Shown: positions 1 through 64,000 of the stretch, piece by piece
How the letters are laid out: the number at the start of each line of letters is the position of its first letter
Position numbering within the stretch: position 1 is the first letter of the stretch
DNA from: Bradyrhizobiaceae bacterium PARB1
GTDB taxonomy: Bacteria > Pseudomonadota > Alphaproteobacteria > Rhizobiales > Xanthobacteraceae
Length of the DNA: 64,000 nucleotides
Reading direction: 5' to 3'
Assembly: GCA_002256345.1 (NCBI GenBank)
Contig: NKIY01000009.1
Span: 124,001 to 188,000, forward strand
Notes under the pieces: generated by a model
Seen by the model: only the letters and a program-made list of their open reading frames with translations
Told to the model about the DNA's origin: nothing
The model's database searches: none
Made by a program: the position numbers and the translations under genes

Positions 1-641
1 ACAACGTGCTGTCCTTCGCGGCCATCCCGTTCATTCTCGACAACGGCGCCAAGGCCTATGCGGATTACGGCATGGGCCGTTCGCGCGGCACCATGCCGAT
101 CCAGCTCGCGGGTAATGTGAAGTTCGGTGGCCTGTTCGAAGTCGCCTTCGGCATCACGCTCGGCGAACTCGTCGATGACATCGGCGGCGGTACCTTCACC
201 GGCAAGCCTGTCCGCGCCGTGCAGGTCGGCGGTCCCCTCGGCGCTTATTTCCCGCGCGAATTGTTCGACACGCCTTTCGACTATGAAGCCTTCGCCAAGC
301 GTGATGGCCTGATCGGCCATGGCGGCATCGTGATCTTCGACGACAGCGTAGACATGTCGAAGCAGGCGCGCTTCGCCATGGAGTTCTGCGCCATCGAATC
401 CTGCGGCAAGTGCACGCCCTGTCGCATCGGCTCCACCCGCGGCGTCGAGACCATCGACAAGATTCGATCAGGCGAACGCGTGGCTGAGAATATCGCCGTG
501 CTGGAAGATCTCTCGAACACCATGAAATTCGGCTCGCTCTGTGCGCTGGGCGGCTTCACGCCGTATCCTGTGATGAGCGCGCTCAAGCATTTCCCCGAAG
601 ATTTCGGTCCGGCGCCGACGCGCCTGCAGGCCGCTGAGTAA
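1..641 (+). CDS. fdsB: Formate dehydrogenase beta subunit (FdsB/NuoF-like), 5' end cut off
   Basis: Partial gene open from the left edge in the frame starting at base 3; about 212 C-terminal residues are visible. It corresponds to the NuoF-like flavin and NADH-binding subunit of soluble NAD-dependent formate dehydrogenase. The C-terminal 4Fe-4S motif ESCGKCTPCRIGSTRG is seen near bases 395-440, with the last cluster cysteine in the SLCALGG stretch near 535-550. It passes electrons from the alpha subunit to FMN and NAD+. The stop is 13 bp before fdsA, so the two are co-transcribed. NuoF of complex I shares the fold, but the following FDH-type alpha subunit, fdhD and delta subunit identify an fds operon. 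The N-terminal part and a probable fdsG lie outside the window. Confidence 0.93.
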   Translation, partial: NVLSFAAIPFILDNGAKAYADYGMGRSRGTMPIQLAGNVKFGGLFEVAFGITLGELVDDIGGGTFTGKPVRAVQVGGPLGAYFPRELFDTPFDYEAFAKRDGLIGHGGIVIFDDSVDMSKQARFAMEFCAIESCGKCTPCRIGSTRGVETIDKIRSGERVAENIAVLEDLSNTMKFGSLCALGGFTPYPVMSALKHFPEDFGPAPTRLQAAE

Positions 642-654
642 GAGGAGCAACACC

Positions 655-3558
655 ATGTCGCTCGTTCACGAAATCGATTACGGCACCCCGCTTTCCAAGT
701 CCGAGAAGATGGTGACGCTGACCATCGACGGTCAAAGCATCACGGTGCCCGAGGGCACCTCGATCATGCGCGCCGCCATGGAGATGGGCACGCAGATTCC
801 GAAGCTTTGCGCCACTGACATGGTGGACGCCTTCGGCTCCTGCCGCATGTGCCTCGTCGAGGTCGAAGGCCGGGCCGGCACGCCGGCTTCCTGCACCACG
901 CCGGCGATGGAAGGCCTCGTCGTCAAGACGCAGACCCCGCGCCTGGCTGCGCTCCGCAAGGGTGTGATGGAGCTCTATATCTCCGACCATCCGCTCGACT
1001 GCCTCACCTGCGCGGCCAACGGCGATTGCGAATTGCAGGATGTGGCCGGTCAGGTCGGGCTGCGCGACGTGCGCTACGGTTATGACGGCGAGAACCATGT
1101 GTTCGCCAAGTCGGGCCCCAAGCACACGCACAATTCGCCGGAAGCCTGCGAGAACGATCGCTGGATGGCGAAGGATGAGTCCAATCCGTATTTCACCTAT
1201 GATCCCTCGAAATGCATCGTCTGCTCGCGCTGCGTGCGCGCCTGCGAGGAAGTGCAGGGCACATTCGCGCTGACGATCTCCGGCCGTGGTTTCGACAGCC
1301 GCGTTTCGCCCGGCATGAGCGAGTCATTCCTGGGCTCTGAATGCGTGTCCTGCGGCGCCTGCGTGCAGGCCTGTCCGACGGCGACGCTGACCGAGAAGGC
1401 CGTGATCGAGATCGGCCAGCCCGAGCATTCCAAGATCACCACCTGCGCCTATTGCGGCGTCGGCTGCACCTTCAAAGCGGAAATGCGCGGCGAGGAACTG
1501 GTGCGCATGGTGCCGTGGAAGGACGGCAAGGCCAATCGCGGCCATTCCTGCGTCAAGGGCCGCTTTGCCTGGGGCTATGCGAACCACAAGGAGCGCATCC
1601 TCAATCCGATGATCCGCGAGAAGATTTCCGATCCGTGGCGCGAAGTGTCATGGGACGAGGCATTCAACTTCGCGGCGGCGAAGTTCAAGGGCATTCAAGC
1701 CAAATACGGCAAGGACGCCATCGGCGGCATCACCTCGTCACGCTGCACCAATGAAGAAGTCTATGTGGTGCAGAAGCTGATCCGCGCCGGCTTCGGCAAC
1801 AACAATGTCGATACCTGCGCCCGCGTCTGCCATTCGCCGACCGGCTACGGACTCTCGACGACCTTCGGCACCTCAGCCGGAACGCAGGATTTTGATTCAG
1901 TCGAGCAGACCGATGTCGTCATGATCATTGGCGCCAATCCAACCGATGGCCATCCGGTGTTCGGCTCGCGCCTAAAGAAGCGCCTGCGTCAGGGCGCCAA
2001 ACTCATCGTGGTGGACCCGCGCCGCACCGATATCGTGCGCTCGGCCCATATCGAAGCGCAGCACCATCTGCCGCTTCTGCCCGGCACCAATGTCGCCGTG
2101 CTCACCGCCATCGCTCATGTCATCGTTACCGAAGGCCTCGTCAACGAAGCCTTCGTGCGCGAACGCTGCGACTGGAGCGAGTTCGAGGATTGGGCGTCCT
2201 TCGTTGCCGAGCCCTCGCGCAGCCCGGAAGCCACCGCCATCATGACCGGCGTCGATCCGAAGGAGCTGCGCGCGGCCGCGCGTCTGTTCGCTACCGGCGG
2301 CAATGGCGCGATCTATTACGGGCTTGGCGTCACCGAGCACAGCCAGGGCTCGACCACGGTCATCGCCATCGCCAATCTCGCCATGGCCACCGGCAATATC
2401 GGCCGTCCCGGCGTCGGCGTGAATCCGTTGCGCGGCCAGAACAATGTGCAGGGCTCCTGCGACATGGGCTCGTTCCCGCATGAGCTGCCGGGCTATCGCC
2501 ATCTCTCCGGCGATGCCGTGCGCGAGCAGTTCGAGGCGATGTGGAATGTGAAGCTCAACCCCGAGCCGGGTCTGCGCATCCCCAACATGTTCGATGCCGC
2601 CACCGACGGCACCTTCATGGGGCTCTATGTGCAGGGTGAGGATATCCTGCAGTCCGACCCGAACACTTCGCATGTGGTCGCGGCGCTGTCTTCTATGGAA
2701 TGTGTCATCGTGCATGACTTGTTCCTGAACGAGACGGCGAACTACGCTCATGTCTTCTTCCCGGGCTCGACCTTCCTGGAGAAGAACGGCACCTTCACCA
2801 ACGCCGAACGCCGCATCCAGCGCGTCCGCAAGGTGATGTCGCCGAAGAACGGGCTCGAGGACTGGGAAGTCACCCTGGGATTCGCCAAGGCGCTCGGCTT
2901 CGAGATGAAGTACAACCATCCTTCGGAGATCATGGATGAGATCGCGGCGCTGACGCCGACCTTCGCCGGCGTCTCCTATGAGAAGCTGGAGAAGGATGGG
3001 TCCGTGCAGTGGCCGTGCAACGAGAAGGCGCCGCATGGCACGCCGATCATGCATATCGGAGGCTTCGTGCGCGGCAAGGGCAAGTTCATGCGCACCGAAT
3101 ATGTGGCGACGGACGAGCGCACTGGTCCGCGCTTCCCGCTGCTACTCACCACCGGCCGCATTCTCAGCCAGTACAATGTCGGCGCGCAGACGCGGCGGAC
3201 TGACAATGTGGTGTGGCACGAGGAAGATCGTCTCGAACTGCATCCGCACGATGCCGAACAGCGCGGCATCCGCGACGGCGATTGGGTGCGGCTGCAGAGC
3301 CGTGCCGGCGAGACGACATTGCGCGCGCTCATCACCGAACGCGTGGCGCCGGGCGTGGTCTACACCACCTTCCACCACCCGACCACGCAGGCCAATGTCA
3401 TCACCACGGATTTCTCGGACTGGGCGACCAATTGTCCAGAATACAAGGTGACGGCAGTGCAGATCTCGCCCTCCAACGGTCCGTCGGAATGGCAGAAGGA
3501 ATATGACGAGCAGGCCCGTCAGTCGCGCCGTATCGCGCCGCTGGAGGCCGCCGAGTAG
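655..3558 (+). CDS. fdsA: NAD-dependent formate dehydrogenase alpha subunit (FdsA)
   Basis: 967-residue catalytic subunit oxidising formate to CO2 at a bis-MGD molybdenum centre in the cytoplasm. Domains in order: an N-terminal 2Fe-2S ferredoxin domain (Cys 52, 63, 66, 80); a His/Cys3 cluster segment (CLTCAANGDCELQ); two ferredoxin-type 4Fe-4S motifs (CIVCSRCVRACEE, CVSCGACVQACP); the FDH 4Fe-4S motif CAYCGVGC; the molybdopterin oxidoreductase core; and a C-terminal dinucleotide-binding domain. The probable molybdenum ligand is Cys392 in CARVCHSPTGYG, so this is a cysteine rather than a selenocysteine enzyme. An AGGAG ribosome site precedes the ATG. The length fits FdsA of Rhodobacter and Cupriavidus. 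The following fdhD begins 3 bp after the stop. Confidence 0.97.
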   Translation: MSLVHEIDYGTPLSKSEKMVTLTIDGQSITVPEGTSIMRAAMEMGTQIPKLCATDMVDAFGSCRMCLVEVEGRAGTPASCTTPAMEGLVVKTQTPRLAALRKGVMELYISDHPLDCLTCAANGDCELQDVAGQVGLRDVRYGYDGENHVFAKSGPKHTHNSPEACENDRWMAKDESNPYFTYDPSKCIVCSRCVRACEEVQGTFALTISGRGFDSRVSPGMSESFLGSECVSCGACVQACPTATLTEKAVIEIGQPEHSKITTCAYCGVGCTFKAEMRGEELVRMVPWKDGKANRGHSCVKGRFAWGYANHKERILNPMIREKISDPWREVSWDEAFNFAAAKFKGIQAKYGKDAIGGITSSRCTNEEVYVVQKLIRAGFGNNNVDTCARVCHSPTGYGLSTTFGTSAGTQDFDSVEQTDVVMIIGANPTDGHPVFGSRLKKRLRQGAKLIVVDPRRTDIVRSAHIEAQHHLPLLPGTNVAVLTAIAHVIVTEGLVNEAFVRERCDWSEFEDWASFVAEPSRSPEATAIMTGVDPKELRAAARLFATGGNGAIYYGLGVTEHSQGSTTVIAIANLAMATGNIGRPGVGVNPLRGQNNVQGSCDMGSFPHELPGYRHLSGDAVREQFEAMWNVKLNPEPGLRIPNMFDAATDGTFMGLYVQGEDILQSDPNTSHVVAALSSMECVIVHDLFLNETANYAHVFFPGSTFLEKNGTFTNAERRIQRVRKVMSPKNGLEDWEVTLGFAKALGFEMKYNHPSEIMDEIAALTPTFAGVSYEKLEKDGSVQWPCNEKAPHGTPIMHIGGFVRGKGKFMRTEYVATDERTGPRFPLLLTTGRILSQYNVGAQTRRTDNVVWHEEDRLELHPHDAEQRGIRDGDWVRLQSRAGETTLRALITERVAPGVVYTTFHHPTTQANVITTDFSDWATNCPEYKVTAVQISPSNGPSEWQKEYDEQARQSRRIAPLEAAE

Positions 3559-3561
3559 TCC

Positions 3562-4407
3562 ATGCACGATCCGGTTCGCAAAGCTGCCCGCAAAGTCTGG
3601 CGCCGCAATGGCGTCAGCGAGGGCCTGCGCGCGGTGCCGGAAGAGACCGCGCTGGCGATCACCTATAATGGCGGCACCTACGCCGTCATGATGGGGACGC
3701 CGCAGGACTATCGGGACTTCGCCTATGGTTTCAGCCTGAGCGAGGGCGTGGTCGCTGACATCGGCGAGATTGAAAGTTTCGAGGCCGTCGAATTCGACGA
3801 TGGCGTCGAGCTGCGCATGTGGCTGGCCTCCGACAAGGCCGAGAGCATCAGCGCGCGGCGCCGGCAGATCGCCGGGCCGACCGGCTGCGGTCTGTGCGGC
3901 ATCGACTCCATCACCGAAGCGGTGAAGCCGGCTGCGGTGGTCGGGGCGGGCAGCTCTTTCACCTTCGGTCAGATCATGGCTGCGATGGACGCATTGGCAC
4001 CATTGCAGAAGGTCAATATCGAGACCCGTGCGGTGCACGCGGCGGCGTTCTGGATGCCGGATCAGGGCATCGTCGCGCTGCGCGAGGATGTCGGGCGCCA
4101 CAATGCGCTCGACAAGCTTGCCGGCGCGCTGGCGCAGGCCAAGGTCGATGCACATCGGGGCGTGGTGCTGCTCACCAGCCGCGTCTCCGTCGAAATGGTG
4201 CAGAAGACCGCTGCCATCGGCGCGCCTGTCATGGTGTCGGTCTCGGCACCCACCGCGCTCGCCATCCGCATGGCCGAGGCTGCCGGCATCACGCTTGCCG
4301 CTATTGCGCGGTCAGACGGGTTTGAAGTTTTCACACATCCGCACCGCGTGGTCGGGGATGCATCAGGACAAGACAATGGACACCCACGCACACACGTCGT
4401 CGCCTGA
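3562..4407 (+). CDS. fdhD: Formate dehydrogenase sulfurtransferase FdhD (FdsC)
   Basis: 281-residue FdhD-family protein. FdhD moves sulfur from a cysteine desulfurase to the molybdenum cofactor of formate dehydrogenase, which is needed for activity. The conserved CxxC pair is present at Cys109/Cys112 in GPTGCGLCGID, and the LREDVGRHNALDK stretch typical of the family follows. In fds operons this gene occupies the fdsC position. It starts 3 bp after fdsA and its 3' end overlaps the start of fdsD by about 32 bp, indicating translational coupling. The function is assigned from family membership and operon position. Confidence 0.95.
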   Translation: MHDPVRKAARKVWRRNGVSEGLRAVPEETALAITYNGGTYAVMMGTPQDYRDFAYGFSLSEGVVADIGEIESFEAVEFDDGVELRMWLASDKAESISARRRQIAGPTGCGLCGIDSITEAVKPAAVVGAGSSFTFGQIMAAMDALAPLQKVNIETRAVHAAAFWMPDQGIVALREDVGRHNALDKLAGALAQAKVDAHRGVVLLTSRVSVEMVQKTAAIGAPVMVSVSAPTALAIRMAEAAGITLAAIARSDGFEVFTHPHRVVGDASGQDNGHPRTHVVA

Positions 4408-4606
4408 CCGGCTGATCTACATGGCCAATCAGATTGGCGATTTCTTCAACAGCCAGGGCCACGACAAGGCCGTGGCGGGGATCGCCGAGCATATCAAGAA
4501 GTTTTGGGACCCGCGTATGCGGAAGAAGATCTTCGAGCACATCGATAATGGCGGGGCAGGGCTGAAGCCGAACGTTCTCGAGGCAATTGCTTCGTTGAAG
4601 GGATAA
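4376..4606 (+). CDS. fdsD: Formate dehydrogenase delta subunit (FdsD)
   Basis: 76-residue protein beginning MDTHAHTSSPDRLIYMANQI. It matches the short delta subunit of soluble formate dehydrogenases in the pattern RLIYMANQIGDFF, the SQGHDKAVAGIAEHI helix and the KFWDPRMR motif. The delta subunit is small, lacks cofactor motifs and is thought to help assemble or stabilise the complex. The ATG lies inside the 3' end of fdhD in another frame, which fits the coupled fdsG-B-A-C-D order. It is the last gene of the operon; the LysR gene beyond it is on the opposite strand. No clear hairpin terminator is visible after it. Confidence 0.92.
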   Translation: MDTHAHTSSPDRLIYMANQIGDFFNSQGHDKAVAGIAEHIKKFWDPRMRKKIFEHIDNGGAGLKPNVLEAIASLKG

Positions 4607-4731
4607 AGCCGATCCGGTTTGATCCGTCTTTTCGTGGGCTGTGACGGACGTCGCCTGATGAGGTGCTGGCCGCCATAGCGTTAGGCCGTGCCCCGGCTTC
4701 TAACGTCCTGTGCTTTGTTCGAACCCGGCGT

Positions 4732-5619
4732 TCACGGCAATATGTGTTCGTGGACGATGGCGATGAACGATTTCTGTGCGTCGTATCGGTTGCCCTCGGC
4801 CTTCCAGACACATCGCGTTTCCGAAAAGAACTTGCCGTCGCTCAACGGGCGCAGAACGACGCCTGCAATATGGGCCGATGTCATCGCTTGCGGAACCAAA
4901 GCAACACCGAGACCGTGGGCGACGGCAGATATGACGCTCACCCAATGCCGCACCTCGTGAATGACCGTAGGTGAAAAGCCGGCAGACTGGCAAATTTCCA
5001 GAATTGAGTTGAAATATGCCGGCGAAGCGGATCGTCCAAAAAGGATGAACTCTTCCGACGCCAGGCTTTTGAGACGTACGGAGCGTTTCGCGGCTTGCGC
5101 GTGGTCACTCGGCAGGCAGGCAAGGAGCGGTTCTCTGCAGAAGCGAAATCCGCCCAGGCCGTCGGGTGTCTCCAGCCCGTTGATGAAACCGAAATCAATC
5201 TCGTCGCGCTTCAGTGCCGCAATCTGCTCAACCGTATTGAGCTCCTGTAACCGCAGCTCGATGTGAGGGTGGAGCTGCCGGAACTTGCGAACGATCGCCG
5301 GTAGCCCGCGATAAAGCGTGGAGCCTCCAAACCCCACACGCAACAGTCCGCTCTTCTCGTCATCGACGGCTTTGACGAAGTCGCGAACCTCATCGACGCG
5401 GCGAAGCAGGAAGGTCGCTTCTGCCTGAAGCGCGCGCCCTGCCGCCGTCAGTTCGACATTGCGGCTGTTGCGATGGAAGAGCTTGGTCGCAAGGTTCTCC
5501 TCAAGCTGCCGGATAGCCAGGCTGAGGGGCGGCTGGGAGATCGCCAGCCTTACGGCCGCGCGCCGGAAATGACGCTCCTCGGCGAGAACAACAAAATACC
5601 GAAGCAGTCGAAAATCCAT
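4732..5619 (-). CDS. LysR-family transcriptional regulator
   Basis: 295-residue LysR regulator starting MDFRLLRYFVVLAEERHFRR, with an N-terminal winged helix-turn-helix (about residues 1-60, including AAVRLAISQPPLSLAIRQLE) and a substrate-binding effector domain. An upstream ATG at 5655 is possible. The start at 5619 is chosen because GGAG sits about 7 bases before it and LysR proteins normally begin close to this motif. It is divergent from the Bug-family receptor and acyl-CoA dehydrogenase genes, the classic arrangement for a LysR protein controlling its neighbour. The inducer is unknown; the shared gap 5620-5737 probably holds the operator. Confidence 0.9.
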   Translation of the reverse strand: MDFRLLRYFVVLAEERHFRRAAVRLAISQPPLSLAIRQLEENLATKLFHRNSRNVELTAAGRALQAEATFLLRRVDEVRDFVKAVDDEKSGLLRVGFGGSTLYRGLPAIVRKFRQLHPHIELRLQELNTVEQIAALKRDEIDFGFINGLETPDGLGGFRFCREPLLACLPSDHAQAAKRSVRLKSLASEEFILFGRSASPAYFNSILEICQSAGFSPTVIHEVRHWVSVISAVAHGLGVALVPQAMTSAHIAGVVLRPLSDGKFFSETRCVWKAEGNRYDAQKSFIAIVHEHILP

Positions 5620-5737
5620 CCAGGTCTCCGAACATCGATATGCTTTATGGATCAATTCAAGCCAAATAATATTGGACGCTATCGATCAAGGAGGGTCAAC
5701 TGGCGCGCAGAAAATAAAGAAGCAGGGAGAAAACAGG

Positions 5738-6721
5738 ATGATCTTGCCAGGGAGCGCGCGCCGGATCGGATTGGTTGTCGTGGCGGGTCTCGCCGTTGCG
5801 TGGGGCACAATGGCGAGGGCGGAATATCCGGATCGTCCGGTCAAACTTGTTGTGCCCTTCGCCGCGGGTGGTCCGACCGATGCGCTGGCTCGCAATCTCG
5901 CTGAAGGATTGCGCGTACAACTCAAGCAGACGGTGGTGGTTGAAAACAAAGGCGGTGCTGGAGCCAATATCGGCGCCGAATACACTGCGAATTCGCCTGC
6001 CGACGGCTACACCTTGATGTTCGGGACGTCGGGGCCCCTGGCGATCAATGTCAGTCTCTACAAGAAGCTGAGCTATGATCCGATCAAGAGCTTCGAGCCC
6101 GTGATCATGCTCGGCAAACTCCCCAATGTGCTGTCTGTCGGCCCGGCATGCCCGGCCAAGGATCTCAAGGAACTGATCGCCTATGCGAAGGCTGGCAACA
6201 AACTGAGCTACTCGTCATCGGGTGTCGGCGCCTCGACGCATCTGTCCGGAATTCTCTTCAACTCGGAAACGGGCGTCGATCTGCAGCACGTTCCATATCG
6301 CGGAGCCGCGCCGGCCATGACCGATCTGATTGGCGGGCAGGTTCCGGTGAGTTTTTCGGATGTCTACACGTCGGCTCCGCACATCAAGGCTGGAACGATT
6401 CGTCCTATCGGCGTCACAACGATCGAGCGCACTCCGTTACTTCCCGACGTGCCGACGCTCGACGAGCTCGGCCTGAAGGGATTCGACGTCAGCGTCTTCT
6501 TCGGCATTGTCGTTCCGAAGGGAACGCCGCCCGAGATCGTTGCAAAACTCAATGCCGCGTTCCGGGCGGCCATCAAGGATCCCGCCATCAAGATGGCCAT
6601 GGATCAGCAAGGCATCATTCCCGCCCAATCCGATACTCCGGCCTATCTGGCGCAGTTCATGACATCTGAAACCGCCCACTGGCGCAGCGTTCTCACGCAG
6701 GTCGGTTTCGAATCTCAATAA
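5738..6721 (+). CDS. Bug/TctC-family tripartite tricarboxylate transporter receptor
   Basis: 327-residue periplasmic solute-binding protein of the Bug/TctC family. The start at 5738 is supported by GGGAGAAAA upstream and puts a typical signal peptide first (MILPGSARRIGLVVVAGLAV, cleaved after GTMARA). The family signature follows: YPDRPVKLVVPFAAGGPTD, then GANIGAEYTA and YSSSGVGASTHLSG. These receptors bind carboxylates for TctAB-type carriers or act as environmental sensors. No tctA or tctB gene is nearby, so this is an orphan receptor. Its position between a divergent LysR gene and an acyl-CoA dehydrogenase suggests that its ligand is an organic acid consumed by that enzyme; this is inference. 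Confidence 0.9.
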   Translation: MILPGSARRIGLVVVAGLAVAWGTMARAEYPDRPVKLVVPFAAGGPTDALARNLAEGLRVQLKQTVVVENKGGAGANIGAEYTANSPADGYTLMFGTSGPLAINVSLYKKLSYDPIKSFEPVIMLGKLPNVLSVGPACPAKDLKELIAYAKAGNKLSYSSSGVGASTHLSGILFNSETGVDLQHVPYRGAAPAMTDLIGGQVPVSFSDVYTSAPHIKAGTIRPIGVTTIERTPLLPDVPTLDELGLKGFDVSVFFGIVVPKGTPPEIVAKLNAAFRAAIKDPAIKMAMDQQGIIPAQSDTPAYLAQFMTSETAHWRSVLTQVGFESQ

Positions 6722-6744
6722 GAAAAATCAGAAGGAACACAGAC

Positions 6745-8550
6745 ATGAACTATCAACCTGACTCTTCCACTTTTGCCGCCCCAGCCGAGCACCTGGCCGG
6801 CCGCGAGGCTACAGCAGAGCGCTCAAGGAAGCTGGCTCCCGACTGTGCAGGAAGCAACTTCTTTGCCGTCGATCACAATCTGCAGGCGTTGCTCCCGCAG
6901 TACATCGAGACGAAGCTTCTGGATCACGTTCGACCGCATCTCGATGGTCTCGGTGAACTCTGTGGCAATCAGCTCTATGATTTGGCTGACCTCGCGGAAA
7001 GGCACCCGCCCGCTCTGCGGCAACGGGATCGCTACGGACGCGACGATGAAATGGTCGAGTATCATCCCGCATATCAACGCATGGAAGAGATCGCCTATGG
7101 GCGCTACGGCATCCATGCGATGTCATATCGACCGGGTGTTCTGGGGTGGCCGGAAAAACTTCCACCGATCGTCAAATATGTCTTTCAGTACATCTTTTCG
7201 CAGACTGAATTCGGGTTGATGTGCCCGGTCAATATTGCCGGCAGTTCATCGGAGCTCATTCGTCGCTATGGAAGCGACGAAGCTCGCACCCGTTTCGTCG
7301 ATCGCATGCTGTCGCAGGATATGAGCGAGCTATATCGTGCTGCGCAGTTCATGACGGAAAAGGCCGGCGGCTCCGATGTAGGCGCCGCGGAACTGGTTGC
7401 TGTCAGGGATGGTGAGAACTGGCGTCTGTGGGGTGAGAAGTGGTTCTGCTCCAATGTCAGCGCGGAGGTCGTAGTGCTGTTGGCGAGGCCTGAAGGGGCT
7501 CAAGCCGGCGGCAAGGGGCTTGGCCTGTTCGTGATGCCCAAATATCTCCCGGATGGCACGCGGAATGCCTACAGGGTTGTTCGTATCAAGGACAAGCTGG
7601 GCAGCAAGTCGATGGCCAGTGGCGAAGTCCGGCTGGAAGGTGCGGTTGCCTACCAACTGGGTGAGCTCGATCGCGGGCTCAAGCAGATGCTGGAGATGGT
7701 CAACTCGAGCAGGGTTTCTCATCTGGCGCGAGCTGCCGGGATGATGCGACGCTGTCTGAACGAAGCGCTTGTTGCGACCCGCAACAGGAACGCTTTCGGC
7801 CGCAGCGTCATCGATCATCCCTTGATGCGTCGACAGCTGATGAAACTCATGGTGCCAACGGAGCAGGCATTGTCTGCCCTGCTGTTCACGGCATCGGTTT
7901 CGGCGAGCGAGGATCAGCCGGAAGCGCAGAAGATTCTGCGGATCATGACGCCCATCTGCAAGTATCGCGCATGCCGGGACAACGTGACGGTGGCGACCGG
8001 CTCGATGGAAGCCCGGGGCGGTAACGGTTACATCGAGGACTGGCCGAACGCAAAACTGATCCGTGATGCCCATCTCGGTGTGCTGTGGGACGGCACGAGC
8101 AACATCAACGCGCTCGATGCCATCCATCGATCGATCAAGAAGGAACGCGCCCACCTGATCCTGGAGCAAGATCTTCTAGCCCGCTTGAATCGTGCCGAAG
8201 ATCTTCCGGGACAGTTTCGCACGCGTCTTGAAAACAGCGTGCGTCAGGCGTTCGCCTTTGCGTCCGAAATCGCCGCCGAGCCGTCCAACGAGCGGTTTTG
8301 CCGTCTCGCTGCCGGTCAGTTGTACCATGCAGTCACGATGGTGCTTTTAGCCGAAGAAGGGCTGCGTGCCGCTGCTGCTGGCGGCGATGCACGGCGCCTT
8401 CTGCTTGCGCGGTTCGTGCTGGAGCATCGGTTGCGCGATAATCTCACGCTCAACATCGCCTCGCTGAAATGGGAGGAAGCAGCCATAGACTTGCTGCTCA
8501 GCGATGAGCCGGTATCTTTGAGTGATGCAACCCTGCTGGTTGTTGCCTGA
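6745..8550 (+). CDS. AidB-like acyl-CoA dehydrogenase family protein
   Basis: 601-residue flavoprotein, longer than the usual 380-residue acyl-CoA dehydrogenase. Recognisable features: an AidB-type N-terminal half (FAVDHNLQALLPQY, later HPAYQRMEEIAYGRYGIHAM), the FAD-contact stretch QFMTEKAGGSDVG near residue 200, a central beta domain, the helical RNAFGRSVIDHP segment, and ARGGNGYIEDWPNAKLIRD near the C-terminal third with LWDGTSNI after it. AidB-like proteins include the E. coli alkylation-response protein and long-chain dehydrogenases, so the substrate cannot be stated. An AGAAGGA ribosome site precedes the ATG, and the gene lies 23 bp behind the Bug receptor, probably in one operon under the divergent LysR regulator. 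Confidence 0.88.
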   Translation: MNYQPDSSTFAAPAEHLAGREATAERSRKLAPDCAGSNFFAVDHNLQALLPQYIETKLLDHVRPHLDGLGELCGNQLYDLADLAERHPPALRQRDRYGRDDEMVEYHPAYQRMEEIAYGRYGIHAMSYRPGVLGWPEKLPPIVKYVFQYIFSQTEFGLMCPVNIAGSSSELIRRYGSDEARTRFVDRMLSQDMSELYRAAQFMTEKAGGSDVGAAELVAVRDGENWRLWGEKWFCSNVSAEVVVLLARPEGAQAGGKGLGLFVMPKYLPDGTRNAYRVVRIKDKLGSKSMASGEVRLEGAVAYQLGELDRGLKQMLEMVNSSRVSHLARAAGMMRRCLNEALVATRNRNAFGRSVIDHPLMRRQLMKLMVPTEQALSALLFTASVSASEDQPEAQKILRIMTPICKYRACRDNVTVATGSMEARGGNGYIEDWPNAKLIRDAHLGVLWDGTSNINALDAIHRSIKKERAHLILEQDLLARLNRAEDLPGQFRTRLENSVRQAFAFASEIAAEPSNERFCRLAAGQLYHAVTMVLLAEEGLRAAAAGGDARRLLLARFVLEHRLRDNLTLNIASLKWEEAAIDLLLSDEPVSLSDATLLVVA

Positions 8551-8582
8551 TCAAAAATCAACCGGGAATGTAGAAAGTAGAT

Positions 8583-8606
8583 GGGGTGGTCCTGACGGAC
8601 CGCCCC
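8583..8606. terminator. Hairpin between acyl-CoA dehydrogenase and bolA
   Basis: Ten-base arms (GGGGTGGTCC and GGACCGCCCC, one G-T wobble) around a TGAC loop, lying between two convergent genes. There is no T-run, so factor-independent termination is uncertain. Confidence 0.4.
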
Positions 8607-8656
8607 CTCGCTGGACTTGAGGTTACAAGTCCTGCGGAAGAGTATGGCCTCAACAC

Positions 8657-8929
8657 CTACCCCGCTTCGCCCGGGGTCTGTGCCTTCAGGGCCAGCGCGT
8701 GCACGGTTCCTGCGAGTTCCGCGGCCAGCAGCGTGTTGACCATCCGGTGCCGGTCGATCCGGCTCTTCCCTTCGAAGGCTTCCGACACAATATTGACCCT
8801 GAAATGGGTTTCCCCCTCGGGGCGGTGGCCCATGTGACCGGCATGCAGGTGCGATTCATCGGTCACGGTCAGGCTACGGGGTGCGAAAGCCTCCGTCAGC
8901 TTCTTTGTGATGTTATCTTTCATGGTCAT
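8657..8929 (-). CDS. bolA: BolA-family protein
   Basis: 90-residue BolA-like protein. Family features: an N-terminal helix (NITKKLTEAFAP), the central DESHLHAGHMGH region supplying histidines that can help coordinate a 2Fe-2S cluster with a monothiol glutaredoxin, and the FEGKSRIDRHRMVNTLLAAE motif, a variant of the BolA F-x-G-x3-v-x-R-H/Q-x-x-v segment. BolA proteins act in iron-sulfur handling and stress or morphology responses. It is divergent from the J-domain gene. The second methionine (8923) is an equally possible start. Confidence 0.92.
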   Translation of the reverse strand: MTMKDNITKKLTEAFAPRSLTVTDESHLHAGHMGHRPEGETHFRVNIVSEAFEGKSRIDRHRMVNTLLAAELAGTVHALALKAQTPGEAG

Positions 8930-9079
8930 GATGACCGGCTTAGCGGCTCAGCCGGCGGGCGTCTATCGTGATGTCATGACGGCCGGTGAGGGGCGGTATC
9001 GCCCCGCGCGGGCAGGCCTGTGAGGATAATCCGAATGTCAAGACTTGAAGCTTTGTGCGTTGCGTAGTCAAAGTCAGCC

Positions 9080-9727
9080 ATGCCCATCGACTCATCCAAA
9101 TTTTTCGACAGCATCCGTATCAAGCCGAACAAGCTGAGCGCGAAGCAGCAGGCCGCTGCGCGCGAGGCGTCGGTGATGTGCGAGTGGCCCGAATGCAAGA
9201 ACAAGGGCCCCCACCGTGCGCCGAAGGGCCGCGCGCAGGACAAGGAATACTGGCATTTCTGCCTGAACCACGTCCGTGAATACAATCAGGGCTACAACTT
9301 CTTCCAGGGCATGGCCCCGGACGCCGTTGCCAGTTACCAGAAGGACGCCCTGACCGGTCACCGGCCGACCTGGAAAATGGGCGCCAATGGCACCAAGGGC
9401 AAAGGCAAGACCGGCGAGGCCAATCTGGACGGCGCCGTCGATCCATTCTCCATGTTCGATGAGATGAATGGCCTCGGCCGTGGTCGCCGCCGTGCCCAAG
9501 CGGAAGCACCGAAGCCCGAAGCGCGAAAAGTCATGAATGCCGAGCGCAAGGCGCTCCAGGTCATGGGCCTGACCGCCGAGGCGACCCTCGATGACGTCAA
9601 GGCCAAGTACAAGGCGCTGGTCAAGCAGCACCACCCGGACGCCAATGGCGGCGACCGCTCCACGGAAGACCGGCTGATCGAAGTCATCAAGGCTTACAAC
9701 TATTTGAAGACGGTCATCCGGGCCTGA
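9080..9727 (+). CDS. J-domain (DnaJ-like) protein
   Basis: 215-residue protein with its J-domain at the C-terminus, not the N-terminus: about residues 155-212, including VMGLTAEATLDDVKAKYKAL and the HPD tripeptide in KQHHPDANGG, which activates DnaK-type Hsp70. The N-terminal 80 residues contain MCEWPECKNKGPHRAPK and HFCLNHVREYN, where two cysteines and two Cys/His-rich stretches could form a metal site. There is no Gly/Phe-rich region or DnaJ zinc finger, so this is a specialised co-chaperone. I recall this architecture from alphaproteobacterial genomes next to bolA and cobS; here bolA is adjacent but cobS lies 12 kb away. Confidence 0.9.
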   Translation: MPIDSSKFFDSIRIKPNKLSAKQQAAAREASVMCEWPECKNKGPHRAPKGRAQDKEYWHFCLNHVREYNQGYNFFQGMAPDAVASYQKDALTGHRPTWKMGANGTKGKGKTGEANLDGAVDPFSMFDEMNGLGRGRRRAQAEAPKPEARKVMNAERKALQVMGLTAEATLDDVKAKYKALVKQHHPDANGGDRSTEDRLIEVIKAYNYLKTVIRA

Positions 9728-9754
9728 GGACTTCGCGATTGTCGATGTTGGTCT

Positions 9755-9853
9755 CCGTCATGCCCGGGCTTGTCCCGGGCATCCATGTTTTGAACCACGC
9801 CTTCAACAACGCGCGAAAAGACTTGGATGGCCCAGACAAGCAGGTCATGACGG
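9755..9853. repeat. Short inverted-repeat element in the 9728-10088 gap
   Basis: Ends are inverted (CCGTCATG at 9755, CATGACGG ending at 9853). The left arm contains its own small hairpin (GCCCGGGCTTGTCCCGGGC), and GGATGGCCCAGACAAGC mirrors it imperfectly on the right. No reading frame is carried. It occupies much of the 361-bp gene-free stretch 9728-10088; the rest of that stretch shows no gene or recognised RNA. Confidence 0.65.
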
Positions 9854-10088
9854 CTGAGAGTGAGCGCGGGGATTGATTAACCATCCCCATCGTCGCCCAC
9901 GGTCCTGCCGCAATTCCGCCAGCCCGCAAATCTTCAATCTCTATTGACCATCGCCGGACGGGAACCCGTGGCTCACATCTGGTTGTGTTGCGAGCAAGGC
10001 GCCTTAAGGCTAATATTTCGGAATGAATAAGGGCTAATTTGTCTTTATTCGTTGGGGTGTCGGTTTCAGCCGGCTGCGGAGTTTCATC

Positions 10089-11594
10089 TTGATCAATCGC
10101 ATGCTCGTTCGCGCGCTGCTCACCTCCGCCGTGCTGTCGGCCGGTGCGCTGCTGGCTGGCTGCAATGGCGAGCAGATGTCGCTGGCGAGCAATGCCAAGG
10201 CGAACAAGCCGATCCCCGAAAAGATGCTGGCCGAAATGGCCGCCAAGGACATGGATCCGCAATCGCCGATGCTGATCCGCCTGTTCAAGCAGGAAGCCGA
10301 GCTTGAGGTCTGGAAGCAGACCCGCTCCGGCCAGTTCGCGCTGCTCAAGACCTATCCGATCTGCCGCTGGTCCGGCGATCTCGGCCCGAAGATCAAGGAA
10401 GGCGATCGCCAGGCGCCTGAAGGTTTCTACACCATCACGCCCGGTCAGATGAACCCGCAGTCGTCGTTCTACCTGTCCTTCAACATGGGCTATCCGAACG
10501 CGTTCGATAAATCGCTCGGCCGCACCGGCTCGCAGTTGATGGTGCATGGCGATTGCTCGTCGCGCGGCTGCTACGCCATGACCGACGAGCAGATTTCGGA
10601 AATCTATTCGTTCGGCCGCGAGAGCTTCTTCGGTGGCCAGCGCGGTTTCCAGGTGCAGGCCTATCCGTTCCGCATGACGCCGGTGAACATGGCGCGTCAT
10701 CGCAGCAATCCGAACATGCCGTTCTGGAAGATGATCAAGCAGGGCTACGATCATTTCGAGGTGACGAAGCAGGAGCCGAAGGTCGAGTTCTGCGAGCAGC
10801 GCTACGTGTTCGATCCGGTGGTGCCGAATGCGTCACCGTCGCGCCCCGCTACGTTCAATGCCTCGTCCAAGTGCCCTGTCTATGAAGTGCCGGCCGAGAT
10901 CGCCGACGCCGTTCGCGCCAAGGAAGCGGCCGACGATGCCAAGATCGCAGAACTGATCTCCAAGGGCACGCCAATGGCGCAGCGCCGTCCGGATATCGAT
11001 GGCGGCATGAACCGCATCTTCGCCTCGAAGATTCCGGAGGGCTCCACCGGCCTGTCCGAGCCCGACCTGCCGGGCACCGCCAGCGTCGCCTATACGCGCG
11101 CGCCGGGCACCATCCCGCCCCACGTCAATCCGCCGAAGGCGACCGCGATGGCGACGGCGTCGCCGTCCTTCGCTGCCTCGATGTTCTCGAACTCGGATGA
11201 CGCGGCTGCACCGGCAGCGCCTGCGGCCGAAACCACGACGCGCGTGGCTGCGGCCTCGTCGGGCGGCGGCTTCTTCAGCAATCTCGCCAAGAAAGTCGGT
11301 ATGGGCGGCGAAGACACCACCGCGACTGCGACGTCGGCTCCTGCGCCCGCTGTGGCACCGACCGCTGCTGCCAAGGCGAAGGCTCCGGCTACCGCGGCCA
11401 GGTCTGCGCCGACGCCGGCTGCGAAGCCTGCTGCTGCTCCGCCAACGGCCGTCGCCACCGCGCGTCCGCAGCTGAAGCCGACAGTCGTTGCAGAGCCGGC
11501 TGCTGCTGCCGCCCCAGCCAGCAACTCGATGTCCGGGGCCGCTCCGGTCGTCTCGGGCAATTCCTTCGACAGCCGCTTCCAGGCACTGCGTTAA
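10089..11594 (+). CDS. L,D-transpeptidase family lipoprotein (YkuD/YafK type)
   Basis: 501-residue cell-envelope protein. A TTG start at 10089 is preferred because GGAG precedes it at good distance; an ATG at 10101 is the alternative. The N-terminus is a lipoprotein signal with lipobox LLAGC. The YafK-like catalytic domain occupies roughly residues 60-250, with the motif HGDCSSRGCYAMTDEQI holding the nucleophile Cys161 and the upstream His. The C-terminal 150 residues are low-complexity Ala/Pro/Thr-rich and probably an extended linker. Such enzymes cross-link peptidoglycan or attach proteins to it. A short copy of this gene's 3' end occurs at 12227-12254. Confidence 0.88.
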   Translation: MINRMLVRALLTSAVLSAGALLAGCNGEQMSLASNAKANKPIPEKMLAEMAAKDMDPQSPMLIRLFKQEAELEVWKQTRSGQFALLKTYPICRWSGDLGPKIKEGDRQAPEGFYTITPGQMNPQSSFYLSFNMGYPNAFDKSLGRTGSQLMVHGDCSSRGCYAMTDEQISEIYSFGRESFFGGQRGFQVQAYPFRMTPVNMARHRSNPNMPFWKMIKQGYDHFEVTKQEPKVEFCEQRYVFDPVVPNASPSRPATFNASSKCPVYEVPAEIADAVRAKEAADDAKIAELISKGTPMAQRRPDIDGGMNRIFASKIPEGSTGLSEPDLPGTASVAYTRAPGTIPPHVNPPKATAMATASPSFAASMFSNSDDAAAPAAPAAETTTRVAAASSGGGFFSNLAKKVGMGGEDTTATATSAPAPAVAPTAAAKAKAPATAARSAPTPAAKPAAAPPTAVATARPQLKPTVVAEPAAAAAPASNSMSGAAPVVSGNSFDSRFQALR

Positions 11595-11639
11595 CGGTTC
11601 TGCCGATTACATCATCGTTATTTTGAAAGCTCGAAGTCC

Positions 11640-12091
11640 GTGCTCCCTTCCCCCTTGCGGGGAAGGGTCGGGGATGGGGGTCCACAAGCTCCGTCGATGT
11701 GATCGAGGCAGCTTCCATGAACGATCGTCAGCATGCTTTCGCACGCCAAATGCGCGCCGATCCAACCGATGCGGAGCGCAAACTCTGGCCGCGGTTGAAG
11801 CACGATATCACGCTCGCCGGTTCGCACTTCCGGCGTCAGGCACTCATCGGCCCCTTCATTGTTGATTTTGCGAGTCGAAAGGCGAAGCTCGTCATCGAAC
11901 TCGATGGCGGCCAGCATAACTGGCAGCGCGAGGCTGATGCGCGGCGCGCGGCTTATATCGAAGCTCGTGGCTATCGCGTTCTTCGCTTCTGGAATCATGA
12001 AGTCTTCGAGAACATTGAGGGAGTGCTTCAGGTCATCCAGGCCGTGGTGACCCCCATCCCCGACCCTTCCCCGCAAGGGGGAAGGGAGCAC
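11640..12091. mobile_element. Putative mobile unit: DUF559 gene between 43-bp perfect inverted repeats
   Basis: Bases 11640-11682 and 12049-12091 are exact reverse complements over 43 bases, counted directly. Each repeat also folds on itself (CCCTTCCCC and GGGGAAGGG around CTTGC). The only gene inside encodes a DUF559 nuclease-like protein, and its last codons run through the right repeat. The unit lies between the L,D-transpeptidase gene and a duplicated secA fragment. No transposase is present, so mobility is inferred. No obvious target-site duplication flanks it: 11630-11639 and 12092-12101 do not match. Confidence 0.6.
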
Positions 12092-12094
12092 TGA
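11717..12094 (+). CDS. DUF559 endonuclease-like protein inside inverted repeats
   Basis: 125-residue protein of the DUF559 family, related to Vsr-type and PD-(D/E)xK nucleases. Visible motifs: HFRRQALIGPFIVDFAS with Asp50, then LVIELDGGQH with Glu61, Asp63 and His67, the arrangement expected for a metal-dependent nuclease core, then GYRVLRFWNHEVFENIEGVL. The start ATG at 11717 follows GAGG; a GTG at 11699 is possible. The last 13 residues (PIPDPSPQGGREH) are encoded by the right 43-bp inverted repeat, so gene and repeat evolve together. Biological role unknown; DNA repair, restriction or helping the repeat move are all possible. Confidence 0.85.
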   Translation: MNDRQHAFARQMRADPTDAERKLWPRLKHDITLAGSHFRRQALIGPFIVDFASRKAKLVIELDGGQHNWQREADARRAAYIEARGYRVLRFWNHEVFENIEGVLQVIQAVVTPIPDPSPQGGREH

Positions 12095-12107
12095 GCACGC
12101 CGCTTAG

Positions 12108-12236
12108 TTACGCATACCGCCCGTGGCAGTGCTTGAACTTCTTGCCCGAGTCGCACGAACAGTCTTCGTTACGGCCGACTTTGCCCCAGGTCTCCGGATT
12201 GTTCGGGCCGCGCTGCGCGGCTGGCACGACAGCCGC
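12108..12236 (-). pseudogene. Duplicated 3' fragment of secA
   Basis: On the minus strand this reads [20 protein letters not shown], then [19 protein letters not shown] and a stop: the SecA C-terminal zinc-binding tail without the rest of the gene. It matches the true secA end (13166-13289) with about 7 mismatches in 124 bases. One change turns a tail cysteine motif from CPCGSG to CSCDSG. It has no start and is not expected to be expressed. It abuts a copy of the transpeptidase 3' end at 12227-12254, forming a rearrangement junction. Confidence 0.88.
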
Positions 12237-12254
12237 TTCTCAGCGATGCGCTAA
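12227..12254 (+). pseudogene. Remnant of the L,D-transpeptidase gene 3' end
   Basis: CGACAGCCGCTTC at 12227-12239 is identical to 11567-11579 in the transpeptidase gene. The following bases end in a stop and read DSRFSAMR, against DSRFQALR in the intact gene. The first ten bases overlap the secA fragment, so the junction has microhomology (CGAC-A/G-GCCGC). Very short, so homology is likely but not certain. Confidence 0.55.
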
Positions 12255-12266
12255 CCGCACACACCG

Positions 12267-12971
12267 TCAGGTCAAGTTTGCCGGCCGATCCTTCACGCGC
12301 TTGACTACCGTCACGCTTCGTACGCCGTCGAGCTCCTGCAACTTTTCCGGATAGGTCGCAATATCCTGCGATGACACCTTGCTGAGCAGGATCGAGAGTT
12401 CATCGATCCCTTGCGGGTCGCGGCTCTCCACCAGAAACCGCTTCACCTGGCCAGCGCGCAGCGTCAGCGTTTCGCGCAGCAGCTCCGGCGTCAACGCATT
12501 GTTCTCCACTTCGACCTTCAGCATGCAGGTCTGGCTGCGCGACCGATACGCTTCCTCCAGCGGCTTCATGCCGGCCAGGATGATCAGAATGATGACCGTG
12601 GACGCGCCCGCCGCGAGATAAAGACCGCCGCCAACGGCGAGGCCGATCGCCGCCACGGTCCAGATACTCGCCGCTGTCGTCAGTCCCTTGACGATCTCGC
12701 CGCGCACAAGGATCGCCCCGGCACCGAGAAAGCCGATCCCCGACACCACCTGAGCGGCAATGCGCGAGGGATCGAGCACAATGTGCTCCTGGGTGAGGAT
12801 GTGGGTGAAGCCATATTGCGAGACCAGCATGATCAGGCAGGCGCCGACGCAGACCAGCATGTGGGTGCGAATACCCGCGGCCCACAGCAATCGCTCACGC
12901 TCGAAGCCGATCAGGCTGCCGAGCGCGGCTGCGGAGAGCAGGCGGAGAAGCATTTCGGAATTGGATAGCAT
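12267..12971 (-). CDS. mgtC: MgtC/SapB family membrane protein
   Basis: 234-residue MgtC-family inner-membrane protein. The start at 12971 has a strong GAGGAGG site and begins MLSNSEMLLRLLSAAALGSL, then the family motif GFERERLLWAAGIRTHMLVC. Four or five membrane segments cover residues 1-140 (for example LVCVGACLIMLV, GIGFLGAGAILV, AASIWTVAAIGLAVGGGLY), followed by a soluble ACT-like C-terminal domain. MgtC proteins are linked to magnesium limitation, membrane potential and survival in hosts. The gene sits between the intact secA 3' end and a duplicated copy of it, so it lies within a rearranged segment. Confidence 0.9.
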   Translation of the reverse strand: MLSNSEMLLRLLSAAALGSLIGFERERLLWAAGIRTHMLVCVGACLIMLVSQYGFTHILTQEHIVLDPSRIAAQVVSGIGFLGAGAILVRGEIVKGLTTAASIWTVAAIGLAVGGGLYLAAGASTVIILIILAGMKPLEEAYRSRSQTCMLKVEVENNALTPELLRETLTLRAGQVKRFLVESRDPQGIDELSILLSKVSSQDIATYPEKLQELDGVRSVTVVKRVKDRPANLT

Positions 12972-13102
12972 CGACGCACCTCCTCGGTCGCACCTGGCAC
13001 CGGCGCGATCGGCGAGGTTAGCCCTCTGCGGAAAGTTGTCCAATGCGATAAGGTGGTGGCGAATGCAGTGCTCGGCTGCATCAACTGGCGGAACCAAAAC
13101 GC

Positions 13103-13135
13103 AAAAAAAGAAATCCCTCCGCGAGGGAGGGATTT
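13103..13135 (-). terminator. Terminator of secA
   Basis: Ten-base perfect stem (13111-13120 with 13126-13135), and an A-run at 13103-13109 that becomes a T-run on the minus strand, 27 bp after the secA stop. Confidence 0.9.
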
Positions 13136-13161
13136 CATCAACGATCGCTATTGGCCGAAGC

Positions 13162-16014
13162 TCATGCATACCGCCCGTGGCAGTGCTTGAACTTCTTGCC
13201 CGAGCCGCATGGGCAGTCTTCGTTGCGGCCGACCTTGCCCCAGGTCTCCGGATTGTTCGGGTCGCGCTGCGCGGCTGGCACGACGGCCGCGCCGGGCGGT
13301 GCCAGCGCGACATTCGCAAACGCCATTTCGTCTTCGCCCGTATTCGGATTGAGCTTGTGCGCTTCCATGACCGGTAATTCGGGCTGCTGCTCCGGCGGCA
13401 CGATCTCGACGCGCATCAGCTGAGCCGTCACGGCCTCACGCATGTTGGAGATCAGGGCCTCGAACAGGTTGAACGCTTCAGCCTTGTATTCCTGCAGCGG
13501 ATCGCGCTGGCCGTAGCCGCGCAGGCCGATCACCTGGCGCAGGTGGTCCAGCATCACCAGATGCTCGCGCCACAGATGGTCCAGCGTCTGCAGAAGGATG
13601 GTCTTCTCGACGTAACGCATCACGTCGGGGCCCCACTGGGCCACCTTGGCCGCCATGTGCTCGTCGGCTTTCTGCTCGATGCGCTTGAGGATCTCCTCGT
13701 CGGCGATGCCTTCTTCCTTGGCCCATTCGTCGACGGGCAGGTCGAGGCCGAGCACCCGGTTCAGTTCCTCGCGCAGGCCGACCACATCCCACTGCTCGGC
13801 ATACTGGTTTTCCGGCACGTGCTTGATGACGAGCTCGTCGATGAAGGCGTGCCGCATGTCGGCCACCGTCTCGGCAACGCTCTCGTTCTTCATCAGGTCG
13901 ATGCGCTGCTCGAAAATGACCTTGCGCTGGTCGTTCTGCACGTCGTCATATTTGAGCAGGTTCTTGCGGATGTCGAAGTTGCGGGCTTCGACCTTCTGCT
14001 GCGCCTTCTCGAGAGCCTTGTTGATCCACGGATGGATAATCGCCTCGCCTTCCTTCAGGCCGAGCCGGGTCAGCATGGTGTCGAGCCGATCCGATCCGAA
14101 GATGCGCATCAGGTCGTCTTCCAGCGACAGATAGAATTTCGAGCGACCGGGGTCGCCCTGACGGCCCGAGCGGCCGCGGAGCTGGTTGTCGATACGACGC
14201 GACTCGTGGCGTTCGGAGCCAATGATGTAGAGGCCGCCGGGCTTCTCGACGGTCTTGGCCGGCTTGCTGCCCTTCGCCGGCTCGATCTCGACGACTTCCT
14301 TGGCGTTCAGCACGGCTTCGCGGAACTTCTCGATCTCGGCCTTGATCTCGGCGACCTTGGCCGCCTTGGCAGCTTCGTCCTCGATGCCGGCGGTCTCGAT
14401 CTGCGATCGCATCTCGAGCGAACCGCCGAGTTTGATGTCGGTGCCGCGGCCGGCCATGTTGGTGGCGATGGTGATGGCACCGGGGACGCCGGCTTCAGCG
14501 ACGATATAGGCTTCCTGCTCGTGGAAGCGTGCATTCAGCACGGCGAACAGTTTCGCCGGCTTGCCCGACCGCGCCGCGGCATAGAGCTTGTCCATGCCCT
14601 TGGGATCGGCGAAGTCGATCATCTTGTAGCCGTTCTTGAGCAGGAAATCGGCGAGCACTTCCGACTTCTCGATCGAGGCGGTGCCGACCAGCACCGGCTG
14701 CATGCGCGCATTGGCACGCTGGATCTCGGCCAGGATCGCGGCGTTCTTTTCGCCGTGCGTACGGTACACCTCGTCGTCTTCGTCGAGGCGGTTGATGCCG
14801 ATATTGGTCGGCACCTCGACGACTTCGAGCTTGTAGATGTCGAACAGTTCGTCCGCTTCCGTCAGCGCCGTACCGGTCATGCCGGCGAGCTTGCCGTACA
14901 TGCGGAAATAGTTCTGGAAGGTGATCGAAGCCAGCGTCTGGTTTTCCGGCTGGACGGTCACATGTTCCTTGGCTTCCAGCGCCTGATGCAGGCCTTCCGA
15001 GTAGCGGCGGCCCTGCATCATGCGGCCGGTGAATTCGTCGATGATCACCACCTCGTCGTTGCGGACGATGTAGTCCTTGTCGCGGGTGAACAGCGAATGC
15101 GCGCGCAGCGCCTGGTTGACGTGGTGCACGACGGAGACGTTCTCGACGTCGTAGAGGTTCTCGCCCTTGAGCTGGCCGGCATCGCGCAGCAAGGTTTCGA
15201 TCTTTTCCATGCCCGCTTCGGTCATGGTCACCGTACGCTGCTTCTCGTCGACTTCGAAGTCGGTCTTCTTTTCGAGCGCGGGCAGGAAGGTGTCGATGGT
15301 GTTGTAGAATTCCGAACGGTCGTCGAGCGGGCCGGAGATGATCAGCGGCGTGCGCGCTTCGTCGATCAGGATCGAGTCGACTTCGTCGACGATCGCGTAG
15401 TTGTGCCCGCGCTGGACCATGTCTTCCAGCCGGTACTTCATGTTGTCGCGCAGATAGTCGAAGCCGTATTCGTTATTGGTGCCGTAGGTGATGTCGCAGG
15501 CATAGGCTGCCTGGCGCTCGGCGTCGTCGAGGCCATGCACGATCACGCCGGTGGTGAGGCCGAGGAAACCGTAGATCTGGCCCATCCAGGCGCTGTCGCG
15601 CTTGGCGAGGTAGTCGTTGACGGTGACGACGTGGACGCCCTTGCCGGCGAGCGCGTTGAGATAGACGGCGAGGGTGGCGACGAGGGTTTTACCTTCGCCG
15701 GTCTTCATCTCGGCGATGTCGCCTTCATGGAGCACCATGCCGCCGATCAGCTGCACGTCGAAGTGGCGCTGGCCGAGGGTGCGCTTGGCGGCCTCGCGTA
15801 CGGTGGCGAAGGCGGGGACCAGAATGTCGTCTAGGCTCTTGCCGGCTTCGAGCTGGGCCTTGAATTCGGCGGTGCGGGCCTTCAGCGCGTCGTCGGAGAG
15901 CGCGGCGATTTCAGCTTCCATCGCATTGATGGCGGAGACGCGCGACTGATACGTCTTGATGCGGCGGTCGTTGGCGGAGCCGAAGAGCTTGCGGGCGAGC
16001 GCGCCGATCATCAC
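13162..16014 (-). CDS. secA: Preprotein translocase ATPase SecA
   Basis: 950-residue motor of the Sec export pathway, acting at the SecYEG channel. Visible: [20 protein letters not shown] (Walker A) near residue 105, the [20 protein letters not shown] stretch (Walker B region), the [12 protein letters not shown] segment, [16 protein letters not shown] in the second nucleotide-binding domain, [10 protein letters not shown], and the C-terminal zinc tail [14 protein letters not shown] that binds SecB and lipids. The length is normal for alphaproteobacteria. It is divergent from the PPIase gene, whose product handles exported proteins. A duplicated 3' fragment lies 1 kb downstream. Confidence 0.98.
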
Positions 16015-16355
16015 GAAATCCTGTCTCTCAATGCGGCCCTGGAGGGCCGTGGAATTGGTTCAGCGGATCGCCCCGCGATGGACTGCGGCGCATCGCCTGC
16101 CGGCCTCGATATCGAAGGCCGTCGGGTGATAGTGGAGGTCGGGCGATCGGAGGTTCAACGGCCACGGCGCAGCCGAAATCGCACCTTCGCCACCGGCCCG
16201 GTCGGGCAGAGATATGGGGCGTCCGGGGGGATGTCAACGGCGGCAAGGTGTCAAGGATTTCATGATTTTGACAGAGTTTTCGCGTTGCCAAAATGAGTAG
16301 TTTGGGAGACTGTCCGCCGTCCCAAACAGGCACCCTTCAGATTGAGGAATTCCCG
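16015..16355. promoter_or_regulatory. Divergent secA / PPIase intergenic region
   Basis: 341-bp gap that must hold promoters for both divergent genes. On the plus strand TTGACA at 16268-16273 is a good -35 sequence; 17 bases later AAATGA is only a weak -10, so the assignment is tentative. No gene or RNA is recognised here. Confidence 0.35.
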
Positions 16356-17288
16356 ATGTTCAACGTTTCGCCCGCCCAGAAGCCGGGCCAGCGCCCCGGC
16401 CTGACCCTGGCCTCTCTCACCGGTGCTGTTGCGGTGGCGTTCCTGTCCAGTTTCCCGGTTTACGCGCAAGACGCGAACCCGGTTCTGGCCAAGGTCAACG
16501 GCCAGGAAATCCGCCAGAGCGACGTGACCATCGCGGAAGAAGAGCTCGGGCCGAGCCTCGCCCAGATGGACCCGGCGAGCCGCAAGGACAACGTGCTGTC
16601 GTTCCTCATCGACATGAAGATCGTTGCCAAGGCCGCCGAGGACAAGAAGGTCGCCGACCGCGACGACTTCAAGGCCAAGCTGGCTTTCGCCCGCAACCGC
16701 CTGCTGATGGACAGCCTGCTCGGTACCGAAGGCAAGGAAGCGCTGACCGACGCCAATATGAAGAAGGTCTATGACGACGCCGCCAAGCAGATTTCCGGCG
16801 AGCAGGAAGTCCGCGCTCGCCACATCCTGGTAGAGAGCGAGGACGAGGCCAAGAAGATCGAGGCCGAGCTGAAGAAGGGCGCCGATTTCGCCGAGCTGGC
16901 GAAGAAGTCCTCGAAGGATCCGGGCGCGGCCGATGGCGGCGATCTCGGCTTCTTCACCAAGGACCAGATGGTGCCGGAATTCTCCAAGGTCGCCTTCGAG
17001 CTGGAGCCGGGCAAGATTTCCGACCCGGTGAAATCCCAGTTCGGCTGGCACATCATCAAGGTCGAGGAAAAGCGCAACCGTCAGGCGCCGAGCTTCGATC
17101 AGGTGAAGCCGCAGATCGAGCAGTATGTGGTCCGCAAGGCGCAGGCCGATTACGTGACCAAGCTGCGTGAGAGCGCGAAGGTGGAGCGTCTGGATCAGGC
17201 CGCTGCCACGCCGGCCCCGGCTGCGCCAGCAGCGAAGGACGCGCCGAAGCCCGCCGACACCAAGATGGCGCCTCCGGCGAAGAAGTAA
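16356..17288 (+). CDS. Exported parvulin-type peptidylprolyl isomerase
   Basis: 310-residue SurA/PrsA-like chaperone and prolyl isomerase of the periplasm. The start at 16356 follows TTGAGGA and gives a signal peptide ending FLSSFPVYAQ. A SurA-like N-terminal helical domain (VLAKVNGQEIRQSDV onward) is followed by the PpiC parvulin domain at about residues 140-235 (VRARHILVESEDEAKKIEAE, SKDPGAADGGDLGFF, FGWHIIKVEEKR). The tail is Ala/Pro/Lys-rich. Its position beside secA fits a role in folding exported proteins. A short inverted-repeat element and a strong terminator follow. Confidence 0.93.
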   Translation: MFNVSPAQKPGQRPGLTLASLTGAVAVAFLSSFPVYAQDANPVLAKVNGQEIRQSDVTIAEEELGPSLAQMDPASRKDNVLSFLIDMKIVAKAAEDKKVADRDDFKAKLAFARNRLLMDSLLGTEGKEALTDANMKKVYDDAAKQISGEQEVRARHILVESEDEAKKIEAELKKGADFAELAKKSSKDPGAADGGDLGFFTKDQMVPEFSKVAFELEPGKISDPVKSQFGWHIIKVEEKRNRQAPSFDQVKPQIEQYVVRKAQADYVTKLRESAKVERLDQAAATPAPAAPAAKDAPKPADTKMAPPAKK

Positions 17289-17295
17289 GCGCTTT

Positions 17296-17443
17296 GTCTT
17301 CCCTCTCCCCTTGTGGGAGAGGGTGGATCGACTGCGAAGCAGTCGAGACGGGTGAGGGGTAGCTACAAGCTCCGAGCCCAGCCGAACCCCTCATCCGTCT
17401 TCGCTTTGCGAAGCCACCTTCTCCCACAAGGGGAGAAGGAGGA
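17296..17443. repeat. Inverted-repeat element without a gene
   Basis: Ends 17296-17325 and 17414-17443 are reverse complements at about 27 of 30 positions, and each contains its own hairpin (TCTCCCCTTGTGGGAGA). Inner parts (GACTGCGAAGCAGTC and TTCGCTTTGCGAAG) also fold. No reading frame is carried. Its C-rich-TTG-G-rich ends resemble those of the DUF559 unit at 11640-12091. Confidence 0.75.
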
Positions 17444-17459
17444 GGACTGAGACTAGAAC

Positions 17460-17487
17460 AAAAAGCCCGCCGAAAGGCGGGCTTTTT
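17460..17487. terminator. Bidirectional terminator after the PPIase gene
   Basis: GCCCGCC and GGCGGGC pair around a GAAA loop, flanked by an A-run on the left and a T-run on the right, so it can stop both the PPIase gene and the convergent SDR gene. Confidence 0.9.
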
Positions 17488-17505
17488 GCTGTCCGGCGAG
17501 CAGGC

Positions 17506-18339
17506 TCAGCTCTGCGTTTCGGCAACGATGTGTCGCGGCGCCACCTGGTAGCGCGGCGCGGGGGTCGCATGGCCGAACCTGGCTGAGAGGGCGCGGCGAT
17601 CGGCTTCGAATCTCGCCCAGTCGTGGCTGTCCTGCAGGCCCGGAATGGTCACGAGTTCACCCTGGTCGAGGCCGGCCAGCGCCGCATCCACCATGTCATT
17701 CACATGCATTACGATGGCCTGGTTCATGTTCTGGTGCGGGTAGCCCGCCACATCCCAGAATTCGGTGGCCGTGGCGCCGGGTAGCACCGCCTGCACGCGT
17801 ACGCCCTTGTCGGCGAGTTCGTGCACCAGCGAATGGCTGAAGCTCAGCACATAGGCCTTGCTGGCGCCGTAGACGCCGTTGAGCATCTCGGCTGCGATGC
17901 CGACAATCGATGAGATATTGATGATCGTCCCCTTGTTGCGCGCGACAAAACCCGGCACCGCCGCATAGGTCAGCCGCGTCAGTGCGGTGACGTTCAGCGT
18001 GATCATGTCTTCCATCTTGTCGATATCCGCATTCAGCAGCGGAGCGACCGCGCCGAAGCCCGCGTTATTGACCAGCATCGTGACGTTGCTGTCGTCACGT
18101 AATGTCGCTTCGACCTTCGCCAGATCGGCCTTGTTGCCAAGGTCAGCCGCAAGGGTGCGTACGGTGCGTCCGGTCTCCGCGGTCAGCCGCTGGGCCAGCA
18201 CGGATAGCCGCTCCTGATTGCGCGCCACGAGAATGAGGTTGTAACCGCGCCTGGCCAGCCGGTCGGCATAAACGGCGCCGATACCTGTCGAAGCGCCTGT
18301 GATGAGGGCGGTACCCTGATGCGAAATCGTCATTGCCAT
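17506..18339 (-). CDS. SDR-family NAD(P)-dependent oxidoreductase
   Basis: 277-residue short-chain dehydrogenase/reductase. Rossmann motif TGASTGIG near residues 14-21, NNAGFG near 90, catalytic Ser in INISSIVG and YGASK (Tyr and Lys of the active site). The second ATG (18333) is also possible. It is divergent from a GlxA-type AraC regulator with a short shared promoter, a common pairing in which the regulator controls the reductase. Substrate unknown. Ends 19 bp after the bidirectional terminator that separates it from the PPIase gene. Confidence 0.92.
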   Translation of the reverse strand: MAMTISHQGTALITGASTGIGAVYADRLARRGYNLILVARNQERLSVLAQRLTAETGRTVRTLAADLGNKADLAKVEATLRDDSNVTMLVNNAGFGAVAPLLNADIDKMEDMITLNVTALTRLTYAAVPGFVARNKGTIINISSIVGIAAEMLNGVYGASKAYVLSFSHSLVHELADKGVRVQAVLPGATATEFWDVAGYPHQNMNQAIVMHVNDMVDAALAGLDQGELVTIPGLQDSHDWARFEADRRALSARFGHATPAPRYQVAPRHIVAETQS

Positions 18340-18454
18340 TCTCCTGAGTGCTTTCGGCCGCGGCGGCCGTGTCAGGAAAGCTAATCTTGTGCAGCGATGT
18401 CTTAAATGTCATATAAACGGCATTTTAGGACGTTTTGGTGAAGGGAGAAGGCAC

Positions 18455-19402
18455 ATGCAGCGCGTCGGCCTTGTGGTGTCCCCGGGATGCTCGCCCATCA
18501 GTTTTGCGGCGATGTCGGTCTTCGAGCTGGCCAATCTCCTTGGCGGCGAGCCGGCCTATGATCTGCACGTGCTTTCGGAACGTGGCGGCCAGATATCGAC
18601 CTCGCTCGGCATGAGCGTGGTTACGAAGCCTTTCAACGCGGCGGATGCCTATGACACGCTCGTCGTGAGCGGTGGTCTGATCGTCGAACCTGCGACACCG
18701 GGTATGATCGATTTCGTCAAGCAGGCGCCCCGGCGTGCGCGACGCGTTGCAGCCATCTGCATCGGCGCTTTCGTGTTGGCCGAAGCCGGTGTGCTCGATG
18801 AGCGGCGCGCCACGACCCACTGGCTTTACGCACGCGACATGCAGAAGCGCTTTCCGAAAGTGAGGGTCGACGAGGATCGCATTTTCGTGACGGACGGTCC
18901 GGTCTGGACATCGGCGGGCATGACTGCCGGTATCGATCTCGCATTGGCCATGGTGGAGGCTGATCTCGGCGAGGACGCAGCGCGCAGCATTGCGAGAAAG
19001 ATGGTCATGTATCACCGGCGCGCGGGCGGCCAGTCGCAGTTCTCGGCCTTGCTGGAGTTGACGCCGAAATCGGATCGTATCCAGAAGGCGCTCGCCTTCG
19101 CGCGCGACAATCTGCAGAAGCCGCTGACGGTGAATGATCTTGCCGATGCGGCAAGTCTCAGCCCGCGCCAGTTCAGCCGCGCCTTTCATGCGGAGACCGG
19201 CCAGTCGCCGGCCAAGGCCATCGAGCACCTGCGATTGGAGGCCGCGCGGTTGATGATGGAGCAGAGCCGGCATCCCATCGATAATGTTGCGCAACAAACG
19301 GGTTTTGCCGATCGGGATCGCATGCGTCGCGCGTTCTTGCGCGCCTACGGCCAGCCGCCGCAGGTGATCCGGCGCAATGCGCGCGCGCAGATGGATGCGT
19401 GA
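18455..19402 (+). CDS. GlxA-family transcriptional regulator (DJ-1/PfpI plus AraC HTH)
   Basis: 315-residue regulator. The start at 18455 follows GGGAGAAGG and begins MQRVGLVVSPGCSPISFAAM. The N-terminal 170 residues form a DJ-1/PfpI-like domain with the nucleophile-elbow sequence RVAAICIGAFVLAEAG; the C-terminal 100 residues hold two AraC-type helix-turn-helix units (LTVNDLADAASLSPRQFSRA and PIDNVAQQTGFADRDRMRRA). Such proteins sense small metabolites and usually activate transcription. It is divergent from the SDR gene, its likely target. Confidence 0.92.
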   Translation: MQRVGLVVSPGCSPISFAAMSVFELANLLGGEPAYDLHVLSERGGQISTSLGMSVVTKPFNAADAYDTLVVSGGLIVEPATPGMIDFVKQAPRRARRVAAICIGAFVLAEAGVLDERRATTHWLYARDMQKRFPKVRVDEDRIFVTDGPVWTSAGMTAGIDLALAMVEADLGEDAARSIARKMVMYHRRAGGQSQFSALLELTPKSDRIQKALAFARDNLQKPLTVNDLADAASLSPRQFSRAFHAETGQSPAKAIEHLRLEAARLMMEQSRHPIDNVAQQTGFADRDRMRRAFLRAYGQPPQVIRRNARAQMDA

Positions 19403-19490
19403 GAAAAGAAGAAACTAATGTGCTGAGTTGTGAGTGGCCTTGCTCCCTCGGGTGTGCGACTACGCCGCATCTCGGGAGAGGGAGAAGCAA

Positions 19491-20453
19491 TCACCCGATC
19501 TTGCGGCCGATATCCAGAAACTTCTGGCGGCGCTGCTGGCGCACCGCTGCGGCATCCATGCCGCTCAGATCCTTCAGCGCCTGCGCGATCGCATCGCCTG
19601 TCGTCGCGATCATCGCCGCGGGATCGCGGTGGGCGCCGCCTGCGGGTTCCTTGAGCACGGAGTCGATCACGCCGAAGCGCAGAAGGTCCTGCGCGGTGAT
19701 CTTCATGTTGGTCGCGGCTTCCTGCGCCTTGGAGCTGTCGCGCCACAGGATCGAGGACGCGGCTTCCGGCGAGATCACGCTGTAGATCGCGTGTTCCAGC
19801 ATCAACACCTTGTTGGCGGTGGCAATCGCGATCGCGCCGCCCGAGCCGCCTTCACCGATGATGACGGCGACATTGGGCACGCCAAGAGCAAGGCAGGCAT
19901 CGGTCGAGCGCGCAATGGCTTCCGCCTGGCCGCGCTCTTCCGCGCCGATGCCGGGATAGGCGCCGGCGGTGTCTACCAGCGACAGCACCGGAATGCCGAA
20001 ACGGTCGGCCATCTCCATCAGGCGCACAGCCTTGCGATAACCCTCTGGGCGCGCCATGCCGAAATTGTGCTTGAGGCGGGTTTCGGTGGTCGAGCCCTTT
20101 TCCTGGCCGAGCACGCAGACGGCCTCGCCACGGAAACGGCCGAAGCCTGCAATCAGGGCTTCGTCCTCGCCGAACTTGCGGTCGCCAGCGAGCGGGGTGA
20201 ATTCGGTGATGAGCGAGTCGATGTAATTGACGCAATGCGGCCGCTGCGGATGCCGCGCGACCTGGGTTTTCTGCCACGGCGTCAGATTGGCATAGAGCTC
20301 GTGCAGGGCGGCGACCGCCTTGTCCTCGATGCGCACGATCTCCTCACCGATGTCGCTGCCGCCAGCGGCGAGCACGCGCAATTCATCGATCTTGGAATCA
20401 AGCTCGGCGACCGGCTTTTCGAAGTCGAGATAGCTGCGCATGGGATCGGACAT
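19491..20453 (-). CDS. accA: Acetyl-CoA carboxylase carboxyltransferase alpha subunit
   Basis: 320-residue AccA. It forms with AccD the carboxyltransferase that makes malonyl-CoA for fatty-acid synthesis. Starts MSDPMRSYLDFEKPVAELDS (ATG at 20453; a second ATG at 20441). Visible family stretches: ARHPQRPHCVNYIDSL, EDEALIAGFGRFRGEAVCVL, MEMADRFGIPVLSLVDTAGA, AYPGIGAEERGQAEAIA, GEGGSGGAIAI. Length is normal. It is preceded on the same strand by a DedA-family gene about 100 bp upstream, and nothing suggests a shared operon. Confidence 0.97.
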   Translation of the reverse strand: MSDPMRSYLDFEKPVAELDSKIDELRVLAAGGSDIGEEIVRIEDKAVAALHELYANLTPWQKTQVARHPQRPHCVNYIDSLITEFTPLAGDRKFGEDEALIAGFGRFRGEAVCVLGQEKGSTTETRLKHNFGMARPEGYRKAVRLMEMADRFGIPVLSLVDTAGAYPGIGAEERGQAEAIARSTDACLALGVPNVAVIIGEGGSGGAIAIATANKVLMLEHAIYSVISPEAASSILWRDSSKAQEAATNMKITAQDLLRFGVIDSVLKEPAGGAHRDPAAMIATTGDAIAQALKDLSGMDAAAVRQQRRQKFLDIGRKIG

Positions 20454-20559
20454 TCGTTCAATATGGGGAGATCGGGCGGCGGGCAAAACTGCCGTGGCAG
20501 GCTTTTCGGGTGAAACCATGGCCGGAGTCAAGCCGAGAGGGTTTCTTTTCGTTGATAAA

Positions 20560-21240
20560 TCAAAGGGTTGATTTTTGGTTGCTGTGTGTCGCGTTGCGCC
20601 GGCACCACCACCAGACCGCGCCGCCGAGGACGATCGCGAGCACGACGACGACCAAGACGCTGTAATGTTTGGCCTTGTGCTCGAGCCCGGCGAGGCCGCC
20701 AAAATGTTCGAGCGCGGAGACGGCGAAGGCGGCCGGCAGCACATGCGCCGGCGCCCAGATCAGTGCGGCCGGGATGTTCACCGGGACGAATTTTGCTGGC
20801 GTCATGCCAAGCGCGCCGGCGGTGACCGGCACGAAAGCGCGGATCGGCGGCACGAAGCGGGCAAGGAACACGGCCCAGATGCCGAAGCGATCGAAGAAGG
20901 TTTCGCTCTGCGCAACGACGCCCGGATAGTTCTTCAGCGGCCAGGCCTGCAGCAATGCGCGCTGTCGCACATGCCCGGTCCAGTAGGCGCCGCCGTCGCC
21001 CAGGATGGCGCCGAGAATGGCCGCCGCCAGCACGGCGAAAAGGTTGAGATCGCCGGCCGGAATCAACGCCGAGAGCGCCAGAATCAGCGTCGTGCCGGGG
21101 ATGAAGGTGCCGAGCACCGGGATTGCCTCAAGCAGCGCGGCGAGAAATACGGTGAGATAGCCGAGCCAGGCATGGGCCGCGACGAACTGCGTGATGGCGT
21201 CGATGAAAGCGTGCACGGGGGCCCCAAAGAATTGCAGCAA
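20560..21240 (-). CDS. DedA-family membrane protein
   Basis: 226-residue integral membrane protein of the DedA/SNARE-associated (VTT) family. Diagnostic stretches: FLAALLEAIPVLGTFIPGTT, the LGAILGDGGAYWTGH segment, FFDRFGIWAVFLARFVPPIR and FVPVTAGALGMTPAKF, with several hydrophobic helices and a final helix HYSVLVVVVLAIVLGGAVWW. Family members are proposed to be lipid flippases or proton-coupled transporters needed for envelope integrity and undecaprenyl-phosphate recycling. The exact role cannot be read from the sequence. Confidence 0.93.
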   Translation of the reverse strand: MLQFFGAPVHAFIDAITQFVAAHAWLGYLTVFLAALLEAIPVLGTFIPGTTLILALSALIPAGDLNLFAVLAAAILGAILGDGGAYWTGHVRQRALLQAWPLKNYPGVVAQSETFFDRFGIWAVFLARFVPPIRAFVPVTAGALGMTPAKFVPVNIPAALIWAPAHVLPAAFAVSALEHFGGLAGLEHKAKHYSVLVVVVLAIVLGGAVWWWCRRNATHSNQKSTL

Positions 21241-21255
21241 TTCCAGACAGTAACA

Positions 21256-21345
21256 CCGTCATTGCGAGGAGCAGCGCCGCAACAATCAAGAAAGCCGCAA
21301 ATGAAGGCTGGACGGCTTCGGCGCAAGGGCACATCGCAATGACGG
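21256..21345. repeat. 90-bp inverted-repeat element
   Basis: Exact 12-base terminal inverted repeats (CCGTCATTGCGA at 21256, TCGCAATGACGG ending at 21345) between dedA and cobS. No coding capacity. Confidence 0.8.
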
Positions 21346-21546
21346 TCGAGGCATCCAGCATCGCCCAATTCGCAGAGCAGGGCTCCAAAAACCTGCAATA
21401 CAACCTATCTATATGATTACATTTTGGAACTTTGCCGTTCCCATGGGCTTTGTCCGGCCGCGGCTCTCTGCTACGTTCCGCAAAGCACCCCATCCGTAGC
21501 CAAACTGAAAGACTGGTTTCGGCATTCCCGGGACCACGGAGGATCG

Positions 21547-22554
21547 ATGACCGCCGCCATGACCAAAGCGCAAGACCAGCAGGAAGCGTTGACCGGCATT
21601 CCCGACATCAAAGTGTCGGTGCGCAAGGTATTCGGCATCGATTCCGACCTCGAAGTGCCCGCCTTCTCCTATAGCGATCCGCATGTGCCGGATACCGACC
21701 CTGATTACCGCTTCGACCGCGCGACCACCCTCGCGATTCTCGCAGGGTTTGCCCGCAACCGCCGCGTGATGGTCACCGGCTTCCACGGCACCGGCAAGTC
21801 GACCCATATCGAGCAGGTCGCTGCCCGCCTGAACTGGCCCTGCGTCCGCGTCAATCTCGACAGCCACATCAGCCGTATCGACCTCGTCGGCAAGGACAGC
21901 ATCGTGGTCCGCGACGGCAAGCAGGTCACCGAGTTCCGTGACGGCATTTTGCCTTGGGCACTGCAGCACAATGTCGCGCTGGTGTTCGACGAATACGACG
22001 CGGGTCGTCCGGACGTGATGTTCGTGATCCAGCGCGTGCTGGAAGTCGCCGGCCGCCTGACGCTGCTCGACCAGAACAAGGTCATCAAGCCGCATCCGGC
22101 CTTCCGCCTGTTCGCCACCGCCAACACGGTCGGTCTCGGCGATACGTCCGGTCTCTATCACGGCACCCAGCAGATCAATCAGGGCCAGATGGACCGCTGG
22201 TCGATCGTCACCACGCTGAACTATCTCGCCCATGACGAGGAAGTGAAGATCGTGCTGGCCAAGGCCAAGCACTATCAAACGCCCGAGGGCAAGGACATCG
22301 TCAACAAGATGGTGCGCCTCGCCGATCTCACGCGTAACGCGTTCGCGAATGGCGATCTCTCCACGGTGATGAGCCCGCGTACGGTGATCACCTGGGCGGA
22401 AAACGCGGATATCTTCGCAGATATCGGCTTCGCCTTCCGCGTCACCTTCCTCAACAAGTGCGACGAACTCGAGCGCCCGCTGGTCGCCGAATTCTATCAG
22501 CGTTGCTTCAACGCCGAGCTGCCGGAAAGCTCGGTGAACGTGGCGCTGAGCTGA
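21547..22554 (+). CDS. cobS: Aerobic cobaltochelatase subunit CobS
   Basis: 335-residue AAA+ ATPase subunit that, with CobT and CobN, inserts cobalt into hydrogenobyrinic acid a,c-diamide in the aerobic B12 pathway. The start at 21547 follows CGGAGGATCG. Walker A is GFHGTGKS at residues 78-85; [18 protein letters not shown] is the Walker B region; [20 protein letters not shown] and MDRWSIV (sensor/arginine region) follow. CobT lies downstream with one small acetyltransferase gene between, and cobN is not in the window. No cobalamin riboswitch is visible upstream. Confidence 0.97.
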
Positions 22555-22558
22555 TGTG

Positions 22559-22969
22559 ATGGCGAAGGTCACCGTGGAGCGCACGATTGGAGTAACCAAG
22601 CGCGCGGTTCAAGGTGGCCTGTTTCGCTACAATGTCGAGAAGATGGGGAAGCAGAAGCACAAGAGCTTCGCCATTTCATTGCGCGACAAGGAAGAGATCG
22701 TCGGCGGCATTGTTGGCGAAGTCTGGATGACCGTGCTGTTCATCCAGCTCTTCTGGATCGATCAGCAGTTTCGCGGCAAGGGTCATGGTAAGGCGCTGAT
22801 CGAAGCGATCGAGGATCAAGCGCGAAACTTCGGCGCGGTGCGTGCCTATGTTGATACGATGAGTTTTCAGGCGCCGGACTTTTACGGCGCCTGTGACTAT
22901 GAAGCTTTAGGCACCATCGATGGTTATCCAGGCGGCGTGACACGCCACTGGTTTACCAAGGCGCTGTAA
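22559..22969 (+). CDS. GNAT-family N-acetyltransferase between cobS and cobT
   Basis: 136-residue acetyltransferase-like protein. The acetyl-CoA-binding motif is recognisable as WIDQQFRGKGHGKALIEAIE (Q/RxxGxG/A type), then RAYVDTMSFQAPDFYGACDY and GYPGGVTRHWFTKAL at the end. The ATG lies 4 bp after the cobS stop (a GTG at 22556 could also serve) and the gene ends 9 bp before cobT, so the three are translated from one message. Substrate unknown. Its placement suggests only co-expression; a direct role in B12 synthesis is not shown. Confidence 0.88.
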   Translation: MAKVTVERTIGVTKRAVQGGLFRYNVEKMGKQKHKSFAISLRDKEEIVGGIVGEVWMTVLFIQLFWIDQQFRGKGHGKALIEAIEDQARNFGAVRAYVDTMSFQAPDFYGACDYEALGTIDGYPGGVTRHWFTKAL

Positions 22970-22978
22970 GGACTGGCG

Positions 22979-24880
22979 ATGAGCACGACGACGACCAATA
23001 AATTCCGTCCCGGAGCCAAGGAAGCACCGACCGAGCCGTTCAAGCGCTCTGTCGCCTCCGCTCTTCGCGCGATCGCCAGGACGCCGGAGCTTGAAGTCAC
23101 TTACGCCGCCGAGAAGCCCGGCCTCGCGCCCGGCAAAGCGCGTCTTCCCGAGCCGGCACGCAAGCTGAGCAAGCGCGACGCCGCCATCGTGCGCGGCCAT
23201 GCCGATTCCATCGCGCTGAAACTCGCCTGTCACGATCCGAAGGTGCATCGCAAGCTGATGCCCGGCAATCCGCAGGCGCGTTCGGTGTTCGAAGCCGTCG
23301 AGCAGGCGCGCGTCGAGGCGATCGGCTCGCGCCGCATGGCCGGCGTCGCCAAGAATCTCGGCGCGATGCTGGAAGATCACTTCCACCGCGGCAAGTTCGA
23401 CGAGATCACCGACCGCGCCGATGCGCCGCTGGCCGATGCGCTGGCGATGCTGGTGCGCGAGCGCCTCACCGGCCTTGCTCCACCCGATGCCGCCAAGAAG
23501 GTCGTCGATCTCTGGCGGCCGATTCTCGAAGAGAAGATCGGCGCGCGCCTCGACCAGCTCGAAAGCTTCACCGAGAACCAGGCGAAGTTCGGCGATGCCA
23601 TTCACAGCCTGCTCTCCGATCTCGATCTCGGCGAAGACCGCGACGCCCAGCCCGACGACGAGCAGAACGAGGACGACGAGCGCCAGGGCGAGAACAATCA
23701 GGATGGCGCCGAAGGCTCGCCGGAAAGCGACGCCGCGCAGGAGATGAGCGCGGATCAGGCACAGCAGTCGTCGGACGAGATGACCGACAGCGCGATGGAA
23801 AGCGCGCAGGCCTCGGCCTCCGACACCTTCGACGAAGACGGCGAGATGGGCGACGAGGATACGCCCGGCGAAGCCACGCGTCCGAATGCGCGCAACCAGA
23901 ACGAACGCCTCGGCCCCGAATATCACGCCTTCGCGCCGAAATATGACGAGATCATCGCCGCCGAGGATCTGTGCGATCACGACGAGCTGGAGCGCCTGCG
24001 CGCCTATCTCGACAAGCAGCTCGCGCATCTGCAGGGCGTCGTCGCGCGCCTTGCCAACCGGCTGCAGCGCAAGCTGATGGCGCAGCAGAACCGCGCATGG
24101 GATTTCGATCTGGAAGAAGGCATCCTCGATCCCGCGCGCCTGTCGCGCGTGGTCACCGATCCGTTCTCGCCGCTGTCCTTCATGCACGAGAAGGAAGCCA
24201 CTTTCCGCGACACCGTCGTCACGCTGCTGCTCGATAACTCCGGCTCGATGCGTGGCCGTCCGATCACCGTCGCTGCCACTTGCGCGGACATTCTCGCGCG
24301 CACGCTGGAGCGTTGCGGCGTCAAGGTCGAGATCCTCGGCTTCACCACGCGGGCGTGGAAAGGCGGACAGTCGCGCGAGGCGTGGCTCGCCGCCGGCAAG
24401 CCGGCCAATCCCGGCCGCCTCAACGATCTCCGCCACATCATCTACAAGTCGGCGGACGCCCCGTGGCGTCGTGCGCGCAAGAACCTCGGCCTGATGATGC
24501 GCGAAGGGCTGCTGAAGGAGAATATCGACGGTGAGGCGCTCGACTGGGCGCACAAGCGCCTGCTCGGCCGCCCCGAGCAGCGCAAGATCCTGATGATGAT
24601 CTCCGACGGCGCACCAGTGGATGACAGCACGTTGTCGGTGAATCCCGGCAACTATCTGGAGCGTCATCTCCGCCACATCATCGAGGAGATCGAGACCCGC
24701 TCGCCGGTGGAGCTCATTGCCATCGGTATCGGCCACGACGTCACGCGCTACTATCGCCGCGCGGTCACCATCGTGGATGCCGAAGAACTTGGCGGCGCCA
24801 TCACCGAGAAGCTGGCGGAGCTGTTCAGTGAGACGAATGGCCCCGCGCCGAGCCATGGCCGGCGGCGTAGGGTGAATTGA
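22979..24880 (+). CDS. cobT: Aerobic cobaltochelatase subunit CobT
   Basis: 633-residue chelatase subunit partnering CobS. The N-terminal 200 residues are mainly helical; residues about 215-300 are a highly acidic low-complexity linker (many Asp, Glu, Gln, Ser), typical of CobT; the C-terminal third is a von Willebrand factor A domain with the MIDAS motif [11 protein letters not shown] and later [11 protein letters not shown]. The acidic linker is thought to help contact CobN. It starts 9 bp after the GNAT gene. Length is normal for the family. Confidence 0.97.
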
Positions 24881-24883
24881 TGT

Positions 24884-24978
24884 TGTAGGGTGGGCAAAGG
24901 GGCTTGCCCCGTGCCCACCACAATTTTCGGCGTATGACTGTGGTGCTGGTGGGCACGCTCGATTTCGCCCACTCTACA
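24884..24978. repeat. 95-bp inverted-repeat element
   Basis: TGTAGGGTGGGCAAA at 24884 and TTTCGCCCACTCTACA ending at 24978 are reverse complements with about two mismatches, with a second inner pair (GTGCCCACC and GGTGGGCAC). Non-coding, directly after cobT. Confidence 0.75.
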
Positions 24979-25003
24979 TGTTTGCCCTCCCGACAGGTCT
25001 CCC

Positions 25004-26056
25004 TTGGCCGCCGATCTCTCCCGCCGTTCCGTCCTCGCCTCGCTGGCCGCGACCGTCGCGCTGCCGGCCATCGCGCGCGCGCGACCCGTCCCCGTGCCGG
25101 CGCCGGCTTCCGCCAAGGCGGCGGAAAAGATCGCCGTCGACGCCCGGCCCTTGCCATCCTTCGACACGCGCGATCCCTCACGCACCCGCTTCGGTTCGCT
25201 GCAATATCGCAGCGGTCTGGTGCTGACTTCGACATATCGCGATTTCGGTGGCATCTCCGCGCTGCGGCTCGATGACAAAGGCGAGCATTTCGTCGCGCTC
25301 AGCGACAAGGGCATGTGGTTCACCGGTAGGATCGCCTATGGCGGCGCTATCATGACCGGGCTCGTCGACGTGGAAGCCGCGCCGATCCTTGGCAGCGATG
25401 GCAAGCCGCTCGAAGCGCGCGGCTGGTACGACAGCGAATCCCTCGCGCTGGAAGACGGCATCGCCTATGTCGGCTTCGAGCGCGTGCATCAGATCGTGAA
25501 GTTCGACTTCGCCCGCGATGGTGTGCTGGCGCGCGGCACGCCGATCGATACGCCGGCGGGCATGCGCAAGCTGCCGGACAACAAGAGCCTGGAATCGCTC
25601 GTCCTGGTGTCAAAGGACAAGTTCAAGTCCTCGCCGCTGGCCGGGATGCTGCTGGCGATCTCCGAGCGCGGCCTCGACGCGGCCGGCAACATCCAGAGCT
25701 GGATCATCGGCGGCAAGGCGCCGGCAACCTTCGGCATTCGTCGTACGCAGAAATATGACATCAGCGACGCTGCGCTGCTGCCGTCCGGCGATCTGCTCTT
25801 GCTGGAGCGGAAGTTCTCGCTGTTCGGCGACACCGGCATCCGCATCCGCCGCATTCCGCTCACCGCGGTGGTGCCGAATGCCGTGCTAGACGGCCCGGCC
25901 ATTCTGGAAGCCGATCTCGGCTATGAGATCGACAATTTCGAAGGGATCGACACCCACGAGACCGAGCATGGCGAGACGGTCATCACGCTGATCTCCGACA
26001 ACAATTTTTCGATGCTGCAGCGAACGCTGCTGATGCAGTTCACACTGGTGGAGTAG
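25004..26056 (+). CDS. Exported phytase-like esterase family protein
   Basis: 350-residue secreted protein of the family named esterase-like activity of phytase. A TTG start at 25004 is used because no ATG or GTG in frame is better placed; it gives a Tat-like signal (DLSRRSVLASLAATVALPAI). The body looks like a beta-propeller, with repeated strands such as FVALSDKGMWFTGRI, GWYDSESLALEDGIAYVGFE and LLLERKFSLFGDTGIRIRRI, and ends ETVITLISDNNFSMLQRT. Substrate unknown. It is isolated between a repeat element and the convergent GGDEF-EAL gene. Confidence 0.82.
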   Translation: MAADLSRRSVLASLAATVALPAIARARPVPVPAPASAKAAEKIAVDARPLPSFDTRDPSRTRFGSLQYRSGLVLTSTYRDFGGISALRLDDKGEHFVALSDKGMWFTGRIAYGGAIMTGLVDVEAAPILGSDGKPLEARGWYDSESLALEDGIAYVGFERVHQIVKFDFARDGVLARGTPIDTPAGMRKLPDNKSLESLVLVSKDKFKSSPLAGMLLAISERGLDAAGNIQSWIIGGKAPATFGIRRTQKYDISDAALLPSGDLLLLERKFSLFGDTGIRIRRIPLTAVVPNAVLDGPAILEADLGYEIDNFEGIDTHETEHGETVITLISDNNFSMLQRTLLMQFTLVE

Positions 26057-26125
26057 GGCGGTTCTTCACCTCTCCCCGCCGGGGAGAGATGATCGAGAGT
26101 CGATGCGAATTGAAAATTGAAGTAG

Positions 26126-28864
26126 CTACGCCGCGGCCCCGGCTTGCGCCGTGGCGCGCGCCAGCAGCTCCCGTACTTCCATCGCCGGCACCGGGCGACT
26201 GAACAGATAGCCTTGCATTTCCGTGCAGCCGAGCGCGCGCAGCAGTTCCTTCTGCGGCAGGGTCTCGACCCCTTCCGCGGTGGTGGTCATCTGCCGCGAC
26301 GCTGCGATGTTGACCACGGCCTGCACGATGGATGACGAGCCATGGGCATCGGTAATGTCGGTGACGAACGAGCGGTCGATCTTGATCTTGTCGAACGGGA
26401 AGCGCTGCAGATAGCTGAGGCTCGAATAGCCGGTGCCGAAATCGTCGAGCGCGATACGGACGCCGATCTCGCGCAGATCCTGCATGATGCCGAGCGCGGT
26501 CTCGTCGTCGCGGATCAGCACCGCTTCGGTAATCTCCAGTTCGAGCCGCCGCGCCGGCAGTCCGGATGCGGCGAGTGCCGCCGCGACTTTCAGCGGCAAC
26601 GATCCGCCGCGGAATTGCGCTGGCGAGACATTGATGGCGATGCGCACATCATCGGGCCAGTGGGTGGCCTCCTGGCAGGCGGTCGACAGCACCCATTCGC
26701 CGAGCTGGCTGATCACGCCGATATCCTCGGCCACCGGAATGAAATCGACCGGCGAGATCATGCCGCGTTCCGGATGTCGCCAGCGCAGCAGCGCCTCGCA
26801 GCCGACCGGGCTGTCGTCGCGCAGATTCAGCAGCGGCTGGTAGTAGACCTCGAAGCCGCCTGCCGCGAAGCCGTCATCGGCCACGGCCTCGCGCAGATCG
26901 AGCTCCAGCATCCGCCGTGCCTTGGCTCTCGCGTCCATCTGCGGCTCGAAGAAGCGGAAGGTGCGACGTCCTTCGGCCTTGGCGCCATACATCGCAAGGT
27001 CGGCATTCTTCAGCAGCTCGTCGAGATCGCTGCCGTCCCGCGGCGCCATGGCGATGCCGATCGACGCATCGGTGAGCAGCCGATGGCCGAGACATTCATA
27101 GGGCTCGCGGATCGCGGCATAGATGCGGGTGAGGAGATCGGTGATGTCGCCATGGGCGGCGACATCGGTTTGCACGATGGCGAATTCATCGCCGCCAAGG
27201 CGCGCCACCACGTCGGAGCCGCGCACGCACAGCCGCAGCCGCCGCGCAATCTCCTTGAGCAGCTCGTCGCCCACGGGATGGCCGAGCGAATCGTTGATGC
27301 TCTTGAATTCGTCGATGTCGATATAGAGCACGGCGCATTGCGCGCCGCGGTCGACGCGCTTCAGTTCGCGCTCCAGCTCGGAGCGGAACAGTGTGCGGTT
27401 CGGCAGATCGGTGAGCGCATCGTAATGGGCGAGATGCGCGATGCGCTCCTCGGTCGCGCGACGCTCGGTGATGTCTTCGTGGGTCGCCACCCAGCCGCCA
27501 TCCGCCACCGGCTGCGACGAGATCTGGATCGAGCGCCCGTCCGCAGTCTGCATGAATTGGATGTGGGAGCGGTCGACGTCGCGCATCACGGCTGCGACAT
27601 AGGCATTCACATCGCCGGCGAACGACCCCGTATCCTTGCGGTGCTGGATCACGCTGCGGAACGGCAGGCCGGGTATGATGACATCCGGCGACAGGCCATA
27701 CATATCGAGATAGCGCTGGTTGCAGACGACGACGCGGGCATCGGCGTCGAACAGCAGCAGGCCTTGCGTCATGTTGTTGATGGCCGTCGCCAGCCGGTTC
27801 TTTTCCAGCCTCAGTTCGCGCTGCGCATTGGTGCTCTGGCGGCGGATATGCCGGATGATGACGAACAGGAAGCCCGTCAGCAGCAGGGTCGCGGCCGCGG
27901 CGAGCAGAGTCAGGAACTTGGTTTGATTACGCCAGTCGGCCAGAATGCCGTCGACCGACGTGGTCGCGATCAGCGCAATCGGAAAGTCGTTGAGCAGACG
28001 TATGGTGCCGAGACGGTCGGTGTTGTCGATCGGGCTGACCGTGCGGATCGTTGTCGGCGCGTCACTCACGCGGAGATGTTCAAGCAGGGGGCTGCCCTTG
28101 AACACGCGCCCGATGGACTCACTGGCCAGCGGGAAGCGTGCCAGCAAGGTGCCGTCGCGATGGAACATGGCGACAGTGGAATTGTGACCCAGCGAGACGG
28201 AGGCGAAGAACTTCTCCATATGTTTGGGTTCGATGCCGCGGGTGACGATGCCGAAGAACTCTCCCTTGGGACCGTTGATCCGGCGTGCGAACACCGTCTT
28301 CCATTTGCCGGTGAGCCGGCTGAGCACCGGCCGCACGATCTCTTCGTCGCGGAAAGTCTGCGACTTGATGGTCTCGAAATAGTCCCGGTCGGCCATGCTG
28401 GCATCCGGAGGCGGCCATGAGCCCGACCAGTTGATCAGACGCCCCGTCGCATCGATCAACGTCAGTTCGCCGGCGAATTCGTCGTCGAGTTTGGACTTCA
28501 GCATCAGATGCGCTTCGAAGCCCGACATCGCATGGGCGAAGCTCTCGGGCGTCATGATGCCGTCGGTCGTCAGTTGCGCGCGCAAGCCCTTCTGGATGCG
28601 TTGCAGCTCCTGGAACTGTTGATCGAAATGGTGCTGCAGCAGCAGCGCGGTGTTTTCCAGTTCGCGTTTGCTGTTGTCGAGGGCGCGCTTGCGGAAGTTG
28701 TTCACCGTCATGGCTGTGCCGATGACGATGGCGATGATGATCACCGCGCCTGACAGGAGAAGCCATCGCACCATGCCGCGCCGCGGAATGGTGCCACGAA
28801 CGCCAGGCACAAACGGCGCGATGTGCCCGTCCTCGCTCACTTGTCCTCCAGGCTGTAAACCCAT
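26126..28864 (-). CDS. Membrane GGDEF-EAL protein (cyclic-di-GMP synthase/phosphodiesterase)
   Basis: 912-residue signalling protein. Start at 28864 chosen for GAGGGTGAGGAC before the ATG. Order: TM helix (WLLLSGAVIIIAIVIGTAM) near residue 35, periplasmic Cache-like sensor of about 250 residues, second TM (LLAAAATLLLTGFLFVII), PAS domain with LLLFDADARVVVCNQRYLDM, GGDEF domain with intact GGDEF and an inhibitory-site RGSD five residues before it, and EAL domain beginning with the EALLRWRHPERG motif, with NVSPAQF and DDFGTGYSSL. Both catalytic signatures are intact, so either activity is possible. The signal sensed is unknown. Confidence 0.94.
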   Translation of the reverse strand: MGLQPGGQVSEDGHIAPFVPGVRGTIPRRGMVRWLLLSGAVIIIAIVIGTAMTVNNFRKRALDNSKRELENTALLLQHHFDQQFQELQRIQKGLRAQLTTDGIMTPESFAHAMSGFEAHLMLKSKLDDEFAGELTLIDATGRLINWSGSWPPPDASMADRDYFETIKSQTFRDEEIVRPVLSRLTGKWKTVFARRINGPKGEFFGIVTRGIEPKHMEKFFASVSLGHNSTVAMFHRDGTLLARFPLASESIGRVFKGSPLLEHLRVSDAPTTIRTVSPIDNTDRLGTIRLLNDFPIALIATTSVDGILADWRNQTKFLTLLAAAATLLLTGFLFVIIRHIRRQSTNAQRELRLEKNRLATAINNMTQGLLLFDADARVVVCNQRYLDMYGLSPDVIIPGLPFRSVIQHRKDTGSFAGDVNAYVAAVMRDVDRSHIQFMQTADGRSIQISSQPVADGGWVATHEDITERRATEERIAHLAHYDALTDLPNRTLFRSELERELKRVDRGAQCAVLYIDIDEFKSINDSLGHPVGDELLKEIARRLRLCVRGSDVVARLGGDEFAIVQTDVAAHGDITDLLTRIYAAIREPYECLGHRLLTDASIGIAMAPRDGSDLDELLKNADLAMYGAKAEGRRTFRFFEPQMDARAKARRMLELDLREAVADDGFAAGGFEVYYQPLLNLRDDSPVGCEALLRWRHPERGMISPVDFIPVAEDIGVISQLGEWVLSTACQEATHWPDDVRIAINVSPAQFRGGSLPLKVAAALAASGLPARRLELEITEAVLIRDDETALGIMQDLREIGVRIALDDFGTGYSSLSYLQRFPFDKIKIDRSFVTDITDAHGSSSIVQAVVNIAASRQMTTTAEGVETLPQKELLRALGCTEMQGYLFSRPVPAMEVRELLARATAQAGAAA

Positions 28865-28966
28865 GTCCTCACCCTCATGAGGATATGGATACCCGCCAAA
28901 GCGTAGAAGCGAGGTTAGCAATTCAGGTGAATGAGGAGTTAATTACAACCAATAAGAGGTATTGAA

Positions 28967-29318
28967 TTACGCCGCCAGGCTGTTGGTGGCGCCCGCCGGA
29001 TAGGTCTGGTTGCGGCCGAGCGACTTGGCGCCATAGAGAGCGGTATCCGCCTTGTTGATGAGTTCCATCACCGACGTCTGCGCTGATGGTACGAAGCAGG
29101 CGGCGCCGACGCTGACCGTCGTGGGTGTCATGCCCTCGCGCTCGATGCTGCCGATGTCGCGACGGATGCGTTCGCCGAGTTCGATCGCCTCGGCCAGCGT
29201 CAGGCCGGGCAGGATCAACGCGAATTCCTCGCCGCCATAGCGCGCCGCGCAATCGCTGGCGCGCTTGCCGTGGCGCGCGATGCTCCAGGCGATGCCGCAC
29301 AGGACGAGGTCGCCGGCC
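28967..29318 (-). pseudogene. Truncated diguanylate cyclase (GGDEF domain), 5' part missing
   Basis: Minus-strand frame reads AGDLVLCGIAWSIARHGKRA, then CAARYGGEEFALILPGLTLA and continues to a stop after TYPAGATNSLAA. This is the second half of a GGDEF domain with an intact GGEEF signature, but the first half and any start are absent. The homology stops near 29310-29320, where a HAD-hydrolase 3' fragment begins on the other strand. Unlikely to be functional. Confidence 0.8.
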
Positions 29319-29465
29319 GTCGATCCTGCGGACTGCGTCTATCTCGACGACCTCGGTGTCAATCTCAAGCCCGCCCGCGATCTCGGCATGCGCACCATCA
29401 AGGTGACATCAGCCGCGCAGGCCCTGGCGGAGCTGGAAGACGCCACGGGATTGCAGCTGCGCTAG
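29311..29465 (+). pseudogene. Truncated HAD-family hydrolase, 5' part missing
   Basis: Reads DPADCVYLDDLGVNLKPARD, then LGMRTIKVTSAAQALAELED and a stop. This is the C-terminal motif region of HAD-IA hydrolases (DDLGVNLKPAR with the acidic motif IV residues), but the catalytic N-terminal half is missing. It meets the truncated diguanylate cyclase head to head, as if a deletion removed the 5' halves of two divergent genes. Confidence 0.75.
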
Positions 29466-29487
29466 CGCAAGGCACGGACAGCAGTGT

Positions 29488-29623
29488 CCCCTCCCTCAAG
29501 CCGCGCAGCGGCGCAGCGGGGAGGGTCAGGGTGGGGTGCTTCCCCAAACTCTACGTCACGTGGGGAGAAACCCCACCCGGCGCTGCGCGCCACCCTCCTC
29601 GCGGCGCTTCGCTTGGGGGAGGG
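29488..29623. repeat. Inverted-repeat element
   Basis: CCCCTCCCTCAAGC at 29488 pairs imperfectly with GCTTGGGGGAGGG ending at 29623; inner arms GGGTGGGGT and ACCCCACCC also pair. It lies in the 236-bp gap after the broken genes and carries no gene. Confidence 0.65.
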
Positions 29624-29646
29624 AATCCACTGACCGCCGCGGCACG

Positions 29647-29674
29647 AAAAAAACGACGCGCCTTCCGGCGCGCC
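29647..29674 (-). terminator. Terminator of PepSY gene 1
   Basis: CGCGCC and GGCGCG pair around TTCC; an A-run at 29647-29653 gives a T-run on the minus strand. Located 28 bp after the PepSY gene stop. Confidence 0.8.
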
Positions 29675-29701
29675 GCTTCCATCTCCATCCTCTCGCCCGC
29701 C

Positions 29702-30025
29702 TCAGATGATCGAGCGATCCACATTGCGCACCTCGCCGGTACGCGCGTCCACGTCGACCTGGATCCACTTGCCATAGGCGTCGCGGCCCTCGATCTCCCA
29801 TTCATCGCCGTCGAAATGCGTGTTCTTCACCTGCACCACGCCGATGCGATAGGCGACCTGGATCGCCTGTTCGACGGTGAGCGGGCCGACCGGCATCACC
29901 GGCACGGCGACAGCCGCGCGCGGCGCGCGGGGCGCATAGATATCGGCCGCCACGGCCGGCAATGCGGTCGCGAATGCGCCCGCGGCCAGCACCGGAAGCA
30001 GGGCTTTGCGCAGCATCTGTTGCAT
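29702..30025 (-). CDS. PepSY-domain exported protein, copy 1
   Basis: 107-residue protein with signal peptide (MQQMLRKALLPVLAAGAFAT, cleaved after LPAVAA) and a C-terminal PepSY-like fold (LTVEQAIQVAYRIGVVQVKN, DGDEWEIEGRDAYGKWIQVD). Start at 30025 follows AAGGAGA. PepSY domains are often inhibitory or binding modules outside the cytoplasm; the target is unknown. A close paralogue lies at 31907-32230, and both have an EcfG-type promoter, so both are probably general-stress genes. An ATG at 30049 upstream is possible but has no better site. Confidence 0.88.
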   Translation of the reverse strand: MQQMLRKALLPVLAAGAFATALPAVAADIYAPRAPRAAVAVPVMPVGPLTVEQAIQVAYRIGVVQVKNTHFDGDEWEIEGRDAYGKWIQVDVDARTGEVRNVDRSII

Positions 30026-30105
30026 CGGAAATCTCCTTAGTGAACTCATCCCGCCTTCGCCCGCATGGCGAAGCGCGCCGCAGACAGCAGCGCTCGGAAA
30101 ATACG

Positions 30106-30131
30106 AACGCCGCGTGCGGCAGGCGAGTTCC
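30106..30131 (-). promoter_or_regulatory. EcfG-type stress promoter of PepSY gene 1
   Basis: Minus strand GGAAC (30131-30127), 17-base spacer, CGTT (30109-30106): an exact match to the alphaproteobacterial EcfG consensus GGAAC-N16/17-CGTT, about 80 bases before the start codon. Confidence 0.72.
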
Positions 30132-30181
30132 CACTTGAAATGGGGCGATATCGTGGAACGCCTGCGCCGCAGCCTGCCGCG

Positions 30182-30337
30182 TCACGTGCGATCCCGGGGA
30201 TGCAGCGCGGCCTTCTCCGCTTCGAGATCCTCGATCAGGATCTTGATGCTCTGGCGCGCCAGATTGTCCGCCGGTCCCAGCGCGAAGCATCTGTAATGTT
30301 CGATCTTGAGGTCGATCTCGACGCATTTCCTGCACAT
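30182..30337 (-). CDS. Small CxxC-containing hypothetical protein
   Basis: 51-residue reading frame beginning MCRKCVEIDLKIEHYRCFAL and ending EDLEAEKAALHPRDRT. The CxxC at residues 2-5 followed by KIEHYR and a C-terminal amphipathic helix recalls a family of tiny conserved proteins in Bradyrhizobium relatives; that recollection is not verified. The ribosome site is weak (GGGAC). It is transcribed away from the following small plus-strand genes. Function unknown. Confidence 0.6.
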   Translation of the reverse strand: MCRKCVEIDLKIEHYRCFALGPADNLARQSIKILIEDLEAEKAALHPRDRT

Positions 30338-30600
30338 GGCATGTCCCGATCCGATAAGCCGGGACCATTGTCGATCTCATCACCGAGAGGCCGGACGCAG
30401 TACGGTGATGCCTGCTAATGTCCGAACGTGTTATTCGTTCAACGCGCAAGCCGCGATACGCCGCAGCGCGTGCGAAATAAAAGGCTGGCTATCGCCCCGC
30501 GAAACGCGCAAGGTGAACCATCGCTGCACTGCTCTTGGCTTCCATCAGTGATGAGAGTGCCTTGAAGCGCTCCCGCCATCCTCTAGCAGGAGCGGACACG

Positions 30601-30795
30601 ATGGATCGCAGTCCCTATTCCCCGAAAGATTCGAAAGACATCATTGCCAGTCTGATCCGCGATACGCGGCGGACGGCCATGAAAATGCCGCCCGGCGTCG
30701 AGCGGGACCGGCTGCTCCGCAAGGCCGGCCATGACGATGTCGCCGCCAATCTGCATGCCTGGGCGAATTCGTCCGGTCTGCAGGGGCCGATCTAG
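30601..30795 (+). CDS. Small hypothetical protein
   Basis: 64 residues starting MDRSPYSPKDSKDIIASLIR; AGGAG lies 9-13 bases before the ATG, so this start is preferred to an ATG-like start 66 bases upstream. The sequence is helical and charged, with RTAMKMPPGVERDRLLRKAG and HDDVAANLHAWANSSGL; no signal peptide or known domain. The next gene begins immediately after its stop, so the two are coupled. Function unknown. Confidence 0.65.
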   Translation: MDRSPYSPKDSKDIIASLIRDTRRTAMKMPPGVERDRLLRKAGHDDVAANLHAWANSSGLQGPI

Positions 30796-31194
30796 ATGGT
30801 TGTTTCCCGGCGTCGCACCTTTCGCGCGGACACCACCACTGACACCACGCAGCGCAGCCGCGCCAGCGCGCTGGCTTCGGCCGAGCTCGACACCATGGCC
30901 GATAGCAGCGCCAGCGCGGAAGATGTCGAAAGCCGCAAGCAGCGCCTGTTGAACGGCCCGGAGGAATTTCGCGACAGCCGGTCGGATCGGCACGACCCCG
31001 CCCTCATCAAGAAGATGGCGGCGGAGCGCAGGCTCGTCGATGCGGCCGAAGGCCTCGCTGCCTATCGCGCGCGGGAAGCGACGGCCCAGGCCAATCTCGA
31101 ACGGCTGCGGGCGGAGCGCGTGGCCCGCGAGGCGGCCGGACCGGCCCCTGCGCCCGCCGCCAAATCCCGCAGGAAAATTCGCAGCAGGCCTTAG
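30796..31194 (+). CDS. Hypothetical charged protein
   Basis: 132-residue protein whose ATG directly follows the previous stop codon. Rich in Arg, Ala and Glu; the middle reads SRKQRLLNGPEEFRDSRSDR, and the C-terminal half is a predicted long helix (LVDAAEGLAAYRAREATAQA, NLERLRAERVAREAA) with a basic Pro/Ala tail. No recognisable domain. Possibly DNA- or RNA-associated because of the basic ends, but this is speculation. Coupling with the upstream 64-residue gene is the main support. Confidence 0.6.
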   Translation: MVVSRRRTFRADTTTDTTQRSRASALASAELDTMADSSASAEDVESRKQRLLNGPEEFRDSRSDRHDPALIKKMAAERRLVDAAEGLAAYRAREATAQANLERLRAERVAREAAGPAPAPAAKSRRKIRSRP

Positions 31195-31362
31195 ATTCAT
31201 CGCATTCGCGGCCTAGACATCAGGGATCGACATTGTATTCGAGCTTTGAACGGCCGGCTGCTTTATGCGGCGTAGCTGACGAACTTCCTTCTCAAATTCG
31301 ATCTGTAGCGCTTCCGGCAGTTTCGGAAGTGAGTGTCCTATGACCGATTGAAAGGAATCGTC

Positions 31363-31572
31363 ATGCCCACAGGTACCGTCAAGTTCTTCGATGCCAATAA
31401 AGGTTTCGGCTTCATCGCACCGGAAGGTGCGAGCCAGGATGTGTTCGTTCACATCTCGGCCGTCGAGCGCGCCGGCATTCGCGCGCTGGTCGAAGGCCAG
31501 AAGGTGAGCTTCGAAGTGGTGCAGGATCGCCGCACCGGCAAGAATGCCGCCGACAATCTTCAGATGCTCTGA
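31363..31572 (+). CDS. Cold-shock domain protein
   Basis: 69-residue Csp-family protein, start at 31363 after AAAGGAATCG. Contains the RNA-binding motifs KGFGFI (RNP1) and VFVHISA (RNP2). Single cold-shock domains bind single-stranded RNA or DNA and melt RNA secondary structure. Monocistronic. The 334-bp gap after it (31573-31906) holds two hairpin terminators and no gene. Confidence 0.94.
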
Positions 31573-31735
31573 CGCCTCCGCGCGCAGCGCCGCTGCGCGC
31601 CGCAGCCGGCGTCACGCCATCATCGCATCAGCGCACGCGCAAGGTTTTGACCTGATCAGGACCGGACGTTGCTGCGCCGTGATCCCGTTTGCGCGTCCAC
31701 GGATGTACTGGGCGCGATAATGAGGATCGGAACGG

Positions 31736-31761
31736 GCCGGGTCATGTGACCCGGCTCTTTT
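31736..31761 (+). terminator. Hairpin terminator downstream of the cold-shock gene
   Basis: Nine-base perfect stem GCCGGGTCA / TGACCCGGC followed by TCTTTT. It is 164 bp after the csp stop, so an intervening unannotated transcript is possible. Confidence 0.7.
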
Positions 31762-31794
31762 CGTTTGATGCGGTCGTCGTCTCTCGCCCGCCCA

Positions 31795-31820
31795 CAAAAA
31801 AGCGCGCCCTTCGGCGCGCT
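31795..31820 (-). terminator. Terminator of PepSY gene 2
   Basis: AGCGCGCC / GGCGCGCT stem; the A-run at 31795-31801 becomes a T-run on the minus strand, beyond the stop of the PepSY gene at 31907. Confidence 0.8.
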
Positions 31821-31906
31821 GTTTCGTTTCGGCTTGGTGCGTGATCCCGAAAGTGGAGTCCGGCATCCGGACGGGATCATGCCGTCATTGAAAATGACGT
31901 CCCGCC

Positions 31907-32230
31907 TCAGATGATCGAGCGATCCACATTCCGGATTTCGCCGGTGCGCGCGTCGATATCCACCTCGATCCATTTGCCATAGGTGTCGCGGCCCTCGATC
32001 TCCCATTCGTCGCCGTCGAAATGGGTGTTCTTCACCTGCACCACGCCGATGCCATAGGCCACCTGGATCGCCTGTTCGACGGTGAGCGGCCCCGCCGGCA
32101 TCACAGGCACGGCGACAGCCGCGCGCGGCGCGCGGGACACATAGACATCGGCCGCCATCGCCGGCACCGCGGCGCTGAGCACGCCGGCTGCGAGCATCGG
32201 AAGCAGGGCTTTGCGCAGGATCTGTTGCAT
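31907..32230 (-). CDS. PepSY-domain exported protein, copy 2
   Basis: 107-residue paralogue of the protein at 29702-30025, with the same length and layout: signal peptide (MQQILRKALLPMLAAGVLSA), then VAVPVMPAGPLTVEQAIQVA, DGDEWEIEGRDTYGKWIEVD and an identical end RNVDRSII. Start at 32230, preceded by GGAGATTTCC as in copy 1. The promoter region is also conserved, indicating duplication of gene plus promoter. Function unknown; probably envelope-located and stress-induced. Confidence 0.88.
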   Translation of the reverse strand: MQQILRKALLPMLAAGVLSAAVPAMAADVYVSRAPRAAVAVPVMPAGPLTVEQAIQVAYGIGVVQVKNTHFDGDEWEIEGRDTYGKWIEVDIDARTGEIRNVDRSII

Positions 32231-32310
32231 CGGAAATCTCCTCATGAATTCGCAAGTCGCATTCGTCGCGCGACGAAGTGCACCGCACACAGCGGCGCGT
32301 CGGGAATACG

Positions 32311-32335
32311 AACGCGGGGAGGGCACGGGTGTTCC
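32311..32335 (-). promoter_or_regulatory. EcfG-type stress promoter of PepSY gene 2
   Basis: Minus strand GGAAC (32335-32331), 16-base spacer, CGTT (32314-32311). Same consensus as copy 1. GAAATGGGGCGA just upstream of the -35 is also shared between the two copies. Confidence 0.72.
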
Positions 32336-32452
32336 GCAAGGAAATGGGGCGATTTGATGCGGGAAAAGCGGCATTAGGATACGCTGAGTATCTACAACTT
32401 AATCTTGAAATATAATCACAAAAACCATAGTTTATATAACCATGGATGATCG

Positions 32453-32830
32453 ATGCGTATCTTCAAGACGAAGAATCTCGCGCGGTTCACCAGGCAGCAC
32501 GGGATCGACGATGCCAGTCTCGTCGAGGCCGTCGCGCGTGCGAGGCGAGGTCTGATCGATGCCGATCTCGGCGGCCAGATCATCAAGCAGCGCGTGGCAC
32601 GGCCGGGCGAGGGCAGGCGAGGCGGCTTCCGCATGTTGCTCGGCTTTCGCTCCGATCGCGCGGTCTTCCTGTTTGGCTTCGCGAAGAACGAGCGTGAGAA
32701 TATCGGCGCTGACGAACTAATGACCTTGCGCGAATTGGTGTCGTTCTGGCTTGCCGCTGACGCGGCGGCGATCGACAGGGCGCTCAAGGATGGGAAACTT
32801 ATTGAGGTGCATGATGGCACGGAAGATTAG
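32453..32830 (+). CDS. RelE/HigB-like type II toxin
   Basis: 125-residue protein of the RelE-like toxin group (COG4737 type). It begins MRIFKTKNLARFTRQHGIDD, with the basic core QIIKQRVARPGEGRRGGFRM, then LLGFRSDRAVFLFGFAKNER, and an extended C-terminal helix region. Members cleave mRNA at the ribosome. The leader 32395-32452 is AT-rich and includes TATAAT at 32411-32416, a plausible promoter. The next gene overlaps its 3' end by 17 bp and encodes a helix-turn-helix antitoxin, confirming a TA operon with toxin first, as in higBA. Confidence 0.85.
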   Translation: MRIFKTKNLARFTRQHGIDDASLVEAVARARRGLIDADLGGQIIKQRVARPGEGRRGGFRMLLGFRSDRAVFLFGFAKNERENIGADELMTLRELVSFWLAADAAAIDRALKDGKLIEVHDGTED

Positions 32831-33170
32831 CAAGACACCTGCGAAGAAACGCACTAGCCGCCTCACGGCAGAATTGCTGGAGATCGCGGACGACATGCAT
32901 GCTGCCGGCCTATTGCCGAACGCCGCTCACGACAAGATCACAATGCGCCACATTGGGCCGCGTGCCGAAGCTGAAACAGTCGAACTGACAGGCGATGAGA
33001 TCAGGGCTATCCGCGAAAAGGCGCGGCTCAGCCAGGCGGTCTTTGCGCATCATCTGAAATTGACTGTCGGTCATGTGTCCAAGCTGGAGCGAGGCTCCGA
33101 ACGCGCAAAAGGACCTACTCTGGTTCTGCTGGATGTGATCCGGCGCAAGGGGATCGAAGCGATTCTATGA
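32814..33170 (+). CDS. HigA-like XRE-family antitoxin
   Basis: 118-residue antitoxin, ATG at 32814 (or 32811) inside the toxin gene's end, with TTGAGG just before. The N-terminal half (MARKISKTPAKKRTSRLTAE onward) probably binds the toxin; the C-terminal half is an XRE/Cro helix-turn-helix (DEIRAIREKARLSQAVFAHH, LTVGHVSKLERGSER, then GPTLVLLDVIRRKG). Such proteins neutralise the toxin and repress the operon. Base composition is host-like, in contrast to the next two genes. Confidence 0.87.
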   Translation: MARKISKTPAKKRTSRLTAELLEIADDMHAAGLLPNAAHDKITMRHIGPRAEAETVELTGDEIRAIREKARLSQAVFAHHLKLTVGHVSKLERGSERAKGPTLVLLDVIRRKGIEAIL

Positions 33171-33378
33171 TCTTTAGGATGAAATAAGATCGGAGGACGC
33201 GACTCATACAAATTGGTGTAGAGCGAGCACTTTCCTCGCGTCTTTCGCTAGTGCGATAGCTTGCGGGATGTAACCAGCGTTCGCGACTATTTGGCAGCCC
33301 ATTTCCGCTTCAATGCTTATTGACTGTCCGTTGGGCAGCACTATCGTACCAAAGCAACTTGAGCGCGAATTGGGGCCG

Positions 33379-34503
33379 ATGGATTCTCTAATAGAGATAA
33401 TTAAAGTCACAAATAGTAAAGAATTTTCGGAAACTGGAGGAGGGCACAATCAGAAGGGCGTCGAATTCCAGAGAAACTGGGCTTTGGTCCGAATGTTTGA
33501 GCTCGAGACCGCAAACGAGCCAGACTATCTATTTCTTTTCGAAGCAATCCAGGACATCGCGATTCTGGATTCTAGTTCTTCGCCGAAGAGAATTTCTATT
33601 TATCAAGTAAAGAAGAAAGATCGAAACGAATGGTCGTGGGGCAACCTTACGAACCTTCATAAGCCGAATTCCGTAAAAACTAAGCCGCTTAATGGTGCTG
33701 CCAATAGCCCTATCGGGAAACTTTATCTGGCTATCCGTGCTTTTAAACTTGTCGAGGGCACCGGCCGCTTCGTGTCCAATGCGGGATGCGACCTTGAGAT
33801 GGCGGACGGTACAAATGCTGCCACTTCACTCCCTATTTGTCTCGCAGATATCTCCTCAGAATTCAGGGATCTAGTTTTTGCTGGGCTTGCCTCGTGTCAC
33901 GATCCTAGCGAGCCTCCGCCAGACTTGAAATCAATATTCATCGAGCGGGTAAGTGTACCTGTCGATGATGCGTCAACCTATGCTGTCGGCAAGGCTCATG
34001 AATTGCTATTTGCCTTGAGCCCGTCACATGCAGGTCAAGCTCGTTCGTTCGTTGATGCGCTTCTTGCGAAGATTGGACCTCTGGGTGCAAGAACGGATAC
34101 TTGTGCAACATTCGAGCAAGTCAAAGAACGTCACGGGTTCGGCAGACGTCAGTTGAAGTCCGCTCTGGCGGATCTCCAGGAAATTCCGGATGTACTGCAA
34201 ACTTTAGAGACTTGGCTTTCAGCTTTGGCTTCTGAGGGTATGAGCATCATGCAGATCACGCGAATACGGTCTGCAGCGAGTGCTATCTTTCGTCACCAGT
34301 TAATCGGTGGAGCCTCTGATGGGGAAGAGATCGCTTATGCGTGCGACGAATGGCTTGTCGATAAAGAAGAACCCTCTCAGCTCATCCCATTCTTGGAGGG
34401 AGCTTTATTGGATCTTCAAAGTGAATTCAAATCAACTGAGCTGGCAAAGCTGCAGGCTCATATTCTGCTGCGAGCAATAGCCAAATGCGTGGTCCAGATC
34501 TAA
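33379..34503 (+). CDS. DUF4297/Cap4-like dsDNA nuclease, candidate defence effector
   Basis: 374-residue protein. Start at 33379 (GGGG five bases upstream); an ATG at 33313 is possible but has no ribosome site. The N-terminal domain, about residues 20-120, matches the pattern of PD-(D/E)xK nucleases called DUF4297 or Cap4: GGGHNQKGVEFQRNWALVRM, then Glu55 and Asp59 in LFLFEAIQDIAIL, then Gln76 and Lys78 in SIYQVKKKD. The C-terminal part is helical, with no domain I recognise. The gene is clearly AT-richer than its surroundings (33541-33600 has 26 G/C of 60) and precedes an SMC-like ATPase by 33 bp. In Lamassu and ABC-3C systems such nucleases are effectors; the same role is inferred here. Confidence 0.78.
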   Translation: MDSLIEIIKVTNSKEFSETGGGHNQKGVEFQRNWALVRMFELETANEPDYLFLFEAIQDIAILDSSSSPKRISIYQVKKKDRNEWSWGNLTNLHKPNSVKTKPLNGAANSPIGKLYLAIRAFKLVEGTGRFVSNAGCDLEMADGTNAATSLPICLADISSEFRDLVFAGLASCHDPSEPPPDLKSIFIERVSVPVDDASTYAVGKAHELLFALSPSHAGQARSFVDALLAKIGPLGARTDTCATFEQVKERHGFGRRQLKSALADLQEIPDVLQTLETWLSALASEGMSIMQITRIRSAASAIFRHQLIGGASDGEEIAYACDEWLVDKEEPSQLIPFLEGALLDLQSEFKSTELAKLQAHILLRAIAKCVVQI

Positions 34504-34536
34504 GGCGGCTTGTACGAAGCCTCAGGACGAAATCAT

Positions 34537-36231
34537 ATGAAAAGCTTGCGATTCGAAAACATCTGGCTGTTGTCAAAGAAGGAGGAACGCGCAAGGAAGG
34601 TGAAATTCGAGACGACAAATCTGATCGTCGGAATGAATCACACCGGAAAATCGAGTCTGATTAAATCGCTATTTGTAACTTTAGGGGCTGCGCCGGAAGG
34701 AAATCTTGCTGACTGGGACAAAGATGCGGTGACGTTAGTTGAGTTTTCGGTAGATGGCGTGACGTTCAAGGTCGTCCATCAGAATGGTTGTCGAGCGATC
34801 TTTGACAGTGATGGCAGCTTGCTGGCTTCGGCGGTCAATCATGCGAATTGGACGTCTATATTTGCCGACGTTAGCAATTTCAATCTTGTTTTGCCGGAGA
34901 AAAAAACCGACGCGGTGGTTAAAGCTGACGCACGTTGTTTCTTTTTGCCGTTCTACATAAATCAGGATGGTAGCTGGTTGTCAGGCTGGGATACATTTGT
35001 AGGGTTGCAGCAATATAAGACGCCCGTTGGTGCTATTCTTGATTATTTTACGGGTGTTAAGCCGCCTGAATGGTATCAGGTAAATTCTGAGAAGGCGCTG
35101 GTGCAGCGTGATTTGGATGCGCATCGCCAAGAGCATGCGTTGGTTTCGCGATTTCGCGAGCGTTTCAGTAAAACGATGTCGTTGTCTGGGCCCAAGTTTG
35201 ATTCTCAAATCTTCGACCAAGATATCTCTCGGCTGGTTCAAGAAGTAAGTGAACTAAATTCGGAGCAGGAGAAGCTCCGTGATGTTGCTGTTCGCGAGCG
35301 AGAGACGGCGAATAGTGCTCTTCTTCAAGCCAATCTGGCGATCCACGCGCTGGCTGTTTACGATAATGACTCATCGTACTTGCGAGACATTGAGCATGAC
35401 GACTTGGTCTGCCCAACATGTGGTGCTGAGCATGATAAGTCTTTCATGGCGATGTTGAATTATGCCGAAGATGCTCGTGTTTTACGTCAGCTGGCCGTTA
35501 GGCTGAAGGTGGATGCGAGAAATGCTAATAATCAGTACGAAGAGACGAAGAAGAAAGTACGTGATTTAGAAAGTCGCTACGCTTCGGTCTCTAATTTGCT
35601 CAGTACTCGGCGGGGTGACCTGGAATTCGGTGACGTTGTGCGAAGTATGGGCGCCGAGGCTGCATTCGCAATGTTTGAGAAGGATCTTGACGCTCTGAAA
35701 GGAGACATCGACGCGTGTCTTATCCAGATCGATGAGTTCGATCAGCAGCTAAAAGAGCTTACAAATGCAAAGCGTTCGAAAGAAATTCTGAAATTATTCC
35801 GAGCGTCTTATGCCGCCGCAATGACGGCTCTTTCCACATCTGCGGCTAACGCGGAAAAGGCTCGGCTTACTAGTAAGCCAAATGTTTCGGGCAGCGGCGG
35901 CCCTCGCACTATCCTAGCTTACTATTCAGCGCTATGGCGTACATGTTTTGGTCAGTACGGCTCTTATTCCGTTCCGCTTGTTATAGATTCTCCGCAGCAG
36001 CAAGGTCAGGATGTAGAGAATTTGCCGCGGATGATTAGGTACATAGCCAAAGATATGCCAAGCGGTGCTCAGGTTATTCTCGGGGTGGAAACGCCTACTT
36101 CTGAGAAATTCGACCAAGTTATTGAACTATCTGAGCCCTACCGTCTTCTAGAGACAAAAGCTTTTGCTGAAGTTGATAGCGTTGTGCTCCCATACTTGGA
36201 TAAAATGCATCTCAGTTTGCTCAGCACATAA
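34537..36231 (+). CDS. Rad50/SMC-like ATPase, candidate defence sensor
   Basis: 564-residue ABC/SMC-type ATPase. Start at 34537 with AGGA 10 bases upstream; a TTG at 34510 is the alternative. Walker A GMNHTGKS at residues 32-39; coiled-coil regions around about 200-290 and 310-430, separated by CPTCGAEH at residues 292-299, resembling a Rad50 zinc hook; a degenerate ABC signature SGSGGPR at 451-457; Walker B VPLVIDSPQQQ ending in Asp484, where the residue after it is Ser rather than the usual Glu. It is shorter than most SMC proteins. AT-rich (35401-35460 has 28 G/C of 60). Paired with the nuclease gene, it is probably the invader- or DNA-end-sensing part of a two-gene defence module. Confidence 0.82.
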   Translation: MKSLRFENIWLLSKKEERARKVKFETTNLIVGMNHTGKSSLIKSLFVTLGAAPEGNLADWDKDAVTLVEFSVDGVTFKVVHQNGCRAIFDSDGSLLASAVNHANWTSIFADVSNFNLVLPEKKTDAVVKADARCFFLPFYINQDGSWLSGWDTFVGLQQYKTPVGAILDYFTGVKPPEWYQVNSEKALVQRDLDAHRQEHALVSRFRERFSKTMSLSGPKFDSQIFDQDISRLVQEVSELNSEQEKLRDVAVRERETANSALLQANLAIHALAVYDNDSSYLRDIEHDDLVCPTCGAEHDKSFMAMLNYAEDARVLRQLAVRLKVDARNANNQYEETKKKVRDLESRYASVSNLLSTRRGDLEFGDVVRSMGAEAAFAMFEKDLDALKGDIDACLIQIDEFDQQLKELTNAKRSKEILKLFRASYAAAMTALSTSAANAEKARLTSKPNVSGSGGPRTILAYYSALWRTCFGQYGSYSVPLVIDSPQQQGQDVENLPRMIRYIAKDMPSGAQVILGVETPTSEKFDQVIELSEPYRLLETKAFAEVDSVVLPYLDKMHLSLLST

Positions 36232-36260
36232 CGTCTCGATTGTTCTAAATGTGCTCGAAC

Positions 36261-36300
36261 TAACAAAACGGCCGGATCTCGCGATCCGGCCGTTTTGTTA
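36261..36300. terminator. Strong bidirectional terminator
   Basis: Perfect 18-base stem (36261-36278 with 36283-36300) around TCGC, with AAAA and TTTT at the stem ends. It closes the nuclease-ATPase module on the plus strand and rpmB on the minus strand. Confidence 0.93.
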
Positions 36301-36371
36301 ATTCTGATACGAAGCTGCGCCGTTGCGACGCGCCGTCCTTCAGCTCAGGCAGCTCACGCCGCCCAAAAACC

Positions 36372-36668
36372 TCAGGCAGCCTTGGCTTCGGCCTGCTTCT
36401 TCTCGATGGCGCGCTTGAGCAGCACGGCCTTGGCGGAGAGCTCGCTCTCCTTCGCCGCGTTCAGGTAAGCGTCGAAACCACCGCGGTGGTCCACCGACTT
36501 CACGGCATTGGCGGAGACGCGCAGGCGCACGCCGCGGCCGAGCGCGTCGGAAATGAAGGTCACATTGACCAGGTTCGGCAGAAACCGGCGCTTGGTCTTG
36601 ATGTTCGAATGGCTCACCTTGTGGCCGACCTGCGGGCCCTTCAGTGTCAGTTCACAACGCCGGGACAT
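36372..36668 (-). CDS. rpmB: 50S ribosomal protein L28
   Basis: 98-residue L28: [56 protein letters not shown]. The C-terminal extension is normal for alphaproteobacteria. Only one of the usual bacterial zinc-ribbon cysteine pairs' residues (Cys5) is seen, so it is likely a zinc-free form. Monocistronic, ending 71 bp before the bidirectional terminator. Confidence 0.97.
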
Positions 36669-37060
36669 GGCGAAAATCCTCTGTCATCCCCGCCTGCAGC
36701 CAGTTGGCCGGGCAGGGGTTCAAAAATCACGTCCATTTCAGGAGCCGCGGACGTATAGGGTTTGGAGCTGCAAACGTCAAGACGGAGTCATCCAGATGAC
36801 ATCTATCTGGTGACACGCGCCCGGAACCGGACATCTGGCACCGGCCCGCCCGAGGGGCGACCGCGCTGGCAACGCCGGCTCTATAGCCTGCCTTGGCCGG
36901 CGATACCACCGCGAATTGCCGGAAAGCGCGCGCGGGCGTTGGAAAGCCGCGCAGTTCCCATCATATAAAGGACGTATTCCGGCCGGACACGAAGGATCGG
37001 CCGCGCCATCTGCACGCACAAGCTGCGGCCCGGCAGACCAGACGTGAGGTAAGACGAGAC
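36669..37060. other. 392-bp gene-free region between rpmB and the DUF3108 gene
   Basis: Divergent promoter region. Short open frames on both strands lack ribosome sites or family resemblance. No repeat or RNA gene recognised. Confidence 0.6.
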
Positions 37061-37939
37061 GTGCACGGCCCCGGCCCCCGCAACACAGGATTCTGGACCC
37101 GGCTGCCTCTGCCTCGGTTGACCATGGCAGGTGCGGCCCTCATCGCGGCGCTGGCCGGCATGGCGGCGCCCGCGCAGGCGCAGGGCAGGGTCGAGGCCAA
37201 ATATGAAGCCAGCCTCGCCGGCATTCCCGTCGGCAAGGGCACCTGGGCCATCGATATCGGCGAGGATCAATACAGCGCGGCCGCCACCGGCGGCACCGCG
37301 GGCCTCTTGAAGGCATTTTCCGGCGGCTCGGGTTTCGGCCAGGCGCAGGGGCGCGTGGTGGCGGGCACGCTGTCGCCCACCAACTATTCCGCGACGACGA
37401 CCTCGGCGAAGAAATCCGAGGTGATCAAGATGCTGATCGCCCTCGGCTATGTGAAAGAGTTTTCCATCGAGCCGGAGCCGCCGGAGGACCCCGAGCGGAT
37501 CAAGGTCACCGATGCGCATCGCCGCAATGTGATCGATCCGATGACCGGCTCGCTGCTGCGCGTAAATGGCACCGGCGAATTGCTGGCGCCGGATTCGTGC
37601 CGGACCGGGACGGCGATCTTCGATGGCCGCATGCGCTATGACATCAAGCTCGATTACAAGCGGATGGAGCAGGTGAAGGCCGAGAAGGGCTATCACGGCC
37701 CGGCCATCGTCTGCGCGGTCTACTTCACCCCCATCGCCGGCTATGTGCCGGACCGCGCCGCGATCAAATATCTCGCCGCCCAGCGCAACATGGAGGCGTG
37801 GCTGGTTCCCGTCGCCGGCACCCGCGTGCTGGTGCCCTATCGCGTGACCATCCCGACCCCGCTCGGCCAGGCGATGCTGGAGGCGACCGAATTCGTGACC
37901 ACGGCGACGCCGGCGCGGGCGGTGGCGAAGACGAATTAG
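37061..37939 (+). CDS. DUF3108 exported protein
   Basis: 292-residue protein. A GTG start at 37061 follows GAGGT at a suitable distance; an ATG at 37124 is the alternative. The N-terminus has a signal peptide ending AALAGMAAPAQAQ. The mature part has the DUF3108 pattern of YEASLAGIPVGKGTWAIDI, then YSATTTSAKKSEVIKM, and later CRTGTAIFDGRMRYDIKL and GYHGPAIVCAVYFTPIAGY. The family is periplasmic with unknown function. It stands alone; the helicase gene begins 378 bp downstream. Confidence 0.85.
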   Translation: MHGPGPRNTGFWTRLPLPRLTMAGAALIAALAGMAAPAQAQGRVEAKYEASLAGIPVGKGTWAIDIGEDQYSAAATGGTAGLLKAFSGGSGFGQAQGRVVAGTLSPTNYSATTTSAKKSEVIKMLIALGYVKEFSIEPEPPEDPERIKVTDAHRRNVIDPMTGSLLRVNGTGELLAPDSCRTGTAIFDGRMRYDIKLDYKRMEQVKAEKGYHGPAIVCAVYFTPIAGYVPDRAAIKYLAAQRNMEAWLVPVAGTRVLVPYRVTIPTPLGQAMLEATEFVTTATPARAVAKTN

Positions 37940-38317
37940 CGCGCGGACGCACTGCCTCCGTGTTGCCGCAAGAAATGCGTGCGGGAAGGCGGAGAACCGC
38001 GATTTTGCCGGCGGTTTCCTGAGGCAAACCTGCGGCGGCTGCGGCAGCCCGGCGTTTTTCTTGCGGCGCTGTTGACTCTTCGGCCGTTCGGAGTCCGCCT
38101 GATCAGGTGTTATGCACACGAATCCACAGGCCTTGTTGCCGTGTCACAAACTTGATCTAGTAAGGAAATCCAACGCGCGCCGCGACATCTTGGGGCTGAA
38201 GGGCTGTGAGCGGTGCGGAGTCACCGATTCGGGCCGCTTTCGTTCCGGAGTCGTTCTGAATCGCAGCTTTTGCCGCCTTTGCCTTGACAGAAGGCCACTC
38301 GGAAATACCTGAAAAAC
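37940..38317. other. 378-bp gene-free region before the helicase gene
   Basis: No gene is supported. A 66-codon frame from 38112 has two CxxC pairs but no ribosome site and runs into the helicase leader. No repeat or structured RNA was recognised. Confidence 0.5.
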
Positions 38318-41300
38318 ATGGCCTTTTCCTCTCCGCCCGGCACCGCCCGGGCCTCCGGCGCCGGCGTCACCGCCGTCCTCGGCCCCACCAATACCGGCAA
38401 GACCCATCTTGCGATCGAACGGATGCTGGCGCATCCCTCTGGAATCATTGGACTTCCGCTGAGATTGCTGGCCCGTGAGGTGTATAACAAGATCCTCGCC
38501 AGGGTCGGCCCCGAAGCAGTCGCCCTGGTCACCGGCGAAGAGAAGATCAAACCGGCCAAACCACGATATTGGGTATCCACTGTCGAGGCGATGCCACGAG
38601 ATCTTGATGTTTCGTTCCTGGCCGTGGACGAAATCCAGATCGCTGCCGACCTCGAACGCGGTCATGTTTTCACCGACCGCATTCTGAATCGCCGCGGCCG
38701 CGATGAAACCCTGCTGCTCGGCGCCGCCACGATGCGCCCGATCGTCGAGAAATTACTCCCTGGAATCAACGTGGTAACCCGCCCGCGGTTGTCCACGCTG
38801 GAATTCGCTGGCGACCGCAAAATCACCCGCCAGCCGCGCCGCACCGCCATTGTCGCGTTTTCCGCCGACGAAGTTTACGCCATCGCCGAACTCATCAAGC
38901 GCCAGCACGGCGGCGCTGCCGTCGTCCTCGGAAGTCTTTCTCCGCGCACGAGAAATGCCCAGGTCGAGCTGTTTCAGAGCGGCGATGTCGACTATCTCGT
39001 CGCCACCGATGCGGTCGGCATGGGCCTCAATCTCGACGTCGATCACGTCGCTTTTGCCAGTGATCGCAAATATGACGGCTACCAATTCCGCCGTTTAACA
39101 CCTTCTGAGTTTTCGCAAATCGCCGGCCGCGCCGGCCGCGCCACGCGGAATGGTACTTTCGGCACCACCGGCCGCTGCGAGCCGTTCGAGCCCGAGCTCG
39201 TCAATCAGCTGCAGAACCACATTTTCGATCCGGTGAAAGTTCTGCAATGGCGCAATTCGAAGCTGGATTTCGCATCTATTGCGGCACTTCAGGTCTCCCT
39301 CGCCGAGCCGCCGCGCCATGAAGCGCTGACGCGCGCGCCGATCGCGGAAGATTTGCGTGTGCTCGATCATACCGCGCGTGATCATGAGGTGCGCGATATC
39401 GCGCAGGGCAAAGATGCCGTCGAGAAATTGTGGGACGCTTGCCAGATTCCCGACTACCGCCGCATCGCGCCGGCTGCGCATGCCGAACTGGTCGTCACGA
39501 TCTTCAACTTTCTGATGAAGCGCGGCCGCATTCCCGATGCCTGGTTCGGCGCCCAGATCGCGCAGGCGGATCGTACCGATGGCGATATCGATACATTATC
39601 GGGCCGGATTGCGCAGATTCGCACCTGGACCTTTGTGGCAAATCGACCTGATTGGCTCGCAGATGCCGAACATTGGCAGGGAATCTCCCGTGAACTGGAA
39701 AATAAACTGTCAGATGCCCTTCATGAGAGGCTTACAGAGCGTTTCGTTGATCGTCGTACCAGTGTATTGATGCGCCGCTTGCGGGAAAACACGATGCTAA
39801 ATACTGAAATTGGTAAGACGGGCGAAGTCGTTGTCGAGGGCCACACCATTGGCCGGCTCGATGGTTTTACATTCTTGCCCGATGCGGCCGAAGCCGGCTC
39901 CGATGCGAAGGCCTTGCAGGCCGCGGCGTCGAAAGCTCTGGCCGGCGAGATCGATGCGCGCGCGGAGAAACTCTCCAATGCGCCGGACGATCAGTTGGTG
40001 CTCACATCCGACGGTACACTGCGCTGGACCGGCGATGCGGTGGCGAAGCTTGTTGCTGCCGATGATGTGTTGCATCCACGCCTGCGCATCATCGCCGATG
40101 AGCGCCTGACCGGTGCACCGCGCGATGCCGTGCAGGCCCGTCTCGATCTGTATCTGAAGACACATATCGAAAAGCTGCTGGCTCCGCTGTTCGAGCTGGC
40201 GAAGGCCGAAGACGTCACGGGCATCGCGCGCGGCATTGCCTTCCAGCTCAACGAAGCGCTCGGCGTGCTTGAGCGGCAAAAGATCGCCGCCGAGATGAAG
40301 GATCTCGATCAGCCTTCGCGCGCCGTGCTGCGTAAGTATGGCGTGCGTTTCGGCGCCTATCACATCTACTTCCCGAATCTCTTGAAGCCCGCTGCGCGTT
40401 CGCTTGCGGCGCTTCTGTGGGCGCTGAAGCAGGACAATGTCGATATGTCGGCGCTGTCCAGCGCGCAGCATCTCGCGGGTTCCGGGCGCACCTCGTTCCC
40501 GGTCGATAAGGCTCTCGGCCGCGACGCCTATCGTGTGCTCGGCTATCGTCATGCCGGCGAGCGCGCCGTGCGTGTCGATATTCTCGAACGTCTTGCCGAC
40601 CTGATCCGTCCTGCGCTGTCCTGGCGCGAGAATTCGCCCGGCGACAAACCGGCCGGCGCCTATGACGGCCGCAGCTTCACTGTGACCCAGGCGATGACCT
40701 CACTCACTGGCTCCGCCGGCGAGGATTTTGCGTCGATCCTGCGTGCGCTCGGCTATCGCATGGAGAAGAAGCCGGCGCTGCCGCCGGCTCCGCCGAAGCC
40801 TCTCGCGGCGACGACGCCGATCGAAGCTGCGACGGCAACGGCCGAGCCGGCGACGGATATGCCTGTGTCCGATGCTGTACCGGCTGACATTGCGTCTGAG
40901 ACGGTTTCCGCTAGCGATGCTGTCGCGGCAGAGCCGGTTGCGCAGACCGAGGTGACCGAAGTCGCTGAGATCGCTGCGCCTGCCGAAGAGGCAGCGCCGT
41001 CGTCTGCGTCGCTGCTGCCGGAAGTATCGCCAGTCGTCGCTAGCGAAGCCGTCGTGGAAGCGCCTGCGGAAGCGGTGGTTCAAGAAACTGTGCAAGTCGA
41101 GGCTGCGGTTTCCGAGACGGCACTTGCCGAGACCGCGACTGCCGATGCAGAGACGCCGCCCGCCGAAGCGGCTGCGCCTGCCGAGCCCGAGATGGTCGAA
41201 GTCTGGCGTCCCGGCGGCCGCTCCGATGAACGCCGTCCGCCGCGTCATGATCGCAACCGCAACCAGCACCGCCGCGACAACAATGCGGCGCAAGGTGCAG

Positions 41301-41704
41301 CTCCGGCCGCTCAAGCCGAAGGCGCCACCAGTGAAGGCGGCCGACGTGATCACCGGGATCGTAATGGTGGCGGGGGTCGCCGCGACCGCGATGGTGATCG
41401 TGGCAACAAGGATTTCCGTCGTCCGCGTACCGATGCGCCGGAAGGCGCGCCGAACCGCGAAGCCCGCGGTGATCGTAGTGACAAGGGCGGCCGTCCGCCG
41501 CGCGATCGCGATCAGCGCTTCCAGGGTGGCAAGGGCAAGTTCGGTGGGGACAAGGGGCGCGAGGGCGGTCGTGATCGTGATCGCGGCGGTGCCACGCGTC
41601 CGTTCGCCTCGAGCGCCTCGCCGCGCGATCGTGGCGGCGCCATGGATCCGAATTCGCCTTTCGCCAAGCTCGCTGCCCTCAAGGAGCAGATGGGCAAGGA
41701 GTAA
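38318..41704 (+). CDS. Suv3-like DExH-box RNA helicase with disordered C-terminal tail
   Basis: 1128-residue superfamily 2 helicase. Motif I is LGPTNTGKTHLAIER near residue 25; AVDEIQI is motif II; LGAATMRP is motif III; YLVATDAVGMGLNLDVDHVA and SQIAGRAGRATRNGTFG are motifs V and VI. This set and the following alpha-helical region match mitochondrial Suv3-type helicases, which work with RNA-degrading enzymes; many alphaproteobacteria carry a homologue. From about residue 815 the sequence is Ala/Glu/Pro-rich, and the last 130 residues are Arg/Gly/Asp-rich (RRDRDGDRGNKDFRRPRTD), probably an RNA-binding tail. Possible roles are RNA turnover or ribosome assembly. It is followed by an S4 RNA-binding protein. 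Confidence 0.9.
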   Translation: MAFSSPPGTARASGAGVTAVLGPTNTGKTHLAIERMLAHPSGIIGLPLRLLAREVYNKILARVGPEAVALVTGEEKIKPAKPRYWVSTVEAMPRDLDVSFLAVDEIQIAADLERGHVFTDRILNRRGRDETLLLGAATMRPIVEKLLPGINVVTRPRLSTLEFAGDRKITRQPRRTAIVAFSADEVYAIAELIKRQHGGAAVVLGSLSPRTRNAQVELFQSGDVDYLVATDAVGMGLNLDVDHVAFASDRKYDGYQFRRLTPSEFSQIAGRAGRATRNGTFGTTGRCEPFEPELVNQLQNHIFDPVKVLQWRNSKLDFASIAALQVSLAEPPRHEALTRAPIAEDLRVLDHTARDHEVRDIAQGKDAVEKLWDACQIPDYRRIAPAAHAELVVTIFNFLMKRGRIPDAWFGAQIAQADRTDGDIDTLSGRIAQIRTWTFVANRPDWLADAEHWQGISRELENKLSDALHERLTERFVDRRTSVLMRRLRENTMLNTEIGKTGEVVVEGHTIGRLDGFTFLPDAAEAGSDAKALQAAASKALAGEIDARAEKLSNAPDDQLVLTSDGTLRWTGDAVAKLVAADDVLHPRLRIIADERLTGAPRDAVQARLDLYLKTHIEKLLAPLFELAKAEDVTGIARGIAFQLNEALGVLERQKIAAEMKDLDQPSRAVLRKYGVRFGAYHIYFPNLLKPAARSLAALLWALKQDNVDMSALSSAQHLAGSGRTSFPVDKALGRDAYRVLGYRHAGERAVRVDILERLADLIRPALSWRENSPGDKPAGAYDGRSFTVTQAMTSLTGSAGEDFASILRALGYRMEKKPALPPAPPKPLAATTPIEAATATAEPATDMPVSDAVPADIASETVSASDAVAAEPVAQTEVTEVAEIAAPAEEAAPSSASLLPEVSPVVASEAVVEAPAEAVVQETVQVEAAVSETALAETATADAETPPAEAAAPAEPEMVEVWRPGGRSDERRPPRHDRNRNQHRRDNNAAQGAAPAAQAEGATSEGGRRDHRDRNGGGGRRDRDGDRGNKDFRRPRTDAPEGAPNREARGDRSDKGGRPPRDRDQRFQGGKGKFGGDKGREGGRDRDRGGATRPFASSASPRDRGGAMDPNSPFAKLAALKEQMGKE

Positions 41705-41726
41705 GACTGCTTCAGAGCTTCATCGC

Positions 41727-41866
41727 CATCCTTCGAGACGCACGCCTTTGGCGTGCTCCTCAGGATGAGGGGGAGATGGCGGCTTGGGTAGCCGGGCATC
41801 GGCGTCGCGCTCAGACCCTCACGGTGAGGAGGCGCGACAGCGCCGCCTCGAACCATGAGATGAAGC
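41727..41866. repeat. Two-module inverted-repeat element
   Basis: First hairpin 41727-41767 (CATCCTTCGAGACGCACGCC against GGCGTGCTCCTCAGGATG), second hairpin 41815-41866 (CCTCACGGTGAGGAGGCGC against GCGCCGCCTCGAACCATGAG). The same two modules occur in opposite order and strand at 51912-52022. Non-coding. Confidence 0.75.
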
Positions 41867-41899
41867 GCTCCAGCAGAAGTGCTTGAACGAAGGTGGCCC

Positions 41900-42169
41900 G
41901 TGGACCGACAGCGTCTCGACAAATGGCTGTGGCATGCGCGGGTCGTCAAAGCCCGCACCAGCGCTGCTGCGCTGGTCGAGGGCGGTCAGGTCCGCGTCAA
42001 TGGCGAGCGACAGAAGTCGCCTGGCCACGGCATCAAGGTCGGCGATGTGATTACGGTCGCCCTGGATCGGGCAGTCCGGGTGATGAAAGTGGAGGGCTTT
42101 TCCGAGCGCCGCGGGGATGCAACGGCAGCCCGCGTGCTCTATACCGATTTGCAACACCCGCCGGAGTAG
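41900..42169 (+). CDS. S4-domain RNA-binding protein (HslR-like)
   Basis: 89-residue S4 protein. A GTG at 41900 is chosen as start because AAGGTGG precedes it; another GTG at 41879 is in frame. The S4 motif covers most of the protein: DRQRLDKWLWHARVVKARTS, then ALVEGGQVRVNGERQKSPGH and VGDVITVALDRAVRVMKV. HslR/Hsp15 relatives recycle free 50S subunits carrying nascent chains. It follows the Suv3-like helicase in the same direction, separated by a repeat element. Confidence 0.9.
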   Translation: MDRQRLDKWLWHARVVKARTSAAALVEGGQVRVNGERQKSPGHGIKVGDVITVALDRAVRVMKVEGFSERRGDATAARVLYTDLQHPPE

Positions 42170-42323
42170 CTATCTAGAGCGCAGTGCCGCGGTCAGAGTG
42201 GGTTTCGTGGCAAATCCTTTCATATAACGGAAACGCGCCTGACCAATCCGGCTGCAGCGCTTGCGGCAGGGGGGTGGGTGCGCTACGCACACGTCAAAAT
42301 ATCGATCGTTTCCGGAGCTTTGG

Positions 42324-42662
42324 ATGACTTACGTCGTCACCGACAACTGCATCAAGTGCAAGTACACCGACTGCGTCGAGGTGTGCCCCGTGGATTGTTT
42401 CTACGAGGGTGAGAACATGCTGGTCATTCATCCGGACGAATGCATCGATTGCGGCGTGTGCGAACCTGAATGCCCGGCAGACGCTATCAAGCCCGATACC
42501 GAAGGTGGGATCGAGAAGTGGCTCCAGATCAACCTGGAGCACGCCAAGAAGTGGCCGAACATCACCCAGAAGATCGACGAACTGCCCGAGGCCAAGGAAT
42601 TCGATGGCCAGGAAGGCAAATATGAGAAGTACTTTTCTGCTGCGCCCGGCAAAGGTGACTAG
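42324..42662 (+). CDS. fdxA: Seven-iron ferredoxin FdxA
   Basis: 112-residue ferredoxin with a 3Fe-4S site and a 4Fe-4S site. Start at 42324 after CCGGAG. Cysteine motifs: [20 protein letters not shown] and [16 protein letters not shown]. The C-terminal extension ([20 protein letters not shown]) is standard in alphaproteobacterial FdxA. It is an electron carrier of broad use. The gene lies upstream of carD in the same orientation, an order common in rhizobia. Confidence 0.97.
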
Positions 42663-42776
42663 GACGCAGCGTTAATGCTCTTCGTCACTCCGATACCCGT
42701 GACGACCTGAAATTTACCCTGAGGTTGATTATGACCTGCTTGCGGCCCTCCGAGGGCCTCAAGGGGGCATAAATCA

Positions 42777-42804
42777 TTGATTTTTGCGGGAAATGTGCTA
42801 TATT
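42777..42804 (+). promoter_or_regulatory. Probable sigma-70-type promoter of carD
   Basis: TTGATT at 42777-42782, 16-base spacer, TATATT at 42799-42804. Transcription would start near 42811, upstream of both candidate GTG starts. Confidence 0.55.
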
Positions 42805-42910
42805 CGGCACATTCAAGAAGCTGGACCGTCTGGTGCCGCTCGTTTTGGCCCTGCCGGGTTCCCGTTTTATAAAAATCAAACAGGGGCGCGGCAGTTTCCG
42901 CGCACAGGCC

Positions 42911-44119
42911 GTGTCACAGAAAACGCGTAAAAAGAGTATTTCTAAGGCTTCGAAGAAGACAGCTGCGGCCGGCCACACTGTGGGCAAGCGTAGCGAGAGC
43001 AAAGGCCGTGCACGGCCCCCTGTCAAGGACATACGGACGACGACCCGCACCGCAGCCAAGGTTTCAGCAGTTAAGGTTCCTCCCGTCAAGGCTTCGACGG
43101 CCAAGGTTTCGACAGCCAAGGCGGTGACCGCCAAGGCCGCGATCGCCAAGGCGTCCAAAGCCAAGGTTCCTGTGACTGCGGCAACCAAGACTTCCGGTGC
43201 CAAGGCCGCCGCGCCAGCGTCCGCCAAGAACAAAAGAAGTGAAATGCCGAACAAGACTGCCAAGCCTGCCGCAAAAACGGCCGCTCCGAAGACCGCTGCT
43301 GAAAAGCCTGCCGTGAAGCCGACGGCAACCAAGCCTGTCGCTGCCAAGCCGGCGGCCGAAAAGATGCATGCCGAGAAAGCTCATATTGAGAAATCTGCGG
43401 CGCCGAAGACCACGGCGTCAGCGATGAAGGCTGCTGCGGCGAAAGAACAGGCGAAGGCTGCCGCAGCTGAGAAGCCCGTGGCTGCAAAGCCGGCAGCGCC
43501 GGCTCCGCGCGCCGAGGAGCCGAAGAAGGCGGCGACCCAGCGCCAGGGCTTCAAGACCAATGAATATGTGGTCTATCCGGCCCACGGCGTCGGCCAAATC
43601 ATGGCTATCGAGGAGCAGGAAATCGCGGGTGCCAAGCTCGAACTGTTCGTCATCAACTTCATGAAGGACAAGATGACGCTGCGCGTTCCGACCGCGAAGG
43701 TCGCGAATGTCGGCATGCGCAAGCTGTCCGATCCCGCGCTGGTGAAGAAGGCGCTGGAGACTTTGAAGGGGCGCGCCCGGATCAAGCGCACCATGTGGTC
43801 GCGCCGCGCGCAGGAATACGAAGCGAAGATCAATTCGGGCGACATCGTCGCGATCGCCGAAGTGGTCCGAGACCTGTTCCGTTCGGAATCGCAGCCCGAG
43901 CAGTCTTATAGCGAACGTCAGCTCTACGAGGCGGCGCTCGATCGTTTGTCGCGTGAAATCGCTGTCGTTCAACATGTCACCGAGACCGAAGCGGTCAAGG
44001 AGATCGAAGGCCAGCTCGCCAAGAGCCCGCGCCGCGGCGCCAAGGCCGAGGATGCCGAAGCCAGCGCTGACGATGCGGATGATGGTGACGAGGATGTCGC
44101 CGAGGATGAAGCCGCGTAA
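42911..44119 (+). CDS. carD: CarD-family RNA polymerase-binding regulator with long basic N-terminal tail
   Basis: About 402 residues from the GTG at 42911 (beginning SQKTRKKSISKASKKTAA); a GTG at 42833 and an ATG at 43244 are alternatives. The first ~205 residues are Lys/Ala/Pro/Thr-rich with repeated AKA and TAK units, like eukaryotic histone H1 tails. The CarD_N/TRCF-like domain begins at RQGFKTNEYVVYPAHGVGQI and is followed by the DNA-contacting helical domain (LETLKGRARIKRTMWSRRAQ, EVVRDLFRSESQPEQSYSER), then an acidic end. CarD binds the RNA polymerase beta subunit and stabilises open promoters. The long tail is longer than the about 170-residue actinobacterial form. Confidence 0.9.
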   Translation: MSQKTRKKSISKASKKTAAAGHTVGKRSESKGRARPPVKDIRTTTRTAAKVSAVKVPPVKASTAKVSTAKAVTAKAAIAKASKAKVPVTAATKTSGAKAAAPASAKNKRSEMPNKTAKPAAKTAAPKTAAEKPAVKPTATKPVAAKPAAEKMHAEKAHIEKSAAPKTTASAMKAAAAKEQAKAAAAEKPVAAKPAAPAPRAEEPKKAATQRQGFKTNEYVVYPAHGVGQIMAIEEQEIAGAKLELFVINFMKDKMTLRVPTAKVANVGMRKLSDPALVKKALETLKGRARIKRTMWSRRAQEYEAKINSGDIVAIAEVVRDLFRSESQPEQSYSERQLYEAALDRLSREIAVVQHVTETEAVKEIEGQLAKSPRRGAKAEDAEASADDADDGDEDVAEDEAA

Positions 44120-44142
44120 GCGCGGCGCTTCGGATGGAAATC

Positions 44143-44172
44143 AAAAGCCCGGCTTGCAAGGCCGGGCTTTTT
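44143..44172 (+). terminator. Terminator of carD
   Basis: GCCCGGC (44147-44153) and GCCGGGC (44161-44167) stem with AAAA before and TTTTT after, 24 bp past the stop. Confidence 0.92.
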
Positions 44173-44314
44173 GTTGAGCTATGCGCTGCGTATTGGCGCT
44201 GCCTGTTATCGCCCGGCTTTGTCCGGACTATCCAGTAAACACCTTAGCCGGAGTGTCTACCGGATCACCCGCTTTTGCGGGTGACGACATGCGCGCGGGA
44301 GGCGGGTGTCGAGA

Positions 44315-45817
44315 TCAATCCACCACGATCTTCACGCGATCGCGCGGCTTGACCTGGGCATTGGATTCGAGGCCGTTCATCACGCGAAAACGCTCCAGCG
44401 GGCGGTCGACACCGCTCATGCGATGCGACAGCGATTCCACGGTGTCGCCGGGCTGTACGTTGATGACCTTGATGCGTAGCGGACGCGCGGCCTGGATTTC
44501 CGCCAGCGTCAGGCGGCGGAACGAGTTCACGGTCTCGCGCGCATTGCGTTCGCTCTCATTGGTCTTCTGCTTGGCGGCGAAGATGAAGCGATAAACGTCG
44601 CTGCCGAAGCGCAGCGCATAGACGCGGAACTGCCACTGGTCGCCGCGGGCGAGCGCTGTCGCAGCGGGGAAGCCGTTGATGGTGACTTCCTCGGTGGTGG
44701 CTTTGTCGACATTCTCCATCCAGCCGGAATTGAGATAGTCGCTGAGCGATTGCTCGGACGGCACGCGCACCACGTCGAAGCGCATGGCCTGGTTGCCGCC
44801 CTCACGCACGCCGATCACCGCCTGCGCAGTGTTATCGAGCGTGAAAGCTTCCGGCGCCTGGAAAGTGAAGCCGAGCTTGGGATGGAGGAAGCGACGACCG
44901 CGGACGAAGCCTTCGCTGGGATCTTCGCCGAAGACGATGCCGTCGATAGCGGCGAGATAGGTCTCGCGGTCGCGCTCGCCGCTGCCGCCCGAGGGCGAGG
45001 CATACTGCCTCGCATTGGCCTGCGCGTTCTGGACGCGCTCGGGCGTCGCCGGATGCGACGACAGGAAATCCTGAGCCCGCGGATCGAGCGGTGTACGGCT
45101 GGCCTTCAGCGCGGCGTTGCGCTCCATGGCGGAAAGGAAGCGCGAGGCGCCGAACGGATCGAAATGGGCGCGGGCCGAGATGCCGACGCCGATGCCGTCG
45201 GCCTCGAACTCCTGCGCGCGCGAGAAGCTTGCCATCGTGAGTTTCGATTTGGCGAGCGCGAGCGCGGTGAGGTCGGGATCGTTGGTGCCCATGTCGGAGA
45301 CGACGCGGGTGACGACAGCAGCCTGCCGCGCCTGTTCCTCACGGATCGAGGCGTGCTTGGCGAGCACATGCGCCATTTCGTGCGATAGCACGGACGCGAG
45401 CTCGGACGTGTCGCTGGCGAGTGCGATCAGGCCGCGCGTCACATAGAGCTGGCCGGTCGGCAATGCGAAGGCGTTGACGGCACCTGAATTCAGGATGGTG
45501 ACCTTGTAGGCGAGGTCCGGCCGTTCGGAGACGGCGACCAGGCGATCGACGGTCTTGGAGATCAGCGCCTCGAGCCGCGGATCATCATAGGAGCCGCCAT
45601 AGGAGGCGAGGATGCGCTCGTGTTCTTTCTCGGCGGCGGGGGTCTGGACGATGGCGGGCTTCGGCGGCTTGGCGGGCGCCGGCGGCTTAACGGCGGCAGA
45701 GGCCGCCTCAAATCGGCTGGTGTCGCCGCAGCCTGACAGCGCGAGGACAGCGCATAGCACAACCGGCGCAGCCCAAAGGCGGCGGCTCAAGCTGGTTTGC
45801 CGTCCCACACCCGTCAC
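44315..45817 (-). CDS. M48-family metalloprotease lipoprotein with C-terminal LysM-like domain
   Basis: 500-residue envelope protease. Lipoprotein signal with LALSGC lipobox near residue 30; zinc site HEMAH in ASVLSHEMAHVLAKHA, with a downstream Glu in RAQEFEADGIGV; the C-terminal 60 residues look LysM-like (INVQPGDTVESLSHRMSG, RFRVMNGLESNAQVKP). Similar to BepA/YfgC proteases that check outer-membrane assembly, here carried on a lipid anchor with a peptidoglycan-binding module. Upstream on the same strand, beyond 36 bp, ends the thermonuclease-like gene, so the two may be co-transcribed. Confidence 0.92.
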   Translation of the reverse strand: MTGVGRQTSLSRRLWAAPVVLCAVLALSGCGDTSRFEAASAAVKPPAPAKPPKPAIVQTPAAEKEHERILASYGGSYDDPRLEALISKTVDRLVAVSERPDLAYKVTILNSGAVNAFALPTGQLYVTRGLIALASDTSELASVLSHEMAHVLAKHASIREEQARQAAVVTRVVSDMGTNDPDLTALALAKSKLTMASFSRAQEFEADGIGVGISARAHFDPFGASRFLSAMERNAALKASRTPLDPRAQDFLSSHPATPERVQNAQANARQYASPSGGSGERDRETYLAAIDGIVFGEDPSEGFVRGRRFLHPKLGFTFQAPEAFTLDNTAQAVIGVREGGNQAMRFDVVRVPSEQSLSDYLNSGWMENVDKATTEEVTINGFPAATALARGDQWQFRVYALRFGSDVYRFIFAAKQKTNESERNARETVNSFRRLTLAEIQAARPLRIKVINVQPGDTVESLSHRMSGVDRPLERFRVMNGLESNAQVKPRDRVKIVVD

Positions 45818-45853
45818 GTTTGCGTCCTGCCTCGGTAGTCTATCTTGGCGGTC

Positions 45854-46642
45854 CTATTGGTCCCCGACCACCTCGATCTGCCCCACATGGCGCGCCTCGA
45901 TCCGCGGCCCCCCGCGGCTCTCGACCCATCCACGCACACGAATTCGTCGTCTTTCAAGGGACTTGAGCGTGATTCCTGCCCCTGCGAAGGCAGTCACCAT
46001 GCGCCTTGAAATAGACACGGCAAAGTCCCGTGTCCAGCGACGGCCGAAATTGAGATAGGTCGTGGCCCCGGCTTCCCGGACCGACAAAACACGTCCTTCG
46101 ACCACGACGAAACGCCCCAACTCCGCCTGAATATCGCCGGGAATTGCGGCGTTTTTGATGACGCCATTACCGGACCATATTCCCGTTTTGAGACGGCGGG
46201 CTTCCGCCTCGGCGGCAGCGAGTTCCGTGGCGCAGGCGCCGTCGGGAACCGTGCCCGAGGCGAGGGCGGCGCCGGCCCGGAGGAGTCGGACCTGCAACGG
46301 CGGTCCATCGGTCTCGACGAAGATGAACGCGGACTGCCGGCCATAGCGATCGGGCGTGTCGCTGTCGCCATGGAGGGCGACATCGCCGTCCGGGATCAGG
46401 GCAGTGAGCGCGGTGGTGGATGACCAGCCAATGGCGGGCTCGATACCGGCCAGCCGGATTTCGGCGCCGTCGGTCATACGCAATGTGCGGATGTCGATCA
46501 CGTCAGCGATGCGTCCTGTGCCTTGCGGCTCGAACGAACAGGCGGATGCGCCTGCGATGGACGTGGACAAGAGCAGGCCAACAATGGGCGACGCACAGGT
46601 CGTAATGCGTCGTCCTGCATGCGCGATGGCCGTGACACGCAT
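45854..46642 (-). CDS. Exported thermonuclease (SNase)-like protein
   Basis: 262-residue protein. The ATG at 46642 follows AGGACGG; a signal peptide ends near LLLSTSIAGASA. The SNase-like domain is recognisable from VIDIRTLRMTDGAEIRLAGI and the strand-loop pattern, then DTPDRYGRQSAFIFV, RLLRAGAALASGTVPDGACA, and EAEARRLKTGIWSG, a near-standard SNase segment. The C-terminal 90 residues (GRFVVVEGRVLSVREAGATT onward) form an extra OB-like or DUF domain. Not every active-site residue of staphylococcal nuclease can be confirmed. Confidence 0.85.
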   Translation of the reverse strand: MRVTAIAHAGRRITTCASPIVGLLLSTSIAGASACSFEPQGTGRIADVIDIRTLRMTDGAEIRLAGIEPAIGWSSTTALTALIPDGDVALHGDSDTPDRYGRQSAFIFVETDGPPLQVRLLRAGAALASGTVPDGACATELAAAEAEARRLKTGIWSGNGVIKNAAIPGDIQAELGRFVVVEGRVLSVREAGATTYLNFGRRWTRDFAVSISRRMVTAFAGAGITLKSLERRRIRVRGWVESRGGPRIEARHVGQIEVVGDQ

Positions 46643-46840
46643 TGGCCGTCCTGAATGTTGACGCGCAACCCTATGTCGGTGCGATCGTCCCTGTCCATTC
46701 CGCTTTGCGGAAACTGCGTTGCTTTCGAACGATTCTCGCAATGCGATGCTCGCCGCAGCAGCTTGCCGCTGTTGTTCCCTTGCTGCATGATCGCCGCAAC
46801 AACAAGGGCCGCGCCCAATGCGCGGTGAGGGAGGGACTAC

Positions 46841-48052
46841 GTGAAGACGCTGCTTTCTGGCCTGCTCGCATCGACCATGATTCTGGCCGCGACATCGGGA
46901 ACGATGGCGCAGAACAAGCCGCTCAAGCTCGGCGCGATCCTGGATATGTCCGGACTCTATGCCGATATTACCGGGCCGGGCAGCGAGACCGCGGCGAAGA
47001 TGGCGGCGGAAGATTTTGGCGGCGAGGTGCTGGGCCGCAAGATCGAGATCGTCGCTGCGGATCATCTCAACAAGGCCGACCTTTCGGCGAATATCGCGCG
47101 CGATATGCTCGACAATCAGGGCGTCGAGGCCATCGTCGACGTGGCTGCATCGGCGACCGCGTTGGCTGCGAGCGAGATTGCACGGGCGCGCAACAAGATC
47201 ATCATGTTCAACGGTCCGGGCTCGATCCGCCTCAGCAACGAGGCCTGCGGCCCTTATACCGTGCACTATGTTTTCGATACTTATGCGCAAGCCAATGTGA
47301 CCGGTCTCGCCACCGTCAAGAACGGTCTCGATACCTGGTTCTTCCTGACGGCCGATTATGCGTTCGGTCAGGATCTGGAAAAGGACACGACCGCTGTCGT
47401 TACCAAGGCGGGCGGCAAGGTGCTGGGCAGCGTCAAGCACCCGCTGAACACGGCGGACTTCTCGTCCTTCCTGCTGCAGGCACAATCGTCCAAGGCCAAG
47501 GTCGTCGGCCTCGCCAATGCCGGCGGCGATACGATCACGGCGATCAAGCAGGCGGCTGAATTCGGCCTCACCAAGAGCGGTGGACAGAAGCTGTCGCCGC
47601 TGCTGGCCTTCATTTCGGACATCGACAGCGTCGGTCTCGACACCGCGCAGGGCCTGATCCTCGCCGAAGCCTTCTATTGGGATCTCAACGACGAGACCCG
47701 CGCTTTCACCAAGCGCTTCCAGGAACGCAACAAGGGTCGCGCGCCGACTTCGGCCCAGGCCGGCGTCTATTCATCCGTGCTCCATTATCTCAAGGCTGTG
47801 AAAGCGGCCGGCACGACCGATTCCGCAGCGGTCATGAAGCTGATGAAGGAAACCCCGATCAACGACATGTTCGCCAAGAACGGCAAGATCCGCGAAGACG
47901 GCCGCATGGTTCATGACTTCTATCTGTTCGAGGTCAAGAAGCCATCGGAATCCAAGGGGCGCTGGGACTACTACAAGCTGCTCGCCACCGTTCCGGCCGA
48001 TCAGGCATTCCAGCCGCTTGAGGCTTCGCGCTGCCCGCTGGTGAAGAAGTAA
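46841..48052 (+). CDS. Branched-chain-amino-acid-type ABC substrate-binding protein
   Basis: 403-residue periplasmic binding protein of the LivJ/K type. GTG start with GGAGGG upstream; signal peptide ends TSGTMAQ. Family stretches: LKLGAILDMSGLYADITGPG, IEIVAADHLNKADLSANIAR, CGPYTVHYVFDTYAQANV and SPLLAFISDIDSVG. It begins the acyl-CoA gene cluster and lacks adjacent permease or ATPase genes, so it must use components encoded elsewhere. In alphaproteobacteria such receptors often bind aromatic or aliphatic acids, which fits the cluster. Confidence 0.92.
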   Translation: MKTLLSGLLASTMILAATSGTMAQNKPLKLGAILDMSGLYADITGPGSETAAKMAAEDFGGEVLGRKIEIVAADHLNKADLSANIARDMLDNQGVEAIVDVAASATALAASEIARARNKIIMFNGPGSIRLSNEACGPYTVHYVFDTYAQANVTGLATVKNGLDTWFFLTADYAFGQDLEKDTTAVVTKAGGKVLGSVKHPLNTADFSSFLLQAQSSKAKVVGLANAGGDTITAIKQAAEFGLTKSGGQKLSPLLAFISDIDSVGLDTAQGLILAEAFYWDLNDETRAFTKRFQERNKGRAPTSAQAGVYSSVLHYLKAVKAAGTTDSAAVMKLMKETPINDMFAKNGKIREDGRMVHDFYLFEVKKPSESKGRWDYYKLLATVPADQAFQPLEASRCPLVKK

Positions 48053-48104
48053 CCGTCGCGGTCGAGGTTTGCCGGGCGATCAACAACAAGAAAAGGAAAA
48101 TGCA

Positions 48105-48893
48105 ATGAGCGACATCGTCCTGCAGGATCTCGCCAACGGCCTTCTCACCATCACCATGAATCGTCCGGACCGGCGCAATGCGCTCAATCCGGAGATGACG
48201 GAAGGTCTGGTCGCGGCCGCGCGCCGCGCCCAGGAAGACCATGAGGTGCGCGCCGTGCTCATCAAGGGCGCCGGCGGCACGTTCTGTGTCGGTGGCGACG
48301 TCAAGTCGATGGCGGCCGGCCGCGCGCCGCTGCCGTTCGAGGCCAAGCGCGTCAATCTGCGCAAGGGCATGGAAGTCTCGCGTATCCTGCACACGATGGC
48401 GAAGCCGGTGGTGGCGCAACTCGATGGCGCCGCGGCAGGTGCGGGCCTCTCGATCGCGCTGTCCTGCGATCTTCGTGTCGCTTCATCGTCAGTGAAGATC
48501 ACCACGGCCTTTGCCAAGGTCGGCTTCTCCGGCGATTATGGCGGCACGTACTTCCTCACCAAGATGCTCGGCAGCGCCAAGGCGCGCGAGCTGTATCTGA
48601 TGTCGCCGGTGCTCACGGCGCAGGAGGCGCTGGCGCTCGGCATGGTCACCAAGGTTGTCGACGATGCCGAGGTTGAAACGGCGGCGCGCGAACTCGCAAT
48701 GTCGCTCGCGCGCGGGCCCAGCATCACCTACGGCTATATCAAGACCAACATCAACAATGCGGAGACGATGACGCTGGAAGCCTGCTTCGACGGCGAGTCG
48801 ATGCATCACACCCGCTGCGGCGACACCGAGGATCACAAGGAGGCCGCCAAGGCCTTCGTCGAGAAGCGCAAACCGGTTTTCAAGGGGCAATGA
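48105..48893 (+). CDS. Enoyl-CoA hydratase/isomerase family protein
   Basis: 262-residue crotonase-fold protein. Start at 48105. Oxyanion-hole stretches: GAGGTFCVGGDVKSMAAGRA and AQLDGAAAGAGLSIALSCDL; then KVGFSGDYGGTYFLTKMLGS, where catalytic Glu positions of true hydratases appear replaced, so reaction type is uncertain. Positioned 52 bp after the substrate-binding protein and overlapping the next gene's start region, suggesting an operon for acyl-CoA degradation. Confidence 0.92.
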   Translation: MSDIVLQDLANGLLTITMNRPDRRNALNPEMTEGLVAAARRAQEDHEVRAVLIKGAGGTFCVGGDVKSMAAGRAPLPFEAKRVNLRKGMEVSRILHTMAKPVVAQLDGAAAGAGLSIALSCDLRVASSSVKITTAFAKVGFSGDYGGTYFLTKMLGSAKARELYLMSPVLTAQEALALGMVTKVVDDAEVETAARELAMSLARGPSITYGYIKTNINNAETMTLEACFDGESMHHTRCGDTEDHKEAAKAFVEKRKPVFKGQ

Positions 48894-48895
48894 TC

Positions 48896-49657
48896 ATGAG
48901 CCAGATGCGGTTGCGGCAAGTCTGTCTGGTCGCTCCGCATCTGGAGCCTGTGATCAGCGACATCACGGCTATCCTCGGCCTCGATGTCTGCTACCGCGAT
49001 CCGCATGTCGAAAAATACGGGCTCGAAAACGCCCTGATGCCCGTCGATGCCACGCTGCTCGAAGTGGTGGCGCCGACCCAGCCCGGCACGGCGGCTGGGC
49101 GCTTCCTGGAAAAGTCCGGCGGGCGCGGTGGCTATATGGTGATCCTGTCCTGCGAGGATCCCGACGAGCGCGGGCGCTTCGCTGCCAGCATCGGCGTGCG
49201 CACCGCCAATGTGATCGATCATCCGCCCTATCACGGCGTCCAACTGCATCCGCGCGATTGCCGGGCGGCGTTCATCGAATTTAACCATACGGCGGGAAGC
49301 GACGACGATTTCGACGTCTATCCGCCAGCCGGCCCGAACTGGCAGGAATCGATCCGCCACGATGTGACGCGGGCACTCCTCGAGGTCGAACTGCAGAGTC
49401 CGGATCACTACGATCTGGCGCAGCATTGGAGCAATCTCATCGGCATCCCGCTGACGTCGTCGAAATCCGACGATCCGCAAATCGCCTTCCCGAATGGCTG
49501 CCTGCATTTCGCCAAGGGCAACGCCGAAGCGATGACCGGGCTCACCTTCCGCGTCAACGACGTGGCGCAGGTGCTGGGCAATGCACGGGCGCGGGGATAC
49601 CCGTTGGCCGGCGATGCATTTCTGCTGGGCGGGGTCACATTCCGGATCGTTGCCTGA
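48896..49657 (+). CDS. VOC-family (glyoxalase/dioxygenase fold) protein
   Basis: 253-residue protein with two VOC-like halves: VCLVAPHLEPVISDITAILG, GLENALMPVDATLLEVVAPT, then LLEVELQSPDHYDLAQHWSN and GNARARGYPLAGDAFLLGGV. The ATG at 48896 has GGGG eight bases upstream; an ATG at 48890 overlaps the hydratase stop. VOC proteins include dioxygenases, isomerases and epimerases such as methylmalonyl-CoA epimerase. The reaction cannot be assigned, but the context suggests a CoA-linked or small-acid substrate. Confidence 0.85.
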   Translation: MSQMRLRQVCLVAPHLEPVISDITAILGLDVCYRDPHVEKYGLENALMPVDATLLEVVAPTQPGTAAGRFLEKSGGRGGYMVILSCEDPDERGRFAASIGVRTANVIDHPPYHGVQLHPRDCRAAFIEFNHTAGSDDDFDVYPPAGPNWQESIRHDVTRALLEVELQSPDHYDLAQHWSNLIGIPLTSSKSDDPQIAFPNGCLHFAKGNAEAMTGLTFRVNDVAQVLGNARARGYPLAGDAFLLGGVTFRIVA

Positions 49658-49766
49658 TCGTCGTTATCGCGGCACGATCCTCTTTGATCTGACGCGTTTC
49701 CTTGATGCGAACCGGGAGTAGCTTCGCTCGGAAACGCTACGGCAACAACAAGAAACGGGAAGCGCC

Positions 49767-51893
49767 ATGAGTGTGTCAGGTCCGCATCCGCTGGACTCGT
49801 TCTTCAACCCGTCCAGCATCGCCATCATCGGCGCTTCGCGCGATGCCACCAAGATCCCCGGCCTTCTGGTGGCCTTTCTGCGCAAGAACCAGTTTTCCGG
49901 CGCGATCTATCCGGTCAATCCGAACTATCCCGATATCGATGGATTGCAATGCTATCCATCCCTCGATGCGATTGGGCAGCGGATCGATCTGGCGATCGTG
50001 ATCATCCCCGCGCGCGTGGTGCTCGGCGCGCTGGAAGAATGCGCCCGGCTCGGTGTGAAACATGCCATCGTCATCTCCTCGGGCTTTGCCGAAGAGGGCG
50101 GCGATTCCATCGCCATGCAGGATGCCATCGCGATGCTGGCGAAGCGCACAGGCATGCGCATTTCTGGGCCGAATGCCGAGGGCTACTACAATCAGGTGGC
50201 CGGCATCGCCGCCACCTTCAGCCCGACCGTCGATGTGAAACCGGACCAGCCGCGTCTCGTCGCGAGCAAGAAGCGGATCGGCATCGTCGCGCAATCCGGT
50301 GGTATCGGTTTTGCGATCTACAATCGGGCCAAGGCGCTGGGCATCGCGCTCAGCACGGTGATCTCGACCGGCAACGAGTCCGATCTCGGAGCCGGCGAAT
50401 TCCTCGATTACATGGTGCAGGATCCCGCGACCGATGTGATCCTGCTGTTCATCGAGGGCATTCGCGATGTCGATAAATTCCTGGTCGCAGCAAAGAAGGC
50501 GGCGGAGATCGGCAAGCCGATCATAGTCACCAAGGTCGGCCGTTCCGGTGCTGGCGAACGCGCCGCGGCGTCGCACACGGCGAGCATGGCGGGTTGGACG
50601 GCGGCCTATGATGCGGTGTTCGCACGCTACGGCTTTATCGTCTCCAACGATCTCGACGAGGCCGTAAGCATCGCCGCCGTGTTGACGACGTCGCCGCTGC
50701 CGAAGGGCGAGCGGGTCGCCGTTGTCACAGTCTCTGGCGGCGCAGGCATCTGGGCTGCCGATGCGGTCTCGGCACAGGGGATGCAGGTACCGGAGTTGTC
50801 CGATGGTGTGCAGGCGACGATCCGGGGACTAATCCCGTCCTATGGCTCGCCGCGTAATCCCATCGATATCACTGCGCAGGCCGTGCATTCCGGCGGGCTG
50901 CAGAAGACGATCGAATTGCTCGCCCAATCCGACGAGGTCGATGCCATCCTCGTGGTGATCTCGCTGTCGAGCGAAACGCGTATGCCGTTCAAGACGGCGG
51001 AGCTGAAGCCGGTCATCGATGCACAAAGCAAGTCTATCGTGTTCTGGTCCTACACGCTGCCCTCGAATTTTGCGCGCACAGGGCTCGCGGAATCCAGCGT
51101 GGTCGTTTTATCCGGGCTCACGCATGTGAGTGTGGCCTTGCGCAGGCTGGTTAATCACGCGCGCTTCAAACCGGTTGAGGCCGTTGCGAAGGCTGTACAA
51201 GCGCCGGTCGATCTCGCCGAGCACCTCACGGCGCAGACCCTGTCAGAACATGACAGCAAGACACTGCTGCAGGTCGCGGGCATTGCTTTGCCGAACGAGA
51301 TTCTTGTCGCGCAAAAGTCCCTGCTCGACGCGGCGATTGCCAAAGTCGGCTTCCCGCTGGTGATGAAGATCCAGTCGCGCGATATCCCGCACAAGAGCGA
51401 GGTCGGCGGCGTCAAGGTCGGTATTGCGACCAGCGCGGAAGCTGAGGCAGCCTATGATGCGCTGATCGCAAGTGCGCAGAAGCATCGGCCGCAGGCGACA
51501 CTGCAGGGCGTGCTGGTGTCGCCGATGGCGAAGAAAGGCGTCGAGATCATCGTCGGCACATTGCTCGATAAGACCTTCGGACCGATGGTGATGGTCGGGC
51601 TCGGCGGCGTGACGACGGAACTGTTCAAGGATGTGGTCTATCGGCCGGCGCCTGTCAGTCTGCGGGAGGCTGGAGATATGCTCGATGCGTTGAGGGGGGC
51701 GCCATTGCTGAACGGGTTTCGCGGAGCGGCGAAGTCCGATGTAGCGGCAGCAGTAGGGTTGATCGCACAGATCTCGCAATTGGCGGCGCAGCTCAAGGAC
51801 GACGTGGCCGAGATCGAGCTCAATCCGGTGCTGATACATCCTGCAGGTGAAGGCGTCACGATAGTGGATGCGTTGGTGGTGCGGAAGATTTAA
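49767..51893 (+). CDS. Acyl-CoA ligase (ADP-forming type, acetate-CoA ligase family)
   Basis: 708-residue fused ligase. N-terminal CoA-binding Rossmann domain (SSIAIIGASRDATKIPGLLV), then two succinyl-CoA-ligase-like domains (IGIVAQSGGIGFAIYNRAKA with VSTGNESDLGAGEFLDYM nearby), and a C-terminal ATP-grasp domain (FPLVMKIQSRDIPHKSEVGG, GPMVMVGLGGVTTELFKDVV). The alpha and beta parts occur in one chain, as in archaeal-type ACD and pimeloyl-CoA-like ligases. It probably activates the carboxylic acid imported via the upstream receptor. Monocistronic or in the same operon; gap to the VOC gene is 109 bp. Confidence 0.92.
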   Translation: MSVSGPHPLDSFFNPSSIAIIGASRDATKIPGLLVAFLRKNQFSGAIYPVNPNYPDIDGLQCYPSLDAIGQRIDLAIVIIPARVVLGALEECARLGVKHAIVISSGFAEEGGDSIAMQDAIAMLAKRTGMRISGPNAEGYYNQVAGIAATFSPTVDVKPDQPRLVASKKRIGIVAQSGGIGFAIYNRAKALGIALSTVISTGNESDLGAGEFLDYMVQDPATDVILLFIEGIRDVDKFLVAAKKAAEIGKPIIVTKVGRSGAGERAAASHTASMAGWTAAYDAVFARYGFIVSNDLDEAVSIAAVLTTSPLPKGERVAVVTVSGGAGIWAADAVSAQGMQVPELSDGVQATIRGLIPSYGSPRNPIDITAQAVHSGGLQKTIELLAQSDEVDAILVVISLSSETRMPFKTAELKPVIDAQSKSIVFWSYTLPSNFARTGLAESSVVVLSGLTHVSVALRRLVNHARFKPVEAVAKAVQAPVDLAEHLTAQTLSEHDSKTLLQVAGIALPNEILVAQKSLLDAAIAKVGFPLVMKIQSRDIPHKSEVGGVKVGIATSAEAEAAYDALIASAQKHRPQATLQGVLVSPMAKKGVEIIVGTLLDKTFGPMVMVGLGGVTTELFKDVVYRPAPVSLREAGDMLDALRGAPLLNGFRGAAKSDVAAAVGLIAQISQLAAQLKDDVAEIELNPVLIHPAGEGVTIVDALVVRKI

Positions 51894-51911
51894 CAGGCTT
51901 TCCCACTCGGG

Positions 51912-52022
51912 CCTCATCCTGAGGAGCGGGCGCAGGCCGCGTCTCGAAGGATGGCTGCGAGCACCGGAGCCAGGCCAGGTCATGGTTCGAGACGGGGCGT
52001 TGCGCTTCCTCGCCATGAGGGG
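51912..52022. repeat. Two-module inverted-repeat element, second copy
   Basis: CCTCATCCTGAGGAGC against GCGTCTCGAAGGATGG (51912-51954), and a second module GGTTCGAGACGG against CCTCGCCATGAGG to 52022. Same modules as 41727-41866, opposite strand. Confidence 0.72.
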
Positions 52023-52035
52023 CGGGGGCAAATAA

Positions 52036-52061
52036 AAATGGCCGGGCAAGCCCGGCCATTT
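52036..52061 (-). terminator. Terminator of the enoyl-CoA hydratase gene
   Basis: Twelve-base stem AAATGGCCGGGC / GCCCGGCCATTT with an A-rich left flank (T-rich on the minus strand), 35 bp past the hydratase stop. Confidence 0.88.
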
Positions 52062-52096
52062 CGCAGTGAGGTTTGCAAGGCAAACCCGACGGGGAC

Positions 52097-52909
52097 TTAA
52101 CGCCCCTTGAAGTTCGGTACGCGGCGCTCGGCGGTAGCCGCAACGCCTTCCTTGAAATCTTCGGTCTTTCGCAGGCGCGTCTGTTCGGCGAGCTCGTGTT
52201 CGGTCGCCTTGGCGACGCGGTCGGCGAGGCCGGCGCGCATGGTGGCGCGGGTCGAGAGCAGGCCGAGCGGCGAGTTCTCGGCGATCTCCTCGGCCAGCTT
52301 GATGGCAGCGTCGCGGACCTGATCCTGCGGCACCAGCACATTGGCCAGCCCCATCTTCAGCGCTTCCTCGCCGCCGACACGGCGTGACGTGTAGAACATC
52401 AGCTCGGCATTGTTCTTGCCGATCAGTTCGGTGAGCGAAACCGTGAGGCCGAAGCCCGGGTGGAAGCCGAGACGGGTGAAGTTGGCGGCAAAGCGCGTTT
52501 CCGGGCAGGCGACGCGGAAATCTGCGGACACGGCGAGGCCGAGGCCGCCGCCGATGGCTGCGCCCTGTACAGCGGCGATGATCGGCTTCTTGGCCCGGAA
52601 GATGCGTACGGCCTCCATATAGAGATGGCCGATGGAGCCGAGATTGTCGGCGGGATCGCCCTTCTCTTCTTTCGCATCCGCAACCGTTTCCTTGCGGTTG
52701 GGGTCGCTGAAATCGGCGCCGGCGCAGAACGCCTTGCCCTGCGCGCACAGCACGGTGGCGCGCAGCTCCGGATTGGCGTCGATCTCGTCGAGGGCGTTGG
52801 CGATCTGCTGGATCAGCAGGATGTCGAAGAAGTTCAGCGGCGGCTTGCGGATCTCGATGATCGCAATGTGGCCGCGGGTCTCGACGGCGATGTCTTTGTA
52901 AGTCGTCAT
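52097..52909 (-). CDS. Enoyl-CoA hydratase/isomerase family protein
   Basis: 270-residue crotonase-fold protein. The ATG at 52909 follows TTGAGGAC. Oxyanion-hole stretches: GKAFCAGADFSDPNRKETVA and AAVQGAAIGGGLGLAVSADF; later GFHPGFGLTVSLTELIGKNN. The C-terminal LRKTEDFKEGVAATAERRVP is typical of hydratases. It lies 25 bp downstream of the acyl-CoA dehydrogenase gene in the same operon, giving consecutive dehydrogenation and hydration steps. Divergence from the ECH at 48105 suggests a different substrate. Confidence 0.93.
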   Translation of the reverse strand: MTTYKDIAVETRGHIAIIEIRKPPLNFFDILLIQQIANALDEIDANPELRATVLCAQGKAFCAGADFSDPNRKETVADAKEEKGDPADNLGSIGHLYMEAVRIFRAKKPIIAAVQGAAIGGGLGLAVSADFRVACPETRFAANFTRLGFHPGFGLTVSLTELIGKNNAELMFYTSRRVGGEEALKMGLANVLVPQDQVRDAAIKLAEEIAENSPLGLLSTRATMRAGLADRVAKATEHELAEQTRLRKTEDFKEGVAATAERRVPNFKGR

Positions 52910-52934
52910 GGTGTCCTCAAGGTCACTCGTGTGA

Positions 52935-54095
52935 TCAGCGCAGGCCGAGGCCGCGGGCGATGATGCCGCGCAGGACTTCGGTCGTGCCGCCCTGGATGGT
53001 GAGTTTCGGCGCCGTCTTGATGGCGAAGTCGAGCATTTCCTCCAGCGTGGCGTGGTTGGAGGCGCTCTCATCGACAAAAGCGGCGAGGTCGCGCACGCGA
53101 TGCGGTAGCTGCTGCTCCCACACGGTGCCGATATCCTTGACGATGGAAGCCTCCACCACCGGCTCCTTGCCGGCCTGCAACATGCCCGCCACCGACACCG
53201 ACATGCGGCGCATAGTGTGCAGTTGCGCGACGAGACGACCAATGCCCTCGGCGCTGCGTGCATCCGGATCGGGGCCGACTGCGCGAACCAGTTCGGTCAG
53301 CGTGTAGTAGGTCTCGAGGAAGCGTTCCGGGCCGGACCGTTCGTAAGCGAGTTCGGAGGTTGCCTGCTTCCAGGCCCCGTCGACCTCGCCAAGCACATGG
53401 TCCTCTGGAATGAAGGCGTCGGTGAAGACGACTTCGTTGAATTCCTGCTGGCCGGTGATCTGGTCGATCGGATTCACCTTGATGCCCGGAGTCTTCATGT
53501 TCACCAGGAACTGGGTGAGGCCGTGGCGGCGATTTTCCTTGGTGGGCTGCGAGGTGCGGAAGATCGCGATCATGTAGTCGGCGATATGCGCCGATGTCGT
53601 CCAGATCTTGCTGCCATTGATCAGATAGCCGCCGTCGGTCCTGGTTGCCTTGGTCTTGGCGGCGAACAGGTCGGAGCCGGAATTCGGCTCGCTCATGCCG
53701 ATGGAGAAACAGATCTCGCCGCGGCAGATGCGCGGCAGGATGTCCATCTTGATGTGCTCGGGCGCATATTTCAGCAGCACCGGGCCACTCTGGCGATCGG
53801 CGACGAAGAAGCGGCGTACCGGCGCGTTTGCGACGCGCATTTCTTCGGTGACAACGTAGCGTTCAAGGAAACTGCGTTCATGACCACCATATTTCTTGGG
53901 CCAAGTCATGCCGAGCCAGCCCTTCTCGCCGACGCGGCGGGAGAATTCGCGGTTGTCGGCGTCTTCCTGCACCGGGCGGTGCGGATCGAAAGTGCCGGCG
54001 GCAATTTCATCGGCGAGGAAGGCGCGGACTTCCTTGCGAAGCTGCTCGCATTCGGGCGGCAGGCGGATCGGATCGAAACGAAGGGCTGCGGTCAT
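52935..54095 (-). CDS. Acyl-CoA dehydrogenase
   Basis: 386-residue flavoprotein of normal length. Motifs: CFSIGMSEPNSGSDLFAAKT, GSKIWTTSAHIADYMIAIFR, and a C-terminal TIQGGTTEVLRGIIARGLGL. The catalytic Glu region of this CaiA/large-ACAD type cannot be fixed by eye. It is 18 bp from the second dehydrogenase gene upstream. The pair resembles the two-subunit steroid or cyclic-acid dehydrogenases (FadE-type heteromers), which require both chains. Substrate unknown. Confidence 0.93.
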   Translation of the reverse strand: MTAALRFDPIRLPPECEQLRKEVRAFLADEIAAGTFDPHRPVQEDADNREFSRRVGEKGWLGMTWPKKYGGHERSFLERYVVTEEMRVANAPVRRFFVADRQSGPVLLKYAPEHIKMDILPRICRGEICFSIGMSEPNSGSDLFAAKTKATRTDGGYLINGSKIWTTSAHIADYMIAIFRTSQPTKENRRHGLTQFLVNMKTPGIKVNPIDQITGQQEFNEVVFTDAFIPEDHVLGEVDGAWKQATSELAYERSGPERFLETYYTLTELVRAVGPDPDARSAEGIGRLVAQLHTMRRMSVSVAGMLQAGKEPVVEASIVKDIGTVWEQQLPHRVRDLAAFVDESASNHATLEEMLDFAIKTAPKLTIQGGTTEVLRGIIARGLGLR

Positions 54096-54113
54096 GTTGT
54101 TTCTCGTTTCTTC

Positions 54114-55190
54114 TTAGCGCGAAGCGACCAGCGGCCACAGCTCGTCGGCGCCGCGTTTGGCCACCAGTTTGCCGAGCTCGACGGCCCAATAGCTTTCGCT
54201 GCCGAAGTCATCGCGCCAGGCAAGGGCGCGCAGGGTGTAGCGATGCAGGATATGCTCCTGCGTGAAACCGATGGCGCCATGCACCTGATGGGCGATGGCG
54301 GCGCCTCTCTCGGCGGCTTCCGAACAGCGGATTTTTGCTGCGGCGGCTTCGAGGAACAGGGCGTCATCGACCGGCTGGCCGTGTGAGAAAGCATCGGCTG
54401 CGGAGCTGGCGGCAGCAAGTGCTGCAGAGGTCTCACCGGCGAGTTTTGCGAGATTGTGCTGCACGGCCTGGAACTTCGAGATCTTCTTCTCGAAGGCGAC
54501 GCGCTCGCCGGAATATTGCACGCTGATGCTGAGCATCGATTCCAGTGCGCCGGCGATCTGCAGGCTGCGTGCGAGCGCGCCCATCAGCAGCAGGGCTTTC
54601 TCATCGATGCCCGCAGGCGCTGTCGCGATTGCGACCGGCTTGACCTTGTCGAAATGCACGGTGTCGGAATGATCGCCGGCAAGGCTGAGGCCTGCCTCGA
54701 TTTTGCAGGTGCTGGCATCGACCAAAGCGATGGAGCCGCCAGCGATGACAGCGATATGCTTCGCTTCGCTGGCGAAGGGAATGCCGCGGGTGCGGCCGGA
54801 GATGGTGCCGTCGGCATTGAGTGTCAGGCGATCGCGCGGGCTCGCCGGTGCGACGGTCATCATGCCTTCGGGCGATTTGATCTTGCCTTGCGCGAGTAGC
54901 CAGCCCGCGAGCATGGTTTCGGCAAGTGGAACGCTGACGCCGGCGCGGCCGGCGACGCTGAGAACGCTGAAGCCTTCGGCCATGCTGGTGCCGGAGCCGT
55001 CGCACTCTTCAGGGACCCAGGACAAAGGCAGGCCGGATTCGGTGAGCGCCTGCCACAGCGGCGCTTTCCAGGCGCCTTGCTTGTCGTGATTGATGGTTTG
55101 TGCGTCCGCGAGATCGGTGAAGATGCGCTCGGCGGTTTCGGCGACGATATTGTCTGTCTCGGTCAAGGCGTTTCCCGTCTGATAGCGCAT
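54114..55190 (-). CDS. Acyl-CoA dehydrogenase, second subunit-like
   Basis: 358-residue acyl-CoA dehydrogenase homologue. Start at 55190 (MRYQTGNALTETDNIVAETA). It is more divergent than its neighbour: the middle domain is short and lacks a clear TEPxxGSD motif, whereas AHQVHGAIGFTQEHILHRYT near the C-terminus is conserved. This is characteristic of the partner chain in alpha2beta2 dehydrogenases, where FAD and active site are shared between chains. The next gene downstream (52935) is the more typical chain. A divergent SDR gene begins 214 bp away. Confidence 0.88.
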   Translation of the reverse strand: MRYQTGNALTETDNIVAETAERIFTDLADAQTINHDKQGAWKAPLWQALTESGLPLSWVPEECDGSGTSMAEGFSVLSVAGRAGVSVPLAETMLAGWLLAQGKIKSPEGMMTVAPASPRDRLTLNADGTISGRTRGIPFASEAKHIAVIAGGSIALVDASTCKIEAGLSLAGDHSDTVHFDKVKPVAIATAPAGIDEKALLLMGALARSLQIAGALESMLSISVQYSGERVAFEKKISKFQAVQHNLAKLAGETSAALAAASSAADAFSHGQPVDDALFLEAAAAKIRCSEAAERGAAIAHQVHGAIGFTQEHILHRYTLRALAWRDDFGSESYWAVELGKLVAKRGADELWPLVASR

Positions 55191-55410
55191 CTCATTCGGC
55201 AGGGAATGCCGGGCATGGGGTGCTGCCACTGTTGTTGCCGCGCATGATGCGGAAAAGCCGGCATGATGCAAGCGGCGCACCTGCATTGTGGTCTGCGGTG
55301 GCGGCATGATGCGCGCTTATTCCGCGCAGCGAATGGCCGCGGTTGTATACCAGCGCAAAGCGGCTGTGTTAGATCACTCGGCCTGAACAACAGAAACAGA
55401 GGAAATGCTC

Positions 55411-56205
55411 ATGCCTGCCGATGGTTTGTGTGCGGTGATTACGGGATCGGCGTCGGGACTCGGCGCTGCAACGGCGGCCATCCTTGCGAAGGACGGGGCG
55501 CGCCTCGTCATCAACTATTCGTCGAGTGCGAAAGAGGCCGAAGCGACCGCCGAGCAGTGTCGCCAGCTCGGCGCTGCCGAGGTCGTGGTGGTGCAGGGCG
55601 ATGTCTCGAAAGATGAGGACTGTAAGAAGATCGTCGCCGCTGCCGAGAAGTGGGGCCGCATCGATGTGCTGGTCAACAATGCCGGCGTCACCAAACATGT
55701 CGCACATGACGATCTCGACGGGCTTTCGGCGGAAGACTTCCAGTGGATCTATGGCGTTAACACCATCGGGCCGTATCAGATGGTGCGCGCGGCCCGGGCC
55801 CTGCTCGAAAGCAGCGCGAGGGCGTCCGGCCGTGCGGCCGCAGTGGTGAATGTGTCGTCGATGGCCGGCCTGTCCGGTGCAGGCTCGTCGGTCGCTTATG
55901 CAGCCAGCAAGGGGGCGCTGAATGCGATCACGCTGTCGCTGGCTCGTGCGCTGGCGCCGCTGATCCGCGTCAACACGGTTTGCCCCGGCTATATCGATAC
56001 GCCGTGGTTCACCAAAGGCCGCGGCGCCGAAGCGGCTTCCAAGGTGCGCGAGGTGGTGATTGCCCGGGTGCCGCTGCACGTCGCCTCGACGGCGGAGGAC
56101 ATCGCGCAGCTGATCTGCTTCCTCGCCACGCCGCCTTCCAGCCATATGACCGGCGAACTCGTGCGCATGGATGCCGGCATGCATCTGCTGTCGGTGCGGG
56201 CATAA
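55411..56205 (+). CDS. SDR-family oxidoreductase
   Basis: 264-residue short-chain dehydrogenase. Start at 55411, seven bases after GAGGAA; an ATG at 55405 is also possible. TGSASGLG cofactor motif, NNAGVT, VVNVSSMAGLSGAGSSVAYA with catalytic Ser, and YAASKG with Tyr/Lys. Probably oxidises a 3-hydroxyacyl or related intermediate given its position divergent from the dehydrogenase operon. Followed by a bidirectional terminator. Confidence 0.93.
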   Translation: MPADGLCAVITGSASGLGAATAAILAKDGARLVINYSSSAKEAEATAEQCRQLGAAEVVVVQGDVSKDEDCKKIVAAAEKWGRIDVLVNNAGVTKHVAHDDLDGLSAEDFQWIYGVNTIGPYQMVRAARALLESSARASGRAAAVVNVSSMAGLSGAGSSVAYAASKGALNAITLSLARALAPLIRVNTVCPGYIDTPWFTKGRGAEAASKVREVVIARVPLHVASTAEDIAQLICFLATPPSSHMTGELVRMDAGMHLLSVRA

Positions 56206-56208
56206 GAG

Positions 56209-56240
56209 AAAAGCCCCGGTCGAGGTGACCGGGGCTTTTT
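56209..56240. terminator. Bidirectional terminator
   Basis: AAAAGCCCCGGT and ACCGGGGCTTTT stem around CGAGGTG, shared by the SDR gene (plus) and the GlsB-like gene (minus). Confidence 0.92.
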
Positions 56241-56249
56241 ATGCGATCT

Positions 56250-56519
56250 TTAGCGCCGGCCGGGATCCGGGATCGAACCGCGGACGACCAGCCTATTCCA
56301 GATGAACAGCACCACCAGTGCGCCGATCGTGGCGGTGATGAAGCCGGCGCCCTGGTTCGGGCCGTAGTGACCAATCTGCTGGCCGATGAAGGTGGCCAGG
56401 AACGCGCCGGCGATCCCGAGCAGCGTGGTCAGGATGAAGCCCGAGGGATTGTTCGGGCCAGGCGAGATGAGGCGGGCTAGTATGCCTGCCACGAAGCCGA
56501 CAAGAATGATCCAGAGCAT
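56250..56519 (-). CDS. GlsB/YeaQ/YmgE-family stress membrane protein
   Basis: 89-residue small membrane protein with three hydrophobic helices: MLWIILVGFVAGILARLISP, SGFILTTLLGIAGAFLATFI and TIGALVVLFIWNRLV. The family (transglycosylase-associated) is linked to envelope stress. It begins 25 bp after the YidB-like gene and probably shares its EcfG-type promoter. Confidence 0.92.
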   Translation of the reverse strand: MLWIILVGFVAGILARLISPGPNNPSGFILTTLLGIAGAFLATFIGQQIGHYGPNQGAGFITATIGALVVLFIWNRLVVRGSIPDPGRR

Positions 56520-56544
56520 TGTAGTTCCCCCTCTCCACTATGAA

Positions 56545-57186
56545 CTAGACCCAGCGCGACGAGGCTTCGGCCTCGGTCGGTAGCCGGCCATGCGGTGTGA
56601 ACTCGTCCACCGCCCCAGGAAGCTCGTTGCTGAGTTCGGAAAGCAGTTGTTCGCGCGACATGCCGGTGCGGGCGGTGAGCTGCGCGATATTGTCTGCGCC
56701 GAGGGCTGCGCCGAGATCGCCCGGTGCGATCTGCTTGTTCGGCCCAGGCTGAACCCAAGAGTTTGCCGCATCGCCCTGGCCGCTTTCCTGCAGGCGCTTC
56801 ACGAGATCGCCGAGGCCACCGCTAAGAACCGTGCCGGCTGCTGCGCCGCCAAGCAGTCCACCGAGCGGGCCACGCAGCAGATCGCCGAGACCTCCCCCGG
56901 TCGTGCCGCCTTGCGCGTTTCCGGCGTTGCCGCCCAGAAGACCGCCGAGCAATCCGCCGAGTCCGCCGCCCTCATTCGCGCTGACTTGAGTTGGCGCAGG
57001 CGCCTCCTGCGGATGACCTTGCGGGGCCGGCTGTTGCTGGCCGCCGGTAATATGTTTGTAGCCCTTGTAGGCGAGCAGTGCGAGGACCGCCATGGTAAGT
57101 GGCGACATGCCGCCGCTCTTGTCATCGGGATCGCTAGGGCCGCGCGGCCCGTTGGCCATGCCATTTAGAATGTCGAGCAAACCCAT
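56545..57186 (-). CDS. YidB-family (DUF937-related) protein
   Basis: 213-residue protein. ATG at 57186, six bases after AGGAG; an ATG at 57192 abuts that site and is less likely. It begins MGLLDILNGMANGPRGPSDP; a Gly-rich middle (GGLGGLLGGLLGGNAGNAQG) is followed by the YidB motif SWVQPGPNKQIAPGDLGAAL and TARTGMSREQLLSELSNELP near the C-terminus. Function unknown. It precedes a GlsB-like stress gene under an EcfG-type promoter, suggesting a stress or envelope role. Confidence 0.9.
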   Translation of the reverse strand: MGLLDILNGMANGPRGPSDPDDKSGGMSPLTMAVLALLAYKGYKHITGGQQQPAPQGHPQEAPAPTQVSANEGGGLGGLLGGLLGGNAGNAQGGTTGGGLGDLLRGPLGGLLGGAAAGTVLSGGLGDLVKRLQESGQGDAANSWVQPGPNKQIAPGDLGAALGADNIAQLTARTGMSREQLLSELSNELPGAVDEFTPHGRLPTEAEASSRWV

Positions 57187-57232
57187 CGTCATCTCCTGTC
57201 CAATCAGCCCGTAAAAAAGATAGCTGCGCGAT

Positions 57233-57259
57233 ATGACGCGTACAAGTCGAGTCGGTTCC
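57233..57259 (-). promoter_or_regulatory. EcfG-type stress promoter of the yidB-like gene
   Basis: Minus strand GGAAC (57259-57255), 16-base spacer, CGTCAT (57238-57233). One base off the CGTT consensus, 46 bases before the start codon. Confidence 0.6.
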
Positions 57260-57321
57260 ACAGGTATGCAGTGCCGCTACATTTTGCTAGGAACGGACAA
57301 AATCCGAGAATGGGAGGTGAC

Positions 57322-58326
57322 GTGAACGCGCAACGCCCCATCTGTATCGCCGGCGCCGGCAGCATCGGCTGTTTCGTCGGCGGCATGCTCGCAGCGGCCG
57401 GTCGTCATGTCTCATTGTTGGCGCGTCCGCACCTGGTGGACGGTATCGCGCGTAACGGCTTGCTGCTGACCAGCTTCGAGGGCGGTCGCTGGCACTTGAG
57501 CGCCGGGCAAGTCACTTCGTCTGACGATCCGGCGATTCTGAAAGACGCCGGCGTAATCATCGTTGCCGTGAAGAGTGGTGATACCTCCGCCATGGCAGGC
57601 CTGATCGCCCAACATGCTGCTGCAGACGCCGTAATTGTCAGTCTGCAGAACGGCGTCGGCAATGTCGCTACGCTGAAGCAGGCTTTGCCTGGCCACCGGG
57701 TGTTGGGCGGCATGGTGCCATTCAATGTGGTGACGCGGGACGATGGGACGGTGCACCGCGCCACATCCGGTGCGTTGGTGATCGAACGCGACAGCGATGA
57801 TACGGCAGCCCGGCTCGCGGTTGCGAATTTGCCGATCCAGTCGACCGACAACATCGTCGGCGTGCAATGGGGCAAACTACTGGTCAATCTCAGCAACGCA
57901 TTGAATGCGCTGTCCGATCTGCCCCTTCACGCGCAGTTGCAGCAGCGCGGCTGGCGGCTTCTTTTCGCCGATCAGATGACCGAAGGGCTCGCGGTACTGC
58001 GTGCCGCAGGCATTTCACCGGTCGCCGCGACGGCAATTCCTCCCTGGCTCACGCCGCACCTGCTGCGGTTGCCGGATGGCGTGTTCGGTCTGATCCTGCG
58101 ACGGGTGATGAAGATCGATATCAATGCGCGCTCATCCATGTGGGAGGATCTGCAACGCCGTCGTCCTACCGAGATCGACTATCTGCAAGGCGTCATTCTG
58201 GAGTTGGCGAATCAATATGGCGTTGCGACGCCGCTGAGCCGGCGCGTGGTCGAGATGGTGAAGGCTGCAGAGGCGGCGAGGCGCGGTTCACCGGCGCTAT
58301 CGATTCAACAAATTCGTGATGAGTAG
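57322..58326 (+). CDS. PanE/ApbA-family 2-dehydropantoate 2-reductase
   Basis: 334-residue NADPH-dependent reductase family member. GTG start at 57322 with GGGAGGTGAC just upstream (ATG at 57310 alternative). GAGSIGCFVGG nucleotide-binding motif at the N-terminus, then VSLQNGVGNVATLKQAL, GVQWGKLLVNLSNALNAL (catalytic Lys) and RRRPTEIDYLQGVILELANQ near the C-terminus. It could make pantoate for coenzyme A or reduce another 2-keto acid. Divergent from the YidB-like gene. Confidence 0.9.
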   Translation: MNAQRPICIAGAGSIGCFVGGMLAAAGRHVSLLARPHLVDGIARNGLLLTSFEGGRWHLSAGQVTSSDDPAILKDAGVIIVAVKSGDTSAMAGLIAQHAAADAVIVSLQNGVGNVATLKQALPGHRVLGGMVPFNVVTRDDGTVHRATSGALVIERDSDDTAARLAVANLPIQSTDNIVGVQWGKLLVNLSNALNALSDLPLHAQLQQRGWRLLFADQMTEGLAVLRAAGISPVAATAIPPWLTPHLLRLPDGVFGLILRRVMKIDINARSSMWEDLQRRRPTEIDYLQGVILELANQYGVATPLSRRVVEMVKAAEAARRGSPALSIQQIRDE

Positions 58327-58798
58327 TTGTTCTCTGCTGTGATCGCTTGTGCCTTTTCAAGGTCCTACACATTCCGAAATCCAATCACGAGCAAGCGACC
58401 ATGCCCCCGTGAGGCGCGCGAGTGATCGCGCAACTACACGCGTCATCATGTTGTGGCGGTAATATCATGCATCATTCGATGACCAATTGGCTGCCGGAAT
58501 GTATAGTCGGGCTCCGTTTTCCAGAACCGACGGTCTCAACGCGATCTGTAGTGCAGCGATCGATCGGCTCTAAGGTAGTAAATGCGTATCAATCAATGAG
58601 TCGATAACGCGCAAGGCGTGTTCGATACTGCTCATCGTAATGTGGCATCAAAGCCTATGTCATTCTCAACTTCTCTAGTATAGATAGTTGCGTGATTTGA
58701 CGCAGGTTCGTTTTTCGCGAGAATCTGACGTCGATCCCTCCATACGCATCGGCAGGACGTGTGCCAGCTGAAATTCTCAACTACAAATCGGAGCTCCT
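58327..58798. other. 472-bp gene-free region
   Basis: No credible gene; a 61-codon frame at 58422 lacks family resemblance. The segment is less GC-rich than its neighbours. A 24-base stretch at 58685-58708 closely resembles one at 57219-57242 (see findings) and contains TGCGT-N6-ACGCA. A small RNA or regulatory region upstream of the next gene is possible. Confidence 0.4.
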
Positions 58799-59080
58799 AT
58801 GGCCAAGAAAGCAAAAAAGAAACTTGTGCGTCGTGAATACACCAAGGAAGATGAAAAAATCCTCCGCGCACATTCCAAGGCCCAGACCCCGCTCGAACAA
58901 ATCGCCAAGGAAATGAAGCGCACCGGCGGTTCGCTACGTCAGAAGGCCATCAAGCTTGGCATTCCGCTCGGACACCGTCGCCGCAAGGCCAAGAAGGTTG
59001 CCGCCGCGAAAACGACCAAGGTTGCCGCGAAGGCAGTGAAGAAGGCGAAAACCGCCAAGGCGAAGAAGACCAAGAAGTAA
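58799..59080 (+). CDS. Small DNA-binding-like protein with histone H1-like tail
   Basis: 93 residues. The first 55 (REYTKEDEKILRAHSKAQTP, LEQIAKEMKRTGGSLRQKAI) look like a Myb/SANT or helix-turn-helix unit, although the aromatic core of true SANT repeats is incomplete. The last 35 are almost only Lys, Ala and Thr (AKKVAAAKTTKVAAKAVKKA), like the C-terminal tail of histone H1 and bacterial Hc1-like proteins. Probably a nucleoid-associated protein; this is inference. It begins directly after CGGAGCTCCT. Confidence 0.75.
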   Translation: MAKKAKKKLVRREYTKEDEKILRAHSKAQTPLEQIAKEMKRTGGSLRQKAIKLGIPLGHRRRKAKKVAAAKTTKVAAKAVKKAKTAKAKKTKK

Positions 59081-59154
59081 GCTTTGGTTTCGAAAACACT
59101 GGCCTGAAGCGCTTGCGCTTCGGGCCTTTCGAAAACGACAAGGAGAGCTGGCAA

Positions 59155-59364
59155 ATGCGACCTCTCTCTATTTTTCTGATCTTGGTGACATTCCCGTGCG
59201 CGATCACCGCGCCAGCTTGGGCCGTTCCGCCGACAGTCACACCATCGCCCGGTTATGATGCGCGGCTAGTCGAGCAGCGCCGCGCCCGTCAATCGCAGCA
59301 GCCTCCCATCATTGCAAAATCGCTGAAACGCTGGCCGGCCGTTCGGCATCGCCACAAGCGCTGA
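59155..59364 (+). CDS. Small exported hypothetical protein
   Basis: 69 residues starting after AAGGAGAG. A signal peptide (MRPLSIFLILVTFPCAITAP, cleaved near AWA) leads a short mature part rich in Arg and Gln (YDARLVEQRRARQSQQPPII) ending KRWPAVRHRHKR. No known domain. It ends 8 bp before the CAP-domain gene, so the two are co-expressed. Confidence 0.7.
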   Translation: MRPLSIFLILVTFPCAITAPAWAVPPTVTPSPGYDARLVEQRRARQSQQPPIIAKSLKRWPAVRHRHKR

Positions 59365-59372
59365 ATGCGTCG

Positions 59373-59810
59373 ATGAAGACACCGATCTTGAGAACGCTTT
59401 TTCTTATCTGTATTGCCGCCGCCATTCTTTCGGCTCCTGCAATGGCGGCCGATTACGCTAGCCAGATCAGTGCATTCCGGCGCGCACACAAGCTTTCGGT
59501 CGTCACCTACGATGGCAGGCTTGAGGCGGTCGCCCTCGCGCAGGCGCGGGCCATGTCGACAAGCGGCAAGGTCAGTCATGATGTCGGCGGGCCGTTCTCG
59601 CTTCGTGTCGCCAAGCTGCGCAAATCGAGGGCCGCCGAGAATATCGCCGCAGGATTTCTCACTTTCCCGGAAACATTGAAACAGTGGGAGGAGAGTCCGG
59701 GCCATCGCGCCAATCTGTTGATGCCAGGCGCGCGAAAGGTCGGTGTGGCCTCCGTCACCAATCCAAAATCCCCATATCGTATGTTCTGGGCGATGGTGAT
59801 CTCGGACTAA
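59373..59810 (+). CDS. CAP (SCP-like) domain exported protein
   Basis: 145-residue secreted protein with signal peptide ending PAMAA and a minimal CAP domain: ISAFRRAHKLSVVTYDGRLE, ALAQARAMSTSGKVSHDVGG, AAENIAAG and WEESPGHRANLLMPGARKVG. Retains the CAP His (SHD and GHRANLL) and Glu (AENIA) positions. Bacterial CAP proteins are extracellular with varied or unknown roles. Convergent with the hypothetical gene ending at 59880. Confidence 0.9.
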   Translation: MKTPILRTLFLICIAAAILSAPAMAADYASQISAFRRAHKLSVVTYDGRLEAVALAQARAMSTSGKVSHDVGGPFSLRVAKLRKSRAAENIAAGFLTFPETLKQWEESPGHRANLLMPGARKVGVASVTNPKSPYRMFWAMVISD

Positions 59811-59879
59811 GCGCGTCCGCGACAGTCTGCGTCGATCAAGCAGCCTGCATCGATTGAAGAAACTGATCTGGAAGCTCAA

Positions 59880-60557
59880 TCAGGTTCGGTTGGTTCTGCC
59901 AGGCGCCGACGTGCCGAACAGAGCGTCCTTGATATCCTTCAGGCCTGACGACAGTTTCGACCAACCGCAGGCGAGCGGCTCCGTCGCGCAATCCGGCCCT
60001 TTGGCAGCGCGCTGCTGCTTCGGGCGCGGACGGGGGAGCGCGACCGCAGGCGTGTTCTTGGCCACAACCGGTGTCGCTGCATCGTTCCGGAAATCCGCTT
60101 CGACGGCGGCCTGTTGCTGGGCTTCGCTTTGCTTCTTCGCAAAAGCGGCGAGGATGATGTTGCGTCGCTGATTGTTGAGATAGATCGCGTATTGCTCGTC
60201 GATCGTCTTCTGTTCGGCCGCCGTGGGATTCGGCCCGGCAATGTCGAAAGTGCGGTTCTGCATGAAGTCGTGATAGGCGTAGCCGCCGCCTCGCTTACGT
60301 CGACCGGCAAACTTGCTTTCGCAATTCGATAGTGCCGCTGCCTTCGACTCGCCGCTTAGTAACGACTTTTCGACACGCTCGGCGCAGTCTTCATAATCGG
60401 CCGGCGCCGCAGTCCACCATTGTGCCTGCGCGCGATCCGGTGCCAGCGCGAAAGACGTGGCAAGCAAGATGATCGTCGATGTCGTCGCTGTCAGGCTCGA
60501 TTGCCTTGATCTGATCACGCCCGCCCCCGTGGTCGTATCCGCGGCGATTGTCACCAT
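59880..60557 (-). CDS. Exported hypothetical protein
   Basis: About 225 residues; start uncertain (ATG at 60557 used; a TTG at 60611 gives 18 more). A hydrophobic segment TSTIILLATSFALAPDRAQA suggests a signal peptide or anchor. The body has WWTAAPADYEDCAERVEKSL, repeated charged helices (FDIAGPNPTAAEQKTIDEQY, AAFAKKQSEAQQQAAVEADF) and Pro/Arg-rich linker, with two Cys-containing regions. No family recognised. Confidence 0.65.
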   Translation of the reverse strand: MVTIAADTTTGAGVIRSRQSSLTATTSTIILLATSFALAPDRAQAQWWTAAPADYEDCAERVEKSLLSGESKAAALSNCESKFAGRRKRGGGYAYHDFMQNRTFDIAGPNPTAAEQKTIDEQYAIYLNNQRRNIILAAFAKKQSEAQQQAAVEADFRNDAATPVVAKNTPAVALPRPRPKQQRAAKGPDCATEPLACGWSKLSSGLKDIKDALFGTSAPGRTNRT

Positions 60558-60792
60558 CGCGCGCCATTTTTCAACCGCAGTTGACGCATTGCTCCCCCTT
60601 TTTAGACACAAAGCGCAACTGCGTTGAAACTGTGGAACTCACAGATCGCACCATCATTCTCGCTTTCATCGAGGAAGTGCGAAGGATCGCGTTCTCGCGC
60701 AGAGGTTATTGTGTAGTTGCGGAGTCAATCGAGAGGTTTGCATGTGTGGCCTCGCGTGGGCGCCATCCATGTCGAGAACATTATGTAACGAA

Positions 60793-60822
60793 AGAAAGGG
60801 CGACCCGTGGGCCGCCCTTTCT
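60793..60822. terminator. Hairpin terminator
   Basis: AGAAAGGGCG and CGCCCTTTCT pair perfectly. It is 18 bp after the stop of the minus-strand gene ending at 60841. Confidence 0.75.
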
Positions 60823-60840
60823 GGTATCGGTCGTCAAGTG

Positions 60841-61386
60841 TTATTGGCAGAGCTGTCGCTGCCCACCTTCGCCGCGGAACCATGTGCCGGGCTGACAGAC
60901 AAAATTGTTGCGACGGGCATAGGCGTCGCGCGCATCGTAGCGATCGACCGGCCCGTTATAATAGGCGTAGCTGTTGTCCCATGTACCGCTGCCCCACGTA
61001 CCGCTCTGGATGTTGGAGCGCATGTTGTCCCACGGACGGCTGTTATCCCACGGAGCGTTGTTGTTCCATGGACGGAATGGTGCAGTTGCGATCGCTCCTG
61101 CTGTGTCTACCGCTGCGCCGGCAAGCCCGAACGCGCCGCCTACAGCGCCGGCCGCGACGTCCGTCGGCCAGAAACCGGTGTCCGAGCGGCGCATATCATT
61201 CCGATAGCCTCGGTCGCGATAGCCTTGGTCGTAATAGCGTTGACCGACATAACCATTGTCGCTCATCTGCGTGCTGTAACCGGATTGAACCTTGGCATGA
61301 TGCTTGGCGCGATCCTTTGCGAGAACCGGGGTTGCAATCAAACCGGCCACAACAGCGCTAGCTGTCAAAAGCGTCGTGGTCTTCAT
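60841..61386 (-). CDS. Exported Tyr/Asn/Gly-rich hypothetical protein
   Basis: 181 residues. Signal peptide MKTTTLLTASAVVAGLIATP, cleaved after VLA. The mature part has repeated YRDRGYRNDMRRSD-like units, a hydrophobic stretch DVAAGAVGGAFGLAGAAVDT and repeated PWNNNAPWDNSRPWDN segments, with two cysteines near the end (FVCQPGTWFRGEGGQRQLCQ). Low-complexity and probably surface- or periplasm-located; no known domain. Ends in a hairpin terminator. Confidence 0.7.
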   Translation of the reverse strand: MKTTTLLTASAVVAGLIATPVLAKDRAKHHAKVQSGYSTQMSDNGYVGQRYYDQGYRDRGYRNDMRRSDTGFWPTDVAAGAVGGAFGLAGAAVDTAGAIATAPFRPWNNNAPWDNSRPWDNMRSNIQSGTWGSGTWDNSYAYYNGPVDRYDARDAYARRNNFVCQPGTWFRGEGGQRQLCQ

Positions 61387-61575
61387 GTGGCTTCTCCATC
61401 GTTATAATGATGCCAGAGCCAACACCTGATGATGGCGGCTGTTCCTGTTGTCGGACGACTGCGTTTCAAAGGAATGTGAGGCCGAGAAGCCGCCGAATGC
61501 GCGCGGCAACAAGTAGTGGCGACCCGTGTCGGGCTCTGATATGGAACGGGCCGGTGGCCCATCAGCCACTCGAGC

Positions 61576-61652
<77 letters not shown>

Positions 61653-61724
61653 GTTCGTTCCGGCCGATTAACCCTGCATTGCGAGAAGCGCCGCGTTGGC
61701 GCGAGCTTGCAATATGACCGCGCG

Positions 61725-62075
61725 ATGTTTCGAAAAATTGTTCTCATTCTGGCCTGGGCGATACTTTTGGCCATTGTTTTTGCAACTCTGTCGCCGATCG
61801 GGCTGCGGCCGCATGCCGGCAATGTCGGCTCCGAGCGGTTTTTGGCGTTCGCTGCTGTTGGCCTGTTATTCGGGGTGGCTTACCCACGCCATTTGTGGCT
61901 GGTGGCGCTCATGGTTAGCGGCGTTGCTGTGGGCCTCGAAGTGCTCCAGCACCTGACACCCGACCGTCACGGCCGAATTCCTGATGCGCTCGAGAAACTG
62001 GCCGGCGGTTTTGCTGGCGCGGGCCTCGCTTACGTCTTTAGCGGGACGATGAGAAAAATCTCATCATCAGGTTGA
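61725..62075 (+). CDS. VanZ-like membrane protein
   Basis: 116-residue membrane protein with hydrophobic helices KIVLILAWAILLAIVFATLS, FLAFAAVGLLFGVAYPRHLW, LVALMVSGVAVGLEVLQHLT and a last helix. PDRHGRIPDALEKLAGG after the third helix fits the VanZ-like pattern. ATG at 61725 preferred to a TTG at 61707. It directly follows the tRNA gene. Function unknown; VanZ proteins are linked to cell-wall stress in some species. Confidence 0.8.
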   Translation: MFRKIVLILAWAILLAIVFATLSPIGLRPHAGNVGSERFLAFAAVGLLFGVAYPRHLWLVALMVSGVAVGLEVLQHLTPDRHGRIPDALEKLAGGFAGAGLAYVFSGTMRKISSSG

Positions 62076-62437
62076 TGTTTCGCGCTGCTTAGGTCCGGCT
62101 CGCGAATCAGCGCCTGCGCAAGACACGAAATGCCGCGCCTATACCCGCGGTTCAGTCGATGGCTACATGAGTTGAATGCGGTTTAGGTAAAATAAAACCG
62201 TCTCCGGTCGGCGCGTGCTGATCAATCTGGGTAACGCACTGAAAATCGTGTGAAAATGCTTGGCAGCGGAAGCGGATCGATACACCTTGAGAGGGTGCAG
62301 TATCGAGCGCTTGCAACCTTCCCCTTCAGGCGGCGCTGCCAAACTCTGCGCGTTGATGGCTGTGTCCTTCGGTGAGTCGAACGAAGAGCGTTGCGTTGGT
62401 GCGGCAACGATTGCGGCTGAGTTCGAAGGAGATGTCG
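62076..62437. other. 362-bp gene-free region before the LysR gene
   Basis: A+T-rich around 62190-62260 and probably holds the LysR gene promoter. No gene, RNA or repeat recognised. Confidence 0.5.
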
Positions 62438-63301
62438 ATGCATCGCAGGTATCAAGGTTCCAGCATTCCTACCGAGATCATGCGGTCGGTCGTCGGAATT
62501 TCCGAAACGGGCAGCATCACGAAGGCGGCCAAGGTCCTCGGTCTCAGCCAGCCGGCCATCAGCTCGCAGATCAAACGTATCGAACATGTGGTCGGCGGCA
62601 GCATCTTCCAGAAATCGGCGAATGGATCGGCGGCGACCGAACTCGGCAAGCTGGTTCTGATCCAGGCGAAGAAAATCCTCGAAGCCAATGATCAGTTACT
62701 GATGCTTCGTGGCGGCGCGCCGGACGATACGCCGATCAGGATCGGTTTGAGCAACATCTATTCCCGGCGCATGATGGAGGTGTTCAGCAAGGCCGAGATG
62801 ACGAACATCTCCATCTATGCGGACAACTCCGCCGAGATCGCGAAGTGCCTGATCGATGGTTTCGTCGATATCGGTATCTATCTCAGCCTCAGCGACACGC
62901 CGCCGGACCCGATGGTCGAGGTCGTCGATCAGCGCGACGACGAGGTGGCTTGGGTGCGTTCGAAGGATTTCACGCTCAGTCCCGGCGCTCCGATCCCGTT
63001 GCTCACCTGGCCGGGCCAGATCATGCACGAACTCATGGTGCACGCGCTCGAGCGCAAGGGAATGATTTACCGGATCGCATTTTCGAGCCCTGATTTTCAC
63101 ACCCGCATCGAGGCGGCGAAAGCCGGTATCGGGCTCACGGTGCTGCCGAAGCGGCTGGTTCCATCATCGTTGATGATCGCCAATGAGTATTATCTTCCGA
63201 CATGTGCCACACCACGTATGTTGCTTTGCGCACGCAACGACGGCGGGGTGAAGAGTACCAAGTTACTCGAGACGTTGCGGTCTCGCTTCAACAATATCTG
63301 A
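62438..63301 (+). CDS. LysR-family transcriptional regulator
   Basis: 287 residues. AAGGAG lies seven bases before the ATG at 62438. The N-terminal helix-turn-helix (SSIPTEIMRSVVGISETGSI, TKAAKVLGLSQPAISSQIKR) is followed by a LysR substrate-binding domain (IRIGLSNIYSRRMMEVFSKA, DGFVDIGIYLSL, FSSPDFHTRIEAAKAGIGLT, VLPKRLVPSSL). No divergent partner gene is beside it, so its target cannot be guessed. It lies just before a Tad pilus locus. Confidence 0.9.
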   Translation: MHRRYQGSSIPTEIMRSVVGISETGSITKAAKVLGLSQPAISSQIKRIEHVVGGSIFQKSANGSAATELGKLVLIQAKKILEANDQLLMLRGGAPDDTPIRIGLSNIYSRRMMEVFSKAEMTNISIYADNSAEIAKCLIDGFVDIGIYLSLSDTPPDPMVEVVDQRDDEVAWVRSKDFTLSPGAPIPLLTWPGQIMHELMVHALERKGMIYRIAFSSPDFHTRIEAAKAGIGLTVLPKRLVPSSLMIANEYYLPTCATPRMLLCARNDGGVKSTKLLETLRSRFNNI

Positions 63302-63451
63302 CGGAACCCGTCGCGACGTGATGAAATTGATGACGTCATTAGTTTCAATGCAGCTATCGCGAGCTATCCCTGCATTCGAGATGATCGCCATCCGATTGTG
63401 GTAATAGAAGTTGTATAGGTAGTATTCACTCGCCCTTGCGAAGCTCGCATC

Positions 63452-63889
63452 ATGTCGAGATTCGCCATCAAAGGTCTGAAGACATTCTCATCGTGCCGGC
63501 ACGGCTCAAGTGCCGTCGAATTCGCGATGCTGCTTCCCTTGTTCCTGACGATCGTGTTCGGCATCGTCGTGTTCGGATCGTATCTCGCGGTCATTCATGG
63601 CGTACAGCAACTCGCTGCTGAAGCTGCGCGCTCGTCGGTGGCAGGCATGACCGAGACCGAGCGAAGTTCGCTCGCCTCGACCTATGTCACCAACAATGCT
63701 GCGACTTATCCGTTGATCGATCCGACGAAGCTGACGACCGCTGCAGCGACGTCGCCATCGAATGTAAATGTGTTCGTCGTCACTGTGAATTACGACGCCT
63801 CGGCGATGTTCATCTACACGCTGCCATTCGTGCCGAAGCCGGCCACGCTGATCGCGCGCTCGGCTTCAATTCCGTATGGAGGCTTCTGA
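63452..63889 (+). CDS. TadE/TadG-family pilus assembly protein
   Basis: 145 residues. N-terminal segment CRHGSSAVEFAMLLPLFLTI followed by VFGIVVFGSYLAVIHGVQQL is the TadE-like prepilin-type transmembrane motif (G-x-x-AVEFA). The rest is a short periplasmic domain (YVTNNAATYPLIDPTKLTTA onward). TadE and TadG are minor components of Flp/Tad pili. The following gene begins 2 bp later, making an operon. Confidence 0.92.
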   Translation: MSRFAIKGLKTFSSCRHGSSAVEFAMLLPLFLTIVFGIVVFGSYLAVIHGVQQLAAEAARSSVAGMTETERSSLASTYVTNNAATYPLIDPTKLTTAAATSPSNVNVFVVTVNYDASAMFIYTLPFVPKPATLIARSASIPYGGF

Positions 63890-63891
63890 TC

Positions 63892-64000
63892 GTGGCGTCG
63901 CTCATGAACCTCGTTCGCCGCTTCGCTGCCGATCAGCGCGGCAATTTCGCCCTGATGTCCGTCGGCGGGATGACGCTGGCCGTCTGCTGTGCGGCGCTCG
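63892..64000 (+). CDS. TadG-like pilus assembly protein, 3' end cut off
   Basis: Starts at GTG 63892 (ATG 63904 alternative) and runs off the window edge; reads VASLMNLVRRFAADQRGNFA, then LMSVGGMTLAVCCAAL. The DQRGNFALMS pattern before a hydrophobic stretch is the TadG/TadE-type N-terminus. Only about 36 residues are visible, so domain content is unknown. Part of the same operon as the previous gene. Confidence 0.8.
   Translation, partial: MASLMNLVRRFAADQRGNFALMSVGGMTLAVCCAAL

Follow-up and report, generated by a model that had tools for sequence, protein, structure and literature searches.

In this study, a two-gene locus in the window (the whole 64,000-nucleotide stretch of Bradyrhizobiaceae bacterium PARB1 DNA that was analysed) was assigned, with a probability of about 0.8 on sequence grounds, to the type I Lamassu anti-phage systems; it appears to be carried as cargo beside rpmB, and its gene junction would also encode a small basic protein in the third reading frame. 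The features of the locus are as follows.

33379..34503, forward strand: lmuA, Cap4/DUF4297-type nuclease effector of 374 aa (PADLOC LmuA, Pfam Cap4_nuclease, AF2 model)
34485..34664, forward strand: overlapping micro-ORF of 59 codons plus TAA in the third frame, proposed hidden middle component
34537..36231, forward strand: lmuB, SMC/Rad50-like ATPase of 564 aa with a CPTC hook (PADLOC LmuB, PDB 9ux7_A)
33173..36256, no strand assigned: AT-rich insert between conserved chromosomal flanks (flank alignments and GC)
about 36265..36297, no strand assigned: rpmB terminator hairpin, core chromosome
36372..36668, reverse strand: rpmB-like gene, right flank of the hotspot (ORF and homologous DNA in genus relatives), which we take to be rpmB from its protein sequence

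The lmuA-lmuB pair and its chromosomal site

The original prediction described a DUF4297/Cap4-type nuclease gene and an SMC/Rad50-like ATPase gene, 33 nt apart, as a likely defence pair with Lamassu as the closest design. Both ORFs lie where it placed them, and the profile matches agree with this description. LmuA matched 11 PADLOC LmuA models, the best being PDLC00245 (E 5.1e-138, residues 2-373), and scored 57.5 bits against Pfam Cap4_nuclease (cut-off 26.2). LmuB matched the PADLOC LmuB model PDLC00253 over residues 1-563 (E 8.1e-231) and, in a profile search, PDB 9ux7_A, 'Lamassu protein LmuB' (E 1.3e-35). The predicted nuclease residues were borne out by 13 aligned sequences, in which D59, Q76 and K78 were invariant and E55 nearly invariant; the first three were invariant also across 47 aligned sequences, comprising the window's LmuA and 46 of the 67 counted. 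The AF2 model of LmuA (pLDDT 94.9) had a helical C-terminal part, and the best solved folds were HamA 8zue (E 1.9e-5) and Salmonella LmuA 9hr5 (E 1e-3), with low TM-scores of 0.29-0.39.

The expected Rad50/SMC features, namely Walker A, a signature of the form SGSGG, the Walker B Asp and a Cys hook, were found in LmuB, and G32, G37, K38, S39, C292, P293, C295, G452, S453, D484 and S485 were invariant in eight aligned sequences. The catalytic Glu after the Walker B Asp is absent and is replaced by Ser. This Ser and the signature had been considered unusual; they are instead family traits and not peculiarities of this LmuB, Ser being present in 11 of 13 sequences including that of the window (Ala or Thr in the others), and SGSG together with Ser also occurring in the 9ux7 LmuB. 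At the same position, 84 Ser, 8 Thr and 3 Ala were counted in 95 loci, a count that is biased because one search pattern for relatives contained DSP.

Relatives were taken as the best 80 of 168, which represent 77 distinct loci; several deep branches of the tree built in the analysis were poorly supported. The gene order is conserved: lmuB follows lmuA in 85 of 86 related loci, and the 86th is truncated by a contig end, so the pairing anticipated earlier was recovered. Moreover, no middle gene was annotated in any of 12 plasmid records with the pair, and no same-strand ORF of at least 60 aa was found between lmuA and lmuB. LmuC (PDLC00264) was not found in the window's genome, a weak null as the model matched nothing in 398 genomes or in the controls either; the PADLOC models 00263 and 00265 are not LmuC. 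In the PADLOC paper, LmuC defines type II and is reported from just about 10.2% of Lamassu systems, so that two genes constitute the original form, type I. With full-length matches to PADLOC LmuA and LmuB and a two-gene type I layout, both proteins fall squarely in a named system, and the proposal of an undescribed, reduced or minimal two-gene variant was excluded. The statement that no middle gene is visible has to be revised, as a small unannotated ORF overlaps the junction in the middle position (34485-34664). That ORF was not among the features originally listed.

Compared with Lamassu type I as described by PADLOC and Doron, the locus is alike in full-length profile matches, gene order, two annotated genes and the lack of a detected LmuC, and it differs by the added micro-ORF at the junction. 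The PDB entries 9ux7/9ux8, which hold LmuA and LmuB chains within one entry, contain an LmuB of 562 aa with the same SGSG signature and Ser after the Walker B Asp; however, this LmuB is distant from the window's (phmmer E 5e-11), the accompanying LmuA is shorter (315 aa) and matches the window's LmuA weakly in the nuclease core only (E 0.008), and the micro-ORF profile matched no chain of the entry. Used as a query, the 9ux7 LmuB retrieved nothing in a viral scan; among plasmids and phages it gave distant matches only, except on an Enterococcus plasmid, where a closer but partial match gave no readable lmuA-lmuB junction. Neither a single-sequence scan of genome contigs nor a search for a solved structure of the middle protein of the L075 system gave anything useful. 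Lamassu type II/DdmABC and the ABC three-component systems, as described in a review, share the SMC-like ATPase and have three genes with the small one in the centre. The PADLOC model of type II LmuC has 159 positions and was matched by 0 of 47 micro sequences at E<=0.1; of the ABC three-component families, no Pfam model matched LmuA or LmuB, only Cap4_nuclease matching LmuA, and no Pfam family was matched by more than one of the 47 micro sequences. The nuclease domain is related to those of CBASS Cap4 and Hachiman HamA, although the solved Cap4 match was not significant (E 0.2) and no SAVED domain was found in LmuA with Pfam. The partners and the sensing of Cap4 and HamA differ from those of Lamassu.

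The pair is AT-richer than its surroundings, as predicted (GC 0.48-0.50 against about 0.62), and was probably acquired horizontally. Flank alignments revealed other cargo at the insert site in other genomes of the genus, with defence-type cargo at the rpmB-side spot in six of 13 relatives; the rpmB-adjacent site is a rotating-cargo spot within the genus in which defence-type genes are frequent. The strong terminator at which the pair was thought to end is a real hairpin (about 36265-36297, -34 kcal/mol, z -9.7). Its core was present in all 13 genus relatives compared, with a single arm mismatch in one, and this LmuB was unmatched in any of the same 13, which indicates that the terminator belongs to rpmB and excludes it as a part of the island. 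A convergent lmuB transcript would also meet this terminator.

The overlapping micro-ORF at the junction

The micro-ORF starts with an ATG within the last seven codons of lmuA and ends within the Walker A region of lmuB. Its core reads approximately (F/L)(K/R)xL(I/V)R(N/S)LR(T/K)xxxEKLxIxK, and the product in relatives is small (44-79 aa) and basic, with one predicted helix, a conserved core of about 25 aa and a tail showing little conservation; for the peptide, AF2 gave a model of low confidence (pLDDT 65). A profile built from 47 of 72 micro sequences matched 90 of the 96 related loci having a junction, 43 of these 90 lying outside the profile, and it matched five of nine further loci. The match spans the lmuB start in 86 of the 90; in L015 the program splits it into part-matches of one ORF, and in L141, L151 and L157 it precedes an lmuB that is either broken or late-starting in the ORF list. 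The micro-ORF was seen in Pseudomonadota, Bacteroidota, Bacillota and Planctomycetota. It was not found in L007, L008, L013, L154, L165, L168, L169 and L170, and only partially matched in L146 (E 4e-4), which suggests that it is not required by every Lamassu pair. No recurring family was found in five libraries (Pfam, PADLOC, NCBIfam, PHROGs and PDB), and no published description of the protein was found. A known family was rejected, the Pfam, PADLOC, NCBIfam and PHROGs matches each coming from only one or two of the 47 members and none being better than E 0.006, and the best PDB match of the profile, the N-terminus of ribosomal protein eL18 (E 0.008), was taken as a shared basic helix and not as an indication of function.

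Judged by their substitution pattern, the codons of the micro-ORF behave as protein-coding where the ORF occurs. In the 30 nt before lmuB that lie outside lmuA, the micro frame had 0 stops in 640 codons, whereas the other two contained 70 and 31 in 576 codons each. Of the codon differences that involve a single base, 72% (5214/7247) were synonymous in the micro frame, against 17% and 8% in the other two; these counts describe loci having the ORF, since loci without the motif were removed beforehand, and come from the 64 of 75 loci with non-overlapped DNA. The set omits 22 of 97 loci: near-duplicates or cut loci (L085, L145, L106, L099, L162, L163, L131, L148, L152, L109, L117 and L103), loci with a broken, late or cut lmuB (L141, L151, L157 and L105), and loci with an absent, partial or diverged motif (L007, L008, L013, L154, L146 and L005). 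The pattern held when LmuB identity was limited to under 50, 40 and 35%, which left 31, 12 and 9 loci; 12 of the 97 loci had been removed before this thinning (L141, L151, L157, L105, L007, L008, L013, L154, L146, L005, L009 and L103).

Furthermore, 72 of 75 loci have an ATG 13-23 codons before the codon spanning the lmuB start; the other three (L135, L137 and L139) have the core with only GTG or TTG. Within lmuB, the micro frame continues without a stop for a median of 38 codons, compared with 13 in synonymous reshuffles, with p<0.5 in 75 and p<0.05 in 26 of 76 loci (the 97 less 16 near-duplicate, cut, broken or late-lmuB loci and the five controls L007, L008, L013, L154 and L146). The open tail was not significant in four of these five controls, which are without the full motif; L146 was significant. 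In the 68 of 75 loci that share one N-terminal length, the alternate-frame residues E, K, L, I and K were conserved beyond a synonymous null and neighbouring residues were not, the z values being overstated because the null ignores shared ancestry; most of the tail past about 12 residues was hardly conserved. Every motif row has the same frame relative to lmuB, but the frame relative to lmuA differs between clades (+1 or +2), a pattern that suits a gene with a start of its own and not a frameshift tail. Shine-Dalgarno pairing had a median of -2.8 kcal/mol at 72 micro starts, a modest gain over random positions (-2.1 kcal/mol), and was weak before the start in the window (-2.2 kcal/mol). RNAalifold predicted no consensus pair at the junction in 16 sequences, and Rfam gave no match on 33200-36400; an RNA element at the junction was excluded by these results.

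Possible roles of the micro-ORF

In the proposed mechanism, an LmuB dimer would sense phage DNA or replication intermediates through its ATPase heads and hooked coiled coil and would then release or assemble LmuA, which would cut DNA and stop the cell before phage release (abortive infection). As LmuB has no catalytic Glu after the Walker B Asp, it probably hydrolyzes ATP slowly and may act as a one-shot switch. The dimer, DNA-sensing and one-shot steps draw on a review and on knowledge of the family. The conserved third-frame micro-ORF provides this 'two-gene' system with a candidate hidden third part, a putative microprotein that would dock on LmuB or LmuA in place of the LmuC or 'middle component' of three-gene systems. 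Its function as such a structural or regulatory third component is a tentative suggestion, somewhat short of even odds. The wider reading that 'two-gene' type I Lamassu may be three-component, with an overlapping gene of about 50-60 codons, found through most of the clade, as the minimal middle subunit controlling LmuA-LmuB, is possible to a like degree.

It is rather unlikely that the micro-ORF is a leader peptide whose translation sets the timing or amount of LmuB, its residues mattering for ribosome pausing and not for a free protein. The core spans the lmuB start codon at a near-constant distance, the product is short and basic with a variable tail, and the start of the ORF, within lmuA or at its end, is like that of coupled genes; however, conservation runs eight codons beyond the lmuB start, the frame remains open further into lmuB than a leader needs, and no conserved RNA fold accompanies it. 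An antitoxin-like inhibitor that silences the LmuA nuclease until infection would suit a small, basic, one-helix product encoded between effector and sensor, but is a little less probable still: L007, L008 and L013 are without the micro-ORF and have an LmuA of similar length (357-361 aa), so that LmuA can presumably be controlled without it.

Very improbable is the alternative that programmed frameshifting makes the conserved peptide a tail of LmuA or a head of LmuB, although the micro-ORF overlaps both genes and keeps a constant relation to the lmuB frame. It is +1 to lmuA in some clades and +2 in others and mostly has its own ATG; if the ribosome moved into the lmuB frame past the conserved part, LmuB would lose its conserved first strand, and the motif was out of the lmuB frame in every motif locus compared, with no natural fusion seen. 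The slightest chance was given to an ordinary type I pair whose junction is conserved only as a DNA or RNA signal. This reading agrees with the plain Lamassu character of both proteins and with the position of the lmuB ribosome-binding site within the junction, but the frame-specific synonymous pattern and the absence of stops across distant loci are not what such a signal would give.

The micro-ORF would be an exceptionally clear example of an overlapping gene conserved among bacteria, and the rpmB-side hotspot is a place to seek more defence systems in this group. Should the micro-ORF be translated, the annotated two-gene Lamassu systems of the clade miss a gene, and assays with lmuA and lmuB recoded or on separate vectors may study an incomplete system. 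Moreover, if the three-component reading is true, any reconstitution that used recoded genes or cloned them separately would have lost the micro-ORF unnoticed. A translated micro-ORF would also be a concrete candidate, open to experiment, for the means by which an SMC-like sensor whose ATPase is weakened retains its nuclease and lets it go.

Gene content and family membership of the pair

As originally predicted, two ORFs lie on the same strand, separated by a spacer of 33 nt, and they are AT-richer than their flanks, with a GC content of 0.48-0.50, whereas the surrounding DNA has about 0.62.

33379-34503 (+), lmuA, Cap4/DUF4297-type nuclease, 374 aa
34537-36231 (+), lmuB, SMC/Rad50-like ATPase, 564 aa

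The catalytic and motif residues named in that prediction were also correct, and alignments of 13 LmuA and of 8 LmuB sequences showed their conservation. In LmuA, D59, Q76 and K78 were invariant and E55 nearly so, and in LmuB the Walker A residues, the hook cysteines, G452/S453, D484 and S485 were all invariant.

Profile searches matched the nuclease to the PADLOC LmuA model PDLC00245 (E 5.1e-138) and the ATPase to the LmuB model PDLC00253 (E 8.1e-231), both over practically the full length. Moreover, the nuclease matched the Pfam family Cap4_nuclease above its cut-off, and the NCBIfam search returned no match for it; the ATPase had only sub-cut-off matches in NCBIfam, the best being SMC/Rad50-like families. 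The LmuB profile matched the PDB entry 9ux7_A, 'Lamassu protein LmuB' (E 1.3e-35). The AF2 model of LmuA (pLDDT 94.9) was nearest to the Hachiman nuclease 8zue (E 1.9e-5) among solved folds and was also near 9hr5, the Salmonella Lamassu LmuA tetramer with bound DNA (E 1e-3), with low TM-scores (0.29-0.39) for these matches; Cap4 stood further down the ranking and was not significant.

In the PADLOC paper (PMC8565338), about 10.2% of the Lamassu systems are reported to contain LmuC and are named type II, so the two-gene Lamassu is the original form, type I. Judged by its sequence, the pair is an ordinary member of this known system, and the proposal of an undescribed, minimal two-gene variant was not borne out. 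A review (PMC10586767) describes some Lamassu systems without LmuC, a zinc hook in many LmuB proteins and a general replacement of the Walker B Glu by Gln. The LmuB of the window carries Ser at this position. The residue was Ser in 11 of 13 aligned sequences (window included) and Ala and Thr in the other two, and the solved LmuB (9ux7) has both Ser and SGSG; the Ser and the SGSGG signature, which had been singled out as unusual, are therefore family traits.

A coding signature across the lmuA-lmuB junction

The junction spacer, counted to the conserved ATG of lmuB, was itself conserved, being exactly 33 nt in 25 of the 85 related loci with an upstream lmuA; the LmuB proteins of these 25 are just 46-64% identical to that of the window. 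Translation of the junctions in the third frame gave a conserved peptide, which starts within lmuA or where that gene ends, crosses the lmuB start and runs on within lmuB.

34485-34664 (+), micro-ORF in the third frame, overlapping lmuA and lmuB, 59 codons

Because of its 59 codons, this micro-ORF was absent from an ORF listing with a 60 aa limit, and the earlier statement that no middle-component gene was visible has to be revised, as a conserved ORF occupies the junction. A profile built from 47 sequences matched 90 of the 96 loci with a junction, 43 of them outside the profile; the match of L146 was only partial. Among the six loci that were not matched, two (L142 and L005) look by eye like diverged versions, and the micro-ORF is absent in L154, L007, L008 and L013. 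Nine further plasmid or phage loci outside the profile were searched; five carried the micro-ORF (E 1.3e-10 or better in that small search), namely plasmids of Pseudomonas putida, Aliarcobacter, Novosphingobium, Mesorhizobium and Hymenobacter, and the profile found none in the other four. No gene was annotated at the micro-ORF in seven plasmid records that carry it, in a PLSDB gene table that is incomplete.

Over the last 30 nt before lmuB that lie outside lmuA (64 loci), the micro frame contained no stop in 640 codons, against 70/576 and 31/576 in the other two frames. Single-base codon differences between loci were 72% synonymous in the micro frame and 17% and 8% in the others; in sets thinned to LmuB identities below 50, 40 and 35% (n = 31, 12 and 9), the values were 68, 55 and 53%, with the other frames at 30% or less. 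In addition, conserved Arg positions used AGA, AGG, CGA, CGG, CGT and CGC, and conserved Leu positions used CTN and TTR. A micro ATG stood 13-23 codons before the codon spanning the lmuB start in 72 of 75 loci (16-19 codons in 66 of those 72); L135, L137 and L139 had only GTG or TTG as start candidates. Inside lmuB the micro frame ran on without a stop over a median of 38 codons, compared with 13 after synonymous reshuffling of lmuB (p<0.5 in 75/76 loci, p<0.05 in 26/76). Of five loci that lack the full motif, L146 had a significant excess (p 0.005) and the other four had none. With the codon spanning the lmuB start numbered 0, residues 1, 2, 3, 5 and 7 (E, K, L, I, K) were conserved above a synonymous null and residues 4, 6, 8 and 9 were not; past about residue 12 the excess was small, save for lesser peaks at 26 and 28. 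This null ignores ancestry, and only the contrast between positions was used. No RNA fold was predicted at the junction. On these comparative grounds, the micro-ORF is taken to be protein-coding.

The micro frame is constant relative to lmuB in every row with the motif, since the conserved core spans the lmuB start. With respect to lmuA the offset depends on the clade, being either +1 or +2, which points to an independent start; a tail added to LmuA by frameshifting is accordingly disfavoured. The products are 44-79 aa long (median 56, n = 72) and basic (median pI 10.2), and that of the window has one short helix predicted with low confidence (residues 4-15) and nothing else.

On a tree of 87 LmuB sequences, a hookless clade without the micro-ORF (L007, L008, L013, L165) was nested among carriers, so that hook and micro-ORF disappeared together in this clade, although one such event is no more than a hint; the clade includes a Klebsiella plasmid, a Klebsiella phage and a Vibrio plasmid. 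L154 was an isolated absence, and L168, L169 and L170, on deep and poorly supported branches, have the hook and lack the micro-ORF. Decayed LmuB genes were also seen, as two short fragments in a family relative (L016) and as two ORFs on a Haematobacter plasmid (L009).

Chromosomal site and its cargo

LmuB is patchy in distribution. Counting the window's own genome, it occurred in 1 of 18 genomes within the genus, at least 4 of 296 within the family (a fragment in one case), at least 2 of 385 within the class and at least 6 of 398 within the phylum, the last three counts being lower bounds from the best three or four candidates scored per genome. Comparison with genus relatives delimited the site.

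31907-32374 (-), PepSY-like gene, left edge, where core DNA starts again
32453-33170, RelE-type toxin gene with an HTH antitoxin-like gene overlapping it, just upstream of the Lamassu insert
36265-36297, rpmB terminator, right edge, where core DNA starts again

The terminator at which the AT-rich pair was said to end is present, but it is not the island's own; its core stands at the core-DNA edge in 13/13 relatives compared (of 17 others in the genus), with a one-arm mismatch in L073. The RelE/HTH pair occupies the same spot in L065 (86-91% protein identity) and L068 (64-80%). With ends placed by eye, the PepSY-rpmB interval, which in the window corresponds to 32375-36260, held 2.5-7.0 kb of other DNA in 11 of the 13 relatives and measured merely 0.6-0.7 kb in two. 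Its cargo included NACHT, ABC-3C CTD12 with DUF2326, AbiJ, HD-CE with HATPase, a different type of LmuB next to a transposase, and a cytosine methylase with a GmrSD/NsnA-like gene. Defence-type families were counted in 6/13 relatives, and the remaining cargo was small, not clearly defensive or without a known family. Because the cargo differs among relatives, the site is a rotating-cargo hotspot in the genus.

Two relatives share a three-gene module (L067:2371-5344 and L068:2269-5241; proteins 86, 65 and 79% identical). Its first protein has 562-563 aa, with nucleotide-kinase and adenylosuccinate-synthetase parts in L067; a protein of 187-194 aa is related to it (about 31% identity over 178 aa), and the third has 241 aa. 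PADLOC gave just a weak dCTPase match (2e-6, 5e-6), and the three genes may form a defence module, not yet described, that acts on purines. Other cargo genes lie at L069:2528-4534 (668 aa), L071:2764-4128 (454 aa) and L072:2579-5559 (229, 318 and 441 aa); these five proteins had no PADLOC match at 1e-5, and the four scanned had no Pfam match at 0.001. Furthermore, a second PepSY-like gene (29702-30049, -) matches the one at the left edge at 85% at the DNA level, the Pfam match being below the family cut-off.

Novelty and proposed working

The LmuA-LmuB pair is known, and the overlapping ORF appears new relative to the libraries searched. Searches of Pfam, PADLOC, NCBIfam, PHROGs and PDB returned no recurring family for it, and no report of it, including under small or overlapping genes, was found among the papers listed or in the passages covered (PMC10586767, PMC12342005), primary structure papers aside; it may have been seen previously by others.

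Identity with LmuC was rejected on sequence, as none of 47 micro sequences matched the LmuC model of PADLOC at E<=0.1. That it acts as a leader peptide seems improbable, and that it encodes an inhibitor slightly more so.

The title of 9hr5 describes the Salmonella LmuA nuclease as a tetramer bound to DNA, and the review (PMC10586767) gives abortive infection as the presumed mode of action of Lamassu. By analogy with that account and with the family, LmuB would sense foreign DNA structures and trigger LmuA, leading to abortive infection. For the micro-ORF as a third coding gene of the system, the helix of its product would bind LmuB or LmuA and help to assemble or restrain the complex, and the microprotein would thereby take the position held by LmuC in other Lamassu systems.
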